Part shown: piece after piece, positions 1-41,864 of the stretch
Numbering within the stretch: position 1 is the first letter of the stretch
How the letters are laid out: each line of letters opens with the position of its first letter
IMG/VR virus record: IMGVR_UViG_3300047673_000207
Location: 1-41,864 of that record
Reading direction: 5' to 3' (one strand)
Length of the DNA stretch: 41,864 bases
From: a virus
The notes under the pieces: generated by a model
What the model saw: the letters and a program-made list of their open reading frames with translations, nothing else
What the model was told of the DNA's origin: nothing
Databases searched by the model: none
Made by a program: the position numbers and the translations under genes

Positions 1-471
1 CCCGAGCAGATCGCCGGCATCCAGGGCGCCACGGTCGTGCTGCCGCCCGACAGCGCCGCATCGGCCGGGGCGCGCGGCGTCTACGACAACCTCGAGCACA
101 ACACCATGCTGCGCGATGCGGGATACGTGGAGCTGGGCGTTGATCCGGCCGATCCGGGTGCCGAGGTCGAGGCGCCCCCAACCGGCGGGAACGGCGGCAA
201 CGGCGGCACGGCCACCGCGCCGGTCAACACCGCCGTGCCAGCGGTCACCCAGACAGGGACGACGCTCAACTGCACTCTCGGAGAATGGACCGGCGAGCCC
301 ACCAGCTACGCCTACGCCTGGCAGGTCAACGGTGTGGGCGTCGGCACTGACGCTGCGACCTACGACGTGCAGGCGGCCGATGTGGGGGGCGAAGCGACCT
401 GCACGGTGACCGCGACCAACGCGGCGGGCTCGGCGGCAGCGCCTCCGTCAGTCGGCGTCGTGGTGGCGTAA
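1..471 (+). CDS. Ig-like domain virion protein, 3' part (continues from 41746 across the circular join)
   Basis: The frame is open from base 1. The last 17 bases of the window equal the first 17, so joining 41746-41864 to base 18 gives one 190-residue protein. The N-terminal third is Ala/Pro-rich and ends near 'VYDNLEHNTMLRDAGYVELG'. A Gly/Asn linker (GGNGGNGG) follows, then a bacterial Ig-like fold of about 80 residues with the usual pattern of a tryptophan core and a late Cys-Thr-Val-Thr strand (AYAWQVNG, ATCTVTATN). Phage Ig-like domains usually decorate capsids or tails and bind surface glycans. It lies directly downstream of the major capsid gene, so a capsid-decoration or head-fibre role is inferred. 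A GTG at 37 is only an internal codon. Confidence 0.75.
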   Translation, partial: PEQIAGIQGATVVLPPDSAASAGARGVYDNLEHNTMLRDAGYVELGVDPADPGAEVEAPPTGGNGGNGGTATAPVNTAVPAVTQTGTTLNCTLGEWTGEPTSYAYAWQVNGVGVGTDAATYDVQAADVGGEATCTVTATNAAGSAAAPPSVGVVVA

Positions 472-474
472 GCT

Positions 475-807
475 ATGCCGGGGGGGCGGAACCAACTGGC
501 GCCTCCACCACTGCTATCCGGCGGCCCGGTGTGGTCGGATAGCGGTGGAACGCCTGCGTCCGGCCCGGTCCCGAGCGGCTCTCCGGGCTGGTCGTTCGGC
601 GACTTCCAGCAGTTGCCGACAGCGCCGCCACAGCAGACCTACACCGGAGCGATCCCGACACCGCCGAACAACTACGCGGCCGCCATCGCGGAGGTGCCGC
701 ACGACTACTACCAGATGCAGCAGCTGATGAACCAGCACGGGCCGAACAACCCGCAGCTCAATCAACTGCTGCAGCTGCTCTATCTCCGGCATCAGGGGCG
801 CACATGA
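475..807 (+). CDS. Hypothetical Pro/Gln-rich virion-region protein
   Basis: This 110-residue protein starts 3 bases after the Ig-like gene and overlaps the next start codon by 4 bases (ATGA), so it belongs to the structural operon. The N-terminal half is low-complexity, rich in Gly, Pro and Ser. The C-terminal third (DYYQMQQLMNQHGPNNPQLN) is Gln/Asn/Leu-rich and probably helical. There is no signal peptide or membrane segment. I do not recognise a family. Its place between a capsid-linked gene and a head-completion gene suggests a minor virion or assembly role. Confidence 0.6.
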   Translation: MPGGRNQLAPPPLLSGGPVWSDSGGTPASGPVPSGSPGWSFGDFQQLPTAPPQQTYTGAIPTPPNNYAAAIAEVPHDYYQMQQLMNQHGPNNPQLNQLLQLLYLRHQGRT

Positions 808-1451
808 CAACCTCGGTCGGCACGATCGCACAGCAGGCTCTCCGTCGTCTTGGCGTGCGCATCGTGCCTTTGGACGACTCTCCGACCCTGACGGAGATGG
901 TTTCATTCGATGTGATCGCGATTGGCGCCTTGATCGAGTTGGGCGTTATCGCGTCGGACGAAACGCCGATCGACGCTGACATGACGTACATGCGCGACAA
1001 GGTGGCGAGCGTGCATGCGGCATTGGACGCCCAAGGGATTGTGTGGTGGCCGGTCGGCTCGGTGCCGCGCGCGTTCGTCGAGGAGTACACCAAGCTCACC
1101 GCGGCAACGGCTGGGTCGTCCTTCGGCAAGGCCATTGATCCGGCGATGGTGGCACTGCACGAGGCGCGCATCCGCAAGGGCGCGATGGTGCTGTCGTCCG
1201 ACGACAACGCCCAGCAGGCGGTGCAGGCGGTCCACGATGACCTCGTCATGCGCGGCATCGCACGGTGGACATCGCTCGATATTCCGACCGCGTTGGGTGA
1301 TCCGTACGTCGTGCTCACCTGTGCCAATCTCGACCCACTGTTCGGCCTGCAGACGACCGACGCGAACGACGTGCGCGACGCAATGGTGGCGATCTACCGC
1401 TACGTCGCGCTGCCGAGCAGCGGCGAGACCGTGTCGGTGGCGTACTTCTAA
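804..1451 (+). CDS. Head-completion / tail accessory protein, P22 gp4-like
   Basis: The protein has 215 residues. The N-terminus (VGTIAQQALRRLGVRI) and the following helices, with 'HAALDAQGIVWWPVGSVP' followed by a helical tail, resemble P22 gp4-type adaptors, which bind below the portal and close the DNA-filled head. The assignment rests on this pattern and on context: a P22-like portal, a gp10-like protein and ejection proteins are all in this genome. It overlaps the preceding gene by 4 bases. A different head-tail connector family is the main alternative. Confidence 0.5.
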   Translation: MTTSVGTIAQQALRRLGVRIVPLDDSPTLTEMVSFDVIAIGALIELGVIASDETPIDADMTYMRDKVASVHAALDAQGIVWWPVGSVPRAFVEEYTKLTAATAGSSFGKAIDPAMVALHEARIRKGAMVLSSDDNAQQAVQAVHDDLVMRGIARWTSLDIPTALGDPYVVLTCANLDPLFGLQTTDANDVRDAMVAIYRYVALPSSGETVSVAYF

Positions 1452-1468
1452 ATCCCACGAGGTGTGCG

Positions 1469-2992
1469 GTGGCGTATAAGCTCGCGTACAGTGATTACTC
1501 GACGGCCTCCGGGCCGCCTGATCCGGCGGCGTGGGTTGGGCCGCCTGGGCCTATGGGGCCGCCTGGACCGCAGGGCATCCCAGGCCCATTGCCAGCAGGC
1601 GCTCCGTTCCTGCCGCTCGCCGGTGGCACGGTGTCGGGTAGTGTCAGCATCGGGGCCAATCAGCCGAACTACATCACGCTGGCGGGCGGTGTGGCTGGAT
1701 CGCCGGCAACCATTACCACGGCGGGTCCTTGGGCAGACCTCGACATCAGTCCCGCACTACAGGGACGGTTACACATGGCACTCTGGCGCAACTTTCCGGC
1801 GCCATCCAACCTACCGGAGTTGGCGCGCTGGGATTACGTCATGGAAGGCGCAATTCCCGCCGGTCAACAGCCGTCCGTCGAGTACCACGGACTGAACTAC
1901 GATACGGTGGATGCGTCGCTAGCCCAGGGTGGCGGCATGGGCTGCTTCGTCTACAGCGGCGGTCCAGGGGCCGGCGCTGTCGGTGGACGTGCGCTGTTTG
2001 GCGCCACACTTGCGCAGACAGGCGCTACGGTATGCCCCCCAGGCCAGTTCTACGTTGCAGGTGCGCGGTTCTCTGAGGCCAGCTATTCGGCCGGCGGCAC
2101 ATCCGGAAACAACCGTGGCTCGCTGTTCGGCGGCAATGACAGTGCCAGGCTCCATAGCGGCGCGACTTTCTGGGAAGCTGTTATCGGAACAGAAATCAAC
2201 ATTGCTGTGGAAGCTGGCGCGGCATGTCACTACAAGCACGGATTGAGCGTCATATTTTGGTCCACTGATGCCGTCGCGGGTGATGCGGGTAAGGACTACG
2301 GCATTGGCATATCGGCATCAGGGACGTGTGCCGGATGGGATGTAGGCTACGCTTTCGGCGACGCCTACGGCACATGGCCGATGAAATCAACCGGCACACT
2401 GATCGGCACGGTCGCCGGCGCGAGTGGTGGAGCGGCATGGCAGGCGGCATATGGCGTTGACTTCGCTCAGGTGACGTTCAGCCAGGCCGCGTTCAGATCA
2501 ACCGGCTTTTCTGTTGATGCCTATGGCGACGTTCAGACCAGGGCGCTGGCTGTCGGCGCCGGCGTCGCCTCGATCGACAGCACCGGAGCTGGCACATTCA
2601 CTCACGTCAAAGCGACAAGCGGTCTGGATTTCGGCTCGCAGTTTGCTGCGAGCAGCACTGACTTTTCCAAGCACATCTCTCTGTACGGCAGCACGTTCGG
2701 GATATGCGTAGATAATAACGCCAACCTGTGCATCTCCGCACAGGCGGGGTTTTCTTCGATCTTCATGGTAGGCGCTGGCCCTGTCGCCACGATTGGTATC
2801 AATGGCGTTACCAGTCAGGCCGCGATGCAGATTGGTGGTGCGTCAGGCCCGACCTGGACCACCGGCAGCGGCGTGCCGTCATCCACGCAACCAGTCGGCT
2901 CGCTTTATTCGCGCGTATCTACGTGGGCGGCAGGCGCAACGCTCTATGTGAGCAAGGGTGCTGGCGCATGGACGGCAGTAGCGAGCGTGTGA
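1469..2992 (+). CDS. Tail fibre-like protein with short collagen-like segment
   Basis: The GTG start at 1469 is preceded by an ACGAGG ribosome-binding site. Residues about 23-40 form a short Gly-X-Y stretch (GPPGPMGPPGPQGIPGP). The rest is a long Gly/Ser/Ala-rich beta-type sequence (about 450 residues) typical of phage fibre or tip proteins, including 'PFLPLAGGTVSGSVSI', a common phage fibre repeat motif. No catalytic motif or chaperone domain is evident. It stands first in a row of receptor-binding-type proteins, so host attachment is inferred. The stop overlaps the next start by one base (TGATG). Confidence 0.6.
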   Translation: MAYKLAYSDYSTASGPPDPAAWVGPPGPMGPPGPQGIPGPLPAGAPFLPLAGGTVSGSVSIGANQPNYITLAGGVAGSPATITTAGPWADLDISPALQGRLHMALWRNFPAPSNLPELARWDYVMEGAIPAGQQPSVEYHGLNYDTVDASLAQGGGMGCFVYSGGPGAGAVGGRALFGATLAQTGATVCPPGQFYVAGARFSEASYSAGGTSGNNRGSLFGGNDSARLHSGATFWEAVIGTEINIAVEAGAACHYKHGLSVIFWSTDAVAGDAGKDYGIGISASGTCAGWDVGYAFGDAYGTWPMKSTGTLIGTVAGASGGAAWQAAYGVDFAQVTFSQAAFRSTGFSVDAYGDVQTRALAVGAGVASIDSTGAGTFTHVKATSGLDFGSQFAASSTDFSKHISLYGSTFGICVDNNANLCISAQAGFSSIFMVGAGPVATIGINGVTSQAAMQIGGASGPTWTTGSGVPSSTQPVGSLYSRVSTWAAGATLYVSKGAGAWTAVASV

Positions 2993-3183
2993 TGGACATG
3001 CAGCCGATCGAACCATCGCGCCAACTCACCGCCACACTCACCGCGCAGCAATGGGAGGCGGTGCTGGGCCATCTGGACGCGGGGCAGCACCGGATCGTGC
3101 GCCCGATCATCGACGCCCTTATGCAGCAGTTGCAGCAGCAGTCGCAGCCACGGTTCTCCATGGAGGACGCCGACAATGCCTGA
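2992..3183 (+). CDS. Small hypothetical protein in fibre operon
   Basis: The start is placed at ATG 2992, overlapping the fibre stop by one base; an ATG at 2998 is also possible. A much longer upstream reading would lie inside the fibre gene and is not credible. The 63 residues are mostly helical ([20 protein letters not shown], then a Leu/Gln-rich helix) and could oligomerise. It overlaps the next gene by 8 bases. The family is unknown; a small fibre chaperone or connector is only a guess from position. Confidence 0.6.
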
Positions 3184-3877
3184 CGGTATGAGCATCCCCG
3201 GCGGACCGTCGTTCGCTGGCTCACCGTCATCCAGCGTGCCAGGGGGGCCTGACTTCGCGGGCAACCCGCAGCCGCCGGACGTGCCGTGCGACCCTGTAGG
3301 TGATGCGTGGCGCGGGCCTCCAGGGCCTCCGGGGCCGCCAGGGCCTGCTACACCGGGTCCGGCAGGGCCACCGGGCGCTGACAGCACCGTGCCGGGGCCG
3401 CCTGGCGCCACAGGCCCGACAGGGCCAGCGGGGGGCACTGGATCGACCGGACCAACTGGCGCAACGGGGCCTGCTGGTCCAGCGGGAGCTACTGGCCCCG
3501 CTGGCGCTACAGGGGCCACAGGTCCAGCGGGCACACCGGCCACATCCCGCAACACCGCACGCCTGCAAGCTCAGTGGGTGACCGGTGCGATCGTCGCCAA
3601 CGATACCGTCTGGCTGGCCTACGACGCGCCCTATGCTGGCACTGTGACCGCGCTGACTTACTTCACCGGCAATGGAAGCTTCAGCGTGGCGATCCAGATC
3701 AACGGGACGAACGTGACCGGGCTGTCGGCGATATCCGTCAGCAGCGCGACGCCAGCGACGGCGAGTGCCTCCGGCGCCAATACGTTCACGGCGGGGCAGC
3801 GCATCACAGCGGTGATCACATCAGCGACCAGCAGCCCTACTGATGCACTGCTCTCGCTTGCCGTGACGTGGAGCTAA
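3176..3877 (+). CDS. Collagen-like phage protein
   Basis: The protein has 233 residues. About residues 46-120 are an almost uninterrupted run of Gly-X-Y triplets ([27 protein letters not shown]), the signature of trimeric collagen-like phage fibres. A C-terminal domain of about 110 residues ([20 protein letters not shown] onward) is Thr/Ser/Ala-rich and probably a beta-sandwich that nucleates or caps the trimer. It is the second collagen-bearing gene in the operon; the first has only a short collagen segment. Attachment to the host surface is the likely role. Confidence 0.75.
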
Positions 3878-3886
3878 TAGGGGCCG

Positions 3887-4483
3887 ATGGCCAACACGAC
3901 ATGGAACCCCAGCGACAAGACGAATTGCACGCTGACAGGTGGCAATCTGATCGCCACGACGGCTGCCGGCGGCGGTGGTGTCCGTGGGATCAACGCCAAG
4001 ACTGCCGGGAAGTATTATATCGAGCTCACTTATACGACACTCAATACTAACAGCATTAGTTCCGGCCTAGCCTTAGCTACAGCTAGCTTAACAAGCCCAG
4101 GGGTCGGGGCTGCTAATGTTATCCGGTTGACCGGAAACATATCCGTAAACGGCAGCGCGACGGGATTTAATTTAGGCTTGATCGCCGCAAGCGCTGTAAT
4201 CGGCATCGCTGTTGATTTTGGTAGTCAGCTGATTTGGTTTCGTATCGCCCCATCGGGTAACTGGAACGGAAACGGGACAGCAAATCCGGCAACCGGCGTT
4301 AATGGAGCCAGTATCAGTACCATTACCGGCTCGTTTTTTCCTCTTATGGCCGGCTCCACCTCGGACAAGGTGACCGCGAACTTCGGGGATATAGCATTCT
4401 CAGGGGCTGTGCCATCCGGCTTTGTCGCTGGTTGGCCTGTATCCACAGCGATCAACGGCCCCATCGTCACGATGATCGGATAA
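3887..4483 (+). CDS. SPRY-like phage structural protein
   Basis: The 198 residues follow the pattern of phage SPRY/B30.2-like proteins: an N-terminal 'WNPSDKTNCTLTGGNLIAT', a central 'AGKYYIELTY', 'IGIAVDFGSQLIWFRI' and a C-terminal 'VTANFGDIAF' with 'PSGF'. In phages these are accessory receptor-binding or baseplate proteins. Bases about 4010-4200 are noticeably richer in A/T than their neighbours (for example a run of TTAGCTACAGCTAGC), suggesting a mosaic segment. Confidence 0.65.
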   Translation: MANTTWNPSDKTNCTLTGGNLIATTAAGGGGVRGINAKTAGKYYIELTYTTLNTNSISSGLALATASLTSPGVGAANVIRLTGNISVNGSATGFNLGLIAASAVIGIAVDFGSQLIWFRIAPSGNWNGNGTANPATGVNGASISTITGSFFPLMAGSTSDKVTANFGDIAFSGAVPSGFVAGWPVSTAINGPIVTMIG

Positions 4484-4486
4484 CCC

Positions 4487-5029
4487 ATGCCCTCATTCGC
4501 CATGACGGTGCCCTACATGCGCACCTCGCCCGTTCACATCCCACGCCGCGACCTCGTGCTCGGCCGCGCCGACAGCCTGTTCCTCCGCGTCACCGTGGTC
4601 GACAGCGATAGCGTCTGTGCGCAGGGGATCGATCTGTCCGGTGGTATCGGTGGCCCGGTGCTGCAAATGCTCGTCTGGCCCGATCAGCACCACCGAGGGG
4701 CGTGGGACTACGGCGCCTACTGGCACTGGCCGCAGTGCCCGCAGACCGTGCTGTGGGTCGGCACGGGCGTGATCAGCGATGCCCTCGGGGCGTTCGACAT
4801 ATCATTCCCGACAGCCACCATGGCAGGCTGGCCGCGGCGCTGCGCCTACGCGCTGCAGCTCGACTACGACGGCGGCGGCGGGACTGATCTGCTGGCCGAG
4901 GGCAGGCTGCATCTGAGGCACTCGGTGCCGCGCACGATCAACCCAGTCATTATGCTCACCGATCCGAACCCGGCGACGCTGACCGATCCAGGCGAAGCCA
5001 TTTATCTCGCCGGAGGGCCATTGCCATGA
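4487..5029 (+). CDS. Hypothetical tail protein upstream of tailspike
   Basis: The protein has 180 residues and overlaps the tailspike start by 4 bases (ATGA), implying coupled translation. The N-terminal half (RRDLVLGRADSLFLRVTVVD) resembles the start of beta-sandwich baseplate-type domains, and the middle is Trp-rich. The C-terminal segment (TINPVIMLTDPNP) is probably an extended linker. I do not recognise a catalytic family. An adaptor between tail tip and tailspike is an inference from position. Confidence 0.55.
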   Translation: MPSFAMTVPYMRTSPVHIPRRDLVLGRADSLFLRVTVVDSDSVCAQGIDLSGGIGGPVLQMLVWPDQHHRGAWDYGAYWHWPQCPQTVLWVGTGVISDALGAFDISFPTATMAGWPRRCAYALQLDYDGGGGTDLLAEGRLHLRHSVPRTINPVIMLTDPNPATLTDPGEAIYLAGGPLP

Positions 5030-6726
5030 GCGTCACGACAGGCACGTTCCCAGGCGTTCGCATTGTCGACATGCCCGACCTCGGCGCAGTCAACGACGCC
5101 TCGTCGTTCGTGGGCGAGCGGGCTGGTAGCGGGCGGTTCAGCGCACCGGCATTTCAGAGCTATGTGTCGAACAGTCTCGTCGACCCGCGCATTTTCAACG
5201 TCAAGCGCTATGGCGCCAAGGGCGACGGTACCACCAACGATACCGCCGCCATCCAGGCCGCGATCAATGCCGGCGTGGCGATGGGCGCACCAGGCTTCTG
5301 CATCCAGATCCCGCCCGGCATCTATCTCCTCACCGGCACCCTCACGGCATCGCTCGCAGCCAACGCCTCGATGACGCTGCAGGGCTACGGCCAGAACGCA
5401 ACCGAGCTGCGCTGGAGCAGCGCCAGCGGCAACGGCCTGGTGATCAATTATCCCGGCGGTGCCACCTGGTGGGACCATCCCAGCAGCGCCACCATCCAGG
5501 GGCTGTCGCTCACCACCTCGGTGGACACCACAGGCACCGCGCTCACCATCAACGGCAACTATGCGACCGGCTACGTCGTGGCGCAGACCACGATCCGGGA
5601 TGTGAGCATCGGCGGCAGGCCGAGCACCGGCCAATGGCTCAACGGCATCCTGTTCGCCTCGGTCGCCGAGACGCTGCTGGAGAACGTGTTGATCTCAGGC
5701 ATTGCGGGCGCCGGGGTCGGTGCGAACCCGGCACCAAAGGGCACCGGGGTGTCCTATGCCGGCACGTCCACAGCCATCGCCACGCAGCACAACCTGTTCG
5801 CGGTCAACATCTTCTTTCTCGATACCGGGGTGAACATCAACTCGTATATACAAGGCGTGCTGATGTTCGCGGTCTCGACGACCTCGTGCAACTTCGGCGT
5901 CAACTGTCCCGGAGCGCTGGTCGGGGGTGCTCCCGACATTCAACAGGTGTCGCTCTCACAGTGCCAGCTCGCCTGCTACCAGATGTGCCTGCGGATGACC
6001 GCCTGCCTGGATTGCTCGATCGATGGCTGCCTGATGTTCCTGCTCGCCGGCGCACCGACGAACACCTACGTCATGCTGATGGACAGTTGCCAGCGTATGC
6101 AGGTCACCGGCAACGATCTCCAGGGGCGCAACATAACCGGACACGTCGGCATCGGTATCACCAACACGCTGGCGATCGACCAAGGGCCATATCCCAGCAT
6201 CGTCAGCGGCTGCACGTTGCAGGACTTGCAGATCGGCGTGGTCATCGACACCGCCACGAAAAGCGTCACGGTCGCGCAGAACTGCTACGGCACGATTGCC
6301 ACCGCGGTGCAGAACAACAGCGACACCGGGGGCTTTTACGGCGAGTTCATCACTGCGGCACGGGCGGTCGGCTCAGCGCTGGCACTGACAGACAATGCCC
6401 AGGTGACGGTCACCTCGATCAGCCTGCCGGCCGGGGATTGGGAAATCAGCGCGCAGACGCTGTTTACCGGGCCAAGCGCGACGGTGGTGGCGGGCGTAGC
6501 CGCCGGCATGTCAGCAACAACGGCGTCGGTCGATCCGGCCCATGCGGTAGAGTTCTCCTGTTCCAACTTCGCCGTGTTCAGCACCGTGACGCAGATTGCG
6601 ATGAGTGCCGGCCCATACCGGTTCACCAACACCGCCCGCGCAACTTACTACATGACCGCGCTTGGACATTTCAGCGTCAGCACCATGAGCGTCTATGGCA
6701 CCATCAGCGCACGGCGGATCGTCTGA
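5026..6726 (+). CDS. Tailspike with pectate-lyase-like beta-helix
   Basis: The protein has 566 residues. After about 55 residues of N-terminal adaptor comes 'NVKRYGAKGDGTTNDTAAIQ', the hallmark of pectate-lyase-3/GH28-like right-handed beta-helices in phage tailspikes. The helix runs to about residue 440. The last 110 residues form a separate domain (SISLPAGDWEI ... GTISARRIV) shared with the protein at 8232-8732. Such spikes usually bind or cleave capsular or lipopolysaccharide glycans at the cell surface. Catalytic residues cannot be assigned by eye. Confidence 0.8.
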   Translation: MSVTTGTFPGVRIVDMPDLGAVNDASSFVGERAGSGRFSAPAFQSYVSNSLVDPRIFNVKRYGAKGDGTTNDTAAIQAAINAGVAMGAPGFCIQIPPGIYLLTGTLTASLAANASMTLQGYGQNATELRWSSASGNGLVINYPGGATWWDHPSSATIQGLSLTTSVDTTGTALTINGNYATGYVVAQTTIRDVSIGGRPSTGQWLNGILFASVAETLLENVLISGIAGAGVGANPAPKGTGVSYAGTSTAIATQHNLFAVNIFFLDTGVNINSYIQGVLMFAVSTTSCNFGVNCPGALVGGAPDIQQVSLSQCQLACYQMCLRMTACLDCSIDGCLMFLLAGAPTNTYVMLMDSCQRMQVTGNDLQGRNITGHVGIGITNTLAIDQGPYPSIVSGCTLQDLQIGVVIDTATKSVTVAQNCYGTIATAVQNNSDTGGFYGEFITAARAVGSALALTDNAQVTVTSISLPAGDWEISAQTLFTGPSATVVAGVAAGMSATTASVDPAHAVEFSCSNFAVFSTVTQIAMSAGPYRFTNTARATYYMTALGHFSVSTMSVYGTISARRIV

Positions 6727-8232
6727 ATGTCGCAGACCGTCGCAGCCGCACCGGCGCCGGCCGGTGGCATGCAGCGCATTCCGCTGCCGCTGGAGAGCTA
6801 CCAGCACGCCTCGCCGCCGCTCAATCATAAGCGCCTGCTCAATCTGTATGCCGAGCAGGAGCCGTCAGACAGCCGCACCGCCGCCGCGCTGATCGCAACG
6901 CCAGGTTTGATCTGGGAGGGCGTCACCTACGGCACCGGGCCGGTGCATGCCATGAACACCGATTACCCCGGCTCGATCTATGTCGCTTCCGGGACGCACT
7001 TCTATCGGGCAACGCAGCCGATCGGCAGCACAACGGTGGCTGTCGAGGATCTGGGGGAGATCGGCACGCCGAGCGGCACCGACTTTCCGTTCAACCTGAT
7101 GGTAACGATCGCAGTCGGCGTCAACGGCGCCGTGGTCTGTGTGCCGCCGAATGCCTTCACTTGCACGCACACCGGAGCGCTCAATCAGATCGGCGGCGAG
7201 TTCCCGGGTGCTCGCTCGGTGACCTATCTCGACGGCTATTTCGTGTTTAGCCAGGATGAGATTGGCGGCCAGTTCTTCACCTCGCTGCTGCTCGATCCCA
7301 CCGCCTATGATGCACTCGACTTCGCCTATGCCGATGGCGTGCCCAACGTGATCCGCCGGGTGATGACGCTGCGCGGCGAGTTGTGGCTGTTGGGCGACGG
7401 CGGGTTAGAGATCTGGTATGACGCCGGCTCGTCAGGGCTGGAGACAGGTCTATCCTCCGGCCTCTCGTTCTTCCCGTTCAGGCGGCAGAACGGCGGCGTG
7501 CTGCAGACCGGCTGCGGCACCATTCGCTCAGCGGCGATCTGTGATGGTTCGCTGTTCTGGGTCGGTACCAACGGCATGGTCAACCGCAGCGTCGGCTACA
7601 AGGCACAGCGTATTTCAACGCACGCCATCGAGGACATCATCAAGGCCAGCGGCGTGACCGCGGTCACCTCGGCGCTGTCGTATTTCGAGGAGGGGCACAC
7701 CTTCTATGTGCTCAACCTCCCCGATCGCTCGCTGGTCTATGACGTGGCGACCGGGGCGTGGGCCGAGCGATCGAGCAGCGCTGACGGTTCCGGGCCCTGG
7801 CTGCCAGCGGCGGTGGGGCATACCGACATCGTCAACCACTTCGGCAGCTCGGTCGACGGGCGCAGCTATCTGATCAATCCGGCAGGGTTGGACTTTATCG
7901 TGGACACCGACAACGACATCACGGTGATGCGGCAGTTCATCACGCCGCCATTGTGGGCCGGCACCTATCGGGCGTTCTGCGCGCGGCTGGAAATCGAGAT
8001 GGAGGTGGGTGGGCTGCAACCGACGAGGGACATTGTGCTCGACTGGTCGGACGATGGCGGGCGCAGCTGGAGCGCGGGCCGCACGATGACGGCGGGGGTG
8101 GCCTACGGCGATCGCGTGCGGGTTTACACCACGCGGCTGGGCTCGTTCAGGCAGCGCATGTTCCGCGTCACCATGACGCACCACGCCACGATCTACGGCA
8201 TCGATGTTGACATCTCTAAGGGCAGCGCCTGA
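6727..8232 (+). CDS. Packaged DNA stabilisation protein, P22 gp10-like
   Basis: The protein has 501 residues, near the P22 gp10 length. Characteristic segments are present in order: 'KRLLNLYAEQEPSDSRTAAA' near the start, 'VTYLDGYFVFSQ', 'LWLLGDGGLEIWYDAGSSG', 'FFPFRR', 'QRISTHAIEDII' and 'FYVLNLPDRSLVYDVATGAW'. These define the beta-propeller-like hub protein that plugs the tail below gp4 and holds packaged DNA. It starts directly after the tailspike stop and overlaps the next gene by one base. Confidence 0.85.
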   Translation: MSQTVAAAPAPAGGMQRIPLPLESYQHASPPLNHKRLLNLYAEQEPSDSRTAAALIATPGLIWEGVTYGTGPVHAMNTDYPGSIYVASGTHFYRATQPIGSTTVAVEDLGEIGTPSGTDFPFNLMVTIAVGVNGAVVCVPPNAFTCTHTGALNQIGGEFPGARSVTYLDGYFVFSQDEIGGQFFTSLLLDPTAYDALDFAYADGVPNVIRRVMTLRGELWLLGDGGLEIWYDAGSSGLETGLSSGLSFFPFRRQNGGVLQTGCGTIRSAAICDGSLFWVGTNGMVNRSVGYKAQRISTHAIEDIIKASGVTAVTSALSYFEEGHTFYVLNLPDRSLVYDVATGAWAERSSSADGSGPWLPAAVGHTDIVNHFGSSVDGRSYLINPAGLDFIVDTDNDITVMRQFITPPLWAGTYRAFCARLEIEMEVGGLQPTRDIVLDWSDDGGRSWSAGRTMTAGVAYGDRVRVYTTRLGSFRQRMFRVTMTHHATIYGIDVDISKGSA

Positions 8233-8732
8233 TGGCCCTGGCGCCGCCGCCGCCGGTCAACGAGGCGCCGCTGGAGACGAGCGGCCAGCACACCCAGGCG
8301 TGGAGCGGTTATTTCCGCAGCATGTCTGACGCTCTCTCGCAGATTGGCAGGGGCGTGACGGACGGGTCGGATGCGGCAGCGGGCCAGGTCGGGGAATACA
8401 TGACCGCATCGGCTAGTGGCATCGCGCTGGTGAACAATGTGCCGATCAACGTGGTGTCGCTCGATTTGCCGGCGGGTGACTGGGATGTGACGGGGAATGC
8501 ACAGATCAGCTCGCCGGGCGGCACCCGCAACATCTTCGGCGCTGGCCTGGACGGCATCGACACGCAGATCGCGGCGACGTTTCCGACCACGGGGACGACG
8601 GTGAACGGGATCAACGCGGCGCTGCGGCGCTACAACGTGACGGCGGCGACGACGGTGTGGCTGCAGGCGCTCGGCTCGTTCAGCGGCAGCGCGACTGCCA
8701 GCGGTTCCATTCGCGCGAGGCGGATGCGCTGA
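8232..8732 (+). CDS. Small tail protein sharing the tailspike C-terminal domain
   Basis: The protein has 166 residues. The N-terminal 50 residues (ETSGQHTQAWSGYFRSMSDA) are a helical segment typical of proteins attached to a gp10-like hub. The C-terminal 110 residues match the end of the tailspike in order and spacing: 'VSLDLPAGDWDV', a Thr/Ala-rich middle, 'WLQALGSFSGS' and terminal 'GSIRARRMR'. It occupies the position where P22-like phages encode a tail needle, but it has no long coiled coil. It probably contributes to the tail tip. Confidence 0.6.
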   Translation: MALAPPPPVNEAPLETSGQHTQAWSGYFRSMSDALSQIGRGVTDGSDAAAGQVGEYMTASASGIALVNNVPINVVSLDLPAGDWDVTGNAQISSPGGTRNIFGAGLDGIDTQIAATFPTTGTTVNGINAALRRYNVTAATTVWLQALGSFSGSATASGSIRARRMR

Positions 8733-8965
8733 TGGACGACTGGCTGGAGACACTACGAGCGCATGTCGAGTGGCAGCTTGGCGATCAGGTGGCCTGGGTT
8801 ACCACCGGCATGAGAGACCACGGCGGCTGGCACGGCATCTACCTCCGCACACAGAACGGCTGGCGGCATGCTGTAGCGGTGCAGCCTGACGACTCGCCGG
8901 AAGAGGTGGTGGAGGCGCTCCAGAAGGCGATCGACGAGCGGCGCAATAGGCCGGGGAAGTGCTAG
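8732..8965 (+). CDS. Small hypothetical protein
   Basis: ATG 8732 overlaps the previous stop by one base (TGATG), so this start is preferred over upstream codons inside the tail gene. The 77 residues are soluble and charged: an N-terminal helix (MDDWLETLRAHVEWQL), a central beta-type stretch (GGWHGIYLRTQNGWRHAVAV) and a C-terminal helix. I do not recognise the family. It leads into the oxygenase/cupin pair. Confidence 0.6.
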   Translation: MDDWLETLRAHVEWQLGDQVAWVTTGMRDHGGWHGIYLRTQNGWRHAVAVQPDDSPEEVVEALQKAIDERRNRPGKC

Positions 8966-9511
8966 ATGCGGTTCGTGCAACTGGCCTCTGGTGTTGACAT
9001 GGTTCCGGTGCTGCTGGAGCTGAACCGTGCCGCGCACCTATGGGACCGCAACCCGGAGCGACGACTGTATCCCGGAACTCCCCATGCGGCCATGACCGAC
9101 ATCACCGTGCGCTACATGCCAGAGGAGCAACTGACCGGGCTCGAGGCGCGGCGGCTGGAGCATCGGAACGTGTTCTGGCCGGCATGGTATGAGTTGCCAT
9201 CACTGCGACCGATGATCTTCGCGCTGATGAACCGTGTGGCCTGCGTGGAGCTTGGCAGCATCCTGCTCACTAAGTTGCCGCCGGGGGCTGATATCCTGCC
9301 GCATACTGACGCGGGAAGCTGGGCGCCGGAATACTACAACTGCAAGGCGCATCTGACGCTGGCTGGCACAGCGCTGGTGCATTGCTGCGAAGCAGTGCAG
9401 CGATTCGACACCGGGACCATCTGGACGTTTGACAACCTGCGCATTCACTCAATCACCAACGATGGTGCTGTGGACAGGATTGTCTGCATCGTGAGCATGA
9501 GGTGCGAATGA
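8966..9511 (+). CDS. 2-oxoglutarate/Fe(II) oxygenase-like protein (Asp/Asn beta-hydroxylase type)
   Basis: The protein has 181 residues. 'LPPGADILPHTDAGSW' gives H113 and D115, and 'FDNLRIHSITND' gives the distal H161. R171 in 'DRIVCIVSMR' fits the 2-oxoglutarate-binding arginine. This HxD...H...R order is that of double-stranded beta-helix oxygenases, closest to aspartyl/asparaginyl beta-hydroxylases. The substrate is unknown; a virion or host protein side chain is plausible. It overlaps the cupin gene by 4 bases. Its presence between tail and ejection-protein genes is unusual. Confidence 0.7.
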   Translation: MRFVQLASGVDMVPVLLELNRAAHLWDRNPERRLYPGTPHAAMTDITVRYMPEEQLTGLEARRLEHRNVFWPAWYELPSLRPMIFALMNRVACVELGSILLTKLPPGADILPHTDAGSWAPEYYNCKAHLTLAGTALVHCCEAVQRFDTGTIWTFDNLRIHSITNDGAVDRIVCIVSMRCE

Positions 9512-9861
9512 AACGCGCGCCCAATCAGCCAGAGACGGTCAGCGTCACGATCTACGCCGGTATCTACTATCGCGTATATCGTATCCCGGACGCTGACACG
9601 CTGATACCCCAACATGGGCACGAGTACGGGCACCTCACAGCTCTGCTGCAAGGTCGCGTTCGGTTGTGGCGAGAGGGCGATGATGACGGGCCAATCGAGT
9701 ACTGCGCGCCCGCTACGATCCGCATCCCCGCACACATCATGCACTCGTTCCTGACGCTTACGCCGGGTGTTGTGCTCGCTTGTATCCACAACGCGGACCA
9801 CCTCGAGGCCGACGACGAGCCTGCGGTGGCTGCGCATCACGATCTCGAACTGGAGGATTGA
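9508..9861 (+). CDS. Cupin-fold protein
   Basis: ATG 9508 overlaps the oxygenase stop (ATGA); a GTG at 9502 is the alternative. The 117 residues contain cupin-type motifs: 'IPQHGHEYGHLTALLQGRVR' (H36, H38, H42) and 'IRIPAHIMHSFLTL' (H76, H79), consistent with a small metal-binding beta-barrel. Its function is unknown. The tight coupling to the oxygenase suggests that the two act together or are co-inherited cargo. Confidence 0.65.
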   Translation: MKRAPNQPETVSVTIYAGIYYRVYRIPDADTLIPQHGHEYGHLTALLQGRVRLWREGDDDGPIEYCAPATIRIPAHIMHSFLTLTPGVVLACIHNADHLEADDEPAVAAHHDLELED

Positions 9862-9864
9862 GCT

Positions 9865-10530
9865 TTGCCCTTCGCAGTTGCTGCGGCTGGGATCGGTGCT
9901 GCTGGCGCAATCGCTGGCGGCGTCATGCAATCTCAGGCCATCAAGAGCGGACAGTCGGCGGCCAATGCCGCGATCCAGCAGGGTGTTCAGACTGCCACCA
10001 ACCAACTGTCGCCGTGGACCACGGCTGGGCAGCCGGCGCTGGCGGACCAGTCGGACCTGCTCGGGTTGAACGGGCAGCCTGCGGCAGACGCGGCGATGGC
10101 TAAGTTCCAGCAAAGCCCCGGATACCAGTGGCAATTGGGCGAGGGCCTGCGCGCGACTGACGCCGGCGCGGCAGCGCGAGGGATGACACGCTCAGGGGCT
10201 GCGCTCAAGGCCGAGCAGACGTTCGGCAGCGGGTTGGCAGCGACCGATTTCAGTAACTATTGGAACCGACTGCAGCAGCTCAGCGGGAGCGGCCTGACGG
10301 CGGCGGGCGGTATTGCCAACGCGGCTACCGGAGGGGCTGCGAACATAGCGCAGACCGACACCAGCGCGGCTAACGCGCAGTCCAGCATCTACGGCAATAT
10401 GGCAAAGGGCGTCAGCACTGGCGCTAACCAGCTAATGAGCAACACGGCGTTTCAGAATGCCATCGGGGGCGGTGGCGGGGGCGCATCGAGCTACGCGGGT
10501 ATGGCAGGCGCTGATCTGGGGTGGATCTGA
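9865..10530 (+). CDS. Internal virion / DNA ejection protein, small
   Basis: The TTG start at 9865 has a strong GGAGG about 8 bases upstream. The 221 residues begin with a hydrophobic Gly/Ala segment (VAAAGIGAAGAIAGGVMQSQ). They then contain 'FQQSPGYQWQLGEGLRATD' and 'AAARGMTRSGAALK', a pattern seen in podovirus DNA-transfer proteins comparable to P22 gp7. The C-terminus is Gly/Ala-rich. It is first of three ejection-type genes and overlaps the next by one base. These proteins are packaged in the head and form a channel for the genome on infection. Confidence 0.7.
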   Translation: MPFAVAAAGIGAAGAIAGGVMQSQAIKSGQSAANAAIQQGVQTATNQLSPWTTAGQPALADQSDLLGLNGQPAADAAMAKFQQSPGYQWQLGEGLRATDAGAAARGMTRSGAALKAEQTFGSGLAATDFSNYWNRLQQLSGSGLTAAGGIANAATGGAANIAQTDTSAANAQSSIYGNMAKGVSTGANQLMSNTAFQNAIGGGGGGASSYAGMAGADLGWI

Positions 10531-12980
10531 TGGCCGAGTTCACATCAAGCCAGCAGGTCTCACCGTTTCCCGATCAGAACGCGCTGTTTGATGTCGCCAA
10601 GGTCGCTAATGCGGCGCAGGCGTATCAGGCCAACCAACTGCACATGCAGGGGCAGCAGCTCGATCTGAGCAACGCCAACATGGCGCAGGTCGGACAGGCT
10701 GCGGCGGGGCTGCTGTCGGCGTATCCGGACGAGGCATCGCGGGCGGCGGCGTATCCGCGTGTCGTTGGCATGCTGCAGTCGCATGGCTTCGCGCTGCACG
10801 CGCCATCCGAGTATCCCGGCGAGGGCGTGTTGCGGTCGATGGTCAACCAGAGCGTGCCGGTGGTCGATCAGTACAAGATGGGGCTGATTACCTTGCCGGG
10901 GCAGCAGGCGAACTTCAACGCTGTATTTGGCGCCGGCAGCACGGCCCCCACGGGAGCGCCCGGAACCACCACAGGGGCCGCAGCGCCATCCATGGCGATT
11001 CCTGCCCGCGGCACTGGTGGGCCTGGAGCGGGCGCCTCGGCGCCGACCGCATGGCTGCCGTATTTCGAGGAGGCGTCGAAAGAAACCGGCATCCCGGTGG
11101 ATCTGCTACTCGCCCAGGCGCGGCAGGAAAGCAGCTTCAACCCGAACGCCAAGGGTGGCGCCGGCGAGATAGGCCTATTCCAGATTAAACCCAGCACGGC
11201 CAGCAGCCCCGGCTTCGGGTTGCCGCCGGTCGATCCGGCATCGATCACCGGGCCGGACAACGTGCGCAACAACATCCTGTTCGGTGCGCGCTACCTCAAG
11301 GCGCGGATGGGGGGCGGCGATCCGAACAATCCAGCGGCGCAAGCGGCGGCACTGCATGCCTACAACGGTGGCGGCGATCCGAACTACGTGCAGAACGTGT
11401 TCCGTTACCGCCCGACGCTGGCGCCATCCGATCCGAACGCCGCGGTCACCGCCTACACGCCGCCAGCCACAGGAGCGCCCACCACGACGGCCACAGCGCA
11501 GCCAGGCGCCACGCCCCCACCGACGCAGTACGCTGGACCAGGGGCGCCAGGGGCGCCCACGCTGCCACCAGCCGCCACAGAGACGCCTCCTGGGCCTGCA
11601 CAGCCTCCAGCGACCGCAGCGGCCCCAGCACAGCCAGGCCAGCCACAGGCGGCGCCAGCACCAGCGACGGGCGCCACGGGTATGCAATCGCCGCAGTTCC
11701 AGCGAGCTATGCAGTTGGAGCGCCAAGCGGCGATGCTCGAGGCCGGCCCGGGTGGCCAACTACCGCAGAACAAGGCGATGGCGGACTATCTGCATACTCA
11801 GGCCAAGGCCATCTTGGGGACGGACACGTTCCAGCAGATTGGCGGCGGTATGCAGCGCAACGTCCTTACGGGAGATACCAAGTACAGCGGCCCTCCAACT
11901 GCTCGCTCGACCACGGACAACGACGGCAACACCTGGATACTCGCGCCGGGTCAGCCGCCGACCATGCTCCACGCCAATGTCTCTGGCGTCACCGGTACTG
12001 GACCAGAGGCTAGCGCGCTACGAACGTTGAACGAGGTGGCACCGAAGATCGCTAATGGCACAGCCACGCGGCAAGATCTGGCGAACTACGCGACTGCCGC
12101 CGAAGTCTACCAGCAGCCACAGATCCACGAAGACCCAAATACACACGCCCTGGTGCGTGTTCCCACACGACAATTGCCTCCCGGACTGCCGCCCTCGCCG
12201 CTTGCGTCAAGCGGCGCCGGCGCCACGAGTGGCGCTCCGGGAGCGCAACAGGTGACGCCTGGCATGAGTACGGCACAGCGCAGCGCCGAGGATGATTTAG
12301 GTAAAGCGTACGCGACTACCGACAAGAAGTCTTACGACACTGCCAACGCCAGTCTCGGCATGTTGGTAAACGCAAACAATGCGGCCGAGGTTCTAAACCG
12401 TAATCCTGGCGGCTTCACCGCAACCGGCGCTGGCGCGAATACCAGGCTTGAGCTCGGCAAGACCTTGAATACCGTCAGCGGACTGCTTGGAGGCGGGCCG
12501 GTCGTTGATCCGTCGCAGATCAGTGCGTGGGAGGCGCTGAACAAGCAAACGAGGCTGATGGGTATGCAGGTCGTGAATAGCTACTTTGGTGGCTCACGCG
12601 AAGCCGCCAGCATCATTAACGGAGCCACGTCAGCAGTGCCGAACTCAGAGAACAGCTATCTCGGCTTCCGGCTGGTCTCGTCAGGCATCGAGCAGGACTT
12701 GCAGCGTCAGCGCGAGCTTTATGAGTTCAAAGGCCAGCGCCTGGCGGAAGGACAGCCACTGGTGACGGCAGAAGCCGACTTCAACAAGACGCACCCGGTG
12801 GAGATCTATACCGCCCGCGCGATTGCTAACGCGGTGCCAGACGATATTGCGGCGCACCTCGTGGCTAACCCGGACACCGTCAAGGCATTCGACCAGCATT
12901 TCGGGCCTGGTATTGGCGAGTTCATCCTGAAGGGCGGGCGCAGCGGTATGGGTCGCGCGGGAGTGCCGAGCAATGGCTAG
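10530..12980 (+). CDS. Ejection protein with lytic transglycosylase (SLT) domain
   Basis: The preferred start is ATG 10530 (TGATG overlap; GTG 10521 is the alternative). The protein has 816 residues. Residues about 172-290 are an SLT domain: 'GIPVDLLLAQARQESSFNPN' with catalytic Glu about 200, 'GLFQIKPSTA' and 'NILFGARYLKARMGGG'. A Pro/Ala/Gln-rich linker follows, then a large helical C-terminal region. Its role is local cleavage of peptidoglycan during genome entry, as for gp16-type podovirus proteins. With no other muralytic gene recognised here, a part in lysis cannot be excluded. Confidence 0.8.
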   Translation: MAEFTSSQQVSPFPDQNALFDVAKVANAAQAYQANQLHMQGQQLDLSNANMAQVGQAAAGLLSAYPDEASRAAAYPRVVGMLQSHGFALHAPSEYPGEGVLRSMVNQSVPVVDQYKMGLITLPGQQANFNAVFGAGSTAPTGAPGTTTGAAAPSMAIPARGTGGPGAGASAPTAWLPYFEEASKETGIPVDLLLAQARQESSFNPNAKGGAGEIGLFQIKPSTASSPGFGLPPVDPASITGPDNVRNNILFGARYLKARMGGGDPNNPAAQAAALHAYNGGGDPNYVQNVFRYRPTLAPSDPNAAVTAYTPPATGAPTTTATAQPGATPPPTQYAGPGAPGAPTLPPAATETPPGPAQPPATAAAPAQPGQPQAAPAPATGATGMQSPQFQRAMQLERQAAMLEAGPGGQLPQNKAMADYLHTQAKAILGTDTFQQIGGGMQRNVLTGDTKYSGPPTARSTTDNDGNTWILAPGQPPTMLHANVSGVTGTGPEASALRTLNEVAPKIANGTATRQDLANYATAAEVYQQPQIHEDPNTHALVRVPTRQLPPGLPPSPLASSGAGATSGAPGAQQVTPGMSTAQRSAEDDLGKAYATTDKKSYDTANASLGMLVNANNAAEVLNRNPGGFTATGAGANTRLELGKTLNTVSGLLGGGPVVDPSQISAWEALNKQTRLMGMQVVNSYFGGSREAASIINGATSAVPNSENSYLGFRLVSSGIEQDLQRQRELYEFKGQRLAEGQPLVTAEADFNKTHPVEIYTARAIANAVPDDIAAHLVANPDTVKAFDQHFGPGIGEFILKGGRSGMGRAGVPSNG

Positions 12981-14853
12981 CACTGCCAATCCATACGATG
13001 CTTTGCTAGCACCCTATATGGGGTCGTCAGGCACGGATCAGGGCGCGCAGCCTGCGGGGCCGGTCGTTCCGGGGAAAACGCCAGAGACTGCGCCAGATCC
13101 TTATGCCCCGATGATCCGCGCCGCCACGGCGCCCCCCGATCTGCCACCAGGCCAGATGACGGGATGGCAGCGCGAGGTTGCGTTGCCCGCTTCTTCATTT
13201 GCGCGCGGGGTAGTGTCGACCGTTGGGATGCCAGGCGACATCGTTCGCGGTGTTGGTGCTATCGGTGGTGCCGCTGCGGAGCAATACCTGAACCCCGATC
13301 CTCTCAGCGCCATCCAGAACCGAAATCAGCTTATGATCACGCCGAACCAGGGACCGCAGATCGTGACCCCCGAGATGCTGTCGGATGCTCCTGGCAAGCC
13401 CAACGTGCCGGCGGCATCGTGGCACAATCCGATCGATACCGAGTCACTGCTCGGCTACCCCGGTATCAGCACTATTGCCAATCCACCGAGCGTGCAGCCG
13501 CAGAACCTACGGGAGCGGATCGAGGCTGGAGTTGCATCGGGCGCTGGAGCCGCAGTCAGTGGCGGCGCGGTGACCGGCGGTCTCTCTTCATTGCCTGCTG
13601 CCGCTCGGACGATCGTTCAAGGCGCCGCTGCGGGCGGTGCGGGCGAGGTCGGTGGGGAGATTGGGGAGGCTGTCGGGGGCACACCGGGGCGTGTGATCGG
13701 GACTGTCGTTGGTGGTGCTGGGGGGGCTCGCCTGGCGCCCGGCGGCGGCGGTCCAACAGCGCTCCTCCCGAGCACTATGGACGCCGAGACGGCTGCGCTC
13801 GCCAAGCGCGCCAAGGAACTGGGAATTGACGTGGGGGTCGGTGCAGCAAGCAACAGCCCGGTTATCAAGTATCTCGACTCCGTCATGCGCCGGCTGCCGT
13901 TCACTGGCTATGGCAAGTATGACGAAGCCAACCAGCAGGCGTTCGCGAAAGCCGTCACCAACACTTTTGGCGAAGACGCGCCTAAGGTCACCCCGACCGT
14001 AATCAACAACGCCTATGATCGCATCGGTCAGGTCTTCAACAACGCGGCCGGGCGTTACAATGTGAAGTTTGATCCCACGATTGACCAGACGCTGACCAAC
14101 ATCAGCCGGAAAGTGAAGGAGGCAGCGATCGATCAGGGACAGAAGGATGGCATCCAAACCCAGATCGACAAGATACGCCAACTCGCGACTGACAATAACG
14201 GCGTCATCCCTGGTAAGGCGTATGTTGACCTAACCAAGAAGGGAGAAAGCCTGGACATCCTGCAGGGTAGCCGAAGCACGACATCGGGGCAGTTGGGGGG
14301 ACAGATCAGGGACGCTATCGATACTGCATTGGAGCGCTCTGCGTCACCAGCCGATGTGGCTGCGCTGCGTGAGGCTCGGACCCAGTACAAGGCGCTGAAG
14401 ACAGTCGAGCCGCTGACCTTGCGAGCCGATGCGGCGGGCGGCGTCACGCCATCGACAGGGGAGATAAGCCCAGCGGCATTGTTAGGCCGCGTCAATCAGC
14501 AATATGACAATGCGGCACGCGCGCAGCCTGGCCAGATCCCGTTGCTCGATCTAGGACGCATCGGCCAGCGGTTCCTAAAAGATGCGCCATCATCCGGCTC
14601 CTCAGAACGACTGAGCCTCATGGAGATCGGCAAAACGGTTGGCGGCCTCGGTATGAGTGCGGCCGGCCTACATGAAGCCGGGGTTCCTGCGGAGTCGTTG
14701 CCCTACGTCCTGGCTGCTGTGCCCGCGCTGCGCCTGGGCGGTGCGGCTTTGCGTGCTCCGGCCATTGCCCCACCAGAACCGCTCATCAACAGTCTCTTCG
14801 GCGTTTATCCGCAGCTTGCGCCTGGGATGCGACCGAACCAACTCGCGCCATGA
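12973..14853 (+). CDS. Large internal virion / ejection protein
   Basis: The 626 residues overlap the transglycosylase gene by 8 bases. The N-terminus is Pro/Ala-rich. A Gly/Ala-rich hydrophobic region (residues about 180-260, GAAVSGGAVTGGLSSLPAAA and a glycine-zipper-like stretch) could insert into membranes. The C-terminal half is helical. Third in the ejection cluster, it matches P22 gp20-type proteins by order and composition rather than by a specific motif. Its 3' end is overlapped antisense by the minus-strand gene ending at 14668. Confidence 0.65.
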   Translation: MASTANPYDALLAPYMGSSGTDQGAQPAGPVVPGKTPETAPDPYAPMIRAATAPPDLPPGQMTGWQREVALPASSFARGVVSTVGMPGDIVRGVGAIGGAAAEQYLNPDPLSAIQNRNQLMITPNQGPQIVTPEMLSDAPGKPNVPAASWHNPIDTESLLGYPGISTIANPPSVQPQNLRERIEAGVASGAGAAVSGGAVTGGLSSLPAAARTIVQGAAAGGAGEVGGEIGEAVGGTPGRVIGTVVGGAGGARLAPGGGGPTALLPSTMDAETAALAKRAKELGIDVGVGAASNSPVIKYLDSVMRRLPFTGYGKYDEANQQAFAKAVTNTFGEDAPKVTPTVINNAYDRIGQVFNNAAGRYNVKFDPTIDQTLTNISRKVKEAAIDQGQKDGIQTQIDKIRQLATDNNGVIPGKAYVDLTKKGESLDILQGSRSTTSGQLGGQIRDAIDTALERSASPADVAALREARTQYKALKTVEPLTLRADAAGGVTPSTGEISPAALLGRVNQQYDNAARAQPGQIPLLDLGRIGQRFLKDAPSSGSSERLSLMEIGKTVGGLGMSAAGLHEAGVPAESLPYVLAAVPALRLGGAALRAPAIAPPEPLINSLFGVYPQLAPGMRPNQLAP

Positions 14854-14949
14854 CGGCAGTGGATCGGCGGCGCAGTTCAGCCCAAACATGAGAGCGATTG
14901 GCCATAGCCCGATTGCGGCGAGGCCCCAGCATGTGAAGAACACGACCAT
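14668..14949 (-). CDS. Small membrane protein, possible lysis-related
   Basis: ATG 14949 overlaps the previous minus-strand stop (TGATG), so translation looks coupled; GTG 14952 is the alternative. The first 30 residues (VVFFTCWGLAAIGLWPIALM and following) form one hydrophobic segment ending at a Cys, and the rest is charged. About 186 bases lie antisense to the end of the ejection-protein gene, an unusually long overlap, so the real coding part may be mainly the N-terminus. A holin, spanin or membrane anchor is possible; no family is recognised. Confidence 0.4.
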   Translation of the reverse strand: MVVFFTCWGLAAIGLWPIALMFGLNCAADPLPSWRELVRSHPRRKLRINAEETVDERFWWGNGRSTQSRTAQAQRGHSSQDVGQRLRRNPGFM

Positions 14950-15194
14950 CACGCCCCGCCCTCCAGCTTGTCGAGCCGTTCCTCGGTGGTGCGGATGCGT
15001 TTCAGCAGTGGCGCCTCGATCGCACCCAGCACGACGCCCGGCAGCGCGATCACCATGTCCCGCGTTACGCTGTGCTCCGAGCGTAGATCGCGCAGGTTCC
15101 CCTGCACTTCCAACAGCCGCTCCATGACGCCGTTGATGCGGGCCATGAGCCGGCTTTCCATCGCCTCCAGGTGCCGCTTCAGTTCCTCGTCCAT
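14949..15194 (-). CDS. Small coiled-coil protein
   Basis: ATG 15194 overlaps the preceding stop by one base. The 81 residues are strongly helical with heptad-like spacing (MDEELKRHLEAMESRLMARI, ITEERLDKLEGG-like end) and a short hydrophobic middle (MVIALPGVVLGAIEAPLL) that might sit in or on a membrane. It resembles its upstream neighbour in size and helical pattern, suggesting a pair. The family is unknown. Confidence 0.55.
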   Translation of the reverse strand: MDEELKRHLEAMESRLMARINGVMERLLEVQGNLRDLRSEHSVTRDMVIALPGVVLGAIEAPLLKRIRTTEERLDKLEGGA

Positions 15195-15427
15195 CAGCGG
15201 CCTCCCGCCAACTGGGCGAGCAGCTCGGTCTGCTGGCGCAGGATCAGCCCGATACCGTTGAGGCTTTCCTCGATGCCGCTGATGCGTGCCTCCATGGCAC
15301 TGAAGCGTGCTTCCAGGGCTGACAGGCGAGCTGGCAGCGGATCCACCAGGCCCCGCAGCATGCGCTGCTCGACCAGGATTTGCGTCTGCTGACGCGACAG
15401 GAAATCCAGGGTAATTGTGTCGCTCAT
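15194..15427 (-). CDS. Small coiled-coil protein
   Basis: The 77 residues are almost entirely coiled coil: 'RLSALEARFSAMEARISGIE' continues into 'ESLNGIGLILRQQTELLAQL', with Leu, Ile and Met at heptad positions. The stop overlaps the next start by one base. Upstream the start is preceded by AAGGAGAGTTGCGAC, a good ribosome-binding site. It is the first of a three-gene minus-strand tail that follows the RecT-like gene. The function is unknown. Confidence 0.6.
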   Translation of the reverse strand: MSDTITLDFLSRQQTQILVEQRMLRGLVDPLPARLSALEARFSAMEARISGIEESLNGIGLILRQQTELLAQLAGGR

Positions 15428-15508
15428 GTCGCAACTCTCCTTGCGGCGTGTTCCAGGGCCGGGTGCAGCATTGGGAGTGCTGCCCCGGCCCGATTTATAT
15501 CAGCGCAG

Positions 15509-16624
15509 TCAACCCGCCGCGAGGTGCTCCTCGCCTTTGATCGCGACCTCGTCCAGGTCGTCACCGGGCTCGGCCGCAGGCAGCTTGGCCATGAAGTCGC
15601 CGATGATGGCGTCAATCTCGTCTTTGGCCCATGGAGGCGCTTCGGCAAGTGCCTTCTCCACTGACGGACGCGCGGCGATTGCTTCGATGCCTTCGCGGCT
15701 GGTCTGCTTATCACATGCCTGGATCAGGCCGTTGATCCACATGACCCACGCCTCGCGCGTGCGTTCTGGCGCCGGCGCTGTGTCCTTGCCGGTCACGATC
15801 GGTTGCTTGGTGGTGTTGCCAGTGCCGTTGCAGGCGAAGCATTTCTTGCCGGGGCGCCATTCGCCTGTGCCCTGGCATTTCGGGCAGACATCGGCAGGAT
15901 CGTGGTGATCGTCGGCGGTATCGTAGACGGTCGTGTCCTGGACACTCTCGCCGCGAGGCATGGTGGCGGCTGCCGACTTCAGCGGGATACTGTCGTTCAG
16001 TGCCTTGCGGCGGGCCGCATCAACTTCGGCAAGCGCCATCTGGGACAAGCGGCGATCGGGCTGCGGCTGCTCCTCTGCGGTGCCATCGATGGTCGGCCCC
16101 ATTTCCTCCCGCGAGTAGACGCCAAGGATCACAGCAGGCGTCCAGCGCCGCGCCCAGACCCGCGCGCCATGATAGACGAGCTGCTGGTCGGGTTGCTTTA
16201 CCCACAGCGGATTGGAAGTCTTCGCGTCCGCTAGTTTGACCTCGACAGTGCGCGGGTTGGTCTCGCCGCGTCTGGTGGCGGTCACGGTGATGCTGCGGGC
16301 ATCGCCAACACCTGCGAAGTCGTAATCGATATGGCCGACGATTGCGCCGCTGTTCTCGACCGCAGCAGCCACCAGCTTACCCTCGATCATCTGTTTGCCT
16401 TGGATGATGCTGGTCGCCTGGGCAACAGCAAATGGTGACATGCCCCAGCGCATAGCCAACTCTATGACCATCAGGCAGTCGCCGGGGCTGTCCCACAGAT
16501 GCTTTGGCACAGTGCGGGCTCCGGCCATGAACTGTGCGAGCCGGATCGCCTCGTCCATGCTCCGTGGCACCAGAGCGGTACTGCTGGAGTAGGATGCGAC
16601 TTCGGTGGTGGTGACTGCGTTCAT
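15509..16624 (-). CDS. RecT-like single-strand annealing protein with C-terminal CxxC zinc motif
   Basis: The protein has 371 residues. Residues 20-175 fit the RecT-type phage annealing family: 'SMDEAIRLAQFMAGARTVPK', 'GDCLMVIELAMRWGMSPFAV', 'IIQGKQMIEGKLV', 'QLVYHGARVWARRWTP' and 'ILGVYSREE'. After a variable linker, residues 247-268 form 'CPKCQGTGEW' and 'CFACNGTG', two CxxCxGxG knuckles like the DnaJ zinc motif. The last 90 residues are helical. The likely role is strand annealing in recombination-dependent replication or repair. The downstream Gp157-like stop lies 2 bases before this ATG, so the genes form an operon. Confidence 0.65.
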   Translation of the reverse strand: MNAVTTTEVASYSSSTALVPRSMDEAIRLAQFMAGARTVPKHLWDSPGDCLMVIELAMRWGMSPFAVAQATSIIQGKQMIEGKLVAAAVENSGAIVGHIDYDFAGVGDARSITVTATRRGETNPRTVEVKLADAKTSNPLWVKQPDQQLVYHGARVWARRWTPAVILGVYSREEMGPTIDGTAEEQPQPDRRLSQMALAEVDAARRKALNDSIPLKSAAATMPRGESVQDTTVYDTADDHHDPADVCPKCQGTGEWRPGKKCFACNGTGNTTKQPIVTGKDTAPAPERTREAWVMWINGLIQACDKQTSREGIEAIAARPSVEKALAEAPPWAKDEIDAIIGDFMAKLPAAEPGDDLDEVAIKGEEHLAAG

Positions 16625-16626
16625 GG

Positions 16627-17106
16627 CTATGCGGTCCTGATTATGAGTCTGGGGGCGTCGTTGCCCAATGACGCGCCTGGAACGTCCTGGCCGGCGCGCA
16701 GGGCTTTTGCGATGGCGATCTTATCCGGCGCATGGCGCCAGTACGTCTCGGGCAGCTGCGTTTCATCGAGCGCGCCTATCTCGCGGTGGTGGCTGATAGA
16801 GGCTGTATATACGCCGCGTTCTAATGGGCTGACACCCAGCGCCTCGATGATCTGGAGCGCTACGCCGCGGGCACGCTCGGCTCTCGCTTCGATACGTTTC
16901 GCGCGTTCTCTCGCGAGTTCCGCCAGCTTCTTGTCAGCGATGGCTGCCTCGACCACGCGGTCGAGCACCTCAAGCACATCGCTTTCGCCCTCGATCGTGT
17001 TGAGCAGTAGCACGTTGTCGCCATCATCCGGCAGCGCGCTGATGGCCTCCATCGCCGCACTCATAGCGCGCTCGATCGCTGCGCCGTGGGGGACGTTACT
17101 CGGCAT
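16627..17106 (-). CDS. Siphovirus Gp157-like protein
   Basis: The start is placed at ATG 17106. The 159 residues show the Gp157 family order: 'NTIEGESDVLEVLDRVVEAA', a basic helix (RERAKRIEARAERARG), 'IIEALGVSPLERGVYTASIS' and a C-terminal 'LPETYWRHAPDKIAIAKALR' followed by 'VPGASL'. Gp157 proteins have been linked to resistance or recombination functions in phages and commonly sit beside RecT or single-strand-binding genes, as here. The exact activity is unknown. Confidence 0.75.
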   Translation of the reverse strand: MPSNVPHGAAIERAMSAAMEAISALPDDGDNVLLLNTIEGESDVLEVLDRVVEAAIADKKLAELARERAKRIEARAERARGVALQIIEALGVSPLERGVYTASISHHREIGALDETQLPETYWRHAPDKIAIAKALRAGQDVPGASLGNDAPRLIIRTA

Positions 17107-17314
17107 CGTGGCGCTCCCGAAGCGTGTGGAAGCCCAGCCGCACCTCGGGCGCATCGAGATGCAGCGGCACGATCTCCAAGTGCTTCACCTGATCGGCAAG
17201 GGCCAGCAGCTTCTCGGCCAGCAGGCCCGCAGTGCGGTAGGGGATGTCCTTCTTGTGGAGGCACCAGCCGGCGATGAAGTCGGCCGTGCCCTGTAGGTCT
17301 GATGCGATGCTCAT
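17096..17314 (-). CDS. Small hypothetical protein
   Basis: ATG 17314 is chosen because GGAG lies 6 bases upstream (TTGGAGACCAAC); a GTG at 17344 overlapping the previous stop is an alternative. The 72 residues (ASDLQGTADFIAGWCLHKKD ... VRLGFHTLRERHDAE) are soluble and helical, with no recognised motif. It overlaps the Gp157-like start by 11 bases and is part of the leftward recombination operon. Confidence 0.55.
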   Translation of the reverse strand: MSIASDLQGTADFIAGWCLHKKDIPYRTAGLLAEKLLALADQVKHLEIVPLHLDAPEVRLGFHTLRERHDAE

Positions 17315-17340
17315 GTTGGTCTCCAAGGGAGCGATGGGGG

Positions 17341-17613
17341 TCACGCGCCGGGGGCGTCTGACTGGAGCGGTAGTTCGTCGTCGTCCGGCGGTTCGTGGAT
17401 GGCGCCAGGGACGTGCAGCGGCGGGTTGGGCCGTCGGGGGGTGAACACGGCCCGCGGTCCTGGTGGGCGCCCGCGCTTGTTGCGCTGCGGGTGCTCGATG
17501 ATGGCGATCATCTCGTGGACCTCCTCCAGGCGTGCGCGCAGGGCTGCGGCGTCCATCTCCAGGTCGCGCTCCCGGAGGCGCAGCGCTGCGAGCAGATCGG
17601 GGCAGGTGTTCAT
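17341..17613 (-). CDS. Small hypothetical protein with coiled-coil N-terminus
   Basis: ATG 17613 overlaps the preceding stop (ATGA). Residues 1-40 form a charged helix (LAALRLRERDLEMDAAALRA), followed by a basic stretch 'NKRGRPPGPRAVF' resembling an AT-hook or other nucleic-acid contact and a Pro-rich tail. At 90 residues it could be a small DNA-binding accessory protein, but this is only suggested by composition. Confidence 0.55.
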   Translation of the reverse strand: MNTCPDLLAALRLRERDLEMDAAALRARLEEVHEMIAIIEHPQRNKRGRPPGPRAVFTPRRPNPPLHVPGAIHEPPDDDELPLQSDAPGA

Positions 17614-17777
17614 GCGGCCCTCCGGGATTGCTGCCGCGCTACCGCTGCCTCGAATGCGGCGCGCTCTGGATCCAAATGGTCCCGGCGGAACCGGCGGATG
17701 TCGTGGAGCGCGAGGCGGCGCCAGTAGGGGCGGAAGGCCGGGCTGGCGGCGGCGTACTCGTGGATGCTGGCGAGCAT
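17610..17777 (-). CDS. Small hypothetical helical protein
   Basis: ATG 17777 gives 55 residues (MLASIHEYAAASPAFRPYWR ... ARQQSRRAA). Longer readings in this frame run through the upstream gene and are not credible. It is helical, with a basic C-terminus (HDIRRFRRDHLDPERAA). The start is about 30 bases below the upstream stop and overlaps the downstream ATG by 4 bases. No family is recognised. Confidence 0.45.
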   Translation of the reverse strand: MLASIHEYAAASPAFRPYWRRLALHDIRRFRRDHLDPERAAFEAAVARQQSRRAA

Positions 17778-17809
17778 CTCATCGAGAGCCTGCTGACGCA
17801 GCGTGCCGG

Positions 17810-17986
17810 TTATCGCCGGCCGTTGTCGCGCCTCGCCACCAGCGCCAGCCGATCCCGCAGCAGCTCCAGGCGCTCGCGGGTCTGCGCACCGAGGCGCAGT
17901 TCCAGCAGGCTCAGCACCGACAGGTAGGCGTCCAGCAGGGCGGCCATCGCCTCCGCGTAGGTCACGGGGCGCGGTCGCCGGGGCAT
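17810..17986 (-). CDS. Small hypothetical helical protein, first gene of leftward run
   Basis: ATG 17986 is supported by GGAG 8 bases upstream (TTGGAGAACAAACG). The 58 residues are helical and basic (MPRRPRPVTYAEAMAALLDA ... LRDRLALVARRDNGRR). A reading starting at 18028 lacks a ribosome-binding site. It stands at the head of the minus-strand recombination operon, below a 374-base stretch without genes. Confidence 0.5.
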   Translation of the reverse strand: MPRRPRPVTYAEAMAALLDAYLSVLSLLELRLGAQTRERLELLRDRLALVARRDNGRR

Positions 17987-18360
17987 CGTTTGTTCTCCAA
18001 CGATATTTTGCTGTGGATGCAGCTTCATCGGAGAAGGCTGCGCTAAGCTGTTGGCAATGACGGGATTCTACCGCTTCAGTAACGGATGGTTGACGCTGGG
18101 CCTGGGCAGTAATTGTGGCAACTGGCGATTGATGTGTTGCAGCCAGAGTTCTCGCGATTACGATGTGATGACGGTTGTTCTCGACAGCCGGAACGACACC
18201 GAAGGGGAGGGTCGAGCCGTGCCGATACGCGCCGTTGCCGTAACCCATAACCAGTTCCTCGCGTCACCAAATGACGGAGGGGAGTTTAGCGCTGCTGAAC
18301 ACACCAGGCAAGGGGAAACCGCCATTGAGGCGGAAAAAAGATTAGCTCAGCTGAATGAAG
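17987..18360. other. Gene-poor stretch between repressor and leftward operon
   Basis: There is no convincing gene in these 374 bases. A plus-strand reading (18051-18512) runs into the repressor gene antisense and lacks family features. The region should hold the promoter for the leftward operon. On the minus strand a TTGCCA near 18050 is the best -35-like hexamer, but I find no good -10 at a suitable distance. Nothing else recognisable was seen. Confidence 0.4.
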
Positions 18361-18720
18361 TTAGGAGTGCTGCTTCACTCTTGTTTTTCGAGGCCCTGGG
18401 TTATCCGGCGGTGGATCACCGGCTGCGGCTGCGAAAAGCTCGACCATTGTCAGAAGCGTTGCCTGCTTGTCTGGCGGCAATGATCGAATTGTCTGAGCTA
18501 TTGCCTCTGTGATCTCATCGACCGGCATGCCGGGGATCAGATCGCCAATGCTGATTTTTAGCAGGGCTGCCAGCTCTACGCGCTTGCCGATCGAGGGTTT
18601 GGTCAGTCCGCTTTCCCACTGATTGACCGCACTTGGGTTCACCCCCAGCGCCTTTGTGACATACCGCTGGGTGAAGCCTAGCTCGGCGCGGGCCGACCGG
18701 ATTCTCTGGCCAATTGGCAT
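18361..18720 (-). CDS. XRE-family repressor (CI-like immunity regulator)
   Basis: The start is placed at ATG 18720, giving 119 residues; longer readings run into the divergent regulatory region. Residues 5-60 are an XRE helix-turn-helix: 'IGQRIRSARAELGFTQRYVT' then 'ALGVNPSAVNQWESGLTKPS' with the recognition helix in the second block. The C-terminal half (EITEAIAQTIRSLPPDKQAT) is a short helical region that may dimerise; there is no LexA-type peptidase domain. It is divergent from a Cro-like gene across a 105-base spacer with palindromes, the layout of a lysogeny switch. Confidence 0.75.
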   Translation of the reverse strand: MPIGQRIRSARAELGFTQRYVTKALGVNPSAVNQWESGLTKPSIGKRVELAALLKISIGDLIPGMPVDEITEAIAQTIRSLPPDKQATLLTMVELFAAAAGDPPPDNPGPRKTRVKQHS

Positions 18721-18766
18721 GGCTATGGTATGCCACACCGACAGTTGAGTTTCCCTTAACAAATAG

Positions 18767-18782
18767 TGTGCGGTTGCGCACA
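18767..18782. promoter_or_regulatory. Operator-like palindrome in repressor/Cro intergenic region
   Basis: TGTGCG-GTTG-CGCACA is a perfect inverted repeat with six-base arms around a four-base centre. It lies in the 105-base gap between the divergent XRE repressor and Cro-like genes, the expected place for an operator. A second palindrome, GGCTG-GA-CAGCC, lies at 18788-18799, and the hexamer CTTAAC occurs at 18745 and 18812. I could not assign matching -35/-10 elements with confidence. Confidence 0.5.
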
Positions 18783-18825
18783 ATTGAGGCTGGACAGCCG
18801 ATTTAGTGACGCTTAACCTGCCCAG

Positions 18826-19068
18826 ATGGCCGCTGTTCTCACCGGAATGGACCTGCTGCGCTCCCCCGCCTGTCGTGGGGTTCGCACTTTGATCGCCCGT
18901 GAGCTTGGCATCGAGAAGGGGGCTATCTCGCAGTGGAAGGTCATACCGGCCGAGCGGGTGCCGCCCATTAGCCGCATCACCGGCATCCCACGTCACTTGC
19001 TGCGGCCCGATCTGTGGGATCCGCCCTGCGGCTGCGGCCAGCATGAGCCAGCGGAGGCTGCCGGCTGA
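18826..19068 (+). CDS. Cro/YdaS-like regulator
   Basis: The protein has 80 residues from ATG 18826. ATG 18847 (MDLLRSPACRGVRTLIAREL) fits the family start better, but neither has a strong ribosome-binding site. The helix-turn-helix 'LIARELGIEKGAISQWK' is followed by 'IPAERVPPISRITGIPRHLL' and 'RPDLW', the conserved ending of YdaS/Cro-type proteins. It is divergent from the repressor and is the first gene of the rightward early operon, so it probably represses the repressor promoter and drives lytic development. Confidence 0.7.
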   Translation: MAAVLTGMDLLRSPACRGVRTLIARELGIEKGAISQWKVIPAERVPPISRITGIPRHLLRPDLWDPPCGCGQHEPAEAAG

Positions 19069-19101
19069 CGACCTGACGCCTGCACCAAGGGAGGGAACCG
19101 T

Positions 19102-19173
19102 ATGCACACACACAATGGCCTGCTCACACGACAACTCCCGCTCGACTTCTGGCAGCTTGGCGTAGTGGCGTAA
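19102..19173 (+). CDS. Very small ORF with strong ribosome-binding site
   Basis: ATG 19102 is preceded by AAGGGAGGGAACCGT, an excellent Shine-Dalgarno sequence. It encodes only 23 residues (MHTHNGLLTRQLPLDFWQLG and three more) and ends 5 bases before the next GTG start. It could be a real micropeptide or a leader that couples translation into the following gene. Confidence 0.4.
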   Translation: MHTHNGLLTRQLPLDFWQLGVVA

Positions 19174-19178
19174 GCGTC

Positions 19179-19565
19179 GTGGCCAAGTCACCACAGAAAT
19201 CCTGCGACATGGCCGAGTTCGCCATCCCATTGGTGCGCAAGCTGGTGGGCGCGCGCCGACGCTATGGCATCGCCTGGGACGCCTCTTTCACGGATGCGGG
19301 ACTGGAGCTGGGCATCAGCCCATGGCGCTGCCGGACGCTCTACTACCGGCTGGCGGGCATTCGCCCGGTGCTGTTCGCCGAGTGGAACAGGCTGAGGGAG
19401 CGCGGCGCGCTGATGCTGCGGCAGGAAGCCGCGCGGCTGCGGCGGTTTGCCGATGAGCTGGACGCCGAGGCCGACGCCCTGGAGAGCGGCCAGAGCAATT
19501 ACCCACGGAGCGACGGATGCGAACCTGCGCCTGGCGACGCTGCCTTGCGCGAGGCGGCCGATTAG
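19179..19565 (+). CDS. Hypothetical early protein
   Basis: The GTG start at 19179 gives 128 residues. The first half (IPLVRKLVGARRRYGIAWDA ... AGLELGISPWRCRTLYYRLA) looks like a helix-turn-helix-type fold, and the second half is a long acidic/Arg helix (LMLRQEAARLRRFADELDAE). A DNA-binding regulator is possible but not demonstrated. It lies early in the rightward operon. Confidence 0.55.
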   Translation: MAKSPQKSCDMAEFAIPLVRKLVGARRRYGIAWDASFTDAGLELGISPWRCRTLYYRLAGIRPVLFAEWNRLRERGALMLRQEAARLRRFADELDAEADALESGQSNYPRSDGCEPAPGDAALREAAD

Positions 19566-19600
19566 TGGCGACGCAACTGGACCGGCTGGAGGGCGACCGT

Positions 19601-19678
19601 ATGATCCTGGCGCTTGAGTTGTTGCTGCTGTGGCTGCTGGCTGACGCGCTGATCGCGGTCGTGGTGCTGTGGCGTTGA
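19601..19678 (+). CDS. Single-span membrane micropeptide
   Basis: ATG 19601 has GGAGGG 7 bases upstream and is preferred over the in-frame GTG at 19565. The 25-residue product (MILALELLLLWLLADALIAV and VVLWR) is almost wholly hydrophobic and would form one transmembrane helix with an Arg end. It overlaps the next reading frame. Such micropeptides in early regions can be host-membrane effectors or small holin-like proteins; the role is unknown. Confidence 0.45.
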   Translation: MILALELLLLWLLADALIAVVVLWR

Positions 19679-19689
19679 GCGACGCTCCG

Positions 19690-19860
19690 ATGCTGCGTGT
19701 GCTGAGCCTCGGCGCTGGGGTGCAGAGCACGACGCTGGCGCTGATGGCAGCGCGTGGCGAGATCGAGCCGCCAGACTGCGCCATCTTCGCGGATACCGGC
19801 TGGGAGCCAGCGGCGATCAGCTACATTAACCGTGGAAAGACGTGGCGCCATGTCAAGTAA
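19690..19860 (+). pseudogene. Truncated PP-loop (PAPS reductase-like) protein, N-terminal remnant
   Basis: 'LRVLSLGAGVQSTTLALMAA' is the PP-loop nucleotide-binding motif of phosphoadenylyl-sulfate reductase-like phage proteins, followed by 'PDCAIFADTGWEP', the conserved second block. Family members usually have more than 200 residues. Here the match ends after about 43 residues, and a short unrelated tail (AISYINRGKTWRHVK) leads to a stop at 19860. The downstream VRR-NUC gene starts inside this tail at 19850. It is a broken gene, probably truncated by recombination. A GTG at 19669 is an alternative start. Confidence 0.6.
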
Positions 19861-20263
19861 AGTGCGCATCACCACGCCAGCACGGTTCAAACTCACTGCG
19901 CCAGTGGCTCTCGAATATGATCTGCATGTGTCGGTGGGAGATGCGTTGCATTATCTCCTTCCATCGGAAGCTGTATTTACAAGTTTCGATCTAGCTAATT
20001 CTCAGTCCGCCATCGAAGGGGCGCGGAAAAAACGTAAATACTGTGTGGCTGGATTTCCCGACATGGCGATCTTCTGGCGCTCGCGCGTCGTGCTCCTCGA
20101 GCTGAAGCGGAGCCGCGGCGGGCAGCTCTCGCCGGCGCAGCGCGCGCTGCACCCCCGGCTGGAGGCTGCCGGCTTCCCGGTGGCTGTGGTGCGCTCCGTG
20201 CCCGAGGCGCTGGATGCGGTAGCTGCTCGAGGGATCCCTTTGCGTGGGAGGGTGGCCGCGTGA
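19850..20263 (+). CDS. VRR-NUC domain nuclease
   Basis: ATG 19850 gives 137 residues; longer readings overlap the PP-loop remnant. The core 'AGFPDMAIFWRSRVVLLELK' carries the G-x-PD ... E-x-K nuclease signature of the PD-(D/E)xK VRR-NUC family. The conserved 'LSPAQRALHPRLEAAGFPVA' and 'VVRSVPEALDAV' follow. Phage VRR-NUC proteins are thought to resolve branched DNA during replication or recombination. The first 60 residues are an additional N-terminal segment with lower GC. The end overlaps the methyltransferase start. Confidence 0.75.
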   Translation: MSSKVRITTPARFKLTAPVALEYDLHVSVGDALHYLLPSEAVFTSFDLANSQSAIEGARKKRKYCVAGFPDMAIFWRSRVVLLELKRSRGGQLSPAQRALHPRLEAAGFPVAVVRSVPEALDAVAARGIPLRGRVAA

Positions 20264-21639
20264 TGCGCGTGGCATCTGTCTGCTCGGGCATCGGCGGCGC
20301 CGAACTGGCGTTGGCCGGCATCGCGCACCACGCCTTCGCGGCCGAGACCGATCCATTTGCACGCGCGGTGCTGGCGCATCGCTTCCCCGACCTGAAGGTC
20401 CATCATGACTTCACCAAGATCCCGGCATCGGCTGGCCCAGTTGACGTTTTGGTTGGAGGCACGCCCTGCCAGTCGTTCTCCATCGCCGGGCTGCGTGGAG
20501 GCATGGCCGACGAGCGCGGCAACCTGGCCCTTGAGTTTCTTAGGCTGGCTGAACGACTGCGCGCCCGCTGGGTTCTTTGGGAGAACGTCCCCGGTGTCCT
20601 GTCGAGCAACGACGGACGGGACTTTGGCGCCTTTGTCGGAGGGCTGGCAGAACTCGGGTATGGGTGGGCCTACAGGAGCCTTGACGCACAGTATTTCGGT
20701 TTGGCCCAGCGACGCGTCCGTGTGTTCGTTGTCGGCTATCTTGGAGACTGGCGACGTGCCGCAGCGGTATTATTTGAGCCCGCGAGCCTGCGCGGGGATT
20801 CTGCGCCGAGCCGAGAAGCGGGGAAAACAACTGCCACCACACTTGCAAGCCGCGCTTCAGCAGGCGGCGGACTCGGCACCGACTTCGACTGCGACGGAGG
20901 ACTGATCGCGTTTGGCGGCAACAACACCGCTGGTGCGATCGACGTGGCGACTGCGGTCAACGCGCACGGTGGTCCGCACGGCCGGCTGGATTTCGAGAGC
21001 GAGACGTTTGTCGCCCATCCCTTGCGGGCGCAGGCACAGCCGTCGCATCGGGCAGACAGCGACACTTACATCGCCCACTCCCTCCGCGCTGAGGGTGTTG
21101 ACGCCGGCGAGGATGGCACGGGACGCGGAACGCCGCTGGTGGCCTTTGACGCGCGGCAGTCGGACACCATCACCTACGGCGACATGAGCGGCCCGCTGGA
21201 TACTGACGGGCATAGCGTCGCTGTTGCCTTCGCCCAGAACCAGCGTGCCGAGGTGCGGTGCATGGATGTGGCTGGCGCGCTCGCCGCTGAACCGGGGGCT
21301 AAGCAGCAGACGTATGCCGTGCAGATGGTCAACTGCAACAGCACGCCAGAGGTGAGCGAGGACATCGCTATGCCACTGCGATCCAATGATGGCAGCGGTA
21401 ATCGGCAGGGACTCGCGACAGCCTCCAGCGTGCGCCGTCTAACCCCGCGCGAGTGCGAGCGGCTTCAGGGCTTTCCTGACGGCTGGACGGACGTGGTGTA
21501 TCGCGGGAAGCCCGCAAGCGATGGGCCGCGCTACCGGGCGCTGGGCAACGCGTTCGCTGTGCCGGTCGTCAGGTGGATCGCGCGGCGGCTGGTGCGTGAG
21601 GACGCCGCGAGCGTGCAGCCGGGAGTGCTTGCAGCATGA
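20263..21639 (+). CDS. dcm: DNA (cytosine-5) methyltransferase
   Basis: The protein has 458 residues from ATG 20263 (GTG 20260 is the alternative). Motif I is 'VCSGIGGAELAL'. Motif IV 'GGTPCQSFSIAG' holds catalytic Cys69. Motif VI is 'ENVPG' and motif VIII is 'FGLAQRRVRVFVVG'. A long variable region of about 240 residues forms the target-recognition part. Motifs IX-X are 'RRLTPRECERLQGFPDGW' and 'RYRALGNAFAVPV'. All catalytic parts are present, so it is probably active and protects phage DNA from host restriction. No cognate nuclease is adjacent. The 3' end is overlapped antisense by an XRE gene. Confidence 0.9.
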   Translation: MRVASVCSGIGGAELALAGIAHHAFAAETDPFARAVLAHRFPDLKVHHDFTKIPASAGPVDVLVGGTPCQSFSIAGLRGGMADERGNLALEFLRLAERLRARWVLWENVPGVLSSNDGRDFGAFVGGLAELGYGWAYRSLDAQYFGLAQRRVRVFVVGYLGDWRRAAAVLFEPASLRGDSAPSREAGKTTATTLASRASAGGGLGTDFDCDGGLIAFGGNNTAGAIDVATAVNAHGGPHGRLDFESETFVAHPLRAQAQPSHRADSDTYIAHSLRAEGVDAGEDGTGRGTPLVAFDARQSDTITYGDMSGPLDTDGHSVAVAFAQNQRAEVRCMDVAGALAAEPGAKQQTYAVQMVNCNSTPEVSEDIAMPLRSNDGSGNRQGLATASSVRRLTPRECERLQGFPDGWTDVVYRGKPASDGPRYRALGNAFAVPVVRWIARRLVREDAASVQPGVLAA

Positions 21640-21790
21640 ACCGCAGCGCTACCCGCGCAGGCCCGGGCACGTTGCGGACGCCGCTCTCCCACTGCTGGAC
21701 GGCGCGCACGGTGCATTCGAGCGCGTCGGCCAACTGCTGCGTGGTGAGGCCCAGCCGCTCGCGGGCGGCGCGGACCTCAGCGGGGCTCAT
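21569..21790 (-). CDS. XRE helix-turn-helix protein, minus-strand cassette
   Basis: The 73 residues are nearly all one helix-turn-helix domain: 'AEVRAARERLGLTTQQLADA', then 'ECTVRAVQQWESGVRNVPGP' and 'ARVALRFML'. This is the short form seen in phage and plasmid regulators. Its start overlaps the stop of the upstream minus-strand gene by 14 bases, and its last 70 bases lie antisense to the methyltransferase end. It may repress the promoter at 22213-22241 or act as an antitoxin-like regulator. Confidence 0.65.
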   Translation of the reverse strand: MSPAEVRAARERLGLTTQQLADALECTVRAVQQWESGVRNVPGPARVALRFMLQALPAARSRRPHAPAAARST

Positions 21791-21977
21791 TGGCGCGGTT
21801 CATCATACTGGCGTGGATGCAGGCGTCGGCGCGGTCGCGATCATCAAAGCGCACGATGTACCATTCCATGACGGTGCCGGGGTTATCGTGGCTCGGGATC
21901 GGTTCATAGCGAACGATGCGGCCGGTCTGCGAGTGGTAGTAAGTGGTGCGGATGCGGTCGTTGCGGCGGAACTTCAT
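21777..21977 (-). CDS. Small hypothetical protein, minus-strand cassette
   Basis: The start at 21977 is preceded by AGGAGACAGACC. The 66 residues form a compact beta-rich protein (MKFRRNDRIRTTYYHSQTGR, MEWYIVRFDDRDRADAC). It could be a small SH3-like or KOW-like fold, judging from 'RIVRYEP' and 'WYIVRFDD', but no family is certain. It sits between two other minus-strand genes of the same cassette. Confidence 0.55.
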   Translation of the reverse strand: MKFRRNDRIRTTYYHSQTGRIVRYEPIPSHDNPGTVMEWYIVRFDDRDRADACIHASMMNRANEPR

Positions 21978-22004
21978 GGTCTGTCTCCTGTTGATAGGCC
22001 GGGT

Positions 22005-22184
22005 TCAGCGCTTGCGGCGCTTCGGCTCGGCGGTGGCGACCACGACGCCATCCAGCAGCGCGCGGTGCGGATACTGGATCGCGTAGGCTGGGAGCTTTCC
22101 GGTGATCTCTTCGACGGTGCCGGTGAAGGCGCCCTCGCCGCGCAGTTCCCAGCCCCGGCCCCTGTCCATCTCGATCCGCAGCAT
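22005..22184 (-). CDS. Small hypothetical protein, first gene of minus-strand cassette
   Basis: ATG 22184 is chosen for two reasons: ACGGAGACCACGACA upstream gives a ribosome-binding site, and the promoter at 22213-22241 predicts transcription starting near 22206, too close to the alternative ATG 22205. The 59 residues (MLRIEMDRGRGWELRGEGAF ... VVVATAEPKRRKR) are soluble with a basic end. The family is unknown. Confidence 0.55.
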   Translation of the reverse strand: MLRIEMDRGRGWELRGEGAFTGTVEEITGKLPAYAIQYPHRALLDGVVVATAEPKRRKR

Positions 22185-22212
22185 TGTCGTGGTCTCCGTT
22201 TCCATGTGCTGA

Positions 22213-22241
22213 GATATACGAGCATTGTTCGTTGGCGTCAA
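22213..22241 (-). promoter_or_regulatory. Sigma-70-type promoter for minus-strand cassette, with operator-like repeats
   Basis: On the minus strand TTGACG (22236-22241) and TATATC (22213-22218) are separated by exactly 17 bases. Two related half-sites, CGAACATTGTGC and CGAACAATGCTC, lie over the -35 side and the spacer, so a repressor bound there would block RNA polymerase. The XRE protein of the same cassette is the natural candidate. The promoter points away from the plus-strand gene at 22283 and toward the methyltransferase 3' end. Confidence 0.6.
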
Positions 22242-22282
22242 GCACAATGTTCGCATCGTGCGGTGGCGAATAGGAGGCGGTG

Positions 22283-22594
22283 ATGAACCAGACCGCCGCG
22301 ATTCTGCCGTTTCTGCAGCCGCTCGAGCAGTGGGAGGTAGAGGGGCGCACACTTGGAGAGCGCGAACGCTCTGCCAAATCGCTTATGTGGGACATCGGTG
22401 ATTGGTGGAACCGCGGCCCGGCGCCGGGTACGCAGTTCCCATCGGTGATCAGAGCGCCGCTCGGAGAGCACAGCGCCAAGCCGGCCGCGTTTGCCGAGAT
22501 GATCGAGGAGATGTTCCCGAGCCTGCCAGCGCTGGGGTTGTTCGCTCGAGGGCCGCGGCTGGGCTGGGACGTGTGGGGGAATGAGGCGCAATGA
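22283..22594 (+). pseudogene. MT-A70 adenine methyltransferase C-terminal remnant fused to an unrelated N-terminus
   Basis: ATG 22283 has AGGAGG 6 bases upstream. The last 45 residues, 'EHSAKPAAFAEMIEEMFPSL' and 'LGLFARGPRLGWDVWGNE', match the end of MT-A70-type DNA adenine methyltransferases. The catalytic DPPW block and SAM site are absent. The first 55 residues (LEQWEVEGRTLGERERSAKS, LMWDIGDWWNRG) resemble a different phage domain with a W-x-IGDW motif. The 103-residue product is therefore a chimera lacking enzyme function. It may be translated and have a new role, or be a relic. Confidence 0.55.
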
Positions 22595-22632
22595 CCGTTG
22601 CGGGACTCATCCACACCCGCCACAATGCAAAA

Positions 22633-22657
22633 CCCCCAGCGCTACCAACGCCGGGGG
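22633..22657. terminator. Terminator-like hairpin
   Basis: CCCCCAGCG and CGCCGGGGG pair across a seven-base loop with one mismatch. On the minus strand the stem is followed by TTTT; on the plus strand it is followed only by CTTGT. It lies between the MT-A70 remnant and the next gene and may stop transcription in one or both directions. A plus-strand reading starting at 22591 would pass through it, another reason to choose the later start at 22759. Confidence 0.5.
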
Positions 22658-22758
22658 CTTGTAACTGGATAACTGTCGCTCGTTTGCGCGAACAAAGGGT
22701 GGCGAGTTGCATCCCCCTTTTAACGCGCATCCGGGGACTGAGCAAGGGAGCGCGTGCT

Positions 22759-23019
22759 ATGACCATCAGCTATTCACGCAACCGTCCCGAGGGACTGCGC
22801 CATCGCGCCAAGATCGAGCGGTGGATCGTGCCGCGGCTGCGGCCGGGGTGCCGTATTCCATCCGCGGCCTGGATGGGGCGGTTCCTGCACATCAGCGCTG
22901 GCGAGGGCGCGCGGCACATGCGCCGGGTGCTGGCCGAGGCGGGCATTCAAACCGAGACGCGGGGCGCCTGGCGCGAGCGCCGGACCTACGTCGTGGCCGT
23001 TGGGAGGATTGAGGGATGA
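22759..23019 (+). CDS. Small hypothetical DNA-binding-like protein
   Basis: ATG 22759 follows AAGGGAGCGCGTGCT; the reading from 22591 runs through a hairpin and is rejected. The 86 residues are basic and contain a winged-helix-like pattern: 'KIERWIVPRLRPGCRIPSAA', 'WMGRFLHISAGEGARHMRRV' and 'LAEAGIQTETRGAWRERRTY'. It overlaps the replication gene start by 4 bases (ATGA). A replication or regulatory accessory role is inferred. Confidence 0.55.
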   Translation: MTISYSRNRPEGLRHRAKIERWIVPRLRPGCRIPSAAWMGRFLHISAGEGARHMRRVLAEAGIQTETRGAWRERRTYVVAVGRIEG

Positions 23020-23834
23020 GCAACGGCAATGGCCACCGTTGGTCGAAGTTCTGGTGGCGCGACCACCAGGGCGACGCGGCGTTGCGGGCGTGCAGCTTGG
23101 CGGCGCGGGGCTACTGGATGGAGGTGCTTTGCATCATGCACGGTGCGACGCCTGTGGGGCATCTGTTGATCAACGGGCGTTCTCCCACCAATCGCCAGAT
23201 GTCTGCGATCTGCGGCTGTTCCGAGAAGGAGGTCAGAGCGCACACGGCTGAACTGGAGGCCGCCGGGGTGTTCAGTCGAAGCCCTGATGGCACGATATGG
23301 TGCCGGCGCATGGTGCGGGATGCGGCTGAGTCTGAGGCCGGTCGTTCGTGGGGCCGGACTGGCGGCAACCCGACCCTTAAGGCTAATGCCAACGGAGAGG
23401 CTAAACCAGGGGGGTTAACCCCCCCCCATAACACCAAGGTTAACGAGGGGGGTTCCACCCAGAAGCTAGAAGCAGAAGAAGAAAGTAAGAAAGGCCCCCC
23501 CTTAGGCCCCCCCCCAAGCCGGGGGGGGCGACCCGCGCAGACCATTCCGAAGGATTGGTTTCCTAAGCCGAAGGCGCATTCCCTCGGCCACGACCTCGGC
23601 CTGACACCCGCCGAGGTGCTGTTCGAGGCCGAAAAAATGCGCGACTGGGCGCGCTCCAAGGCCGTCAAGGGCGCCGATTGGGATGCCCGGTTCAACAACT
23701 GGCTCCGCAACGAGGCCACCGACCGCAGAACCCGCCGCTACCTGCCAGCCAAAACCACACTCCAGGCCGAATGGGGCCTCAAATCGTTCCTGCTCGACGA
23801 CGAGGAACCCGCCCCCGACAGGCTGCTGTCATGA
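23016..23834 (+). CDS. Replication initiator-like protein (winged-helix N-terminus)
   Basis: The protein has 272 residues. The N-terminal 115 residues (KFWWRDHQGDAALRACSLAA, RGYWMEVLCIMHGATPVGHL, TNRQMSAICGCSEKEVRAHT) are a winged-helix domain of the kind found in phage replication proteins. A low-complexity linker at residues 125-170 is encoded by palindromic and purine-rich DNA that may be the origin. The C-terminal part (IPKDWFPKPKAHSLGHDLGL ... DARFNNWLRNEA) is the conserved end of O-like/DnaT-like phage replication proteins. By analogy it binds its own gene to start replication. The downstream gene overlaps by 4 bases. Confidence 0.6.
   Translation: MSNGNGHRWSKFWWRDHQGDAALRACSLAARGYWMEVLCIMHGATPVGHLLINGRSPTNRQMSAICGCSEKEVRAHTAELEAAGVFSRSPDGTIWCRRMVRDAAESEAGRSWGRTGGNPTLKANANGEAKPGGLTPPHNTKVNEGGSTQKLEAEEESKKGPPLGPPPSRGGRPAQTIPKDWFPKPKAHSLGHDLGLTPAEVLFEAEKMRDWARSKAVKGADWDARFNNWLRNEATDRRTRRYLPAKTTLQAEWGLKSFLLDDEEPAPDRLLS
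23409..23494 (+). other. Candidate replication origin inside the initiator gene
   Basis: A perfect 16-base palindrome (GGGGGGTTAACCCCCC, 23409-23424) is followed by a second GGTTAAC copy (23439-23445) with its own G-run. Next comes a 34-base purine-rich tract (23461-23494, mostly A and G). Palindromic sites plus a purine/A-rich tract within the initiator gene is the arrangement of the lambda origin inside gene O. This is inferred from layout only. Confidence 0.4.
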
Positions 23835-24394
23835 CCCGGCGAGACCACCTCCACGGCGTCACCTCGTGGCTCAACGACCTCGCCAATCTTACCGCTGGGC
23901 CCACCCCGCTGGCCGATAGTAAGCCAAAGATCGCGTCGCTGGCGGCAGCCCTCGGTGAGGAATTTCCTCTCGGTGCGTTCACCCGCCAGTCACTGCTCGT
24001 CGTGGCCAGAACTACCAAGTTTTTTCCGAGTTACTCCGAGATTTGCGATGCGCTCAGCCCATGGTGGAAAGATCACCGGCCCACCCCGGTTGCGATCGAA
24101 ACCGACCAGTCCGCCGGCGCCAAACAGGCGCAGCGTGATCGTGAGAACGCCGAGAGCTGGGTCAAGACGCCGCAAGAGGTCCGGGCCAAGATCACAGAGA
24201 TCCGCAACGGCTTCATGCCGCACCTGTTCGGTCCGATCTTCGGCGCCGCTATGCAGCGGCATCGCCCGCATCTGCTCCCTCTCTTGCCGCCGGAATGGCT
24301 CAAGTGGCTGCCAACCGAACCACCCGAACGCGCTGCACTCCGCGCGGCCGCCACCGAGATCCACACCGAGGTCAAGCGAGGCAAGCCGGAATGA
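23831..24394 (+). CDS. Hypothetical replication-region protein
   Basis: ATG 23831 overlaps the initiator stop (ATGA); longer readings run through that gene. The 187 residues contain 'FTRQSLLVVARTTKFFPSYS' and 'EICDALSPWWKDHRP', a pattern found in phage proteins encoded just after replication initiators. In lambda-like phages this position holds the helicase loader. No ATP-binding motif is present, so a P-like loader is possible but unproven. Confidence 0.5.
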   Translation: MTRRDHLHGVTSWLNDLANLTAGPTPLADSKPKIASLAAALGEEFPLGAFTRQSLLVVARTTKFFPSYSEICDALSPWWKDHRPTPVAIETDQSAGAKQAQRDRENAESWVKTPQEVRAKITEIRNGFMPHLFGPIFGAAMQRHRPHLLPLLPPEWLKWLPTEPPERAALRAAATEIHTEVKRGKPE

Positions 24395-24603
24395 CGCCCC
24401 AGCCCCTCACCCAGCACGAGCTCGCGGACATGATGGCATCGCTCGGCCGCCGCCTCTACGACCAACACCCCCACGACGTGCTGACGCTCGCCGGCTTCCT
24501 GGCCTGCAACGCGCTCCGCTGCTGGGCCCCCGAGGACCGCATCCCACTCGCCGCCGAATGGACCGACCACGTCCTCGCCACCGTCCGCGAGAGCCTCGAC
24601 TGA
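24391..24603 (+). CDS. Small hypothetical protein
   Basis: ATG 24391 overlaps the upstream stop by 4 bases and the stop overlaps the next start by one base, so it is embedded in the operon. The 70 residues are helical (LTQHELADMMASLGRRLYDQ, LAGFLACNALRCWAPEDRIP) with no recognised motif. Confidence 0.55.
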   Translation: MTPQPLTQHELADMMASLGRRLYDQHPHDVLTLAGFLACNALRCWAPEDRIPLAAEWTDHVLATVRESLD

Positions 24604-24893
24604 TGGCCGACATCGACCCCGACGAGTTCGACTTCTCCGAGTTCGACTTCTCCTGCGAGCGCTCCATCGCGGCGCTCCGACAGGTCGCCGACCACAGACG
24701 CGCCGAGCTGCTCGCCCGCAACATCCACGCCAGCCTCCAGGGCGAGAACAAAGCCAACGCCCTCCTCGCCATCGTCCAAGTGCTCGGCGTCTGGCTCAGC
24801 AGCGAGCCACTCGAGCGACAGATCACCGGCCTCGCCGTCATCTCTCGCCTCATCACCCAGCAACTCCTCGGCGTTGATGACGATGCCGCTTGA
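24603..24893 (+). CDS. Small acidic hypothetical protein
   Basis: ATG 24603 overlaps the upstream stop (TGATG). The N-terminus is a highly acidic near-repeat (DPDEFDFSEFDFS), encoded by a short DNA repeat (GAGTTCGACTTCTC twice). The rest is helical (ALRQVADHRRAELLARNIHA ... LAVISRLITQQLLG). The acidic repeat might mimic DNA or bind a protein partner, but this is speculative. It overlaps the NusG-like gene by 17 bases. Confidence 0.55.
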   Translation: MADIDPDEFDFSEFDFSCERSIAALRQVADHRRAELLARNIHASLQGENKANALLAIVQVLGVWLSSEPLERQITGLAVISRLITQQLLGVDDDAA

Positions 24894-25455
24894 CGCATCC
24901 GTGACGACAGCCGTAGATACCGCCAGCCGCTCACAGCGCGTCGAGGAGCGGTGCGGTAGCCGTTGGGGCGTCGTGCATACCCACCCGCAGGCCGAGCGCT
25001 GGGCCGCACAGAACCTCCAGCGCCAGGGCTACGCAGCCTACCTGCCAACCCACACCGTCCGCATCCGCGACCGCACCATCCCGACACTCACCCGCCCCGT
25101 CGAGCGCCCGCTGTTCACCAGCTACCTGTTCGTGGCAGTGCCGCTGACCCTTTGGGGGCCGATCCGCCACACACTCGGCGTCCGCAGCCTGCTCATGAGC
25201 GGGGAAAAGCCGTATCTACTGCCAGAGGCCGTCTGGAACGCGCTACAGGCCGGTGAGGCGCTTCGCCGCGCCATTGCGCCACCCGGAGCCTCGTGGGCGC
25301 CTGGCACCCCTTGCAGCCCCGGGAACGGGGTGTTTACGGGCCACCCAGCCGTCGTCATCTCAGTCGACCGCGGAAAGGCCATCATCGCCATGCTGCTGTT
25401 CGGGGAACTGCGACAGGTCTCGGTCGATGTGAACAGCCTCGTGGCGCGGGAATGA
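24877..25455 (+). CDS. NusG/RfaH-like transcription antitermination factor
   Basis: ATG 24877 gives 192 residues (ATG 24883 and TTG 24874 are alternatives). Residues 29-125 are a NusG N-terminal domain: 'RWGVVHTHPQAERWAAQNLQ', 'RPLFTSYLFVAVPL', then 'IRHTLGVRSLLMSG' and 'LPEAVWNALQAGEAL'. Residues about 138-192 have a KOW-like end (GVFTGHPAVVISVDRGKAII, LFGELRQVSVDV). NusG paralogues such as RfaH bind elongating RNA polymerase and suppress termination. It lies at the border between early genes and the terminase, where lambdoid phages encode Q, so it probably turns on late transcription. Confidence 0.75.
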   Translation: MTMPLDASVTTAVDTASRSQRVEERCGSRWGVVHTHPQAERWAAQNLQRQGYAAYLPTHTVRIRDRTIPTLTRPVERPLFTSYLFVAVPLTLWGPIRHTLGVRSLLMSGEKPYLLPEAVWNALQAGEALRRAIAPPGASWAPGTPCSPGNGVFTGHPAVVISVDRGKAIIAMLLFGELRQVSVDVNSLVARE

Positions 25456-25480
25456 TCGCTAAACTAGTCAGCGGCTAGCA

Positions 25481-25792
25481 ATGTCAGGCATTCGTGGCTC
25501 AGCTCCCGGCGAACGACGTGGTGGACGCCAGAAAGGCACCCCCAACAAGGTCAACACCGATCTCAAGGCCATGATCCTCGGCGCCTTGGCTGGCGCTGGC
25601 GGCCAGGATTATCTGCAGCGTCAGGCCGAGCTGAACCCCGGCGCATTCCTCACCCTCATCGGCAAAGTCCTGCCCATGCAAATCACCGGCGATGGTGGCG
25701 GATCGCTCGTGATCGAGGTGGTGACTGGTGTTCCGCGCGATGAGGACGTGCTGACCGGTGTGCCACGAGACGGTGACGCCGACAACGAATAA
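25481..25792 (+). CDS. Terminase small subunit-like protein
   Basis: The 103 residues begin with a basic segment 'RRGGRQKGTPNKVNTDLKAM', then 'ILGALAGAGGQDYLQRQAEL' and 'NPGAFLTLIGKVLPMQI', the pattern of DUF5681-type proteins encoded next to phage large terminases. Its location one gene upstream of the large subunit supports a role in recognising DNA for packaging. No strong ribosome-binding site precedes ATG 25481. The C-terminus contains a short repeat (TGVPRDEDVLTGVPRDGD). Confidence 0.6.
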   Translation: MSGIRGSAPGERRGGRQKGTPNKVNTDLKAMILGALAGAGGQDYLQRQAELNPGAFLTLIGKVLPMQITGDGGGSLVIEVVTGVPRDEDVLTGVPRDGDADNE

Positions 25793-25813
25793 CGTGCTAT
25801 AACGATCGAGACC

Positions 25814-25836
25814 TCAGGGTGCTGATAACACCCTGA
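25814..25836. other. Perfect hairpin between small terminase and HNH gene
   Basis: TCAGGGTG and CACCCTGA form an eight-base perfect stem around a seven-base loop (CTGATAA). There is no following T-run, so it is not a typical terminator. It lies 34 bases upstream of the HNH start and could limit translation of the nuclease, protect an mRNA end or be part of a packaging site. Confidence 0.45.
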
Positions 25837-25869
25837 AGCCTCTGGCCAACGAACAAGGTGAGTGCTCGA

Positions 25870-26442
25870 ATGGTTGACAACATCATTGATCAGCAATCCG
25901 CCCACGCCAAGGATTTGGCGGAGAGACGCCGCGCTACAACGCAACGATACCGAGAGAAAAACCGCGAACAGATAAGAGCCCAATCGCGCCCTTACACTAA
26001 GGCATACCGGCTAGCTAATCTTGAAGCGGTTAAAGCCAAAAAACGGGCAAAATACGCCGCAGATGGCGAATACGACAGACGATACGCTAGAGAGTGGTAC
26101 GCACGAAACGCAGAGGCCGCAAAGGCAAAGCATGAGGCGTGGCTCGCGGCTAATCCAGGCAAGCGAGTAGAATACGAAACCCGCAGACGAGCCAGGAAAG
26201 CTGGTGCTGGTGGTGACCACACCGTCGATGATGTCCTGGCGATCGGCGAAGCGCAGGGGTGGAAGTGCCATTGGTGCAGCAAATCAGTACGGAAGCGCTA
26301 CCACATCGACCATATAATCCCGCTGTCCAAAGGCGGCGGAAATGGACCGCGCAACCTGTGCGTCACTTGCCAACCTTGTAACCAAAGCAAGCATGCCAAG
26401 GACCCGATTGATTGGGCGAGGCAGCTTGGAAGGCTCTTGTGA
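25870..26442 (+). CDS. HNH endonuclease next to large terminase
   Basis: ATG 25870 has AAGGTG upstream; GTG 25858 is an alternative. Residues 10-115 are a basic, helical, Arg/Lys/Ala-rich region that should bind DNA. Residues 131-175 are the HNH core: 'WKCHWC', 'YHIDHIIPLSKGGGNGPRNL' and 'CVTCQPCNQSK', with zinc-binding Cys pairs (C133/C136, C167/C170) and catalytic His. It ends 3 bases before terL. Phage HNH proteins beside terminases can assist packaging cleavage or act as homing nucleases. The first 350 bases are clearly lower in GC than neighbouring genes, suggesting separate acquisition. Confidence 0.8.
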   Translation: MVDNIIDQQSAHAKDLAERRRATTQRYREKNREQIRAQSRPYTKAYRLANLEAVKAKKRAKYAADGEYDRRYAREWYARNAEAAKAKHEAWLAANPGKRVEYETRRRARKAGAGGDHTVDDVLAIGEAQGWKCHWCSKSVRKRYHIDHIIPLSKGGGNGPRNLCVTCQPCNQSKHAKDPIDWARQLGRLL

Positions 26443-26445
26443 GAG

Positions 26446-28596
26446 ATGCCAGCGACAGCGCAACGTGTGAGCTTGAGCTACCGCCCGAGGCCGCAGTTCG
26501 TAGCCTTCCATAAGCGGAAGCAGCGCTGGGCATGCATAGTTGCTCATCGGCGGTGCGGCAAGACTATGGCGACCGTGATGGATCTGATTGATGCCGCGCT
26601 GCGGTGCGATAAGCCGGATGGTCGTTTCGCTTATGTCGCACCCACTTATGCGATGGCTAAAGATATTTCGTTCGGTTACCTGAAGCGCTTCACGACGGAC
26701 ATACCTGGGGTCGAACAGCGCGAGTCAGACCTGTCAGTGATCTTCCCTAATGGGGCTCGAGTGCGTTTGTATGGGGTCGAGAGCTACGATCGGTTGCGTG
26801 GTATATACCTCGATGGCTGCATCCTGGATGAAGCTGGCGATATGCCGCCTCAGGCGTGGCCCGAGGTTATTCGTCCGGCTCTTGCTGATCGTCAGGGATG
26901 GGCCGTGTTCATTGGAACCCCAAGGGGCAGGAACGAATTTCATCGCATTCACGAGCATGCGCAGCTCGCTCCCGACTGGTTCTCGCTGACGCTCCGGGCT
27001 GACCAAACTGGACTGCTGCCGCAGCAGGAACTGGACGACATCAGGAATATGCTGACGCCCGAAGCCTATGCGGCTGAAATGCTCTGTAGTTTCGACTCCG
27101 CAATCTTAGGGGCATACTTCGCTAAGGAGTTGGATGAAGCACAAGCGGCTGGTCGTATAACGTCAGTCCCTTATGATCCCATCCTCCCTGTGCATACTGC
27201 TTGGGACCTAGGTGTGTCTGACAGCACCGCCATCTGGTTCTTTCAGGTCTCCCGCGCCGAAGTTCGCGTCATCGACTACTACGAAGCATCCGGCTACGGC
27301 CTCCCACATTACGCTGCAGTGCTCACCTCGCGCGGCTACACCTACGGCACCGACTACCTGCCGCACGACGCACAGGCCCGACAACTCGGCACCGGCCGCT
27401 CGCTCTGGGAGACGCTGCACAGCCTCACCAATCGCATCCCGCGCGTGTTGGCACAGCAGAACCTGATGGACGGCATCAACGCCGCGCGCATCAGCATCGC
27501 CTCGTGCTGGTTCGATACATACAAGTGTCATGACGGCCTCGAGGCGCTGCGTGCCTATCGCGCCGACTACGACGACAAGCGCAAGGTGTTCACGGATCGT
27601 CCGCGGCACGACTGGGCCAGCCACGGATGCCTCACTGGCGATGCCATAGTTCTGACCGACCATGGGTTGCGGCGTATCGACCAGATGAAGGCCGGCGACC
27701 GTGTTTGGACACCGGCAGGATATGCCGTGGTCGAATGGGCTGGAGTGGTGAAGCGGGCAGCCGAACTCGTGCGGATTGAACTACCAGACGGGCGCAGGCT
27801 GACGTGTACGCCAGAGCATAAAATCGCGACAAATCGCGGTTTCGTTCATGCTGATGCTTTGCGATATCTGGACGTTGTGCTATCTGGTAACGAATGGCAA
27901 AGCTACCTGATAGGATTGTGTTCGAGGGTTGCGTCTACCGGCTATCGGGCAATTATTACCGCCGCCATGAGTGGGGAAAGCCAGGACCGTCCAACCTTCA
28001 TCGAGCGGTGTGGGAGCATCATAACGGCCCTGTGCCGGACGGCTGTGACATACATCATCGGGACGGCAACCCACTCAACAATGCTCCCGGCAACCTTGAA
28101 TGCGTCGATGCCTCTGAACACAAGCGACAGCACGCATTGGAGCGACGCGCCCGCGGAGAACTCCACGACCCATCTGACTTTTGCCGCGAGCAGGCTGCTG
28201 AGTGGCACGCCAGCCCCGATGGCATCGAATGGCATCGGCAACACGGCAAAGCGACATGGGACACGCGCAAGTGGGTTGCTGTTGTTTGCCGCCAGTGTGG
28301 TCAGAGCTTTGCTACGCCTTATCCCACGCGGGCGAAGTGGTGCCATATCAATTGTAAGATGGAAAACCTACGCCAGCGGCGCGGACGCCCAGTTGGTCTA
28401 CGACCTGACCGTAAAAGACCACGCCTGCTATCAGGCAAACGGGTTGCTGGTCAGTAACAGCGACGCGTTCCGCTACCTAGGCCTCGCCTGGCGGCAGATG
28501 CAGCCTGAGAAGCCGCCGAAGCCGCCAGAGGACTCGTGGGACCGGGCTTTCGCCCGCGCATCGCAGAGCACAGTCGAGAGTTGGCGCGTGGCATGA
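26446..28596 (+). CDS. terL: Terminase large subunit interrupted by an intein
   Basis: The continuous frame encodes 716 residues: 439 of terminase and a 277-residue intein at 395-671. Walker A is 'CIVAHRRCGKTMA' (33-40 core) and Walker B 'CILDEA' (125-130). The nuclease starts at 'HTAWDLGVSDST' with Asp254. The last nuclease motif, H-D-W-A-S-H-G / S-D-A-F-R-Y, is split exactly by the intein, so the protein can work only after splicing. It acts as the ATP-driven packaging motor and headful or site nuclease at the portal. GC content shifts visibly around 27240, with the 5' part poorer in GC, suggesting a recombination joint. Confidence 0.9.
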   Translation: MPATAQRVSLSYRPRPQFVAFHKRKQRWACIVAHRRCGKTMATVMDLIDAALRCDKPDGRFAYVAPTYAMAKDISFGYLKRFTTDIPGVEQRESDLSVIFPNGARVRLYGVESYDRLRGIYLDGCILDEAGDMPPQAWPEVIRPALADRQGWAVFIGTPRGRNEFHRIHEHAQLAPDWFSLTLRADQTGLLPQQELDDIRNMLTPEAYAAEMLCSFDSAILGAYFAKELDEAQAAGRITSVPYDPILPVHTAWDLGVSDSTAIWFFQVSRAEVRVIDYYEASGYGLPHYAAVLTSRGYTYGTDYLPHDAQARQLGTGRSLWETLHSLTNRIPRVLAQQNLMDGINAARISIASCWFDTYKCHDGLEALRAYRADYDDKRKVFTDRPRHDWASHGCLTGDAIVLTDHGLRRIDQMKAGDRVWTPAGYAVVEWAGVVKRAAELVRIELPDGRRLTCTPEHKIATNRGFVHADALRYLDVVLSGNEWQSYLIGLCSRVASTGYRAIITAAMSGESQDRPTFIERCGSIITALCRTAVTYIIGTATHSTMLPATLNASMPLNTSDSTHWSDAPAENSTTHLTFAASRLLSGTPAPMASNGIGNTAKRHGTRASGLLLFAASVVRALLRLIPRGRSGAISIVRWKTYASGADAQLVYDLTVKDHACYQANGLLVSNSDAFRYLGLAWRQMQPEKPPKPPEDSWDRAFARASQSTVESWRVA
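27628..28458 (+). other. Intein within the large terminase (residues 395-671)
   Basis: The first residue is Cys395, starting block A 'CLTGDAIVLTDHGLRRIDQM' followed by 'KAGDRVWT'. Block B is 'RLTCTPEHKIATNRGFVHAD' with the TxxH motif. Blocks F and G are 'VYDLTVKDHACYQANGLLVS' then N671, followed by extein Ser672. The penultimate residue is Ser instead of the usual His, a known but less common variant. The in-frame middle (about residues 485-645) is Thr/Ser/Ala-rich and has no LAGLIDADG or HNH motif. Instead an HNH gene lies there in another frame. Confidence 0.88.
27894..28457 (+). CDS. HNH homing endonuclease nested out of frame inside the terL intein
   Basis: The 187 residues are read in the -1 frame relative to terL. 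The HNH core is 'NLHRAVWEHHNGPVPDG', 'CDIHHRDGNPLNNAPGNLEC' and 'VDASEHKRQH' (catalytic His54/His55, Asn62/63). A C-terminal zinc knuckle follows ('VCRQCGQSF', 'AKWCHINCK'; C132, C135, C150, C154). An in-frame TAA lies just before the start (TAACGAATG), so it is an independent gene, not a fusion. It has no strong ribosome-binding site. The stop (28455-28457) overlaps the last intein codon. It is expected to cut intein-free terL alleles and spread the intein. Confidence 0.8.
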   Translation: MAKLPDRIVFEGCVYRLSGNYYRRHEWGKPGPSNLHRAVWEHHNGPVPDGCDIHHRDGNPLNNAPGNLECVDASEHKRQHALERRARGELHDPSDFCREQAAEWHASPDGIEWHRQHGKATWDTRKWVAVVCRQCGQSFATPYPTRAKWCHINCKMENLRQRRGRPVGLRPDRKRPRLLSGKRVAGQ

Positions 28597-28907
28597 GCGA
28601 CGATGATAGGGTCGTGCATATTGCCTGCCATAAGTGCTGGACTCGCCGCCGTTGGCCTGTGTCTGTGCCAAGGGAGAGCCCTGATGTGTTCTGTCGCAGC
28701 CTCAAATGCGAGTGCGGCGCAGACTATCGCAGTTTAGCCATTGGCCGCGGCGACGTGGCGCGTCTGCGCGCGATGATGGAGGAATGGTGGAATGAGGAGG
28801 CGGCGTCGCGTAAGCCTCGTGCCCGCAAAGCCGCTCAGGGTGCGGCTGACCAAGGCGGACTGGGCACAGGTCATACGAGCCAGGGCGTCGATGGCGGCGT
28901 TCGATGA
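28593..28907 (+). CDS. Small zinc-ribbon-like protein
   Basis: ATG 28593 overlaps the terL stop by 4 bases; longer readings lie inside terL. The 104 residues contain 'IACHKCWTRRRWPVSVPRES' and 'CRSLKCECGADYRSL', two Cys clusters that probably bind zinc. The C-terminal 35 residues overlap the next gene in another frame and are Ala/Gly-rich. Nucleic-acid or protein binding is likely; the exact role is unknown. Confidence 0.5.
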   Translation: MSDDDRVVHIACHKCWTRRRWPVSVPRESPDVFCRSLKCECGADYRSLAIGRGDVARLRAMMEEWWNEEAASRKPRARKAAQGAADQGGLGTGHTSQGVDGGVR

Positions 28908-29055
28908 GATGCCGCAGGAGTGGCGCCGGTTCTGTGCCGACTACCCACGCACTGCGCGCGGCTCCTCACTGGCCGGCGTGCTGGACTCGGCCGGGGGAGA
29001 CGTGCAGAGCGCCCAGCAGTCGCTGCGATATCTGCTGCCGGTGAGGGGCGCATGA
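28792..29055 (+). CDS. Hypothetical protein overlapping the zinc-ribbon gene
   Basis: The 87 residues from ATG 28792 overlap the previous gene by 116 bases. An in-frame ATG at 28891 would cut the overlap to 17 bases, but the segment before it ('PLRVRLTKADWAQVIRARAS') looks like true protein and continues smoothly into 'MAAFDEMPQEWRRFCADYPR'. No motif is recognised. The stop overlaps the next ATG by 4 bases. Confidence 0.5.
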   Translation: MRRRRRVSLVPAKPLRVRLTKADWAQVIRARASMAAFDEMPQEWRRFCADYPRTARGSSLAGVLDSAGGDVQSAQQSLRYLLPVRGA

Positions 29056-29324
29056 GGCATCGCTGGACTGACGAGGACAGAGCGTTTGTTGCGGCGCAAT
29101 GGGCCAGCGGCATCAAGCAGAAGCACATTGCAGAGATATTCGGCTACGCCGCCCCGGCCATGATCTCTAATGAGATCCAGACGTTCCTTCGGAAATACGC
29201 AGATACGCCTGTTCGTCCTGATGATCACAGGCAGTCGCACAACCGAGTGAAGGCACAAGGCGAGCCTCGCCGGTTGCTGGTCAAGGATGCAATCGCCACT
29301 TTCATCGCAAAGCGCAGCGCATGA
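29052..29324 (+). CDS. Small helix-turn-helix protein
   Basis: ATG 29052 overlaps the upstream stop (ATGA). The 90 residues begin with 'RHRWTDEDRAFVAAQWASGI' and 'KQKHIAEIFGYAAPAMISNE', a Myb/GcrA-like helix-turn-helix, followed by a basic tail. A related start pattern (WSDEERARLRQMWANGM) occurs in the gene at 39034, so the phage carries two such proteins. A transcriptional role is likely. Confidence 0.55.
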   Translation: MRHRWTDEDRAFVAAQWASGIKQKHIAEIFGYAAPAMISNEIQTFLRKYADTPVRPDDHRQSHNRVKAQGEPRRLLVKDAIATFIAKRSA

Positions 29325-29506
29325 CGGTCGACAAGCCAGACACCACCATCCCCATTCCTGGTGGCGCGACAATCACGTTGCGGGTTCCAAGGCGTCCACC
29401 GCTGTCCGTCGAAAAAGCATCAATCATTGCGGACTATGGGCATCCGACACGCTGGGAGTACGAGGGCGAGGACAACATTCTGCTGCACTGGGATTACCGG
29501 CGATGA
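29321..29506 (+). CDS. Small hypothetical protein
   Basis: The 61 residues (VDKPDTTIPIPGGATITLRV ... EDNILLHWDYRR) overlap both neighbours by 4 bases, indicating coupled translation. It is beta-rich and soluble. The opening 'M-T-x-x-PDTT' resembles that of the next protein, but the rest differs. The family is unknown. Confidence 0.55.
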   Translation: MTVDKPDTTIPIPGGATITLRVPRRPPLSVEKASIIADYGHPTRWEYEGEDNILLHWDYRR

Positions 29507-29742
29507 CCGAGCAGCCAGACACCACCACGCTGAGCGGCGCGGAGTTCCAGCGCCACGCCGGCACCGACGCGCAGAAGTGGGCCGAGGCGTTCGTGCGTGC
29601 ATGCCACCGCGATCTGCATGAGCTGCTGTCCGACGAGTGTCAGGCGTATCTGGCGCGGTGGCTGAGCGATTACGCTGAGGTGCGCGTGGCTGAGGAGCTG
29701 GGGCGCGTCACCGCTCGCCTGGTGCCACGGCATGACGAGTGA
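29503..29742 (+). CDS. Small hypothetical protein
   Basis: ATG 29503 overlaps the upstream stop. The 79 residues are acidic and helical (SGAEFQRHAGTDAQKWAEAF, HELLSDECQAYLARWLSDYA). No motif is recognised. It lies in the string of small, tightly packed genes between terminase and the ADP-ribosyltransferase-like gene. Confidence 0.55.
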   Translation: MTEQPDTTTLSGAEFQRHAGTDAQKWAEAFVRACHRDLHELLSDECQAYLARWLSDYAEVRVAEELGRVTARLVPRHDE

Positions 29743-29902
29743 GGCACCCGACCACGAAGGCCGTGCCGCAGCAATGGAACTGGTGATCGGTGCGCTCATG
29801 GCCAACTTCTGCCGCGATCCTCGACACCCGACGCTCGACGAGATGCGCGCCGTATCTGCCGAGGTTGCGGCGATACTCAAAGCGGTGCGGCATGACGACT
29901 GA
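29732..29902 (+). CDS. Very small hypothetical protein
   Basis: ATG 29732 overlaps the preceding stop by 11 bases. The 56 residues (MTSEAPDHEGRAAAMELVIG ... VSAEVAAILKAVRHDD) are helical and soluble. The end overlaps the next ATG by 11 bases in the same style (CATGACGA), so it fits the operon. No family is recognised. Confidence 0.45.
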   Translation: MTSEAPDHEGRAAAMELVIGALMANFCRDPRHPTLDEMRAVSAEVAAILKAVRHDD

Positions 29903-30047
29903 TGCGGAGCGCCCTGTACTCGACTGGTGCGCGCAAAAGACGGTCGTGGATCTGATCGAGGAGGCCAAGTGGGCCGTCACGCGATGGGAGTTGCATCGCA
30001 GGCTCTACGAGGCGCTTGATGAATGGGACCGCCAGCACAAGGATTGA
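29892..30047 (+). CDS. Very small hypothetical protein
   Basis: ATG 29892 gives 51 residues (MTTDAERPVLDWCAQKTVVD, LIEEAKWAVTRWELHRRLYE, ALDEWDRQHKD). It is helical and charged and the last gene of the small-gene string. A 139-base spacer follows before the next gene, with no recognised promoter or hairpin. Confidence 0.45.
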   Translation: MTTDAERPVLDWCAQKTVVDLIEEAKWAVTRWELHRRLYEALDEWDRQHKD

Positions 30048-30186
30048 GTCCGCAAATCACGATTATCGGTCGGAACAACCGCAGCGCTAAGGTCTAGACA
30101 AATCGCCCGATTGGCGAGGCGCAGGAAAACCCGCGGAGTCCCGAACCTAATCGCCCACGATCCATTCGGAGCGGCATTACAGCACC

Positions 30187-31230
30187 ATGCCAGACAACAG
30201 CCTAGCCCCACCGAACATGCCCTGGCTGTGGCAGCCCAACAGCCCCGTGGGCCAGCCCAACGGCCTCGGGCCGCCGATGCTCAACTATGCCGCGCCACCC
30301 AGCCCCACGAGCCAGGGCGCAGGCGTGGCAGCAGCGGGCCAGCAGGCGTGGCAGTGGCTCCAGGACCAGCGCGTCGAGAGCGTGCGCCAGGGCCTGCTCG
30401 ATCCCGACACCGGCCTGCCGACGCAGAAGGGCGTCGTCCAGGGCGTCGGACAGACCGCGCAGGGCATCGTCATGGGCACCACCGCGCCGGGTGACGTGCC
30501 GCCCCCTGGCATCGTGGCGTATCACGGCAGCCCCGCCGACTTTAACCGGTTCGACGACCGTTTCATCGGCACGGGTGAGGGCGCGCAGGCATACGGCAGA
30601 GGGCACTATTTCGGAGGCGCGGAGGAAACTGGCCGCAACTATCGCGACGCGCTCACGCCGGAGACCATCCCCAACCCCGAGTTCAACGCAGCGCAGCAGG
30701 AATACAACGCGAAGTATAGTGCTGTGGGAAACGCTGCGGGTGCGACTGATGCAGAGTTCAATGCCGCTATTGCCGCGCGCGATGCCGCGTATGAAAAGAT
30801 GAAGAGCCTTCCCCCGACTATCCCTAATCCAGCGGCGCCCGGGCACATGTACGAGGTGAAGATCGGCGCTGATCCGGAGCATTTCCTGCACTGGGATAAG
30901 CCGCTGTATCAACAGAGCGACGCGGTAAAGCAATCAGGTATTATACCCAAGACGCCTGACTACCAGATGCAGACCGGCGGCGAGTTCCTGGAACGCCTGT
31001 CCAGGCGCCTCGGTGGTTCCGACGTTGCCGCCAAGGCATTGCAGGATGCGGGTATTCCTGGGGTTCGCTACCTCGACCAAGGCAGCCGTGGCGCTGGGCA
31101 GGGCACGCACAACTACGTCGTGTTCGACCCCGCCATGATCGACATCCTGCGCAAGTATGGCCTCGCCGGCCTGATCGCAGGCGGGGGCGCCGCAGCCGCC
31201 GCAACCCAGCAACAGCAGCCGAGCCAGTGA
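30187..31230 (+). CDS. ADP-ribosyltransferase-like (ART-PolyVal type) protein
   Basis: The protein has 347 residues. After a Pro/Gly-rich N-terminus (100 residues), the domain begins 'IVAYHGSPADFNRFDDRFIG', then 'GEGAQAYGRGHYFGGAEETG'. It ends with 'ALQDAGIPGVRYLDQGSRGA', 'GTHNYVVFDPAMIDILRKYG' and a hydrophobic Gly/Ala tail. This order (HGS, G-x-G-x-YF, late acidic VVFD block) is that of ART-like domains of phage polyvalent proteins. It lies just upstream of the portal, suggesting that it is packaged and delivered into the host to modify a target. No catalytic Glu is assigned with confidence. Confidence 0.6.
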   Translation: MPDNSLAPPNMPWLWQPNSPVGQPNGLGPPMLNYAAPPSPTSQGAGVAAAGQQAWQWLQDQRVESVRQGLLDPDTGLPTQKGVVQGVGQTAQGIVMGTTAPGDVPPPGIVAYHGSPADFNRFDDRFIGTGEGAQAYGRGHYFGGAEETGRNYRDALTPETIPNPEFNAAQQEYNAKYSAVGNAAGATDAEFNAAIAARDAAYEKMKSLPPTIPNPAAPGHMYEVKIGADPEHFLHWDKPLYQQSDAVKQSGIIPKTPDYQMQTGGEFLERLSRRLGGSDVAAKALQDAGIPGVRYLDQGSRGAGQGTHNYVVFDPAMIDILRKYGLAGLIAGGGAAAAATQQQQPSQ

Positions 31231-31245
31231 GCGACACCGCGCACC
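31227..31245 (+). repeat. Portal-start repeat, copy R1
   Basis: GTGAGCGACACCGCGCACC overlaps the stop of the ART-like gene (GTGA). It matches copy R2 at 16 of 19 bases and encodes the same start, M-S-D-T-A-H, before a stop three codons later. See R2 and R3. Confidence 0.6.
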
Positions 31246-31252
31246 AGTAATA

Positions 31253-31507
31253 TCAGCGCCGTGGCTCGAACGCCTGCAACAACTTGTGCGCCAGGTCAGT
31301 CGCAATATGCCGCGCCAGGCTCTCGGCTCGCTCGCGGCGCATGGCCCAGTCGCTCATCGCTGCCGGATCGAAGGCCGGCGGTGCGCGGCCGATGTGGAGA
31401 TCCAGCGCCTGCTCACGCCCGATCTGGTAGCGCAGCATCATCGGTTCGCCGCTTGAGGCGTACGGCGACTGATCGATCCTGATCGATATGGTTACAGCGT
31501 CTTCCAT
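31253..31507 (-). CDS. Small hypothetical protein on the minus strand between R1 and R2
   Basis: ATG 31507 is preceded by GGGAGGGTGAGAGC, a strong ribosome-binding site. The 84 residues (MEDAVTISIRIDQSPYASSG, ALDLHIGRAPPAFDPAAMSD, ATDLAHKLLQAFEPRR) are beta then helical; no family is recognised. It runs against the late operon and is bounded by two copies of a portal-start repeat, suggesting insertion. Confidence 0.6.
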   Translation of the reverse strand: MEDAVTISIRIDQSPYASSGEPMMLRYQIGREQALDLHIGRAPPAFDPAAMSDWAMRRERAESLARHIATDLAHKLLQAFEPRR

Positions 31508-31528
31508 GCTCTCACCCTCCCGTGGTCC

Positions 31529-31547
31529 ATGAGCGATACCGCACACC
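31529..31547 (+). repeat. Portal-start repeat, copy R2
   Basis: ATGAGCGATACCGCACACC matches R3, the actual portal start, at 17 of 19 bases and R1 at 16 of 19. It lies between the two minus-strand genes and opens a 36-codon plus-strand frame that ends in the second minus gene. Confidence 0.65.
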
Positions 31548-31549
31548 GA

Positions 31550-32017
31550 TCACTCGTCCGACTGCTCTGCGGCCTTTCGCTGGTTTTCATACATCTGATA
31601 CGCTTGGTGCCACGCCTCGCTGTGCCTGGGATCGATTGAGAGGGAGGCGCGACGCGCGAAGTCCTCTCGCCGCTCACGCTCAGCCTTCTGACGCAAGGGT
31701 TCATCTTCCAACCACTTGCGCCCCTCGTATTCAAGCAGCGTCTCGGGGCCGAAACGGCGCTGATGCATAACCTCTCTGATGCGGCTCCCAACCCAGGCCG
31801 TTGATCGACCGAACTCCTTTCCGAGCGCGCGGTAATCGCGCTGGCCACCGAGATATGCCTGCCAGACAGCATCCCTGATCCTCTGGTTCTGTGCCTCTCG
31901 CAATTCGTACTTCGTCGTTTGCTTCGGGCGCGCCTTCTTGGCCGCGCTCAGCCTGACCAGCGCCGCGTCATAAGCGGCTTTCGCCTCGACGTATTCACGC
32001 TCCGCATCGTCCGACAT
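31550..32017 (-). CDS. Hypothetical helix-turn-helix-like protein on the minus strand between R2 and R3
   Basis: ATG 32017 follows GAGGAGGTTCCG. The 155 residues start with a charged coiled coil (AEREYVEAKAAYDAALVRLS). A helix-turn-helix-like part follows (RIRDAVWQAYLGGQRDYRAL, GKEFGRSTAWVGSRIREVMH), then an Arg/Glu-rich tail. It could be a small regulator. It is divergent from the portal, with only 19 bases between the starts, and bounded by repeats R2 and R3. Confidence 0.6.
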   Translation of the reverse strand: MSDDAEREYVEAKAAYDAALVRLSAAKKARPKQTTKYELREAQNQRIRDAVWQAYLGGQRDYRALGKEFGRSTAWVGSRIREVMHQRRFGPETLLEYEGRKWLEDEPLRQKAERERREDFARRASLSIDPRHSEAWHQAYQMYENQRKAAEQSDE

Positions 32018-32036
32018 CGGAACCTCCTCACGCTCC

Positions 32037-32055
32037 ATGAGCGATACCGCAATCC
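32037..32055 (+). repeat. Portal-start repeat, copy R3 (true portal start)
   Basis: ATGAGCGATACCGCAATCC is the first 19 bases of the portal gene and the third copy of this repeat. No ribosome-binding site precedes it; the upstream bases serve the divergent minus-strand gene. Confidence 0.65.
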
Positions 32056-34250
32056 ATCTCCACGTCCATACCGGCGACCGCGGCCCCGACACGCCGCCGG
32101 CGATCCGTGACCTGACGGGCGGCGATCCAGACGCTTACCCGAAGGATCTTGATGACCTTCATGGGAAGCTAGTCAGGTGGTTCGAAGAGTCAGAAATGGC
32201 TCGGATGGATGAAATAGAATTAGCTCAGCGTGACCGTGAATATTTTGATGGGTTTCAATGGACCAGAGAAGAACTCAAACTATTAAAGGAGCGGGGTCAA
32301 CCCGCTATCGTAATAAATAAGGTGGCTGATAAGGTTCAGCTATTATGCGGGATGGAAAGAAAGGCTCGTACTGACCCCAAGGCGTTTAGTCGCACGCCAG
32401 CCGAGGAGGATCGCGCCGACGCTGCCACGCAGGCATTGAGATACATTGCGGATGACAACGACTTCTCCATCGTGCGCAGCGAAGTGTTCTCCAACATGCT
32501 CATCGAAGGCGCTGGTGGCGCTGACCTGGGCCTCGAGGACGACGGGCAAGGCTCGTGCAACATCACGATCACCACCATCCCGTGGGATCGCATCTGGTAC
32601 GATCCGCACAGCCGCAGCTACGATTTCAGTGATGCGCGCTATAAGGGCATGGTCATCTGGACCGATAGGGACGCCCTCGAGGAGATGTATCCCGACGCGG
32701 ACGATGTGATTGAGAGCAGCTTCAGCAGCACCGACTACCAGTACAACGACCGGCCGGAAACGGCGTTCTGGACCGACAACAACCGCAGACGTGTGCGGCT
32801 CGTGCAATGCGACTGGGCCGAGCGTGGCACCTGGTGGCGCGCGACCTATACCAAGTCGGGGCTGCTGGCCGCGCCACAGCGCTCCAAGTTCAAGGACCGC
32901 AAGGGCAAGTCGTGCAGCGGGCTGCTGCTGCAATCCAGCTACATCAATCGCGAGAACCAGCGTTACGGCATGGTGCGGGGCCTGATCAGCCTACAGGACG
33001 AGATCAACAAGCGGCGCTCCAAGGCGCTGCACCTGTTGTCAGTCCGCCAGGTCGTCGCAGAGAAGGGCGCTGTGCCGGATGTCGATAAGGCACGCCGCGA
33101 GGTCGCCAAGCCGGACGGCTACGTGGAGGTGATGCCGGGGCTGAAGTTCGAGATCGAGCAGACCGCGGACCTCGCCGCAGGTCAGTTCCAGTTGCTGCAA
33201 CACGCCACCGCCGAGATGCAACTCTCGGGGCCGAATGCAGCCATGTCGGGCACCGACCCGCGCGAGTTGTCGGGCCGTGCAGTATTGGCGATGCAAGCAG
33301 GGGGTGCCGCGCAGAACGAGCCGTTGGCCGACGCGCTGCGGTTCTGGAGCAGGCGGGTATATGAAGTTTGTTGGCAAGCCGCAAGGGAATACTGGTCGGG
33401 CGGAAAATGGGTCAGGGTCACGGATAACCTAGGGGAGACGCGTTGGGTTGGAATTAACCGACCCGTCAGACTGATGGATCGCTTGGCTGATATGCCAGAG
33501 CAACATCGGGCTATGGTTATGCAACAAATGCAACTACAGCCTGGCGATCCTAGATTGCAGCAGGTAGTTGGTATCGAGCATGACATTTCGGATTTAGATG
33601 TAGATATCACCATTGAAGAGGGCATAGATATTCCATCGCTACAAGCGGAAGAATTTCAGTCGCTAGTCCAACTGGCTTCGGTACAGCCAGGATTGATCCC
33701 TGGCGATGTCTTAATCGCGGCGTCAGGGCTGCGCGACAAGGATCAGATCCTCGAGCGCATGAAGGAGCACCAGCAGCAGCAGCAGCAGGCACAGCAGCAG
33801 GCAGGGCAACTCGCAACACAGCACGCGCAAGCGGACATCGCTGGCAAGCAGGCGAAAGCGCAGGCGGACATGGCGCTGGCGCAGGAGCGCAAGGTCAACG
33901 CCGCGGCCAACGTGCATTCCGTGCATGGCGAGTTCAGCGCACCACCCTACGGGCAGCCGCATGTGGCGCCGGACAACCCGCCTGGCGCGTCACAGCCGAT
34001 GCAGCCGCCGTTGGACCCTGAGCAGATGGATCCGCAAATGGCAGCGATGCACCACATGGCCGATCTGCAGAAGAAGGCCGCCGACATCAGCAAGACGCGC
34101 GCCGACACGATGCTCACCGCGGCGAAGATCCCGCACACCGCACAGCAGACGCTGCACACCGCGCACCAGACGCACAACACCGCTGTGACCACGAACAGAT
34201 TGCTCCGCACGCCGATTCCACAGCCAGCACCGCCAGGGAGCGCGCCATAA
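32037..34250 (+). CDS. Portal protein, P22-like
   Basis: The 737 residues have features of P22-type portals: 'REYFDGFQWTREELKLLKER', 'VINKVADKVQLLCGMERKAR', 'EGAGGADLGLEDD', 'INRENQRYGMVRGLISLQDE', then 'INKRRSKALHLLSVRQVV' and 'DPRELSGRAVLAMQAGGAAQ'. A Gln-rich helix and a helical C-terminal extension follow, corresponding to the portal barrel. It forms the dodecameric DNA channel at one vertex, docking to terminase and then gp4-like protein. Bases about 32150-32390 and 33350-33720 use more A/T-rich codons than the rest, indicating mosaic exchange inside the gene. Confidence 0.85.
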   Translation: MSDTAIHLHVHTGDRGPDTPPAIRDLTGGDPDAYPKDLDDLHGKLVRWFEESEMARMDEIELAQRDREYFDGFQWTREELKLLKERGQPAIVINKVADKVQLLCGMERKARTDPKAFSRTPAEEDRADAATQALRYIADDNDFSIVRSEVFSNMLIEGAGGADLGLEDDGQGSCNITITTIPWDRIWYDPHSRSYDFSDARYKGMVIWTDRDALEEMYPDADDVIESSFSSTDYQYNDRPETAFWTDNNRRRVRLVQCDWAERGTWWRATYTKSGLLAAPQRSKFKDRKGKSCSGLLLQSSYINRENQRYGMVRGLISLQDEINKRRSKALHLLSVRQVVAEKGAVPDVDKARREVAKPDGYVEVMPGLKFEIEQTADLAAGQFQLLQHATAEMQLSGPNAAMSGTDPRELSGRAVLAMQAGGAAQNEPLADALRFWSRRVYEVCWQAAREYWSGGKWVRVTDNLGETRWVGINRPVRLMDRLADMPEQHRAMVMQQMQLQPGDPRLQQVVGIEHDISDLDVDITIEEGIDIPSLQAEEFQSLVQLASVQPGLIPGDVLIAASGLRDKDQILERMKEHQQQQQQAQQQAGQLATQHAQADIAGKQAKAQADMALAQERKVNAAANVHSVHGEFSAPPYGQPHVAPDNPPGASQPMQPPLDPEQMDPQMAAMHHMADLQKKAADISKTRADTMLTAAKIPHTAQQTLHTAHQTHNTAVTTNRLLRTPIPQPAPPGSAP

Positions 34251-34486
34251 TGTGCTTCACCGTCCCATGGCTGCTCTATGCCCTTATTTGGCTCGTGGTG
34301 GTCGGTGGTATTGTCGCCGTCATCATGCTTATCCTGCCGATCGTACTCGGCTGGCTGGGATGGGCTGGCGATGTAGCGATGCGTATTATCAGGATCATCG
34401 TTGCGGTGATCGTGCTTGTTGCGCTGCTGTATATGCTAATCGATCTGTACGCGTGCGCGACGGGCGGCAGGGCGCTGCTGCGATGA
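34250..34486 (+). CDS. Small membrane protein, holin candidate
   Basis: ATG 34250 overlaps the portal stop by one base. The 78 residues contain two long hydrophobic segments (LLYALIWLVVVGGIVAVIML and about 45-68, IIRIIVAVIVLVALLYMLID) and little else. Size and topology fit a class II holin or another small inner-membrane protein. There is no neighbouring endolysin, so a lysis role is unproven. Confidence 0.55.
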   Translation: MCFTVPWLLYALIWLVVVGGIVAVIMLILPIVLGWLGWAGDVAMRIIRIIVAVIVLVALLYMLIDLYACATGGRALLR

Positions 34487-34722
34487 TCCGGCTGTTGGCC
34501 GGCGACTGCCGCACCGTCCTCGCCACGCTGCCAGCCGACAGCGTCCAGTGCGTTGTGACCAGCCCGCCGTACTATGCGTTGCGCTCGTATTTGGACGCAT
34601 CGCACCCCGACAAGCATCGCGAGATTGGATCGGAGGCGACGCCTGACGAGTATCTGGCGACGATGGTTGCGGTGTTCCGAGAGTCACAGCACGGTCGAGT
34701 CCAACCCGCAACGACATACTGA
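34483..34722 (+). pseudogene. Truncated N4/N6 DNA methyltransferase, N-terminal remnant
   Basis: ATG 34483 gives 79 residues. 'IRLLAGDCRTVLATLPADSV' and 'QCVVTSPPYYALRSY' are the start and catalytic SPPY motif IV of amino-methyltransferases with the SPPY motif first. 'EIGSEATPDEYLATMVAVFR' continues the family pattern. The match then ends in an unrelated 12-residue tail. The SAM-binding FxGxG part, normally C-terminal in this class, is absent, so the enzyme is inactive. The beta-helix gene begins 6 bases later, suggesting that its insertion cut this gene. Confidence 0.65.
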
Positions 34723-34728
34723 GGTCCA

Positions 34729-35907
34729 ATGGCAACCCTGACTGTCGGCAACGGCCAGAGCATTCAGGCCGCGATTGATGCCGCCGCACCAGGCGACACG
34801 ATCGACGTGCAGGCGGGCACCTACACCGACCAGTTCCTCACCATCCGCACCTCGATTACGCTGCAGGCGGTGAATGGCGAAGTCCAACTCGTAGCAACGC
34901 AGCAACCACCGGATGGGAAAGCTTACATCACGGAGGGCGCCAGTGGCATCAGCGTGGCGATCAATGGGTTCGATATTAGCGGGGTGGCTGTACCGGACGG
35001 AAATGGCGCTGCGATCCGCTACGAGGGCGGCGGTCTCTCGCTGTCGGACGACTACTTCCACGACAACCAAGAAGGATTGCTCGGCGCCGCTGTTAGCAAC
35101 GGTTCAATTGCCATCGACCATTCCGAGTTCGCCCATAACGGCGATGGCAGTGGATCAACTCACAACATCTATGTCGGAGCAATTGCGAGCTTCAGCCTTA
35201 CGAACTCGTACATCCACGACGCGGTCGTAGGCCACGAGGTCAAGAGCCGCGCCGCCAACAACACCATCACCGGCAACCGCATCTTCGACAACGGCGGCAG
35301 CGCCTCCTACAGCATCGACCTGCCGAACGGCGGCAACGCCACGATCAGCGGCAACACGATAGAGCAAGGTCCGAACACCCAGAACCCGTTCGTCGTGGCC
35401 TACGGTGAAGAGGGCGCATCCAACCCAGGCACCAGCTTCGCCATCACCGGAAACGCCATCGTCAACGACGATCCGTCCGGGCGGTTCCTGCTCGACACCG
35501 CAACGCAGCCGACGCTGAGCGGCAACAGCGTCTGGGGGCTGCCCGCTATCGGTGACACCGTGCTGCTGGCCAACCGGCCGAGCCTGGAAACCAGCGCCAT
35601 GACGTTCGTCAATCCCACCAATCCTCCGGCGGGAGTTGGCGGATCACCACCATCCCCAGAACCGTCCCCACCACCGCCAGTATCACCACCGCCGCCAACA
35701 GAGCCGCCGCCATTGCCACCTCCCGAGCCCCCGCCAGTGCTGCCGCCTGACCCGCTGCCATTACCGCCGCCAGAGCCACCACCGCTACCGCCGCCGACAC
35801 CAACGCCCACGCCATCACCGCCCCCCGTGCAGCACGGGCATATGGGGCACCACCATCAGCTCGCTGCTGCGCTGCGGGACTTTCTGGCGCCACACACGCA
35901 CACGTAA
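34729..35907 (+). CDS. Beta-helix protein with Pro-rich C-terminal tail
   Basis: The protein has 392 residues. Residues 1-290 are a right-handed parallel beta-helix: 'SIQAAIDAAAPGDTIDVQAG', then repeats with N-x-I/F-x-x-N patterns such as 'NNTITGNRIFDNGG' and 'NATISGNTIEQG'. A run of about 70 residues, mostly Pro with Ser, Glu and Leu, leads to a His-rich end (HGHMGHHHQ). No signal peptide is seen. It could be a second receptor-binding or decoration protein; the Pro run would act as a stalk. Its position after a cut methyltransferase suggests acquisition. Confidence 0.65.
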   Translation: MATLTVGNGQSIQAAIDAAAPGDTIDVQAGTYTDQFLTIRTSITLQAVNGEVQLVATQQPPDGKAYITEGASGISVAINGFDISGVAVPDGNGAAIRYEGGGLSLSDDYFHDNQEGLLGAAVSNGSIAIDHSEFAHNGDGSGSTHNIYVGAIASFSLTNSYIHDAVVGHEVKSRAANNTITGNRIFDNGGSASYSIDLPNGGNATISGNTIEQGPNTQNPFVVAYGEEGASNPGTSFAITGNAIVNDDPSGRFLLDTATQPTLSGNSVWGLPAIGDTVLLANRPSLETSAMTFVNPTNPPAGVGGSPPSPEPSPPPPVSPPPPTEPPPLPPPEPPPVLPPDPLPLPPPEPPPLPPPTPTPTPSPPPVQHGHMGHHHQLAAALRDFLAPHTHT

Positions 35908-35955
35908 CGACGCAACGACGTACGACGCCTACGCATCAACACATGGAGACATCTG

Positions 35956-36405
35956 ATGCCAACATTCCGCGTCACATCCGGGGCTCTGACGCTCGATAGC
36001 GTTGGGGGCAATTACCCGAGCAATGAGCTCCCAGGCGATCAGCCTGGTATCGACAATTCGCTGCCAATTCCTCCACCGCCACCGGGGATTTGGCCGCCTC
36101 CTGTGCCGGCGCACCCAATAGTGCCGATCCCGCCGGGAGGCAGCACGCCGCCGCCGGGAACGATCTGGCCCAGCCCTGGCCATCCAGCGCACCCGATAGC
36201 TCCCGGTGGCTCACCGCCGCGGCCCGATCAGACGCTACCGCCGACTGGCATGGACCCACATCCGTCTCACCCAATCGCGTCAGGCACGTACTGGTGCCTC
36301 GTGTATCTACCGGGCTTCGGGTGGAAATATGTGGTCATCGATCCATCACTGCATGTGGACGTCTCTCCGCCGGCACCACAACCAGCGCCGACGCCGCATA
36401 AATAA
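35956..36405 (+). CDS. Pro-rich hypothetical protein
   Basis: The protein has 149 residues. The first 30 residues (PTFRVTSGALTLDSVGGNYP) are followed by about 80 residues rich in Pro, Gly and His with a loose 'P-x-HPI' repeat. A small beta domain (SGTYWCLVYLPGFGWKYVVI) closes the protein. It shares a Pro-rich character with its upstream neighbour. It is probably a surface or virion-linked protein; no family is assigned. Confidence 0.5.
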   Translation: MPTFRVTSGALTLDSVGGNYPSNELPGDQPGIDNSLPIPPPPPGIWPPPVPAHPIVPIPPGGSTPPPGTIWPSPGHPAHPIAPGGSPPRPDQTLPPTGMDPHPSHPIASGTYWCLVYLPGFGWKYVVIDPSLHVDVSPPAPQPAPTPHK

Positions 36406-36413
36406 TCTACGCG

Positions 36414-36953
36414 TCAATCGTGTCTAGCGAACACACCATGCAGCCGGGTCGCGGCCTCAAACCGCGCCTTGGCTGCTTCCTCCAAAGTCTTGAAGCGGCC
36501 AAGAGCAATATCCTTGCCGTTGAACATGATGCGGGCGCGATAGCTGCCATGAGGCAGGAGGCCGACGCCTTTGATGCCGGTGGTGTTGTTCTTCCGCTTT
36601 CCGGAATTGGCGCCGTTTTGGAGCTTCGTGGCAGCCCGCAAGTTGGTGAACCGATTGTTCAGCTTGTTGTGGTCAATATGGTCGATGACATCCGGCACAG
36701 GCTCGCCGTGCATATAGAGCCAGACGAGGCGATGAGCACGATATTGGATGTGTCCGACAGCGACCCTCAAATGACCGGCAGGATTGATGGTGCCAGCGGC
36801 TTTGCCAGCATATCGAGTGTTCCAGAGGCGGAAGTTTTGTTCGTTGCGGAACATACTGCGCGGGCGCGGCTTCCAGGCGAACACACCGCTAGCCACATCA
36901 TAGTGGAGAAGTTGCCGCACCAAGTCTCGGTCTGGCAGTTTGCGAATAGCCAT
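36414..36953 (-). CDS. HNH homing endonuclease with AP2 DNA-binding domain
   Basis: The start at 36953 follows CGGAGGACCGAT. The protein has 179 residues. Residues 74-108 are an HNH core: 'AHRLVWLYMHGEPVPDVIDH' and 'IDHNKLNNRFTNLRAAT'. Residues about 125-175 are an AP2-type domain: 'TGIKGVGLLPHGSYRARIMF' and 'IALGRFKTLEEAAKARFEAA'. This is a standard free-standing phage homing endonuclease layout. It is transcribed against its neighbours and is the third HNH gene here. It probably cuts DNA of related phages at or near this locus. Confidence 0.85.
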   Translation of the reverse strand: MAIRKLPDRDLVRQLLHYDVASGVFAWKPRPRSMFRNEQNFRLWNTRYAGKAAGTINPAGHLRVAVGHIQYRAHRLVWLYMHGEPVPDVIDHIDHNKLNNRFTNLRAATKLQNGANSGKRKNNTTGIKGVGLLPHGSYRARIMFNGKDIALGRFKTLEEAAKARFEAATRLHGVFARHD

Positions 36954-37021
36954 ATCGGTCCTCCGAACGGGATCGTTGGTCAGGGTGCCTGGGCCGTGGC
37001 AAGCGGCTCAGGTTCCCGCTT

Positions 37022-37027
37022 TATAAC
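37022..37027 (+). promoter_or_regulatory. Possible -10 element upstream of the PEP-CTERM gene
   Basis: TATAAC stands out in an AT-rich patch (TTTATAACATAACAA) within a GC-rich genome, 24 bases before ATG 37051. The best upstream match at suitable spacing, GGCAAG, is poor, so the call is weak. A private promoter would fit a gene expressed from a prophage. Confidence 0.3.
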
Positions 37028-37050
37028 ATAACAACCAGGGGCTTCACGTC

Positions 37051-37833
37051 ATGAAACACAATGCGGGCCAGGATACGTTAGTGCCGCGCCTTGCTTCAAC
37101 GACGGGGTTCGAGCACGACCCCATCTCAGCGCCCCACCGCATCGCGTCGACCGCACAAGCGGCCCGTGGGGCATCGACAATTCGGCGTATCCTCGCTCGC
37201 GTTGGTTATGGCACGGTCATCGTGGCGGGCGCCATGTTCTTCCACGCGCCGGCCCATGCCACGGTCATCCTCTCGTTCGGCCAGACTGCCGGGACGCCGA
37301 TCACGGCGACGGAGAACGGCGCGCAGACCGCCACCACGCTCAGCGCTGTCGACGCGCCGATCGCCATCACGCAGATCGAGAACGGCTCGCCGGTCAATGC
37401 GTTCTTCGACCTCAGTGCTGCGTCCGATGGTGCTGCCGTGCCGATCCTGGGGGGAAGTGCTCAGAAATTCTCTGGCACGTTCAGCATCACTAGTTCCATT
37501 GGCGGCACCGGCACCAACTACCTGTCGGGCGTGTTCAGCGACGTGACCTTCGGCAGCGGCGCTGGTGGAGCGCTGGCTGTCGGTGCGCCGCCTGATGTGC
37601 TCACTCTGACCAGCGACGTGATCACCGACCTGTTCAATCCGAGCGCGGTGGGGTTGGCTTTCGCGAATATCACGCCGGCATTCCAGATCGTGGGCACCAG
37701 CATCGGCAGCTTCACGAGTTCCGTGTCGGGCACGTTCTCAGCATCGCCTGCGGCAGTACCGGAGCCGGCCACACTGGCGCTGCTCGGGGTGGGGCTGCTC
37801 GGGTTGGGGTTGGTGCGTCAGCGGCGTGCGTGA
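37051..37833 (+). CDS. PEP-CTERM sorting-signal protein
   Basis: The protein has 260 residues. Residues about 45-70 form a signal peptide (RRILARVGYGTVIVAGAMFF then HAPAHA, cleavage near A70), preceded by an unusually long N-terminal extension. The mature part is Gly/Ser/Thr-rich and beta-type (NGSPVNAFFDLSAAS, SGVFSDVTFG). The C-terminus is a complete PEP-CTERM signal: 'VPEPATLALLG', a hydrophobic helix and terminal 'RQRRA'. In bacteria, exosortase recognises this signal and the protein is exported with extracellular polysaccharide. A phage copy could alter the host surface. No exosortase is encoded here, so it would rely on the host. Confidence 0.85.
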   Translation: MKHNAGQDTLVPRLASTTGFEHDPISAPHRIASTAQAARGASTIRRILARVGYGTVIVAGAMFFHAPAHATVILSFGQTAGTPITATENGAQTATTLSAVDAPIAITQIENGSPVNAFFDLSAASDGAAVPILGGSAQKFSGTFSITSSIGGTGTNYLSGVFSDVTFGSGAGGALAVGAPPDVLTLTSDVITDLFNPSAVGLAFANITPAFQIVGTSIGSFTSSVSGTFSASPAAVPEPATLALLGVGLLGLGLVRQRRA

Positions 37834-38024
37834 TGAGCGAGGAAAAGACGACCAGACTGTGGCTATGGAAGAACGGCGACCATTACCTCGCATTCGACAA
37901 TCCGTGCCCGACGTATGGTGGCGGCGACCCGATGACGCTGGGAGAGCCGGTGGCGATTGCCATTCTCACGTCATCAACGCCTGGCTGGCAGCAATGGGAT
38001 GACCAGGGGCGTTACGTGGGCTGA
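37833..38024 (+). CDS. Small hypothetical protein
   Basis: ATG 37833 overlaps the PEP-CTERM stop by one base (TGATG); GTG 37830 is an alternative. The 63 residues (TRLWLWKNGDHYLAFDNPCP ... PVAIAILTSSTPGWQQWDDQ) are Trp-rich and beta-type. The coupling shows that it shares a transcript with its neighbours. The function is unknown. Confidence 0.55.
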   Translation: MSEEKTTRLWLWKNGDHYLAFDNPCPTYGGGDPMTLGEPVAIAILTSSTPGWQQWDDQGRYVG

Positions 38025-38377
38025 TGGCCGAGGCGCCGCCCAACGGCAACGGCCACACCACGGTCGTGCAGGCGGCGATCAAGCTTGGCGGGCAGGCTGC
38101 GCACACGCTCGGCCCCCAGTTTCTGGCGCTGATCATCGTGAACGGTCTGGCGCTGGGCTTCCTGTTCTGGTTCGTGGATGCCCGCGCGCGACACACCGCC
38201 GACGTGCTCAATCAGTTGCTGCACGCTTGTCTTACGAAGTAGGTCGGCCAGCGTCGGGATCAGCTTTGGCGGGCAGGAGGAGCGGACCGGGAGATGGATC
38301 GCGGTGAGCCTGCACCGCTGGCACTGATACCCTTGTTCCCCGTTCGTGGCCGTGATCGCCAGCCATTCGTGGGCCAT
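38012..38377 (-). CDS. Small Cys-containing protein, antisense to the holin candidate
   Basis: ATG 38377 is preceded by a strong AGGAGGCGGC. The first 45 residues lie in otherwise empty DNA and look like protein: 'MAHEWLAITATNGEQGYQCQ', 'RCRLTAIHLPVRSSCPPKLI', with a CxxC and a later Cys as in small phage zinc ribbons. The rest is antisense to 38024-38242 and may be only a run-on. Only the N-terminal part is well supported. Confidence 0.4.
   Translation of the reverse strand: MAHEWLAITATNGEQGYQCQRCRLTAIHLPVRSSCPPKLIPTLADLLRKTSVQQLIEHVGGVSRAGIHEPEQEAQRQTVHDDQRQKLGAERVRSLPAKLDRRLHDRGVAVAVGRRLGHQPT
38024..38242 (+). CDS. Single-span membrane protein, holin or spanin candidate
   Basis: The 72 residues overlap the previous stop by one base. 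An N-terminal soluble part (NGNGHTTVVQAAIKLGGQAA) is followed by one transmembrane segment (FLALIIVNGLALGFLFWFVD) and a charged helix (ARARHTADVLNQLLHACLTK). This fits a small holin-like protein of alphaproteobacterial phages, but no endolysin lies beside it. Confidence 0.55.
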   Translation: MAEAPPNGNGHTTVVQAAIKLGGQAAHTLGPQFLALIIVNGLALGFLFWFVDARARHTADVLNQLLHACLTK

Positions 38378-38453
38378 GCCGCCTCCTACTCTTCAAAATT
38401 CCCATTTCCGATAGCTACCCCCAGTCAGGTGCCAGTTGCCACAATTAGAGGCC

Positions 38454-38942
38454 ATGGAAGCTGACCTTTTCGCCTCGATCGCGCCACCCCATCAGAGCCG
38501 AACTGTGCCGGCAGACAACAAGTTCCACCAGGGCAATGGCGAGGATGGCAAGCACTACTGGGTGACGCCACCCGACGTTTACGCCAGCCTGCACGCCGAG
38601 TTCCGGTTCACCTTCGATCCGTGCCCCTGGCCTCTGCCGATCGGCTTTGATGGTCTGACCTGTGAATGGGGCGCGTCAAACTACGTCAACCCGCCATTTG
38701 GATCCATCATCCACGAGGGCAAGAAGAAGGGCCCGACCGCCTGGGTGCGGAAGGCCCTGGCCGAGTGGCGAAAGGGCAAGCGGGTGGTGTTGGTCTATCC
38801 GGTGGACAAGTGGGTGCTGATGCTGCTGGAGGCCGGGGCCACGGTGCGCAACCTGCGGGATGTTCGCTGGCTGGCCACCGAGGACGGGTCGGTGGGCAAT
38901 GGAACGGGGCGGCATGTGGCCTGCTTCATTCTCGAGCCATAG
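38454..38942 (+). CDS. Phage DNA N6-adenine methyltransferase (Dam-like)
   Basis: ATG 38454 with AGAGG upstream gives 162 residues; TTG 38436 is an alternative. 'DGKHYWVTPPDVYASLHAEF' and 'RFTFDPCPWP' open the family fold. 'WGASNYVNPPFGS' holds the catalytic NPPF motif (79-82), and 'RVVLVYPVDKWVLMLLEAGA' and 'HVACFILEP' complete it. This compact phage family (DNA N-6-adenine-methyltransferase) usually modifies short adenine sites to avoid restriction. All core parts are present, so it is probably active, unlike the two broken adenine/N4 methyltransferases elsewhere in the genome. A strong hairpin follows. Confidence 0.8.
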   Translation: MEADLFASIAPPHQSRTVPADNKFHQGNGEDGKHYWVTPPDVYASLHAEFRFTFDPCPWPLPIGFDGLTCEWGASNYVNPPFGSIIHEGKKKGPTAWVRKALAEWRKGKRVVLVYPVDKWVLMLLEAGATVRNLRDVRWLATEDGSVGNGTGRHVACFILEP

Positions 38943-38950
38943 GCAAAGAA

Positions 38951-38981
38951 AAGCCCCGTCTCACACGGGAGAGCGGGGCTT
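38951..38981. terminator. Terminator hairpin after the adenine methyltransferase
   Basis: AAGCCCCG and CGGGGCTT pair, with TCTC/GAGA extending the stem inside and one bulged G. The 5' flank is AAAGAAA, giving a T-rich tail on the minus strand; the plus-strand side has only TTGAGAGG. It lies 9 bases after the stop, fitting transcription termination, perhaps in both directions. Confidence 0.6.
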
Positions 38982-39033
38982 GAGAGGTTCTCTGACTTAT
39001 CGCGGCCCCATCCTAGCACAGCGGAGAGCCGCC

Positions 39034-39342
39034 ATGCCAGCCAGAGCCAGCATGAAGTACGTGGTGAGCGTTCCCTGGTCCGACGAGGAGCGCGCACGGC
39101 TGCGCCAGATGTGGGCCAACGGGATGGGGCCAACGCTCATCGGAAAGATGCTGGGGCGTAGCAAATACAGCGTCACCAAGCAGACGCAGGCACTGAAGCT
39201 GCCGCGACACCGGCTGCCGCCCGGCCTGGCGCCGACGCCGGAACCCCGCCAGCGACCACCACAACCGCTGCGACCCGGCGCGCGCACGCTGCCGCCGCTG
39301 CCGAGTGAACTGACGGCCGAGAACCTATCCTCCCACGGGTGA
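39034..39342 (+). CDS. GcrA-like helix-turn-helix protein
   Basis: ATG 39034 has GCGGAGAGCCGCC upstream. The 102 residues begin 'MPARASMKYVVSVPWSDEER', then 'ARLRQMWANGMGPTLIGKML' and 'GRSKYSVTKQTQALKLPRHR', which matches the GcrA N-terminal pattern (W-[ST]-D-E ... G-x-S/P-x-x-I-G/A). A Pro-rich tail follows. GcrA is an alphaproteobacterial cell-cycle regulator that recruits sigma-70 at adenine-methylated promoters. An adenine methyltransferase gene lies directly upstream, so the two may act together. Confidence 0.6.
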   Translation: MPARASMKYVVSVPWSDEERARLRQMWANGMGPTLIGKMLGRSKYSVTKQTQALKLPRHRLPPGLAPTPEPRQRPPQPLRPGARTLPPLPSELTAENLSSHG

Positions 39343-39424
39343 GGCCGAAGGGCGGCGCTCCGCGTCTGCCAGACGAACCGGGCGCGGAGCCGATCGCCAC
39401 CAACACGCATCTCTGAGGATCACC

Positions 39425-40315
39425 ATGGCCAACGAGCAACTTGAGAGCTTCCTCAAGGGCGAGACCGCGACCGTCACGGACGCCTCCGCACCGGCCCCGC
39501 AGGCAGCGCCAGAGCCGCCGGCACCGAAGCCTGAGGCAAAGGCCGAGCCGGCCGCTAAGCAGGCCACAGCGAAGCCGGAACCCGAGGATGAGGCTGACGC
39601 AGAGCCGACCGACCGGCTCGAGCAGGACGGCAAGAGCTACATCCCGCAGCAAGTGCTGGAGCGCGAACGCCAGCGCCGCCAGGATTGGAAAGCCCGTGCG
39701 GTCGAGGCCGAGACCAAGCACAAGGAGCTGCAACGCCAACTGGATGAGGCAACCCGCCGCGCTACCGCCCCGCCACCGCAGCCACAGGCGCCACCACAGC
39801 CGCCGCCGGACCCGGCCACCAACCCGCAGGGCTGGGCGCAGCACGTCGTCCAGCAGCAACAGGCAGCGCTGCTCAACGAGCGGCTCAACAACAGCGAGAT
39901 GATGCTGGCCGATAAGATCGGGCAAGAGAAATTGTCCGAGTACGTCTCCGAGTTCCGCAACCTGGCCAACGCCGACCCGACGCTGTTCGGCAAGCTCTAC
40001 AGCCAGCCGCATCCCTATGCGTGGCTGACCCGCGAGGTCGACCGCCTGCGCCTGGTGCGCGATGTCGGTGACGATCCAGCCGCATACCGCGAGAAGATAC
40101 TGGCCGAGGAGCGCGTTAAGTGGGAGGCCGAGGCTAAGGCCGCACCAGCCGTCTCACCCGCCGCCGGCATGCAACCATCGTTGGGCACTGCGCGCAGCGT
40201 CGCAGGACGCACCGCGGGGGCATGGACCGGCGAGCCGAGCCTCGAGGATGTGCTCAGTGTCGTCCAGAACCGCAAGCGGCCCAACGGCGCTGGCGGCGGC
40301 TCAGTGCGTTACTAA
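39425..40315 (+). CDS. Capsid scaffolding protein
   Basis: The 296 residues start after GAGGATCACC. The N-terminal 60 residues are Ala/Pro/Glu-rich and disordered. Residues 70-130 are a charged coiled coil (YIPQQVLERERQRRQDWKAR, then ETKHKELQRQLDEATRRA). A Pro/Gln linker and helical C-terminal half follow. Composition, length and position between portal and major capsid are typical of podovirus scaffolds, which guide shell assembly and leave before packaging. Confidence 0.75.
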   Translation: MANEQLESFLKGETATVTDASAPAPQAAPEPPAPKPEAKAEPAAKQATAKPEPEDEADAEPTDRLEQDGKSYIPQQVLERERQRRQDWKARAVEAETKHKELQRQLDEATRRATAPPPQPQAPPQPPPDPATNPQGWAQHVVQQQQAALLNERLNNSEMMLADKIGQEKLSEYVSEFRNLANADPTLFGKLYSQPHPYAWLTREVDRLRLVRDVGDDPAAYREKILAEERVKWEAEAKAAPAVSPAAGMQPSLGTARSVAGRTAGAWTGEPSLEDVLSVVQNRKRPNGAGGGSVRY

Positions 40316-40330
40316 GACGTGCCGTGCCTA

Positions 40331-40485
40331 ACCCGTAGCCGGGGTCAATCGGGCGTTTCGACCAGTCCCAGGTCGGCGAAGTGGGGCTAACCGTCGCCGG
40401 GTGAACTTAGCGGGTGTCCGACCGTAGCCGGGTCGTAACAAGCGGGCGGTTCGACCTATCGAGTCCGGGTCGTCGAAGCGGGCCG
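40331..40485 (+). repeat. Repeated, foldable leader before the capsid gene
   Basis: Two long modules carry the same elements in the same order: CCGTAGCCGGG, GGGCG, TTCGACC, GGTCG-N-CGAAG and GGGC (from about 40333 and 40422). A shorter copy, CCGTCGCCGGG, lies between them at 40391. In each long module TTCGACC pairs with the downstream GGT/CGAA (40357-40380 and 40450-40477) with a three-base bulge, while the loops differ (7 and 11 bases). The preserved stems with changed loops suggest RNA structure in the capsid mRNA leader. Confidence 0.55.
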
Positions 40486-40510
40486 CAATCCCAATGCGGA
40501 ACCCCAAACA

Positions 40511-41626
40511 ATGGCTGACATGATCCTAACCCCGGCAAGACCGGGCTTAACCCCAATACAGTGGCAATCAGACTTCTGGGTAGAGTTCCTCCGAGAAAAT
40601 CAGTTCACACCGTATTTCGGCACCACTATGGATGCCATGATACAGTTGCAAACTGATCTTACGCGCAAACCCGGCGATACTGTCGTCTTTCCCACGGTCA
40701 GGAACCTGGTCGGGGCAGGCGTTTCCGGCAACACGGTGCTCGAGGGCAACGAAGAAATACTAAACGCCAGATCGCTGAACGTCGTGGTCAGCGTCATTCG
40801 TCATGCCGTGGCGGTGTCGGACTGGGACGAACAGAAATCGGTGATCGACCTGCTGCAAGCCGGCAGGAGCGTCTTGAAGAACTGGGCCGCGAATAAGCTC
40901 AGGACGGACATCATCTCGTCGCTCGGGGCGATCACCGCAGACGGCAACGTGCAGGTTACCTACGCCGCCGCCACCGCCGCCCAGCGCAATACCTGGCTGG
41001 TGAACAACGCCGATCGGGTGCTGTTCGGGATCTCCAAGGCCAACGCAGTCAGCGGTGTATATGCAACTGCATTGGCAACCGTCGATAACGCAGCCGACAA
41101 GATGACCGCCGCTCAGATCACTCTCGCAAAGCGGCTGGCGCGCACCGCAACGCCCAAGATCCGCCCCATCCGGATAAGCAACGACGAGGAATGGTACGTG
41201 ATGTTCGTGCCGAGCCTCGTGTTCCGCGACCTGATGCTCGACCCGGTCATCATCAACGCGCTGCAATACGCCTGGAACCGTGGGTCCGATAACCCGCTGT
41301 TCACCGCCGGTGATCTGATTTATGACGGGGTCATCATCCGTGAAATCCCCGAGCTGCCGATCCTGCATACCGGTGATCCCGGTGGCTCCACCATCGACTG
41401 CGGCGCGTCCTACCTCTGCGGCGCACAGGCTCTCGGCATCGCCTGGGCCCAGAGAACCAAGGTGATAACCAACACTCGTGACTATGGCTTCATGAACGGC
41501 GTTGGCGTTGAGGAAATCCGTGGCGTTGCGAAATTGCGCTTCGGCACTGATCCAACGGTGGACACGACGAAACCCGTCGATAATGGCGTGATGACCGTTT
41601 GGAGCGCCGCAGTCGCTGACGCATGA
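40511..41626 (+). CDS. Major capsid protein, N4 gp56-like family
   Basis: The 371 residues fit the N4-gp56/DUF4043-type HK97-fold capsid proteins: 'MIQLQTDLTRKPGDTVVFPT', 'LVGAGVSGNTVLEGNEEILN', 'VRHAVAVSDWDEQKS'-like segment and later 'EEWYVMFVPSLVFRDLMLDP', 'GDLIYDGVIIREIPELPIL', 'CGAQALGIAWAQRTK'. It follows the scaffold gene. Unusually for a highly expressed gene, no ribosome-binding site precedes ATG 40511 (CGGAACCCCAAACA); a repeated structured leader lies upstream. The first 180 bases have more A/T-rich codon use than the rest. Confidence 0.85.
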   Translation: MADMILTPARPGLTPIQWQSDFWVEFLRENQFTPYFGTTMDAMIQLQTDLTRKPGDTVVFPTVRNLVGAGVSGNTVLEGNEEILNARSLNVVVSVIRHAVAVSDWDEQKSVIDLLQAGRSVLKNWAANKLRTDIISSLGAITADGNVQVTYAAATAAQRNTWLVNNADRVLFGISKANAVSGVYATALATVDNAADKMTAAQITLAKRLARTATPKIRPIRISNDEEWYVMFVPSLVFRDLMLDPVIINALQYAWNRGSDNPLFTAGDLIYDGVIIREIPELPILHTGDPGGSTIDCGASYLCGAQALGIAWAQRTKVITNTRDYGFMNGVGVEEIRGVAKLRFGTDPTVDTTKPVDNGVMTVWSAAVADA

Positions 41627-41635
41627 GACGAGGCT

Positions 41636-41679
41636 GGGATGGAAGGGGGACGCCAGCCGTCCCGTCCTCCTGCCATCCC
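41636..41679. terminator. Terminator-like hairpin after the capsid gene
   Basis: An outer stem GGGATGG/CCATCCC encloses an inner stem GGGACG/CGTCCC. It starts 10 bases after the capsid stop and is followed by GTTCTCTA, a weak T-rich tail. It probably reduces transcription into the Ig-like gene or stabilises the capsid message. Confidence 0.5.
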
Positions 41680-41745
41680 GTTCTCTAACCATGGTGGTTG
41701 GCAGGCCATTCATGGCTGTGCCAATCCTAACAGGAGACACATCAA

Positions 41746-41864
41746 ATGGAAGAACAACACACACCGCGTGGTGAACGTCGGCCGCTGCCCGCCGTGTCGG
41801 CGTCCGTCACCGCGGCTGCGGCTGAGGCCGGCCTCGAGCCGCCCACCCCCGAGCAGATCGCCGG
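41746..41864 (+). CDS. Ig-like domain virion protein, 5' part (continues at base 18)
   Basis: ATG 41746 is preceded by CAGGAGACACATCAA, a good ribosome-binding site. The frame stays open to the end of the window (MEEQHTPRGERRPLPAVSAS ... EAGLEPPTPEQIAG), and bases 41848-41864 equal bases 1-17. Across the join it continues to the stop at 471, giving 190 residues. See the entry at 1-471 for the Ig-like domain. Confidence 0.75.
   Translation, partial: MEEQHTPRGERRPLPAVSASVTAAAAEAGLEPPTPEQIA

Follow-up and report, generated by a model that had tools for sequence, protein, structure and literature searches.

The large terminase subunit gene (terL) of the window, i.e. the whole 41,864-nucleotide stretch of viral DNA analysed here, very probably carries a mobile intein in the TerL nuclease motif H-x-x-D-A-x-R-Y, within which a separately translated HNH endonuclease ORF is nested out of frame. 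The frame offset of this element, its anatomy, conservation, constraint, and distribution have been computed; its splicing, the translation of the HNH ORF by internal initiation, and the cleavage of DNA are inferred, without experiment. It probably also represents a class of phage-terminase mobile inteins, large, old, and so far overlooked, that possess a separate, internally initiated endonuclease gene in the -1 frame, a frame that would be favoured because it is nearly stop-free under HNH/zinc-knuckle proteins.

In the proposed mechanism, ribosomes reading the terL frame would synthesize a precursor harboring a "mini-intein" of ~90 N-terminal and 35 C-terminal Hint residues joined by a disordered linker, the latter being nothing more than the HNH gene read in its +1 frame. 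TerL would then be restored when the intein splices out. A second set of ribosomes would start at the internal ATG and produce the HNH enzyme, which is expected to nick or cut intein-free terL alleles during coinfection, and recombination would then copy in the 831-bp element, often together with its flanks.

Anatomy of the terL locus

terL is an uninterrupted ORF of 716 codons at 26446-28596 (+ strand, as for all features below), inside which both the intein and the -1-frame HNH ORF are located. The N-extein (26446..27627) comprises the ATPase domain together with the greater part of the nuclease domain, as assigned by Pfam (Terminase_6N/6C) and PHROG (terminase large subunit), and ends with ...RHDWASHG. 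It is followed by the intein (27628..28458), 277 residues or 831 bp long in the terL frame, and by the C-extein (28459..28596), which starts with SDAFRYLGLAW..., has Ser as its +1 residue, and is delineated by an ungapped alignment with relatives whose site is empty.

In the terL frame, the intein displays Cys1, block B (TPEHKI, 27808-27825), blocks F and G (VYDLTVKDHACYQANGLLVSN, 28396..28458), a terminal Asn, and the +1 Ser. Its N-terminal splicing region, with blocks A and B (27628..27890), lies outside the HNH ORF. Cys1, T61, H64, and N277 are invariant among 39 relatives. The penultimate residue, in block G, is a Ser in the window and a His in many relatives, and the criterion of the usual His is thus not met; active inteins differ at this position, where His is usual rather than strictly defining. 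Pfam Intein_splicing matches the terL frame with an E-value of 1.3e-7, below the curated cut-off of the model, and the Intein_splicing/Hint matches, also below curated cut-offs, are broken in mid-intein. The AlphaFold2 (AF2) model has a Hint fold, with pLDDT values of 89-97 for residues 1-80, ~90 for residues 250-277, and <50 for residues 115-213. It matches the gp41-1 and DnaB (MchDnaB) inteins in the PDB, gp41-1 being the closest solved splicing domain. By these motifs and this predicted fold, the terL insert has the features of an intein, and protein splicing is inferred. Pfam detects no endonuclease domain in the terL frame, the middle of the intein being predicted as disordered, and a bifunctional intein with an in-frame endonuclease is rejected on these grounds. 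A fractured gene or split intein is rejected for the window as well, the host gene and the intein being unsplit in a single 716-codon ORF.

The HNH ORF (27894..28457), of 187 residues and in the -1 frame relative to terL, matches PF13392 (HNH_3, E 2e-16). Residues H54, H55, N62, N63, and H76, as well as four Cys, are invariant in 24 family members; the HH of the HNH motif is encoded at 28053-28058 and the Cys4 zinc knuckle at 28287-28355. The best sequence match is I-HmuI (PDB ID: 1u3e), with ~20% identity, and I-HmuI is also the only PDB match of the structure model. AlphaFold2 predicts residues 1-165 mostly with ~90 pLDDT, and the last 14 residues with <50. In the HNH-frame protein of another locus (L030:3820-4437), the zinc-knuckle region is seemingly duplicated and the middle helices are lost.

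A TAA (27888..27890) closes the HNH frame towards its 5' side. At the 3' side, the two frames end in a shared TAAC (28455..28458), the HNH stop TAA (28455-28457) overlapping the AAC codon (28456-28458) of the terminal intein Asn. Between these limits, the dual-frame stretch (27894..28395) holds the HNH body, the intein frame there being a poorly conserved, stop-free linker modelled with low confidence. Over blocks F and G, the HNH frame encodes only its C-terminal tail, which is predicted as disordered. The first-pass annotation, made from the sequence alone, had described a terL frame open over 716 codons, splicing blocks flanking a middle part devoid of in-frame endonuclease motif, a full HNH nuclease with core and zinc knuckle in the -1 frame, and an HNH stop overlapping the final Asn codon; all of these hold against the ORF coordinates, motifs, and Pfam and AF2 results. 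It had also placed the HNH ATG directly after the TAA: the HNH ORF does possess its own ATG, but one codon (CGA) separates it from the stop.

An indel introduced by sequencing or assembly can be ruled out as the source of the offset. The 831 bp are found identically (0 differences) in two further metagenome contigs. One of these has 130 differences from the window, confined to the part 5' of 26996, and is therefore a distinct haplotype. Furthermore, the same offset is kept in relatives with 73% intein and 89% HNH identity.

Signals for an independent translation start are seen at the family level. Pairing of the anti-SD with the 17 nt located 5' of the HNH starts has a median of -6.3 kcal/mol, versus a control-ATG median of -2.9 kcal/mol (P 1e-7), and clear SDs precede the HNH starts of L020, L019, L124, and L030. 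In the window itself, the SD of the HNH start is weak (-2.9 kcal/mol) and equals that of an average control ATG. Stops close upstream of the HNH start are found in other nested families too, and the start codon is never followed by an A (0/55 families), as an A there would give TGA in the intein frame.

Stop codons and constraint in the two frames

The number of intein-frame stops to be expected was obtained by keeping the HNH protein fixed and redrawing its codons from its own usage. The window harbors none, versus 2.9 expected, and 56 families together harbor none, versus ~179 expected (Fisher P ~1e-35). Seven free-standing HNH relatives possess 1-12 stops, close to expectation. This P-value overstates the result, since the nested status itself required an open covering frame, a partial ascertainment that is limited, although not removed, by an unselected set gathered with the HNH alone and by an intein-anchored set. 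The open intein frame over the HNH is not due to chance. As for the direction of the offset, the favoured frame would hold ~179 stops by expectation and the other frame ~964; the -1 offset is favoured because its intrinsic stops are few, each requiring a preceding Leu, Val, Ile, or Met codon. A single locus with the opposite offset (L007:2-3259) is nevertheless free of stops, versus 9.4 expected, and its nesting apparently has a separate origin.

Substitutions reveal which of the two frames is conserved, and where. Among the five sequences of the window family, the HNH body shows 421/309/796 differences at positions 1/2/3 of the HNH codons, and substitutions that are silent for the HNH and change the intein are realized at 0.57 of their opportunities, versus 0.22 for the reverse. 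The pattern of the HNH body is repeated in a second family (7 sequences). The HNH frame alone is thus conserved there, the intein frame being a stop-free and disordered filler. In the last 63 nt, encoding blocks F and G, the constraint flips to the intein frame: differences at the HNH codon positions number 53/22/8, and HNH-silent, intein-changing substitutions reach 0.05 of their opportunities, versus 0.27 for the reverse. The non-overlapped N-terminal part of the intein differs mostly at position 3 of its own codons (279/196/538). AF2 confidence mirrors this constraint, with a disordered middle in the Hint model and a disordered tail in the HNH model. From this hand-over, it follows that the essential part of each protein overlaps the dispensable part of the other, a natural design for overlapping genes. 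The earlier proposal that ~560 bases encode two proteins is correct as to two full nested ORFs, with the refinement that these bases are not equally constrained for both, the functions lying side by side. Constraint on one frame only had been named as grounds for refutation; locally this is what is observed, but it does not hold for the element as a whole.

Distribution and mobility

A search with the HNH protein only yielded 29 viral loci, in 28 of which the HNH is nested in a long terminase ORF; 27 share the offset of the window, L007 has the other offset, and L027 is free-standing. Later scans of viral contigs, bacterial and archaeal genomes, and phage genomes brought the classified loci to 135, grouped in 81 HNH clusters at 60% identity, of which 60 are nested. 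The offset is -1 in 59 of these 60 families, L007 being the exception. The full HNH alignment lacks a conserved stretch of 7-10 columns, and a narrower alignment was used in the profile scans. Of the host ORFs, ten were compared with Pfam and seven with PHROGs; they are terminase large subunits, except for L029, for which Pfam returns intein matches only. Weak matches in genome contigs (L141-L151) were discarded as short HNH matches that are not nested, and a blastn search of terL against phage genomes returned weak terL matches only, without an intein.

The carriers have very different TerLs and include prophage contigs and cultured phages, namely Tetrasphaera phage TJE1, Rhodobacteraceae phage LS06-2018-MD07, and Acinetobacter phage Highwayman. 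The records of these three phages annotate terL only, without the HNH, indicating that annotation pipelines miss the nested gene. One nested HNH intein (L138:2074-4269) is found in a Terminase_3 gene of a 2.3-Mb contig labelled Thermoplasmatales archaeon, possibly in an archaeal provirus.

When the splicing domain (A6) is used as query, 24 TerL-intein loci with a nested HNH and one HNH-deleted locus (L035/L243) are retrieved. The remaining matches are more distant inteins, many of which are interrupted by a free-standing gene, and a few of which have a same-frame HNH. Two related inteins (L248:2762-5851 and L272:3002-5848) show this classical architecture, their in-frame HNH domain being matched with an E-value of about 1e-8. 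A split form also occurs (L140:294-2616), in which terL and the N-terminal intein part run into a stop, followed by the HNH ORF and by a C-terminal terL fragment in another frame; it may represent a step on the way to fractured genes. The insertion site of the inteins lies in the conserved H-x-x-(S/C)D-A-x-R-Y region of TerL, which corresponds to motif III of its nuclease domain. At this insertion motif, the out-of-frame HNH layout is typical of TerL inteins and not a peculiarity of the window phage. The database search proposed in the first-pass annotation, for terL inteins with the HNH in another frame, has thus met with 60 HNH families (<60% identity). The idea that the splicing element and the mobility gene are uncoupled yet physically nested is supported, their activities remaining inferred; a decayed one-off is excluded by the recurrence of the nesting in 60 or more HNH families.

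Relatives with ~80% identical TerL have empty sites (HDWASHG|ADAFRYLGLAW) without any gap. Between the window and L005, identity amounts to 40% for the extein, 69% for the intein splicing domain, and 77% for the HNH. L005 and L006 have near-identical terL flanks, with most blocks 93-100% identical at the nucleotide level, and inteins sharing 51-85% by block, the shift falling at the edges of the element. The same flanks with different inteins indicate that the two elements reached this site independently. The compared carriers have AGC (Ser) as their +1 codon and close empty relatives mostly have Ala, a pattern that fits co-conversion but is only suggestive, since two loci (L048 and L063) weaken it by combining an empty site with Ser. 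In L035, the intein frame is kept and the HNH core is deleted. On the HNH tree, ~9 switches between the nested and the free-standing state, and no fewer than 4, have to be assumed. Free-standing HNH relatives adjoin terL or lie directly 3' of it, and in Acinetobacter phages the nested HNH of Highwayman is 50% identical to the free-standing one of BP10. A disjunct distribution with transfer between divergent hosts, a criterion for homing endonucleases, is met. Empty sites, horizontal transfer, and the HNH-deleted derivative support mobility, DNA cleavage being inferred.

Alternative explanations and known systems

The relation between nested and free-standing HNH genes bears on a different scenario, in which a free-standing gene has dropped into terL inteins on repeated occasions, with a convergent and neutral nesting and without any co-travelling element. 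The close kin beside or directly 3' of terL, the number of nested/free changes in the tree, and the other offset of L007 speak for it. A correlation of intein with HNH distances (Mantel r 0.59) speaks against it, but that of extein with HNH distances is equally high (r 0.61). As the Mantel tests do not separate these associations, family-wide co-travel rests on individual cases, window/L005 and L005/L006; in the window clade, the HNH and the intein have moved jointly into divergent TerLs, and repeated drop-in is considered unlikely. Programmed -1 ribosomal frameshifting, fusing the N-terminal half of the intein to an HNH devoid of its own start, would also account for a conserved -1 offset in 59 of 60 families, but stop avoidance alone explains this offset. 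Besides, the TAA one codon before the window HNH ATG, the close upstream stops of other families, the SD-like sequences at the HNH starts, and the absence of any terL-frame X XXY YYZ heptamer between 27628 and 28100 make it very improbable.

The weak SD of the window and the existence of the L035 derivative would be compatible with a relic, i.e. an HNH that was once in frame or free-standing, has ceased to be made as a protein, and keeps its frame by chance. Purifying selection on the HNH frame, the catalytic and zinc residues invariant in 24 diverse members, and recent horizontal spread leave very little room for it. HNH enzymes of the I-HmuI type usually belong to group I introns, and the insert has therefore also been considered as a group I or II intron that carries an HNH ORF and through which the terL frame would be read incidentally. 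This reading is rejected as practically untenable: no ribozyme core is matched in Rfam even at E<=1, every intein motif is in frame, a Hint fold is predicted, and the insert is stop-free throughout. The reading retained is thus that of a mobile intein with a separately translated, nested HNH.

Intein endonucleases are described as fusions with the intein (PMC3943268), a textbook rule that the present reading, if true, contradicts. The ShiLan domain, the closest published case of an HNH lying out of frame, is devoid of an intein: ShiLan and a second phage DNA methylase insertion contain an out-of-frame HNH explicitly without intein motifs (Arsenault, Gosselin and Gogarten 2025, PMC11855218). 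As in the window, the insertion keeps the host frame open, and the published coordinates imply a -1 offset and a TAAC end (PMC11855218). In contrast, neither splicing motifs nor a Hint fold can be detected in ShiLan, which is believed to remain in the methylase (PMC11855218), whereas the window element possesses a full splicing domain around the HNH, resides in terL, and has a layout common to dozens of families. These unexplained elements thereby gain a splicing-competent counterpart, splicing being inferred. Mycobacteriophage TerL inteins, which are experimentally active (Kelley et al. 2016, PMC5050341), also combine a homing endonuclease in a TerL intein with a disjunct distribution. Their endonuclease, however, forms part of the intein polypeptide as one of its domains and is not encoded in another frame, and they sit in the ATPase domain instead of the nuclease-domain motif occupied in the window (PMC5050341).

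I-HmuI, although the best sequence and fold match of the window HNH, is a group I intron enzyme, whereas the latter is encoded within an intein. Fractured genes with gp41-1-type split inteins, in which a free-standing endonuclease lies between the halves, have reportedly been described by Dassa et al. in 2009. They share with the window the closest solved splicing domain and an endonuclease separate from the intein polypeptide; in the window, however, the intein is contiguous, the endonuclease gene overlaps it, and the host gene is unsplit. The literature searched, in which subscription journals and preprints were not covered, yielded no account of any intein whose endonuclease lies out of frame, and the widespread class of nested-HNH inteins looks undescribed. 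An endonuclease located inside an intein and yet made as its own protein would separate splicing from mobility in expression and regulation, and nesting lets the endonuclease be lost without harm to TerL, as in L035. The cultured carrier phages make the nested-intein idea testable.

Other genes of the window deserve mention. Directly 5' of terL, a second and unrelated HNH endonuclease gene (25858-26442, +) matches PF14279/PF01844, and a NusG-like transcription factor (24874-25455, +; PF02357) is encoded just 5' of the packaging genes. A phage protein (37051-37833, +) harbors at its C-terminus a PEP-CTERM sorting motif (PF07589, E 4e-7), which is unusual for a phage.

Follow-up and report, generated by a model that had tools for sequence, protein, structure and literature searches.

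Three copies of a portal gene start beside two inserted minus-strand genes in a metagenomic phage contig are probably successive starts left by one-sided recombination

Results

The start of the portal gene is present three times in a 41,864-base phage contig, and the three copies are probably successive starts of one gene, left behind by one-sided recombination that added first gene A and then gene B in front of the portal. The analysed stretch of DNA (the window) comprised the whole IMG/VR record IMGVR_UViG_3300047673_000207 (41,864 bases). The L-numbers used below denote related IMG/VR contigs, and all contigs were metagenomic.

Organisation of the portal start region

The exact sequence RTGAGCGAYACCGC occurred three times in the window, against 0.01 copies expected by chance over both strands of its 41,864 bases, and three exact copies were reached in none of 100 shuffles of the window. 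The sole exact sites were R1 (GTGAGCGACACCGCGCACC, 31227), R2 (ATGAGCGATACCGCACACC, 31529) and R3 (ATGAGCGATACCGCAATCC, 32037), all on the plus strand and each reading M-S-D-T-A. R2 and R3 were identical over 18 of 18 nucleotides counted from three bases before the ATG. The preliminary description of this DNA had named three repeats with this reading, two minus-strand genes between them, a first repeat overlapping the stop of the preceding gene (GTGA) and a real portal start at R3; all of these points were borne out by the ORFs and profile matches listed below.

15509..16624, minus strand: RecT-like ssDNA-annealing protein (PHROG 561, E 8e-55)
30187..31230, plus strand: ART-like gene, 347 aa (ORF list; stop overlaps R1)
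31227..31250, plus strand: R1, putative GTG start scar of the original portal (the L005 and L016 portals start here)
31253..31507, minus strand: gene A, 84 aa, putative first inserted gene, no function assigned (ORF list)
31508..31528: gene A leader with its minus-strand ribosome-binding site, between gene A and R2
31529..31546, plus strand: R2, putative ATG scar left by the second portal start (A-only phages use it as their live start)
31550..32017, minus strand: gene B, 155 aa from its ATG, putative second inserted gene (ORF list)
32018..32036: gene B leader, between gene B and R3
32037..32051, plus strand: R3, live portal start (ORF list, PF16510, context in relatives)
32037..34250, plus strand: P22-like portal gene, 737 aa (PF16510, E 1e-117; PHROG 156, E 4e-108)

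R1 overlapped the TGA with which the ART-like ORF (347 codons) ends, and now opens a frame of seven codons (M-S-D-T-A-H-Q-stop). The bases of the gene A leader also preceded the live portal start in L003, and those of the gene B leader preceded the portal start in the gene C phages L012 and L013. The label of the ART-like gene was weak (PF18760, 22.7 bits with a cut-off of 31.2, E 1.8e-4); the gene also matched PHROG 873 (E 2e-16). Judged from third-position bias (89, 106 and 287 differences at codon positions 1, 2 and 3 among 10 copies), gene A is a real gene. It had no match in profile searches of Pfam, PHROG and NCBIfam, and its predicted fold was of low confidence (pLDDT 72). Gene B was predicted to be all-helical (AlphaFold2, mean pLDDT 81, pTM 0.38), with weak Foldseek matches to HTH proteins (best E 0.31), and its product, with an HTH-like middle part, is probably DNA-binding. 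Neither gene matched a PDB structure with E <0.001 or gave a significant transposase or integrase match in Pfam, PHROG or NCBIfam; an IS256 match of gene B was insignificant (E 0.085). Both would be antisense to the surrounding late genes. Between 30900 and 32700 no promoter-like sites were recognised, although the host may use promoters of another type, and there was one terminator-like site, the same number as in shuffles. Elsewhere in the window, the C-terminal part of the terminase large subunit ORF (26446-28596) resembled an intein (Hint matches, and an Intein_splicing match, E 2e-6, that stayed below the cut-off), and an HNH/endonuclease VII gene (25858-26442; PHROG 1035, E 8e-20) lay directly before this ORF.

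Empty and occupied sites in related contigs

Two portal-based viral scans returned 48 and 80 loci, partly on the same contigs. Gene A was found at 15 loci, gene B at 6, gene C at 9, gene D at 5 and an HNH gene at 43. No named phage gave a near DNA match to positions 20000-41864 of the window; the four best named-phage portal relatives were 34-40% identical, and three of them were Pseudanabaena phages. When genome contigs were scanned with the portal alignment, none of 44 pattern matches was confirmed.

In L005 and L016, which lack the minus-strand genes, the upstream ORF ended on the portal GTGA and a single R-type start was present (ORFs checked). Only these two were used as clean GTGA examples, because the ART tail of L014, which was first called empty and is still labelled so in the portal tree, seems frame-shifted. 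An ATGA version of the empty junction was recognised by sequence context in L097-L099, L104, L108-L110, L119, L123 and L124. Given empty junctions of both kinds, an overlap of the ART-like stop with the portal start is most simply taken as the ancestral state. The earlier proposal that R1 was the original portal start depended on relatives with a single R-type start directly after the ART-like gene; L005 and L016 do have one, overlapping the ART-like stop, their portals start at the place of R1, and 37 of the 40 bases upstream of R1 are those of L005.

Gene A alone, with a GTG scar on its left and an ATG live start on its right, was present in L003, L007, L017 and L028 (L034, near-identical to L017, was excluded from this count), and gene A without a long scar in L006, L008, L009, L011 and L038. 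Other genes occupied the same place on the minus strand: gene C in L012, L013 and L015, gene D in L010, L020, L026 and L032, and gene B in L029-L031 and L090. The plus-strand gene E often preceded the minus-strand inserts C, D and B. Stacks of two genes were formed by A and B (window, L002, L004), A and C (L100) and A and D (L069). In L100 and L069 the new gene was joined within the gene A leader at the same CACCCTCC; no R copy separates the two genes there because the join precedes the start codon. Absence of a gene at the junction in close relatives, as for moron-type genes, was thus seen in the empty L005 and L016 and in the four scarred A-only contigs. The stepwise insertion suggested previously is supported by these observations, as A-only phages exist and R2 lies exactly where their portal starts. 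On L139 (contig 3300006175_000277, the same contig as L010), gene C lay away from the portal, at a second location for this gene.

Scars at the portal start

A start-motif scan (at most one mismatch, from 4 kb upstream to 120 nt into the portal) of 77 contigs, with 8 near-duplicates dropped, gave 60 plus-strand matches, namely 48 live starts, 10 scars and 2 other gene starts; there was no match on the other strand in 223,456 bases. The scars were located in the window (2), L003, L007, L017, L028, L045, L090, L105 and L113. Six scar types were each compared with an insertion-free relative, or, for window R2, with the live start of L003. Window R1 shared a 14-nt prefix with L005 (13 of 14 matching), and the L003 R1 a 14-nt matching prefix with the same contig (38/40 upstream nucleotides in agreement). 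The matching prefix was 15 nt for window R2 against L003 (40/40 upstream), 18 nt for L090 against L096 (30/40) and 16 nt for L113 against L109 (40/40), and the prefix of L045 against L035 was 19 nt with 17 matching (37/40). Judged from these comparisons, the left copies are dead remnants of earlier portal starts, matching over 12-19 nt, and the live right copy probably arrived together with the new gene. The preliminary description had advised looking for such repeats at the borders of other inserted genes, and they were found beside other genes in L090 and L045 and beside an HNH gene in L105 and L113.

The old start codon was still present in the left copies, as GTG in the A group and as TTG in L090; the right copy had ATG. 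Like the empty L096, the L090 scar had TTG and the ACAGCCTAC allele found in its lineage, and the live start was ATG; in the HNH case the right copy was a quite different sequence, ATGTCTGACGC. Shorter remnants, read by eye, were 7 nt in L008, 6 nt in L020 and 5 nt in L015. The junctions of L100 and L069 fell before the portal start, and these two, together with L006, L009, L011, L012 and L038, had no recognisable long scar. For 11 of the 11,946 candidate ORF starts (nested starts counted, 7 near-duplicate contigs dropped), a 13-nt copy was present at most 3 kb upstream; this portal start accounted for five of the 11.

Scars of different lineages (window R1 and R2; L003, L045 and L113) shared a CAY codon at position 6 (M-S-D-T-A-H or M-S-D-T-T-H), which was present in none of the live portal starts compared by context. 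CAY pairs with the start codon as a short dyad (GTG/CAC, ATG/CAT). The scars could accordingly come from an unsampled portal allele, or they could be other than pure relics. Three copies of ATGCCGCTTGACGCTCACGC in the distant relative L046 (150, 524 and 982) resemble a promoter-like segment repeated in front of small genes, and were for this reason left uncounted as a scar example.

Breakpoints near the portal start

Breakpoints were defined as the ends of blocks of at least 97% identity between pairs of contigs, with 16 near-duplicate contigs dropped. Of the 69 pairwise boundaries, 61 were no more than 3 kb from the portal start; the 27-base zone from -10 to +16 contained 11, which represent about five events. 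L003 and the window switched at -3 (99.95% identity over 4131 bp rightward, 83.6% leftward), and L010 and L011 at -1 (gene D against gene A, right arms 99.79% identical). Further switches lay at -9 (L100), at +10 (L065) and at +15 (L109 against L113, L146 and L148). All five positions were at shared sequence, as in homologous exchange. The L003/window and L010/L011 switches could reflect chimeric assembly, each being represented by a single contig on at least one side. Blocks of this identity containing gene A reached 80-97 nt into the portal (L003/L007, L003/L011, L003/L028), and on the portal tree (nucleotides 301-1350, 54 rows, 7 states) the upstream gene changed at least 24 times. Just left of the portal in L065, on the reverse strand, the gene A leader was joined at ATGAGCGATAC to a different plus-strand gene. 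That gene also starts with ATGAGCGATAC and reads MSDTLANQ... (compare MSDALTNQ... in L036), so that other genes, too, may be joined through the common M-S-D start.

HNH genes at the portal start

New beyond the preliminary description is that HNH endonuclease genes occupy the same portal-start spot. They lay directly upstream of the portal in L025, L027, L095, L103 and L113 (PF01844, E about 1e-10; the L113 protein has 260 aa), and L105, L146, L148 and L153 carried close kin of the portal-side HNH gene. The window itself had no HNH gene at its portal start. The leader of the HNH module (L113:1902-2000; also L025, L027, L095 and L103) contained a conserved TGTGCTATAA-type sequence, a strong hairpin (z -2.6) and a ribosome-binding site. 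A second kind of HNH gene (HNH_3, PF13392, E 2e-10) lay on the minus strand inside the 3' part of the ART-like gene of L020 (3467-4072).

Left of +15, L113 was 100% L109-like. Its HNH gene and about 200 nt of the portal were L105-like, followed by a mixed stretch, and from about +540 the sequence was mostly 95-100% L109-like, with two 60-base bins at 90 and 92%. This composition suggests that a phage of L109 type with an empty site received the HNH gene together with about 200 nt of portal, and the tract has the pattern of a homing event. Two hallmarks of intronless homing could be recognised among these contigs, though not in the window itself. Phages with the endonuclease gene (L105, L113, L146, L148, L153) stood beside phages without it (L109, L108, L110), and flank co-conversion was represented by the L113 tract, a single event whose left boundary was common to L146 and L148. 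None of the eight HNH-bearing contigs of the motif scan had the start motif at the live start. This recoding was considered as proof of immunity to the HNH nuclease and rejected, because the start is also recoded in the gene E phages L018 and L019, and because codon 2 is already freed once the RTGA overlap is lost.

Discussion

The history that we favour would begin with a portal start overlapping the ART-like stop (GTGA). A first recombination would have placed gene A, on the minus strand, and a fresh portal start before the portal body, the first bases of the old start staying behind as R1; a second event would have brought gene B, turned the start beside gene A into the scar R2 and made R3 the live start. 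Each event was most likely one-sided. The right end would be homologous, lying in the conserved ~90 nt with which the portal begins, and the left end imprecise, in most cases 12-19 nt into the earlier portal frame. The incoming block would consist of a gene, its leader and the portal 5' end, its left join could fall anywhere past the ART stop, and the stretch between would become the scar. A scar would remain because the left end must pass the RTGA overlap, or else the ART-like gene loses its stop; with stop and start overlapping, a join that keeps both genes must therefore repeat the overlap. A free left join and a homologous right one would account for different start codons, variable scar lengths, stacking by the portal and the movement of gene A with 80-97 nt of portal. 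This course draws on what can be read in the contigs: empty sites, scars in independent lineages, stacks, identity switches close to the portal start, the HNH gene found in the same place and a single tract of homing pattern. A RecT-type annealing protein would do the joining, the RecT-like gene of the window being a candidate recombinase, and HNH breaks would start some of the events. Relaxed recombination by Rad52-like phage recombinases was reportedly described by Martinsohn et al. 2008. The clustering of scars at 12-19 nt exceeds what this model needs and might, among other causes, come from a preferred break site. Among the contigs there was no donor-recipient pair for the gene B event; a B-only phage with a left scar ending ...CACACCGATCA would give the source of the right flank of R2.

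Homing breaks might instead have driven all events, with an HNH nuclease cutting near +15 and the unrelated genes A-D captured during repair. We consider this doubtful. The HNH genes directly upstream of the portal in several contigs, the L113 tract with its left end at +15, the scars of non-HNH genes ending in the same 12-19 nt zone and the absence of the start motif from the live starts of HNH-bearing contigs all speak for it. However, passages of PMC2988022 describe the free-standing endonucleases of T4 as cutting hundreds of bases or more from their gene, so that the end of a scar need not be the cut site; moreover, recoded starts also occur behind gene E with no HNH gene adjacent, and the scars of L008, L015 and L020 are shorter. 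More speculative still is the picture of the portal start as a landing pad, at which a circulating homing-type HNH nuclease would break the DNA ~15 nt into the portal frame, repair would use any block carrying a matching portal 5' end, and genes A-D would be collected serially, the scars recording the order.

It is improbable that the R copies are functional elements, such as exchange sites, hairpins or regulatory sites, and not relics. Crossovers do fall at R, and RTG/CAY hairpins are possible in R1 and in the L113 scar, but the folding of R1 and R2 was near that of shuffles (z -0.93 and -1.75) and no promoter-like site was seen around the copies, and a hairpin or regulatory role was rejected on these grounds; in addition, R1 or R2 is missing from many relatives, and R1 differs between the window and L003.

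The preliminary description had read the repeats as a duplicated target start site, and this part of it did not survive. A transposon- or integrase-like step that inserted each gene and duplicated about 15-18 bp of the portal start would agree with the identity of R2 and R3 and with five of six scar types ending 14-18 nt into the portal frame. Yet the left and right copies differ in start codon, the right copy of the HNH case is another sequence, other junctions at the site retain 5-7 nt or none, some falling before the start, neither gene A nor gene B has a transposase or integrase match in Pfam, PHROG or NCBIfam beyond the insignificant IS256 one, and blocks of high identity span gene A and the adjoining portal. 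With copies and lengths so unequal, target-site duplication was rejected as highly improbable, and recombination with one imprecise end fits better. That an assembler joined unrelated pieces at short shared sequence is very unlikely: the contigs are metagenomic and the switch points lie in shared blocks of 80-90 nt, but the window, L002 and L004 share the A+B array, gene C (L012/L013), gene B (L029-L031) and the HNH gene (L113/L146/L148) recur in differently numbered samples, and the scars differ by lineage.

Under the favoured one-sided recombination, the empty state and those with one and two genes can be seen at a single site, together with the old starts in their order and a nuclease gene in the same place. 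Gene gain by phages between packed, overlapping essential genes has so far been argued mostly from before-and-after comparisons. Random illegitimate joining and homology-guided exchange become testable against each other at one defined site, and the order in which other phages gained genes may be readable from such scars. No description of the portal-start arrangement was found in the open-access literature searched, which does not imply its absence from print.

Morons of lambdoid phages are extra genes between conserved late genes, often in opposite orientation and variably present among relatives. The genes described here resemble them in these respects, but several of them lie one after another at one site, with scars of the interrupted gene start left behind, and neither A nor B had a recognisable promoter or terminator between 30900 and 32700. 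As in the intronless homing of the T4 Seg and Mob endonucleases, in the passages of PMC2988022 that treat it, an intergenic HNH gene lies by an essential gene and its flank is co-converted (L113); in contrast, no HNH gene lies at this site in the window, and profile searches did not show genes A-D to be endonucleases. In T4 intron homing, illegitimate repair of double-strand breaks with homology on one side (Parker et al. 1999, as related in PMC2988022) likewise gives a homologous junction on one side and microhomology or an imprecise join on the other, although that is a laboratory intron system, whereas our case is deduced from natural contigs at a gene start. Sections of De Paepe et al. 2014 (PMC3945230) on relaxed recombination by Rad52-like phage recombinases describe mosaic exchange at short diverged homology; such exchange is similar to that proposed here, and the window has a RecT-like gene, but its part in the events is putative. 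Finally, in lactococcal Skunavirus, HNH genes lie between terminase and portal, and a conserved one is tied to packaging (HrdP), according to portions of PMC12724721; HNH genes near the portal are common to both cases, whereas in the phages studied here only some members have them, and unrelated genes occur at the same place.

Follow-up and report, generated by a model that had tools for sequence, protein, structure and literature searches.

Proteins with a PEP-CTERM sorting signal have so far been described as a cellular system linked to exopolysaccharide. The exosortase (EpsH) substrates of Gram-negative bacteria, which are captured by the models PF07589 and TIGR02595, combine a signal peptide, an ectodomain of non-enzymatic appearance, a PEP motif, a membrane helix and a basic tail, and a model of their processing by exosortase is available (Haft et al., PMC1569441). 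Most of their genes form single-gene operons with a large intergenic region and a sigma-54-type site (PMC1569441), and proteins of the PepA type are needed for flocculation and the retention of bound exopolysaccharide (PMC9850573). Here, we analyzed the complete 41,864 nucleotides of the virus record IMGVR_UViG_3300047673_000207 (the window), in which the open reading frame at positions 37051-37833 encodes a protein of apparently the same overall architecture; exosortase also occurs in the probable host group. Unlike the bacterial substrates, the phage protein is encoded in a late operon, and the exosortase would be supplied by the host in trans. PepA (NF033554), an exported PEP-CTERM protein, is the top-scoring NCBIfam model; however, the similarity is confined to the tail half of the phage protein, which reaches 43.2 bits against a cut-off of 80, and the ectodomain alone has no NCBIfam match, so that membership in the PepA family was rejected.

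The window is a near-complete circular genome of a P22-like soil phage, with genes for a terminase, a P22-like portal, capsid and ejection proteins, RecT, Gam, an antiterminator and methyltransferases. Its two ends have 17 bp in common, and a contig from a relative (L007) joins the window's end to its start, which together indicate a near-complete, circular-mapping sequence. The PEP-CTERM gene lies in a variable slot between the portal and scaffold/capsid genes, with the following features:

32037..34250, plus strand: P22-like portal protein (family matches), left border of the variable slot
34729..35907, plus strand: right-handed beta-helix protein with a proline-rich tail (family match; relatives in the Sabulicella family with 40-58% amino acid identity)
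35956..36405, plus strand: g32, a proline-rich protein containing PDNxLPG-type repeats; its gene directly precedes that of the PEP-CTERM protein in several types of phage
36414..36953, minus strand: HNH endonuclease cassette between g32 and the PEP-CTERM gene, variable in relatives
37022..37027, plus strand: TATAAC, named a "private -10" in the earlier sequence-only reading; lies within the flank of the HNH cassette and is not conserved with the gene
37028..37050, plus strand: conserved leader with ribosome-binding site (AACAACCAGGGGCTTCACGTC), the sole conserved upstream element
37051..37833, plus strand: PEP-CTERM protein, 260 aa (stop codon 37831-37833)
37051..37209, plus strand: N-terminal extension, residues 1-53, peculiar to the window phage; relatives have 6 codons (MKHALL) here
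37180..37260, plus strand: region of the predicted Sec signal peptide (about residues 44-70), with APAHA at its end (sequence, model helix, hydropathy peak, relatives' starts)
37261..37752, plus strand: all-beta ectodomain, residues 71-234, a cassette traded among phages (model, dN/dS, pairwise identities)
37753..37830, plus strand: PEP-CTERM sorting signal AVPEPATLALLGVGLLGLGLVRQRRA (family matches, relatives, DNA similarity to the host family)
37833..38024, plus strand: g35, a 63-aa open reading frame that overlaps the PEP-CTERM stop (TGATG), conserved in part of the clade
38024..38242, plus strand: 72-aa open reading frame with one apparent membrane helix (by eye) and no family match
39425..40315, plus strand: scaffold-like protein on the right side of the slot (weak family matches, adjoins the capsid gene, conserved neighbour)
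40511..41626, plus strand: major capsid protein (family matches)

About 16 contigs that span the slot, some of them near-identical, carry the PEP-CTERM gene at this position. In three others (L118, L119 and L122) it lies elsewhere, which in L118 and L122 is 3' of the ejection genes on the same strand. The gene is dispensable, because the slot lacks it in L075 and in five more distant relatives. L075, a close relative (IMGVR_UViG_3300045141_000187; portal 91%), is also the sole record of 27 with a resolvase match. Five of the nine related records tested (G202, G206, G211, G212 and G218) have direct end repeats of 95-127 bp and thus represent complete circular genomes. The sequence-only reading had considered the protein phage-encoded and had named contamination by host DNA as the finding that would speak against this. 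The cellular character of the motif is the one point in favor of contamination or of an assembly chimera, but the gene occupies the same slot in many independent and divergent phage contigs, complete circular genomes among them. This synteny excludes host contamination, leaving such artefacts a vanishingly small probability, and bears out the assignment of the gene to the phage.

The C-terminus of the protein (AVPEPATLALLGVGLLGLGLVRQRRA) matches PF07589 with 30.2 bits (E = 4e-7; cut-off 20.7 bits), and its last 26 residues match TIGR02595 with 24.9 bits (cut-off 16 bits), so that the PEP motif, hydrophobic stretch and basic tail score above the curated cut-offs. These three elements are kept in 49 of 53 non-redundant viral relatives, confirming that the open reading frame ends in the full PEP-CTERM signal that had been recognized from its letters. 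The gene is under purifying selection (dN/dS about 0.17), with codon comparisons yielding values of 0.36 for the signal, 0.17 for the ectodomain and 0.16 for the tail, and the latter two argue that the PEP-CTERM signal is not due to chance. Judging by its sorting signal, the protein is probably a phage-encoded exosortase substrate.

The signal peptide, which was also part of the sequence-only reading, is found at an unusual place. Close relatives begin with MKHALL or MKRLLA, followed directly by a hydrophobic core and an AxA-like site. The N-terminus of the window copy is about 47 aa longer than that of all relatives, since their six codons are replaced by 53, and the inserted DNA occurs only in the window and in contigs identical to it. 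Owing to this insert, the predicted signal peptide has a long n-region and is internal (about residues 44-70). Its prediction agrees with a hydropathy peak and a helix in the structural model. The 47-aa extension of this copy may hamper export.

The AlphaFold model, based on an alignment of 62 sequences (mean pLDDT 81), comprises a helix at residues 41-63, a confident all-beta domain at residues 71-231 and a second helix at residues 240-259. Foldseek searches of the PDB and BFVD returned no match to the ectodomain with E <= 0.001, and a sequence search of the PDB with the PEP-CTERM protein gave nothing significant. The best VIA match (Z 7.8, rmsd 3.4 over 125 residues) was tied with several beta-barrel proteins, and the VIA scores, all below 8, were spread over Omp-like, allene-oxide-cyclase/dirigent and, at lower values, streptavidin-like barrels.

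A search of viral databases for relatives, as suggested in the sequence-only reading, proved productive: a single-protein query identified 39 IMG/VR loci with relatives. With a broader profile, the number of confirmed stretches rose to at least 120, 80 of which were kept. Annotated phages, PHROGs and plasmids contained no relative of the protein. Comparisons between individual phages yielded discordant identities for the ectodomain and its flanks. Between the window and L153, the DNA of the ectodomain is 55.6% identical, as opposed to 91% for the sorting signal and 94.7% for the 190 nt downstream, and the values for L004 and L078 are 65% for the ectodomain and 94% downstream. Conversely, L153 and L072 share an ectodomain with 95.6% identity, with only 46% identity in the downstream DNA. 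The leader and first codons are near-identical in the window, L004, L153, L078 and L020. These patterns show that the exposed domain moves between phages as a unit, being traded as a cassette while the export and sorting signals and the flanks stay the same. Such an exchange fits a protein that is forced to keep matching variable surface partners.

As to its expression, about 35 nt upstream of the ATG, including the ribosome-binding site, are conserved in relatives, and in L013 the gene follows the preceding stop codon after 31 nt. The TATAAC proposed as a private -10 element belongs to the HNH cassette flank that is common to relatives and is not conserved upstream of the gene in relatives; in addition, a consensus scan of positions 35900-38500 detected no promoter-like or terminator-like sites, so that the proposal was dropped. 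The gene lies inside the late structural operon. Given the lack of a promoter, a conserved region limited to the leader and the TGATG overlap with the next reading frame, its transcription most likely depends on this operon. The promoter and terminator of its own that characterize a lysogenic-conversion moron were thus not found by the consensus scan, and neither a tyrosine integrase nor a resolvase was detected in the window (tyrosine integrase: 3 of 30 related records; resolvase: 1 of 27). With a late operon, no private promoter and no integrase, the classical lysogenic conversion suggested by the sequence-only reading is not supported; the superinfection exclusion or biofilm effect that it also proposed may still apply.

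A first scan of cellular genomes with close relatives as the query found nothing, and a broader profile detected the family in two of 84,980 cellular species genomes, those of Sabulicella rubraurantiaca and Roseococcus sp. MDT2-1-1, both Acetobacterales, a count to be read in the light of a scan seeded by short peptide patterns, which can miss more distant cellular members. A sample of 200 genomes from the Sabulicella family, which the NCBI taxonomy calls Acetobacteraceae, contained two further genomes with distant full-length matches, and a profile of the ectodomain matched one of 385 sampled Alphaproteobacteria, namely the Sabulicella genome. The Sabulicella and Roseococcus proteins are PAP-type CTERM paralogues with a homologous ectodomain (about 37-43% identity to the phage protein of L061) and the same architecture, but unlike the phage protein they carry VPAPA instead of VPEPA and occur in multiple copies, and their surroundings contained no detected relatives of phage genes from the window. 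The Sabulicella genome (loci L106-L114 stem from Sabulicella and Roseococcus) has about ten copies of the family with a VPAPA tail, in places beside other VPAPA-CTERM genes.

Several observations link the phage to this group of bacteria. One Sabulicella-family genome harbors an integrated relative of the phage (59% for the portal, 63% for the capsid), and portal matches in a wider sample of the class lie at 29-36%. For the sorting signal, genomes of this family contain sites with about 75-88% DNA identity across 47-90 nt, and the DNA of the beta-helix gene matches many of these genomes at about 64-78%. Exosortase, whose presence in likely hosts was another point that the sequence-only reading had recommended checking, is encoded in both cellular genomes with the family and in 75 of the 200 sampled Sabulicella-family genomes, Sabulicella included. 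A phage-borne exosortase was discarded as an option, as none was found in 30 phage records. On the basis of the integrated relative and the DNA matches, the host is probably an exosortase-bearing member of the Acetobacteraceae. An alphaproteobacterial host would also agree with the GcrA-like regulator at 38860-39342 (weak Pfam match), which is conserved 3' of the PEP-CTERM gene in phages of several types.

With relatives in more than 100 viral contigs and an exposed domain that is swapped, these viruses probably use the host exosortase to present a protein of their own on the infected cell. From the features described, we infer that the gene is transcribed late and that its product is exported, cleaved, displayed on the surface and active in exclusion. 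Expression of the late structural operon would supply the protein, whose anatomy predicts Sec export and, following the model of Haft et al. (PMC1569441), processing by an exosortase of the host. The N-terminal signal peptide would direct it into the host Sec pathway. Its C-terminal hydrophobic helix would then hold it in place so that the PEP motif faces the periplasm, until the host exosortase cuts off the tail and passes the all-beta ectodomain on to the extracellular matrix or the surface of the cell. There, it would most likely change the surface of the infected cell in favor of the phage late in infection, perhaps by blocking the adsorption of competing phages and/or preventing the loss of progeny on infected cells and debris. 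A related strategy is known from phage T5, whose early lipoprotein Llp, a surface-exclusion protein, is displayed by infected cells, where it prevents adsorption and thereby spares the progeny. The role proposed here resembles that of Llp in display and adsorption block, whereas the phage protein would differ in being anchored and processed by the host exosortase. A change in the infected-cell surface appears to be the most economical benefit, and the late position of the gene and the cassette exchange are the two features that point to exclusion. Against the proposed mechanism speak the possible impairment of export by the N-terminal extension, the occurrence of exosortase in only 75 of 200 sampled genomes of the probable host family, and the absence of the gene from the slot in L075 and five other relatives. 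We tentatively favor this reading, and with greater reserve its extension to a widespread class of soil phages, in which a cassette-diversified, exosortase-using surface protein would serve as a late exclusion or progeny-protection device.

The main alternative is a role in the matrix, where the protein could bind exopolysaccharide, causing infected cells to aggregate or keep bound polymer and thereby aiding the local spread of progeny. It draws on the requirement for PEP-CTERM proteins such as PepA in flocculation and exopolysaccharide retention (PMC9850573), on the multi-copy PAP-type relatives of Sabulicella and Roseococcus and on the adjoining beta-helix gene, which also has many relatives in Sabulicella-family genomes. 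However, the resemblance to PepA stays below the cut-off and does not extend to the ectodomain, and late expression before lysis would leave scant time to alter the matrix, so that we consider this role rather unlikely.

It is less likely still that the gene acts as a moron through which a quiescent prophage modifies the lysogen's surface, given the lack of a private promoter or an integrase. The window encodes an HTH repressor-like protein (18361-19230, minus strand) in a phage with no detectable integrase, and one relative of this phage type is indeed integrated in a Sabulicella-family genome, yet this relative lacks the PEP-CTERM gene, most relatives are devoid of a tyrosine integrase or resolvase, and the gene lies within the late operon. 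Finally, the tail itself could be the active part, with an abundant phage substrate occupying the host exosortase late in infection and stripping host PEP-CTERM proteins from the surface, leaving a minor role to the ectodomain. The constraint on the tail and the similarity of its DNA to host tails agree with such a decoy, but purifying selection acts on the ectodomain as strongly as on the tail, and the ectodomain has an exchange history of its own, which makes this the least probable of the functional readings. Late display and exclusion remain our preferred interpretation.

The sorting system is known, but it seems not to have been described before that phages use it repeatedly and exchange the ectodomain. 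A literature search outside subscription papers retrieved no report on phage-encoded PEP-CTERM proteins, and a candidate paper on Microcystis was set aside because it concerns host genes. If correct, our interpretation would provide a first example of PEP-CTERM/exosortase use by a virus, in which the ectodomain is switched in the manner of an antigen or a specificity cassette. The repeated presence and reshuffling of such a protein in a phage family imply that exosortase-dependent display counts during infection, and the swapping of the exposed domain next to unchanged sorting signals suggests that surface recognition is under selection. The phage protein offers an experimentally accessible way to approach both the function of PEP-CTERM proteins, which is poorly understood, and the biology of Acetobacteraceae phages.

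Several other genes deserve mention. The beta-helix gene, with DNA similar to that of many Sabulicella-family genomes, is a second probably host-derived gene in the slot. Proteins like g32, which has no PHROG or Pfam match, share a similar C-terminal end around DPSL, and their genes lie close to the PEP-CTERM gene in several phages that otherwise differ, L037, L059 and L117 among them. Among the tail and ejection genes, the reading frame at 8966-9511 encodes an aspartyl/asparaginyl beta-hydroxylase-like protein (PF05118, above cut-off). Moreover, some phage contigs contain two adjacent PEP-CTERM-type genes with different ectodomains (L037, 8055-9671; L148, 7185-8722; L165, 9165-10606).
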